Origin: Albidovulum sp.
Lineage (GTDB): Bacteria; Pseudomonadota; Alphaproteobacteria; Rhodobacterales; Rhodobacteraceae
DNA length: 8,482 nt
NCBI GenBank assembly: GCA_030837825.1
Contig: JAUQYB010000071.1
Coordinates: 1 to 8,482, forward strand
Direction: 5' to 3'
This document shows positions 1 through 8,482 of this stretch, piece after piece. The stretch's first letter is position 1; each line of letters opens with the position of its first letter. A program made the position numbers and the translations under genes. The notes below the pieces were generated by a model that was not told where the DNA came from, made no database searches, and saw only the letters and a list, made by a program, of their open reading frames with translations.

Positions 1-117
1 CTTCATGATGTGCCACAGGATCGGCCGGCCGCCGATTTCCACCATCGGCTTGGGGATGCGGACGGTTTCCTCGGCAAGCCTTGTGCCGAGGCCGCCGGCG
101 AGAAGGACGCATTTCAT
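1..117 (-). CDS. rfbF: Glucose-1-phosphate cytidylyltransferase, N-terminal fragment (runs off window)
   Basis: Only the first 39 codons are inside the window, reading leftward from an ATG at 117-115. The peptide begins [18 protein letters not shown] and continues with a KPMVEIGG segment and an ILWHIMK end. The GGxGTRL loop is the nucleotide-binding signature of sugar-1-phosphate nucleotidyltransferases. The EET...[15 protein letters not shown] pattern is the form I know from RfbF, which makes CDP-glucose from CTP and glucose-1-phosphate for CDP-deoxysugar synthesis; it is less like the dTDP- or UDP-glucose enzymes. Family members are about 257 residues, so roughly 15 percent is visible. An AAGGAG Shine-Dalgarno eight bases upstream supports the start. 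The gene diverges from the epimerase at 375. Function is cytoplasmic. The family call is good; the exact sugar product and end pathway cannot be seen. Confidence 0.85.
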
Positions 118-125
118 CGGGCTGA

Positions 126-131
126 CTCCTT
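126..131 (-). promoter_or_regulatory. Ribosome binding site of the rfbF-like gene
   Basis: On the minus strand the sequence reads AAGGAGTCAGCCCG before the ATG. AAGGAG is close to the ideal anti-16S match, with eight bases to the start codon. It fixes the start of the partial gene at 117. Confidence 0.75.
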
Positions 132-190
132 GGTGCAAAGAGCCCCGGCCGGGCCCTGCGGCCTGCCGCCGCCGGTGCCCCGTCCGGGCT

Positions 191-216
191 GTCCGGGCGG
201 GCAGTTCCGCCCGGAC
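191..216. repeat. Perfect 10-bp inverted repeat with an overlapping alternative arm
   Basis: GTCCGGGCGG at 191-200 and its exact complement CCGCCCGGAC at 207-216 flank a 6-base loop. A second arm, CCGTCCGGGC at 180-189, is complementary to GCCCGGACGG at 209-218. The right arm can therefore pair with either of two left arms, in mutually exclusive hairpins. The element lies in the predicted leader of the minus-strand rfbF-like gene, about 75-100 bases before its start codon. No T-run follows on either strand, so a classical intrinsic terminator is not supported. Confidence 0.55.
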
Positions 217-374
217 GGTTCCGCGCCCCCGCCGCTGCGGGGTAGCACAAAGACCGGCACCGCGCTACAGATGCAGGCCGGGACGAGCGAACGCCCCCTG
301 CCCCGGACCCGGACGCGCCCCGCGGGGCGGGCAGAGGCCGGCGGGGGCGGCATTTGGGAAGGAAGACATTGACC

Positions 375-1406
375 ATGAAGATACTGATGATCGGCCACCG
401 CGGCTATGTCGGCCCGGTCGCCGCCCGCCATCTGGCCCGCGCCCTGCCCGGCGCCGAGATCCACGGGATCGACGCCAACTGGTTCCAGGGCTCCGAGGCC
501 GCGGCCTTCCCCGAAGGGGCCTTCGCAAGCCAGCGCCGGGGCGATGTGCGCGACCTGACCGAGGCCGATTTCGCGGGCTTCGACGCCGTCGTGGCGCTGG
601 CCGCGGTGTCGAACGACCCGATCGGCAAGGAATTCGAGGGCGCCACCGCCGACATCAACTCGGCCGCCGTGCTGAAGGCCGCGAAGGCGGCGAAGGTCGC
701 GGGCGTGAAGCGCTTCGTCTTCGCCTCGTCCTGTTCGATGTATGGCGCGGGCTCCGACAGCTTCCGCAAGGAGACCGACACGCTGAACCCGCTGACCGCC
801 TATGCCCGCTCGAAGGTGGCGACCGAGGAAGGTCTGCGCCCGCTCGCCGGCGGCGGCCTCATGGTCACGTCCTTGCGCTTCTCGACCGCCTGCGGCGCGA
901 GCCCGATGCTGCGGCTCGACCTGGTGCTGAACGATTTCGTCGCCACCGCGCTGCGCACCGGCCGGATCGAGGTGCTGTCGGACGGTTCGCCCTGGCGCCC
1001 GCTGATCCATGTCGAGGACATGGCACGGGCAATCGAATGGGCGCTGGTGCGGGAGGGCGACGATCTGGTGGAGGTCAATGTCGGCAGCCAGGACTGGACC
1101 TGGCAGGTCGGCCAGCTCGCCAGGGATGTGGCGGCGGTGCTCGGCGGCGTCGCGGTCGAGATCAACACCAGCGCCCAGCCCGACAAGCGAAGCTACCGCG
1201 TTGATTTTTCGCGCTTTCAGGCGCTCGCCCCCGATCACCAGCCGGGCAAGGACTTTGCCGAGGCGGTGCGCGAGCTGGCCGACCAGGTGCGCGCCATCGA
1301 CTTCGACGAGAAGGCGGTGCGCGAAAGCCGCTTCATCCGGCTGAACGTGCTGCGCGGGCATGTGGCGGGCGGACGGCTCGACGGCGCGCTGCGCTGGACC
1401 GCCTGA
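375..1406 (+). CDS. NAD-dependent epimerase/dehydratase (extended SDR family)
   Basis: A 343-residue cytoplasmic enzyme of the extended short-chain dehydrogenase/reductase family, the usual size for nucleotide-sugar epimerases and dehydratases. It opens MKILMIGHRGYVG, with the Rossmann GxxGxxG at residues 7-13. The dinucleotide-binding ALAAVSNDP follows near 74-82, then SSCSMYG at 118-124 with Ser119 as the likely catalytic Ser, and YARSK at 143-147 giving the Tyr143/Lys147 dyad. RPLIHVEDMARAI at 208-220 is the conserved substrate-domain motif. The start ATG at 375 is chosen over an in-frame TTG at 354 because AGGAAG sits nine bases before it and the Rossmann strand starts at once. It diverges from a glucose-1-phosphate cytidylyltransferase, so a CDP- or other nucleotide-sugar substrate is plausible. 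I do not recognise a specific member such as GalE or RfbG, so substrate and reaction stay open. Confidence 0.85.
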   Translation: MKILMIGHRGYVGPVAARHLARALPGAEIHGIDANWFQGSEAAAFPEGAFASQRRGDVRDLTEADFAGFDAVVALAAVSNDPIGKEFEGATADINSAAVLKAAKAAKVAGVKRFVFASSCSMYGAGSDSFRKETDTLNPLTAYARSKVATEEGLRPLAGGGLMVTSLRFSTACGASPMLRLDLVLNDFVATALRTGRIEVLSDGSPWRPLIHVEDMARAIEWALVREGDDLVEVNVGSQDWTWQVGQLARDVAAVLGGVAVEINTSAQPDKRSYRVDFSRFQALAPDHQPGKDFAEAVRELADQVRAIDFDEKAVRESRFIRLNVLRGHVAGGRLDGALRWTA

Positions 1407-1713
1407 GCCATTGGTCCGGGCCGCGCGGTGCCCAACCGCCGGCCCGGATGCGACGGGCGGGCGTGCGGGGGTGATACCCCCGTGCCGCCCCGGCCCCCCA
1501 GCCTGTCCCGCCGCGAAATTCATCGTTCAAAAATCCTGTCGTCACCCGTGACGGGCAACCGATGCTTCACCGCGGCGCCGGTCGCGCGCCCGTCGGGGCG
1601 GGCGAATCGACGTCCATCGGCTTGAAATCCTTAGCACAGGACGGGCTGTCCTGCCTGCAATGCCGCTAGGTCGCGCAGGCGCCGCATGATACTGTCGGCA
1701 GACACGGGAAAAT
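1407..1713. other. Intergenic region between epimerase and sulfotransferase-like gene
   Basis: This 307-base gap holds no gene I can support. It has a strong hairpin at 1463-1485 (listed separately), a short AT-richer patch around 1514-1536, a compact dyad GTCAC-CC-GTGAC at 1541-1552, and a 6-bp hairpin CAGGAC/GTCCTG at 1637-1653 with a 5-base loop. The promoter of the downstream gene should lie in the right half. I cannot pick out a -35/-10 pair with confidence. Confidence 0.45.
1463..1485 (+). terminator. Hairpin, possible terminator of the epimerase gene
   Basis: CGGGGGT (1466-1472) pairs perfectly with ACCCCCG (1476-1482) across a GAT loop. The stem extends by two G-U pairs and a G-C pair to 1463/1485. 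It lies 57 bases after the epimerase stop codon. No T-run follows, so it is at best a non-canonical terminator or a 3'-end stabilising hairpin; a role as a DNA or RNA protein site is equally possible. Confidence 0.4.
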
Positions 1714-3084
1714 ATGCGTCGAACGGAGGCTTTGGTGCAGGGATTCCTCTTCCGGAAAATCGAGGTCTGGGCAGTTCTCCTGCTTGCCTTTCTGGGCCTT
1801 CTTGGCGTCGTGGGCTTCGGCGCGGCGGTGCTGGACGGAGAGCGCGGAACCGGGCGGTTCGGGCCGGCGGGGGTGGTCGCGCTGAGTGTGGCGGAGGTTC
1901 CCGACACGCTGAAGGCGCTCCTGTCGCGCGACATGGCGATGGCGGCCTTCTCGCCGCACCGCTTCGCCGACCGGCCTGCGGGCTGGACCTTCGCGGAAGG
2001 CCCCCGGCCCGAGGGCTATGTGCTGCTGTCGCGCTACGACGGCGACCGCGCGCGCCATGTCGTGCAACTCGTCGCCCTTTCCGACGGGTCGGTGAAGCAC
2101 GAATGGCTGCCCGACGCTGACAGCCTTCTGGCCGACGCGCCGCATACCTCGCGAATCGCCGAATACACCAACTGGGACACGAAGCATTATCGCGCGATCC
2201 ATCCCATTCTGTCCGATGACGGCACATTGGTGATCAAGGATCACCAATCCTACCTCTACGGGCTTGGCGCCTGTTCGGAAAAACTCTGGAGCCAGTATGG
2301 CGTCCTTCTGCACCATGCGACCGAAAGCGACGGCGCCGGCGGCTGGTGGATCCCGGGATATGCAGAGCCGAGCAAGGTCGAAGGCGTCGCCGCCGATTTC
2401 GCCGACGATGCGCTCGTCCATCTGGGGCCGAAGGGCGAGGTTCTCTGGCAGAGGTCGCTGACCCAGATCCTGCTCGATCACGGGATGGAATACGCGATGT
2501 TCACCGCCGGGGACTATCAGAAGGACCCGGTGCACCTGAACGACATCGAGCCGGTGCTGAAGGACGGCCCCTACTGGAAGGCGGGCGACCTGTTCCTGAG
2601 CTTCCGGCACATGTCGATGATCATGCTCTACCGCCCGGCGACCGACGAGATCGTCTGGACCAAGCAGGGCCCCTGGCTGGCGCAACACGATGTCGACATC
2701 CTCGACGACACCCGCATCGCCGTCTTCAACAACAACGCCTACGAGCGGGGCACGCTGGCGCGGGTGCATGGCACCAACGAGATCATGGTCTATGACTTCG
2801 CCACCGGCGAGACCTCGCAGCCCTGGGACGCGGCGATGAAGAAGGCCGACGTGAAGACGCTGTTCGAGGGGCTTTTCACCGTGCTGCCGGACGGCACTGC
2901 GATGGTGGAGGAGGAAAACTCCGGCCGGCTGCTGTTTCTCGGCCAGGACGGAACCGAGCGCGGCGAATTCGTCAACACCGGCGCCGACGGGATCGCCTAC
3001 CGCATGGGCTGGACCCGCTACATGACCCCGGCCGAGGGCGAGGCGGCGCTGGCCCGGCTTTCCGCCACGAGTTGCGGCGGCTGA
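1714..3084 (+). CDS. Membrane-anchored arylsulfotransferase-family protein (Arylsulfotran_2-like)
   Basis: A 456-residue protein. Residues 18-40 form one hydrophobic segment (AVLLLAFLGLLGVVGFGAA) after a short basic N-terminus, suggesting an N-in membrane anchor with the body in the periplasm. The body matches my memory of the ASST (Arylsulfotran_2) family, especially VHLNDIEPV at 273-281, GDLFLSFRHMSMI at 291-303, and QHDVDILDD...FNNN at 324-341. These proteins are predicted beta-propellers. The well-studied AssT enzymes move sulfate between phenolic compounds through a catalytic His; here His274, His299 and His325 lie in the conserved motifs. Only two cysteines occur, Cys187 and Cys454, which could form a periplasmic disulfide. 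ATG 1714 has only weak GGGAA before it. GTG 1735 has GGAGG at ideal spacing and may be the true start (449 residues). Its stop lies one base from the convergent ccdA stop. Sulfation of a sugar or surface polymer is inference from the neighbours. Confidence 0.75.
   Translation: MRRTEALVQGFLFRKIEVWAVLLLAFLGLLGVVGFGAAVLDGERGTGRFGPAGVVALSVAEVPDTLKALLSRDMAMAAFSPHRFADRPAGWTFAEGPRPEGYVLLSRYDGDRARHVVQLVALSDGSVKHEWLPDADSLLADAPHTSRIAEYTNWDTKHYRAIHPILSDDGTLVIKDHQSYLYGLGACSEKLWSQYGVLLHHATESDGAGGWWIPGYAEPSKVEGVAADFADDALVHLGPKGEVLWQRSLTQILLDHGMEYAMFTAGDYQKDPVHLNDIEPVLKDGPYWKAGDLFLSFRHMSMIMLYRPATDEIVWTKQGPWLAQHDVDILDDTRIAVFNNNAYERGTLARVHGTNEIMVYDFATGETSQPWDAAMKKADVKTLFEGLFTVLPDGTAMVEEENSGRLLFLGQDGTERGEFVNTGADGIAYRMGWTRYMTPAEGEAALARLSATSCGG
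1725..1729 (+). promoter_or_regulatory. Ribosome binding site suggesting an alternative GTG start at 1735
   Basis: GGAGG sits five bases before an in-frame GTG (1735-1737), inside the longest reading frame of the sulfotransferase-like gene. The upstream ATG at 1714 has only a weak match. If this site is used, the protein starts seven codons later, directly before the FLFRK membrane-anchor lead. I keep 1714 as the outer limit and consider 1735 at least equally likely. Confidence 0.5.
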
Positions 3085-3085
3085 G

Positions 3086-3856
3086 TCAGCCGAGCTGGGC
3101 GAGCGCGGGGAAGGTTTCGAGAAGCCAGTAGGAAAACTGGCTGAAGCCGCCGGTCAGCATCAGAAGGCCGATGGTCCAGAGCAAAAGCCCCATGACCCGC
3201 TCGATCCGGTCCATGTGGCGCTTGAGAAAGGCCATGAACCCCTTCAGCCGCGGGAAGAACGCCGCGACCAGCAGGAACGGGATGCCGAGGCCGACGGCAT
3301 AGATGGCCAGAAGCGCAGTGCCGCGGCCGATCGACCCGTCCTGCGCGGCCAGGGCGAGGATCATGCCGAGCTGCGGGCCGATGCAGGGGGTCCAGCCGAA
3401 GGCGAAGGCGAGGCCGAGAAGATAGGCGCCGAAGGCCGATCCGCCCTGGTCGCCGGCTTCGAGCCTGGCCTCGCGGTTCAGGAATCCGATGCGGATCACG
3501 CCAAGGAAATGCGCGCCGAAGATCATCACCACGATCCCGGCGAGCGTATTGAACCAGTCCTGATTCTTCAGGAAGAACTGGCCGAAGGCCGATGCCGTGA
3601 AGCCGAGGAAGAGAAAGACGGTCGAAAGCCCGAGCACGAAGAAGAGCGCCGCCACCAGCGCGGGGTTGCGCCGCCTGCCGCCGGTTCCCGAGCCGGTGCT
3701 TTCGCCCATCTCGGCCATGCTGATCCCGCCCATGTAGGCCAGATAGGGCGGCACGATCGGCAGCACGCAGGGGCTGATGAACGAGAGCACCCCCGCCAGG
3801 AGCGCGATCAGCGCGGCGAGCGCAAAGCCCGCGTCCATGATGCCGGTTTCCAACAT
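3086..3856 (-). CDS. ccdA: Cytochrome c biogenesis protein CcdA (thiol-disulfide membrane transporter)
   Basis: A 256-residue polytopic inner-membrane protein with about six hydrophobic segments (near 10-36, 66-92, 104-124, 142-166, 181-201 and 219-237). CcdA proteins correspond to the central domain of DsbD: they pass electrons from cytoplasmic thioredoxin to periplasmic thiol proteins, keeping apocytochrome c cysteines reduced for haem attachment. The two redox cysteines are visible as SPCVLPIVP (Cys30) in segment one and WTPCIGP (Cys158) in segment four, each beside prolines as expected. Length is normal for free-standing CcdA. AGAGGTG lies four bases before the ATG at 3856 and supports the start; a second Met at residue 7 is less well placed. 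It lies downstream of rne on the same strand, with a likely terminator between, so probably has its own promoter. No thioredoxin-like partner is in the window. Confidence 0.93.
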   Translation of the reverse strand: MLETGIMDAGFALAALIALLAGVLSFISPCVLPIVPPYLAYMGGISMAEMGESTGSGTGGRRRNPALVAALFFVLGLSTVFLFLGFTASAFGQFFLKNQDWFNTLAGIVVMIFGAHFLGVIRIGFLNREARLEAGDQGGSAFGAYLLGLAFAFGWTPCIGPQLGMILALAAQDGSIGRGTALLAIYAVGLGIPFLLVAAFFPRLKGFMAFLKRHMDRIERVMGLLLWTIGLLMLTGGFSQFSYWLLETFPALAQLG

Positions 3857-3931
3857 GGGCCACCTCTAGCCGATGGCACGGGCGCCGTCACGGGGGCTTT
3901 GTGTCACGCAGTTGCGCCGGCCGGAAGGCGA
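3857..3931 (-). promoter_or_regulatory. Presumed ccdA upstream region
   Basis: The 75 bases between the rne terminator candidate and the ccdA start must hold the ccdA promoter unless ccdA is expressed by read-through from rne. I see the ribosome binding site (AGAGGTG, 3861-3867) but no convincing -35/-10 boxes, so the promoter is placed by position only. Confidence 0.3.
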
Positions 3932-3958
3932 AGACGCCGGGCGGGGGGCCCGGCGTCT
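3932..3958 (-). terminator. Strong hairpin terminator candidate downstream of rne
   Basis: AGACGCCGGGC (3932-3942) pairs perfectly with GCCCGGCGTCT (3948-3958) across a 5-base loop: eleven pairs with no mismatch. It begins 20 bases after the rne stop codon on the minus strand. The tract after the stem is TTCGCCTTCC, pyrimidine-rich but not a true T-run. Intrinsic termination or a 3'-end barrier protecting rne mRNA are both consistent. Confidence 0.6.
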
Positions 3959-3978
3959 CCGGCGGTTCCGAAGCGCGC

Positions 3979-6687
3979 TCAGCGTCCGAGCGACCACCAG
4001 CCGCGCTTGCGCGGCCTGGCCGGCTCGTCCGGTTCGGGCGCGGCCCGGTCGTCGGGGTCGGGCCGGAGCGTCCCGGTCGCGAGCGCGGGTTCCGGCGCCG
4101 GCATCGGCGTCGGCGCCGCCTGCGCCACGGCAAGCTCCGGCTCGGGTTCGGCCCTGGGCGCCGCCCCGGCGGCAGGCGCGGCGGTCACCGGCTCGGTTTC
4201 GGCGGACGCGGCCTTGGCCTTCGAGCGGCTGCGGCTGGCCTTCGGCTTTGCCGGCGTCTCGGCAGCACCCTCTTCGGCCGCCTTCCGCGGGCTGCGCCGC
4301 TTCGGCTTTGCCGCGGGCTCGGCCGGTTCCGCGGCGATGGCCGCCTCGGGCTCGGGCTCGACGGCGGGCTCGACGGCGGGCTCGGCTGCGGGTCCTGCGG
4401 GCGCCGCCGCCTCGGCGGGCTTCGCCTTGGTGCGGCTGCGGGTCCGGCTGCGGGTGGATTTGGGCTTCGGCGCGGCTTCGGCCGGCTGCTCCTCGCCAGC
4501 CTCGGCGGCCGGTTCGGCCGCAGCCTCGGCGGCCCCGGCCTCGACAGGCGCCACCGCTTCCGCGGCGATCTCTGCCGCCGCCTCGGCCGGCGGCTGGGAA
4601 CCCTCGGCCCGATCGGATCCGCCCGGCTTCCGCCGGCGCCGCCGGCGCCGCTTCTTCTTGCGGCCGGGCTCGCCCTCGCCCGCGGCTGCGGGCGCCTCGG
4701 CGGCCTCGTCCTCCTCGTCGACCTCGTCCTCCTCGGTCTCGATCTCGGCTTCGATCTCGTCCTCGTCCGCGATCCTCAGCGCATCGACCGAGACGACCGG
4801 CGTCGCGGCCTCGGGCACATGGCGCGTCGCGGTCTTGAACTTGTCGATGTCGAAGTCGGGGCTGACCATCGCCGGATCGGCCTCGAGCCGGATCGACATG
4901 CCGTAGCGCGCCTCGATCTGCGCCAGATGCTCGCGCTTCTGGTTGATCAGGAAGTTGACGATGCCGACCGGCGCCTTGAGCAGCACCTCCTTCGAGCGCT
5001 TGCGCGTCCCCTCCTCCTCGAGCTGGCGGAGGATCTGGAGCGCGAGGCTGTCGTCGGAGCGGATGATGCCGGTGCCGTGGCAGTGCGGGCAGGGCGCGGT
5101 CGTCGATTCGATCATGCCGGGGCGCAGCCGCTGGCGGCTCATCTCCAGAAGCCCGAAGCCGGAGATGCGGCCGACCTGGATGCGGGCGCGGTCGGTCTTC
5201 AGCTTTTCCTTCAGGCGCTTCTCGACCGAGGCGTTGTTCTTGCGCTCCTCCATGTCGATGAAGTCGATGACGATCAGGCCGGCAAGGTCGCGCAGACGAA
5301 GCTGCCGGGCGATCTCCTCGGCCGCCTCGAGGTTGGTCTTGAGCGCGGTCTCCTCGATCGAGCCCTCCTTGGTGGCGCGGCCGGAGTTGACGTCGATGGC
5401 GACCAGCGCCTCGGTCACGCCGATGACGATGTAGCCGCCCGACCTGAGCTGCACCGTCGGGTTGAACATCGCGGCGAGGTAGCTCTCGACCTGGTAGCGG
5501 GCAAAGAGCGGCAGCGTCTCGGCGTAGTGTTTCACGTTCTTGGCGTGGGACGGCATGATCATCTTCATGAAGTCCTTGGCCGCGCGATAGCCGGTCTCGC
5601 CCTCGACCAGAACCTCGTCGATGTCCTTGGAGTAGAGGTCGCGGATCGACCGCTTGATCAGGTCGCCTTCCTCGTAGATCGGCGCCGGGGCGATCGACTT
5701 CAGGGTGAGGTCGCGGATCTGTTCCCAGAGCCGCATGAGGTATTCGTAGTCGCGCCTGATCTCGGCCTTGGTGCGCTGGCTTCCGGCGGTGCGGATGATC
5801 AGGCCCGCACCCTCCGGCACCTCGATCTCGCCGGCGATCTCCTTCAGCTTCTTGCGGTCGGCGGCGTTGGTGATCTTGCGGGAAATGCCGCCGCCGCGGG
5901 CGGTGTTGGGCATCAGCACGCAGTAGCGGCCGGCGAGGCTGAGATAGGTGGTCAGCGCCGCGCCCTTGTTGCCGCGCTCTTCCTTGACGACCTGGACCAG
6001 CATGATCTGCCGGACCTTGATCACCTCCTGGATCTTGTAGCGGCGCGGGCGGGGCTTTCTCGGCTGGCGGATTTCGTCGGCCACGTCCTCCTCGGCGACC
6101 GACTCGATCTCCTCGTCGGTGTCGGAGGCGTGGTCGGCGGCAACGTAGGGCTCTTCGCGCTCGGCCCCGGCGTCCGCCGGGCCCTCGGCGGGGCCGTCGC
6201 CCCGGGCCTCGGTCGCGGGGGGCGCATCCGCAGGCTCCGCGCCGGCCCCGGCGGCCTCCTCGTCGAGGTCGACGATAGTCATGCCGGGGATGTCGTCGCT
6301 GTTCGCCGTCGCGTCGGCGGCGGCGGCCTTTTCAGCCCTGGACTGCGAGCGGCCCCGGCGGCGCGAACGGCCGTTCTCCTCGTCCTCGATCGCCTCCGCA
6401 TAGGCGCGCTCCTCGGCCAGAAGCGCCTGCCGGTCGGCAACGGGGATCTGGTAGTAGTCCGGGTGAATCTCCGAAAACGCGAGGAAACCGTGGCGGTTGC
6501 CGCCGTAGTCGACGAAAGCCGCCTGGAGCGAGGGTTCGACCCGCGTGACCTTCGCTAGATAGATGTTGCCCTGAAGCTGGCGTTTGTTGACGGTCTCGAA
6601 GTCGAATTCCTCGACCTTGTTTCCGTCGACCACCACGACGCGGGTTTCCTCCGCGTGGGTGGCATCGATGAGCATTTTCTTGGCCAT
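3979..6687 (-). CDS. rne: Ribonuclease E (Rne), degradosome endoribonuclease
   Basis: A 902-residue endoribonuclease that cuts AU-rich single-stranded RNA in mRNA decay and rRNA/tRNA processing. The S1 RNA-binding domain starts near 36 (GNIYLAKVTRVEPSLQAAFV), is broken by an acidic, low-complexity insertion at about 101-215, and resumes around 216-260. RTAG at 299-302 is the 5'-monophosphate sensor (E. coli Arg169/Thr170). The DNase I-like domain carries AIDVNSGRAT with Asp432 and VIDFIDM with Asp475, matching catalytic Asp303 and Asp346. CPHCHGTG holds zinc-link Cys533 and Cys536. The small domain ends near 600. The tail is disordered and Ala/Glu/Pro-rich, with acidic (about 641-660) and arginine-rich (676-687) patches, and ends RGWWSLGR. 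In Caulobacter a similar C-terminal GWW motif binds PNPase. Length resembles other alphaproteobacterial RNase E. GGAAAG five bases before the ATG supports the start. A structured leader precedes it. Confidence 0.97.
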   Translation of the reverse strand: MAKKMLIDATHAEETRVVVVDGNKVEEFDFETVNKRQLQGNIYLAKVTRVEPSLQAAFVDYGGNRHGFLAFSEIHPDYYQIPVADRQALLAEERAYAEAIEDEENGRSRRRGRSQSRAEKAAAADATANSDDIPGMTIVDLDEEAAGAGAEPADAPPATEARGDGPAEGPADAGAEREEPYVAADHASDTDEEIESVAEEDVADEIRQPRKPRPRRYKIQEVIKVRQIMLVQVVKEERGNKGAALTTYLSLAGRYCVLMPNTARGGGISRKITNAADRKKLKEIAGEIEVPEGAGLIIRTAGSQRTKAEIRRDYEYLMRLWEQIRDLTLKSIAPAPIYEEGDLIKRSIRDLYSKDIDEVLVEGETGYRAAKDFMKMIMPSHAKNVKHYAETLPLFARYQVESYLAAMFNPTVQLRSGGYIVIGVTEALVAIDVNSGRATKEGSIEETALKTNLEAAEEIARQLRLRDLAGLIVIDFIDMEERKNNASVEKRLKEKLKTDRARIQVGRISGFGLLEMSRQRLRPGMIESTTAPCPHCHGTGIIRSDDSLALQILRQLEEEGTRKRSKEVLLKAPVGIVNFLINQKREHLAQIEARYGMSIRLEADPAMVSPDFDIDKFKTATRHVPEAATPVVSVDALRIADEDEIEAEIETEEDEVDEEDEAAEAPAAAGEGEPGRKKKRRRRRRRKPGGSDRAEGSQPPAEAAAEIAAEAVAPVEAGAAEAAAEPAAEAGEEQPAEAAPKPKSTRSRTRSRTKAKPAEAAAPAGPAAEPAVEPAVEPEPEAAIAAEPAEPAAKPKRRSPRKAAEEGAAETPAKPKASRSRSKAKAASAETEPVTAAPAAGAAPRAEPEPELAVAQAAPTPMPAPEPALATGTLRPDPDDRAAPEPDEPARPRKRGWWSLGR
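4359..4382 (-). repeat. 12-bp tandem duplication in the rne tail
   Basis: Two adjacent copies of CGACGGCGGGCT (plus-strand reading) encode the repeated PAVE unit at about residues 769-777 of RNase E. It is in frame and in the disordered tail, typical of slippage in a low-constraint region. Confidence 0.6.
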
Positions 6688-6702
6688 ATGATCTTTCCGA
6701 AC

Positions 6703-6725
6703 GCAGGCCCGCGACCGGGCCCTGC
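6703..6725 (-). promoter_or_regulatory. Stem-loop immediately upstream of the rne ribosome binding site
   Basis: GCAGG-CCCG (6703-6711) pairs with CGGG-C-CCTGC (6716-6725) across a CGAC loop, giving nine pairs and one bulged C. The hairpin ends 15 bases before the rne ATG and leaves the GGAAAG ribosome binding site (6693-6698) just outside, where it could affect translation or form an RNase E or ribosome entry structure. Confidence 0.45.
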
Positions 6726-6856
6726 GGCACGGAAGGCGGGACGACGCTCAATGTCTGGAGCGAATGACGGCGCGGCAAAGGCAAAGGCGCAGGCGGCCAA
6801 GGGCCGGCCTGTCGTCCGCTGCTCGATCCGCACGCGTTTCATCGCGGTTCTTTCCA

Positions 6857-6874
6857 GGGCGCCCAGGGGCGCCC
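6857..6874. repeat. Tandem self-complementary GGGCGCCC pair
   Basis: GGGCGCCC occurs at 6857-6864 and again at 6867-6874, two bases apart. Each copy is its own complement. Together they can fold into a 7-bp hairpin (6857-6863 with 6868-6874, 4-base loop). It lies in the rne leader region. It may be an RNA structure or a double operator; no known site name can be assigned. Confidence 0.5.
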
Positions 6875-7094
6875 AACTCGGGCCCCGACCCTTGCGGAAC
6901 GGGACAAATTGCGGCCTTCCGGCCAGTCGGCCTGCCCTTTCCGGCGGTCCCGAACCCTTGCCGGGCCCTCGGTCGGAGCAGTGAATCTGATGCGCCGCAG
7001 GCACGCAGAGCGCGCGAATGCGGCGTCGCGTGACATTAAGGGCGTTGCCGGGCAAAACACAATGGAGAATTTCGCGCGGCACCCGCTGCATCCG

Positions 7095-7135
7095 CCGGTG
7101 GCCTTTACCGGGGGCATTCTGACCGGCCTGCCCCC
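7095..7135 (-). terminator. Weak terminator candidate after the response regulator gene
   Basis: Directly after the stop codon, GGGGGC and GCCCCC arms (7110-7115 and 7130-7135) can pair across a 14-base loop. A competing stem CCGGT (7095-7099)/ACCGG (7107-7111) overlaps it. Neither is followed by a T-run. Termination here is possible but read-through into rne cannot be excluded. Confidence 0.25.
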
Positions 7136-7136
7136 C

Positions 7137-8468
7137 TCAGAGGTAGTCCGACCGCTGCAACCCGTATTTCGCCATCTTCTCGTTCAGCGTCCGCCGCGGC
7201 AGGCAGAGCTCCTCCATCACGTTGGCGATGGAGCCCTTGTGGCGGCGCAGGGTGTTGTCGATCAGCATCTTCTCGAAGCTCTCGACATATTCCTTGAGCG
7301 GCTTGCCCTCGGTGGTCATCGCCGGGCCCGCCTCCTCGTTCTCGGCCATCAGAAGCGAGGCGATGGAGCCCGAGCCGCGGCGGTTCTGCAGCACCGCGCG
7401 TTCGGCCACGTTGATCAGTTGGCGCACGTTGCCGGGCCAGGGTGCCTGGAGAAGCTGGGCCGCCTCCTGTGCGGTCACCTGCGGCGCCTCGCAGCCGTAT
7501 TCCTCGGCGAACTGTTCGGCGAGCCGGGTGAAAAGCGTCAGGATGTCCTCGCCGCGCGAGCGCAGCGGCGGCAGCACGATCTTGAGCGCGGCGAGCCGGA
7601 AGTAGAGGTCGGGGCGCAGCGCGTCCTCGACGGTGCGGCCCTGTTCGTGGTCGTTGCAGATGCCGATGATCCGGGTTTCGGCGGGCGTGCCCTGTTCGTT
7701 GATGAAGGTGAGAAGACGGGCCTGCAGGGGCTGGCTCAGCGCCTCGATGTCCTCGAGGACCAGCGTGCCGCCCCGCGCCTCCTCGACCAGCGGGATCTGC
7801 CCGCCCTCGTCCATCGGTCCGAAGAGCCGGGCAGCGAGATGATCTTCCGACCAGGCGGCGCAGGAGATCACCACGAACTTCTTGCCGGCGCGCGGGCCGA
7901 CGGCGTGGAGCGCGTGGGCGACGAGCGTCTTGCCGGTGCCGGTCTCGCCGTCGATCAGCACGTGGCCGTCGGCCTGGCCGAGGTCGAGGATGTCCTCCCT
8001 GAGCCGCTCCATCGCCGGCGAGGTGCCGATCAGCTTCTTCATGATCGTCGAGCCGTCGGCAAGCTCGCGGCGGAGCGCGCGGTTGTCGAGCGTCATCCGC
8101 CGGCTCTGGCTCGCCCGCTTGGCGAGGTCGGTCATCTTGTCGGGGTTGAAGGGCTTTTCGAGGAAGTCGTAGGCGCCGACGCGCATCGCCTCCACCGCCA
8201 TCGGCACGTCGCCGTGGCCGGTGATCATGATCACCGGCAGGCCGGAATCGACGCTCATCAGCTTCCTGAGGAAGGCCATGCCGTCCATGCCGGGCATCTT
8301 GATGTCGGAGACGACGACCCCGGGCCAGTCCTGCCCGATCGCCTTCAGCGCCTCCTCGGCGCTGGCGTAGGTCTCGGTATCGAAGCCCGAGAGCGCCAGC
8401 CACTGGCTGATCGACTGCCGCATGTCCTGTTCGTCATCGACAATCGCCACCTTCATCGCGCGCGCCAT
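7137..8468 (-). CDS. dctD: DctD/NtrC-type response regulator with degenerate sigma-54 activator domain
   Basis: A 443-residue cytoplasmic regulator. The receiver domain (5-120) has the acidic pair Asp11/Asp12, phospho-acceptor Asp55 in VSDIKMPGMDG, Thr83 and Lys105. The AAA+ domain (about 145-365) has Walker A GETGTGKT at 174-181, arginine fingers Arg285 and Arg291 in RPDLYFRL, and sensor II WPGNVRQL at 344-351. A Fis-type helix-turn-helix sits at about 411-437 (KGSIANVMEELCLPRRTLNE). Overall it resembles DctD, the C4-dicarboxylate transport regulator. Key oddities: the GAFTGA loop that touches sigma-54 is absent after LFG (215-217), the Walker B acidic pair reads ED (239-240) instead of DE, and the glutamate-switch Asn is Ser202. 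GAGG six bases before ATG 8468 supports this start over Met5. The upstream bases contain TGA triplets that could end a partner sensor-kinase gene beyond the edge. The symbol is by similarity; the target genes are unknown. Confidence 0.85.
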   Translation of the reverse strand: MARAMKVAIVDDEQDMRQSISQWLALSGFDTETYASAEEALKAIGQDWPGVVVSDIKMPGMDGMAFLRKLMSVDSGLPVIMITGHGDVPMAVEAMRVGAYDFLEKPFNPDKMTDLAKRASQSRRMTLDNRALRRELADGSTIMKKLIGTSPAMERLREDILDLGQADGHVLIDGETGTGKTLVAHALHAVGPRAGKKFVVISCAAWSEDHLAARLFGPMDEGGQIPLVEEARGGTLVLEDIEALSQPLQARLLTFINEQGTPAETRIIGICNDHEQGRTVEDALRPDLYFRLAALKIVLPPLRSRGEDILTLFTRLAEQFAEEYGCEAPQVTAQEAAQLLQAPWPGNVRQLINVAERAVLQNRRGSGSIASLLMAENEEAGPAMTTEGKPLKEYVESFEKMLIDNTLRRHKGSIANVMEELCLPRRTLNEKMAKYGLQRSDYL

Positions 8469-8474
8469 GCGTCA

Positions 8475-8478
8475 CCTC
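8475..8478 (-). promoter_or_regulatory. Ribosome binding site of the response regulator gene
   Basis: The minus strand reads GAATGAGGTGACGC before the ATG. GAGG six bases upstream supports the start at 8468. The TGA triplets overlapping it hint that an upstream gene stops here, so the regulator may be translated as the second gene of an operon. Confidence 0.55.
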
Positions 8479-8482
8479 ATTC

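Follow-up and report, generated by a model that had tools for sequence, protein, structure and literature searches.

The stretch of DNA analysed here, termed the window (8,482 nucleotides of Albidovulum sp.), carries on its reverse strand a gene for a DctD-like response regulator followed by the gene for RNase E. The features relevant to this work are:

7137..8468, reverse strand: DctD-like response regulator of 443 amino acids, with receiver, AAA+ and Fis-type helix-turn-helix (HTH) domains (open reading frame)
8124..8450, reverse strand: receiver domain, residues 7–115 (PF00072)
8304–8306, reverse strand: phospho-acceptor Asp55, present in 81/81 and 121/121 sequences
7926..7949, reverse strand: Walker A GETGTGK-T, residues 174–181 (GETG[TS]GK in 81/81)
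7863..7865, reverse strand: Ser202 at the position of the glutamate-switch Asn (alignment tallies)
7773..7817, reverse strand: short stretch of residues 218–232, PMDEGGQIPLVEEAR, at the L1/GAFTGA position of sigma-54 activators
7749..7754, reverse strand: Walker B Glu239-Asp240, ED and not DE (80/81 and 121/121)
7674..7709, reverse strand: site of the deleted pre-sensor-I (L2) loop, residues 254–265 (short in 81/81 and 121/121)
7596..7616, reverse strand: retained arginine fingers Arg285 and Arg291 (each 81/81 and 121/121)
7164..7286, reverse strand: Fis-type helix-turn-helix, residues 395–435 (PF02954)
3979..6687, reverse strand: RNase E (rne), the next gene downstream on the same strand (open reading frame and annotation)

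The remainder of the window contains genes for an NAD-dependent epimerase (354–1406, forward), an arylsulfotransferase-like protein (1714–3084, forward) and a CcdA/DsbD-type membrane protein (3086–3856, reverse). The window has no Rfam match at gathering scores.

The Pfam matches of the regulator, Response_reg (110 bits), Sigma54_activat (94), AAA_lid_14 (53) and HTH_8 (33.5), all exceed their cut-offs, and the bEBP domain set of receiver, Sigma54_activat AAA+ and Fis-type HTH is present. A fold search of the AAA+ part in the library pdb_via matched PspF, NtrC1 and NtrX. The AlphaFold2 model has a mean pLDDT of 62.9 and is good in the AAA+ part only. The closest named relative belongs to Defluviimonas sp. 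WL0050 (93% identity). A preliminary description of this DNA held that the receiver, Walker A, arginine fingers and Fis-type domain are retained, and the Pfam matches together with the invariant key residues bear this out. As for family membership, the closest receiver-only PDB chain is the C4-dicarboxylate regulator 1qkk (E 2e-43), which likens the protein to DctD. Orthology to NtrC was rejected on the score against TIGR01818 (250.7 bits, cut-off 558.6) and on the separate branch in the tree, and orthology to NtrC, NtrX, AtoC or PgtA was rejected with the best 25 of 106 NCBIfam rows all falling below their own cut-offs.

Sigma-54 activators engage sigma-54 through two loops, L1 with its GAFTGA motif and L2, the pre-sensor-I loop. 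In the regulator only PMDEGGQIPLVEEAR (218–232) lies between LFG (residues 215–217) and GGT (residues 233–235). The reported lack of GAFTGA at this site extends from the query to 200/200 homologues, which comprise 120 proteins and 80 genome loci with one protein common to both sets (GAFTGA-like motif in 0/120 and 0/80), and the proposed check of close homologues for the motif therefore yielded 0/200. The reported ED at Walker B (E239-D240, 7749–7754) recurs in 199/200 homologues, and the reported replacement of the switch Asn by Ser corresponds to S202 (7863–7865). Conservation of all three changes across the clade had also been put forward as a check. In the 120 homologues plus query, Ser, ED, the short L2, the Walker A Lys, Arg285, Arg291 and Asp55 each occur in 121/121. 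In the 80 loci plus query, the switch residue is Ser in 77, Ala in two, Asn in one and Thr in one, Walker B is ED in 80 and EG in one (L069), and the short L2, GETG[TS]GK, Arg285, Arg291 and Asp55 are each found in 81/81. Thirty further loci (L120–L149) contain ED in 30/30, Ser in 28, Thr in one and Asn in one, and none has GAFTGA. The switch Asn is still found in L144 and L051.

Two further changes were absent from the preliminary description. Alignment with paralogues from ten genomes (L094 left out) revealed that the L2 loop carries a deletion as well, nine residues long. The same gap appears in the alignments of the regulator to NtrX (5m7n) and NtrC1 (4l4u), and the L2 region spans 12 residues compared with 20–25 in relatives with a full L2. 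In addition, GKE is changed to GKT. Residue 181, which follows the Walker A Lys, is Thr in 78 and Ser in three of 81 sequences, while outside the group it is Glu in 11 of 12 sequences of the same alignment and Asp in one. The AAA+ part of the regulator exhibits dN/dS values of 0.06, 0.17, 0.18, 0.20 and 0.09 against five relatives, and the gene contains no internal stops in the 80 loci. The low dN/dS and the invariant motifs indicate that the altered domain is maintained. A sequencing error or a pseudogene is ruled out by the 200 homologues and the low dN/dS.

The bearing of these changes on ATP hydrolysis can be gauged from PspF. Its L2 loop, RVGGSQPLQ, is described as a major feature for engaging the sigma-54 polymerase that acts mainly via L1 (PMC2745333). 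Substitution E43A, of the Glu after the Walker A Lys, is reported to lower Vmax from 39.5 to 1.4 per min (PMC3419264). For E108D, a reduced ATPase but wild-type behaviour on duplex DNA is reported, and for N64S an ability to engage the sigma-54 polymerase (both PMC4132715). Given the wild-type-like behaviour of E108D and the competence of N64S, the Walker B and switch changes alone are no proof of lost function. ATP hydrolysis by the regulator is probably weak or absent, since in PspF it is influenced by each of the changed elements: L2, the switch, Walker B and the Glu that follows Walker A. The earlier proposal of a changed or lost ATPase is plausible; against it stand the invariance of the Walker A Lys and of the two Arg fingers and the wild-type-like action of PspF E108D on duplex DNA.

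The surroundings of the gene were compared across the 80 loci. All 80 have a match to the kinase of locus L001. Where 2.5 kb upstream are available (76 loci), the kinase gene directly neighbours that of the regulator, with the same orientation, in all but one (75). In each of the 74 loci having 4 kb, purQ precedes the kinase. Of the 72 loci with enough sequence, 51 have a co-oriented rne no more than 1.5 kb downstream. The L001 kinase comprises HisKA, HATPase_c and a dCache-like sensor, the dCache_1 match being at 36 bits, below the cut-off of 45. The sensor matches 3by9 (molecule named 'sensor protein') with an E value of 5e-15 and DctB (2zbb/3e4o) with an E value of 2e-4. The relatives thus have a DctB-type kinase next door, as does DctD; the assignment of a DctB-type partner is made from these relatives, and the kinase of the window would start past the window edge. 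No DctP/Q/M (TRAP transporter) match was detected in the flanks of the 80 loci, and the name DctD accordingly rests on sequence and not on linkage. The regulator differs from DctD in this respect as well as in lacking GAFTGA and L2 and in having ED and Ser. A role as regulator of a linked TRAP transporter was ruled out on the same count (0/80).

Searches around the loci for a target gene, operator or promoter of the regulator found none. No DctD-operator-like repeat at 11/12 or better occurs in the 1.24 Mb of the 80 loci, and beside purQ-kinase or before rne no exact repeat is common to more than 7 of 58 loci. A −24/−12 search near the locus returned 136 scattered weak matches across the 1.24 Mb, while a single mononucleotide shuffle gave 63; the matches form no pattern. 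A candidate leader peptide before rne, which looked alike by eye in the window and L001, was discarded when its pattern was found in 1/80 loci.

The distribution of the regulator was examined in 296 Rhodobacteraceae genomes drawn by one setting, using PF04552 for rpoN and the window protein for the regulator. PF04552 matches 110 of the 296 genomes, 102 of them above the family's own cut-off. Ten weak partial matches (E >1e-6; G076, G091, G103, G161, G163, G216, G225, G262, G268 and G298) were left out, which leaves 100 genomes counted as having rpoN and 196 as lacking it. Two of the ten, G076 and G262, exceed the family cut-off, and counting at the cut-off leaves 194 without. Regulator matches number 282 at 1e-80 and 278 at E ≤ 1e-100, with G014, G026, G167 and G287 (1e-84 to 1e-93) counted as lacking an orthologue. 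At E ≤ 1e-100 the regulator is present in 190/196 genomes without rpoN and 88/100 with it (188/194 and 90/102 by the cut-off count). The regulator sequences read were the 120 proteins, the 80 loci, L120–L149 and the divergent set described below, and represent fewer than 278 genomes; the motifs are unchanged in the rpoN-less genomes among them, for example in L037, L052, L065 and L076. Since 190 of 196 genomes without an rpoN match have the regulator, it cannot need sigma-54 there. With GAFTGA missing throughout and L2 gone, the earlier claim that the regulator has left sigma-54 control is well supported.

The 88 rpoN-bearing genomes that also carry the regulator are of interest for another reading, in which it joins a canonical activator as partner subunit of mixed rings and so still serves sigma-54 promoters. 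Such a hetero-complex exists within the Rhodobacteraceae, FleT being described together with FleQ in C. sphaeroides (PMC11999139), and both this precedent and the 88/100 count favour mixed rings. We consider the reading very improbable given the retention of the regulator, with the same motifs where read, in nearly all rpoN-less genomes. A remaining sigma-54 role in those 88 genomes may be compatible with the distribution.

A first sample of ten named genomes includes four without rpoN. Among the activator-type proteins read from these four, which are part of the matches, none has GAFTGA or GSFTGA; two of the genomes show GAFPGA (G005) and GAFAHD (G010), respectively. GAFTGA or GSFTGA appears in five of the six rpoN-bearing genomes, and the sixth, G001, which is the genome of the closest named relative and has one rpoN, shows GSFPGA, GAFPGA and NSFTGA. 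The GAFAHD of G010 stands at the GAFTGA position of a DctD-like protein (L087 in L118, no rpoN match in the genome) whose gene neighbours those of a kinase and of DctM. GAFTGA is missing, but L2 and the Walker B DE are retained, in NtrX-like proteins and a further activator-like group from the same genomes (L097, L099, L103, L089, L090, L098 and L104–L107). Beyond the family, 25 of 289 Alphaproteobacteria genomes match the regulator at 1e-75. Only five of the 289, all in the family sample, reach at least 79% identity, and the next best is at most 43%. In 25 loci read at below 44% identity, a GAFTGA-like motif is present in 24/25, a full L2 in 25/25, the switch Asn in 25/25, DE in 23/25 and the Glu after Walker A in 25/25.

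Divergent matches to the regulator occur in 26 genomes. The 20 loci retrieved comprise 19 divergent ones and L198, a canonical control. The kinase adjoins the gene in 19/20 (exception L192) and purQ is found on 17/20 (absent from L195, L197 and L198). The receiver Asp is present in 22/22 of the divergent set, and the HTH core is nearly identical in the 19 that reach it. Over the 19 divergent relatives the HTH is the best conserved domain (mean identity 77%) and the AAA+ the fastest (48%), a difference that would also be expected if the altered motifs were the neutral decay of a gene heading for loss. The dN/dS of 0.06–0.20 in five close pairs, the absence of internal stops and the matches at E ≤ 1e-100 in 278/296 genomes argue against decay, which is disfavoured and hardly credible.

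The motifs of the divergent relatives are graded. L166 and L167 have no L1 and a short L2, yet retain DE and the switch Asn. L163 combines ED with the switch Asn. Walker B is EN in L157, L160–L162 and L168, KN in L169, EA in L164 and EE in L159, and other divergent regulators have ED without Asn. The Walker A Lys is replaced by Arg in L168, L169 and L171, members of the regulator's own group. Two trees were computed with the AAA+ columns removed; the first also excludes L152 and L165, which are partial genes. In the wider tree a group of 15 rows has support of 100/100; within it L166 and L167 form a pair (100/99) and the remaining 13 rows cluster at 87/69, so that the early branching of L166/L167 is only moderately supported. 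L171 lies on a long branch. Parsimony on the first tree requires one change for L2, two for DE, four for the switch and two for the Walker A Lys. A clade that lacks L1 and has a full L2 (L172, L173 and L176–L178) stands next to the regulator's group in the first tree (91/85) and lies outside the group in the wider tree; given this unstable placement it was not used to argue that L1 was lost before L2. The L166/L167 pair, without loops and with DE and Asn, suggests that the loops were lost before the catalytic residues. From these trees of few rows, we infer that in the ancestor of the locus the earliest losses may have been the loops together with the Glu that follows Walker A, with Walker B and the switch decaying later, in ways that differ by lineage.

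Loss of GAFTGA has precedents. NtrC is the regulator of nitrogen control that works with NtrB. The NtrC proteins of three relatives (L111–L113) have neither L1 nor L2, read GKS, lack the switch Asn and keep DE at Walker B; in a wider Rhodobacterales NtrC set (L111–L113, L217 and L218) L1 and L2 are likewise absent, GKS is present and DE is found in the three that were aligned. Retention of Walker A with deletion of both loops is thus common to the regulator and the NtrC of these three relatives, and the analogy drawn earlier to R. capsulatus NtrC, also a response regulator, is a good one as far as loop loss can be compared through L111–L113. The NtrC of the relatives differs in keeping DE, in its receiver and HTH, and in its place in the tree. 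R. capsulatus NtrC is described as lacking the L1 motif, working with sigma-70 and needing ATP binding but not hydrolysis, and Caulobacter NtrC, also without GAFTGA, as regulating sigma-70 promoters and needing both Walker A and Walker B residues (PMC10274813). HupR, TyrR and DhaR are termed sigma-70-dependent (PMC3162934). These three, VpsR and Caulobacter NtrC are NtrC-family proteins with a defective or absent GAFTGA and are likened to the regulator in this respect. Among the matches listed in a search of the open-licence literature, with subscription journals outside its scope, there was no paper on the purQ-linked regulator.

A separate Rhodobacteraceae DctD family of ~412 residues also lacks L1 and L2 (L114–L117, L215, L216, L249–L254 and L255–L284). 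In five of six loci the gene and a dctB-like kinase lie beside dctPQM, four of them in genomes without rpoN, and in L254 the transporter is divergent from the regulator gene. The family branches beside a canonical GAFTGA DctD (L174/L198; support 100/99), whose gene likewise neighbours dctPQM and whose genome has rpoN. Of the six proteins first read, five lack the Walker A Lys; L117 keeps GPTGAGK but is devoid of Walker B acids. From the next 30 best loci 27 were kept, L258, L260 and L265 being dropped when the regulator was not found by pattern. By pattern, the 27 have GAFTGA in none, GxxGxGK in none and a DE Walker B in 15. Downstream of the gene, 23/27 carry exactly two copies of TGTGCG-N6-CGCACA (at least 10/12) 32–33 bases apart and four carry none, compared with an expectation from mononucleotide shuffles of ~2 single sites in all 27 loci. 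The check that dctP follows the gene covered the six loci first described. In the canonical locus the two repeats recur with a spacing of 32 bases; L253 contains a single copy, and in L254 the spacing is 41. Scores for −24/−12, which are weak as promoter evidence, are 9/10 with an incomplete GC for canonical L198, 6 to 8 in the other five regions and, equally weak, 7 to 9 in the 27 further loci (L257 at 9). A query with this family matches 147/296 genomes at 1e-90, including G287 with its canonical protein. Disruption of SPO2630 of R. pomeroyi, described as a C4-dicarboxylate TRAP regulatory protein, is reported to lower fitness, as for dctM and dctQ (PMC10041152). The ~412-residue DctD and the purQ-linked regulator both lack L1 and L2; the former differs in its separate branch and in having mostly lost the Walker A Lys. 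By alignment and tree, Rhodobacterales NtrC and the ~412-residue DctD are cases of loss of both loops separate from that of the purQ-linked regulator.

That 27 such DctD loci are without GxxGxGK while 23 keep paired operator-like repeats lends some weight to the possibility that the purQ-linked regulator is a repressor or a simple DNA-binder whose AAA+ domain is a folded dimerisation spacer for which ATP is irrelevant, as does the Lys-to-Arg change in L168, L169 and L171. We regard it as unlikely: the close clade retains the two Arg fingers along with the Walker A Lys in 81/81 and 121/121, and a mere spacer would have no need of them.

With moderate confidence, we favour instead a DctD-like regulator without L1 and L2 that is likely phosphorylated by a DctB-type kinase and would then form an ATP-bound assembly on DNA that would recruit a sigma-70-type polymerase, rather than remodelling the sigma-54 polymerase. 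The neighbouring kinase would phosphorylate Asp55, upon which the receivers would rearrange. ATP bound between subunits, for which Walker A and the Arg fingers are kept, would stabilise the assembly on DNA. Lacking L1 and L2, the regulator would be unable to grip sigma-54 and would contact the sigma-70-type polymerase instead, presumably activating rather than repressing.

The regulator is unusual among NtrC-type regulators that left sigma-54 in the family-wide fixation of its changes, its reversed Walker B and the two parallel cases in the same bacteria. A broader proposal, which we advance tentatively and with somewhat less than even confidence, is that NtrC-type regulators of the Rhodobacteraceae gave up the sigma-54 motor on three or more separate occasions, always by loss of L1 and L2, with the ATP site spared differently: Walker A and B in NtrC; Walker A and an inverted Walker B in the purQ-linked regulator; and, in the dctPQM-linked DctD, a mostly lost Walker A Lys with the paired operators kept. 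The regulators would have been freed first, so that rpoN could later be lost without harm in about two thirds of the family, and the AAA+ domain encoded in the window would be a novel device, a clamp loaded with ATP and bearing a reversed Walker B, which assembles on DNA without mechanical work.

Public records call the relatives of the regulator sigma-54-dependent, a label that is very probably wrong for the purQ-linked family. The graded relatives constitute a natural series for stepwise assay of the loops, the catalytic acids and the switch, and make testable the passage from an ATP-driven activator to a regulator working with the ordinary polymerase. At dctPQM the same operon and operator type are paired with a GAFTGA-type DctD in one genome and a loop-less DctD in others. 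A regulator likely acting through the ordinary polymerase would show how such proteins outlive their original partner, sigma-54.
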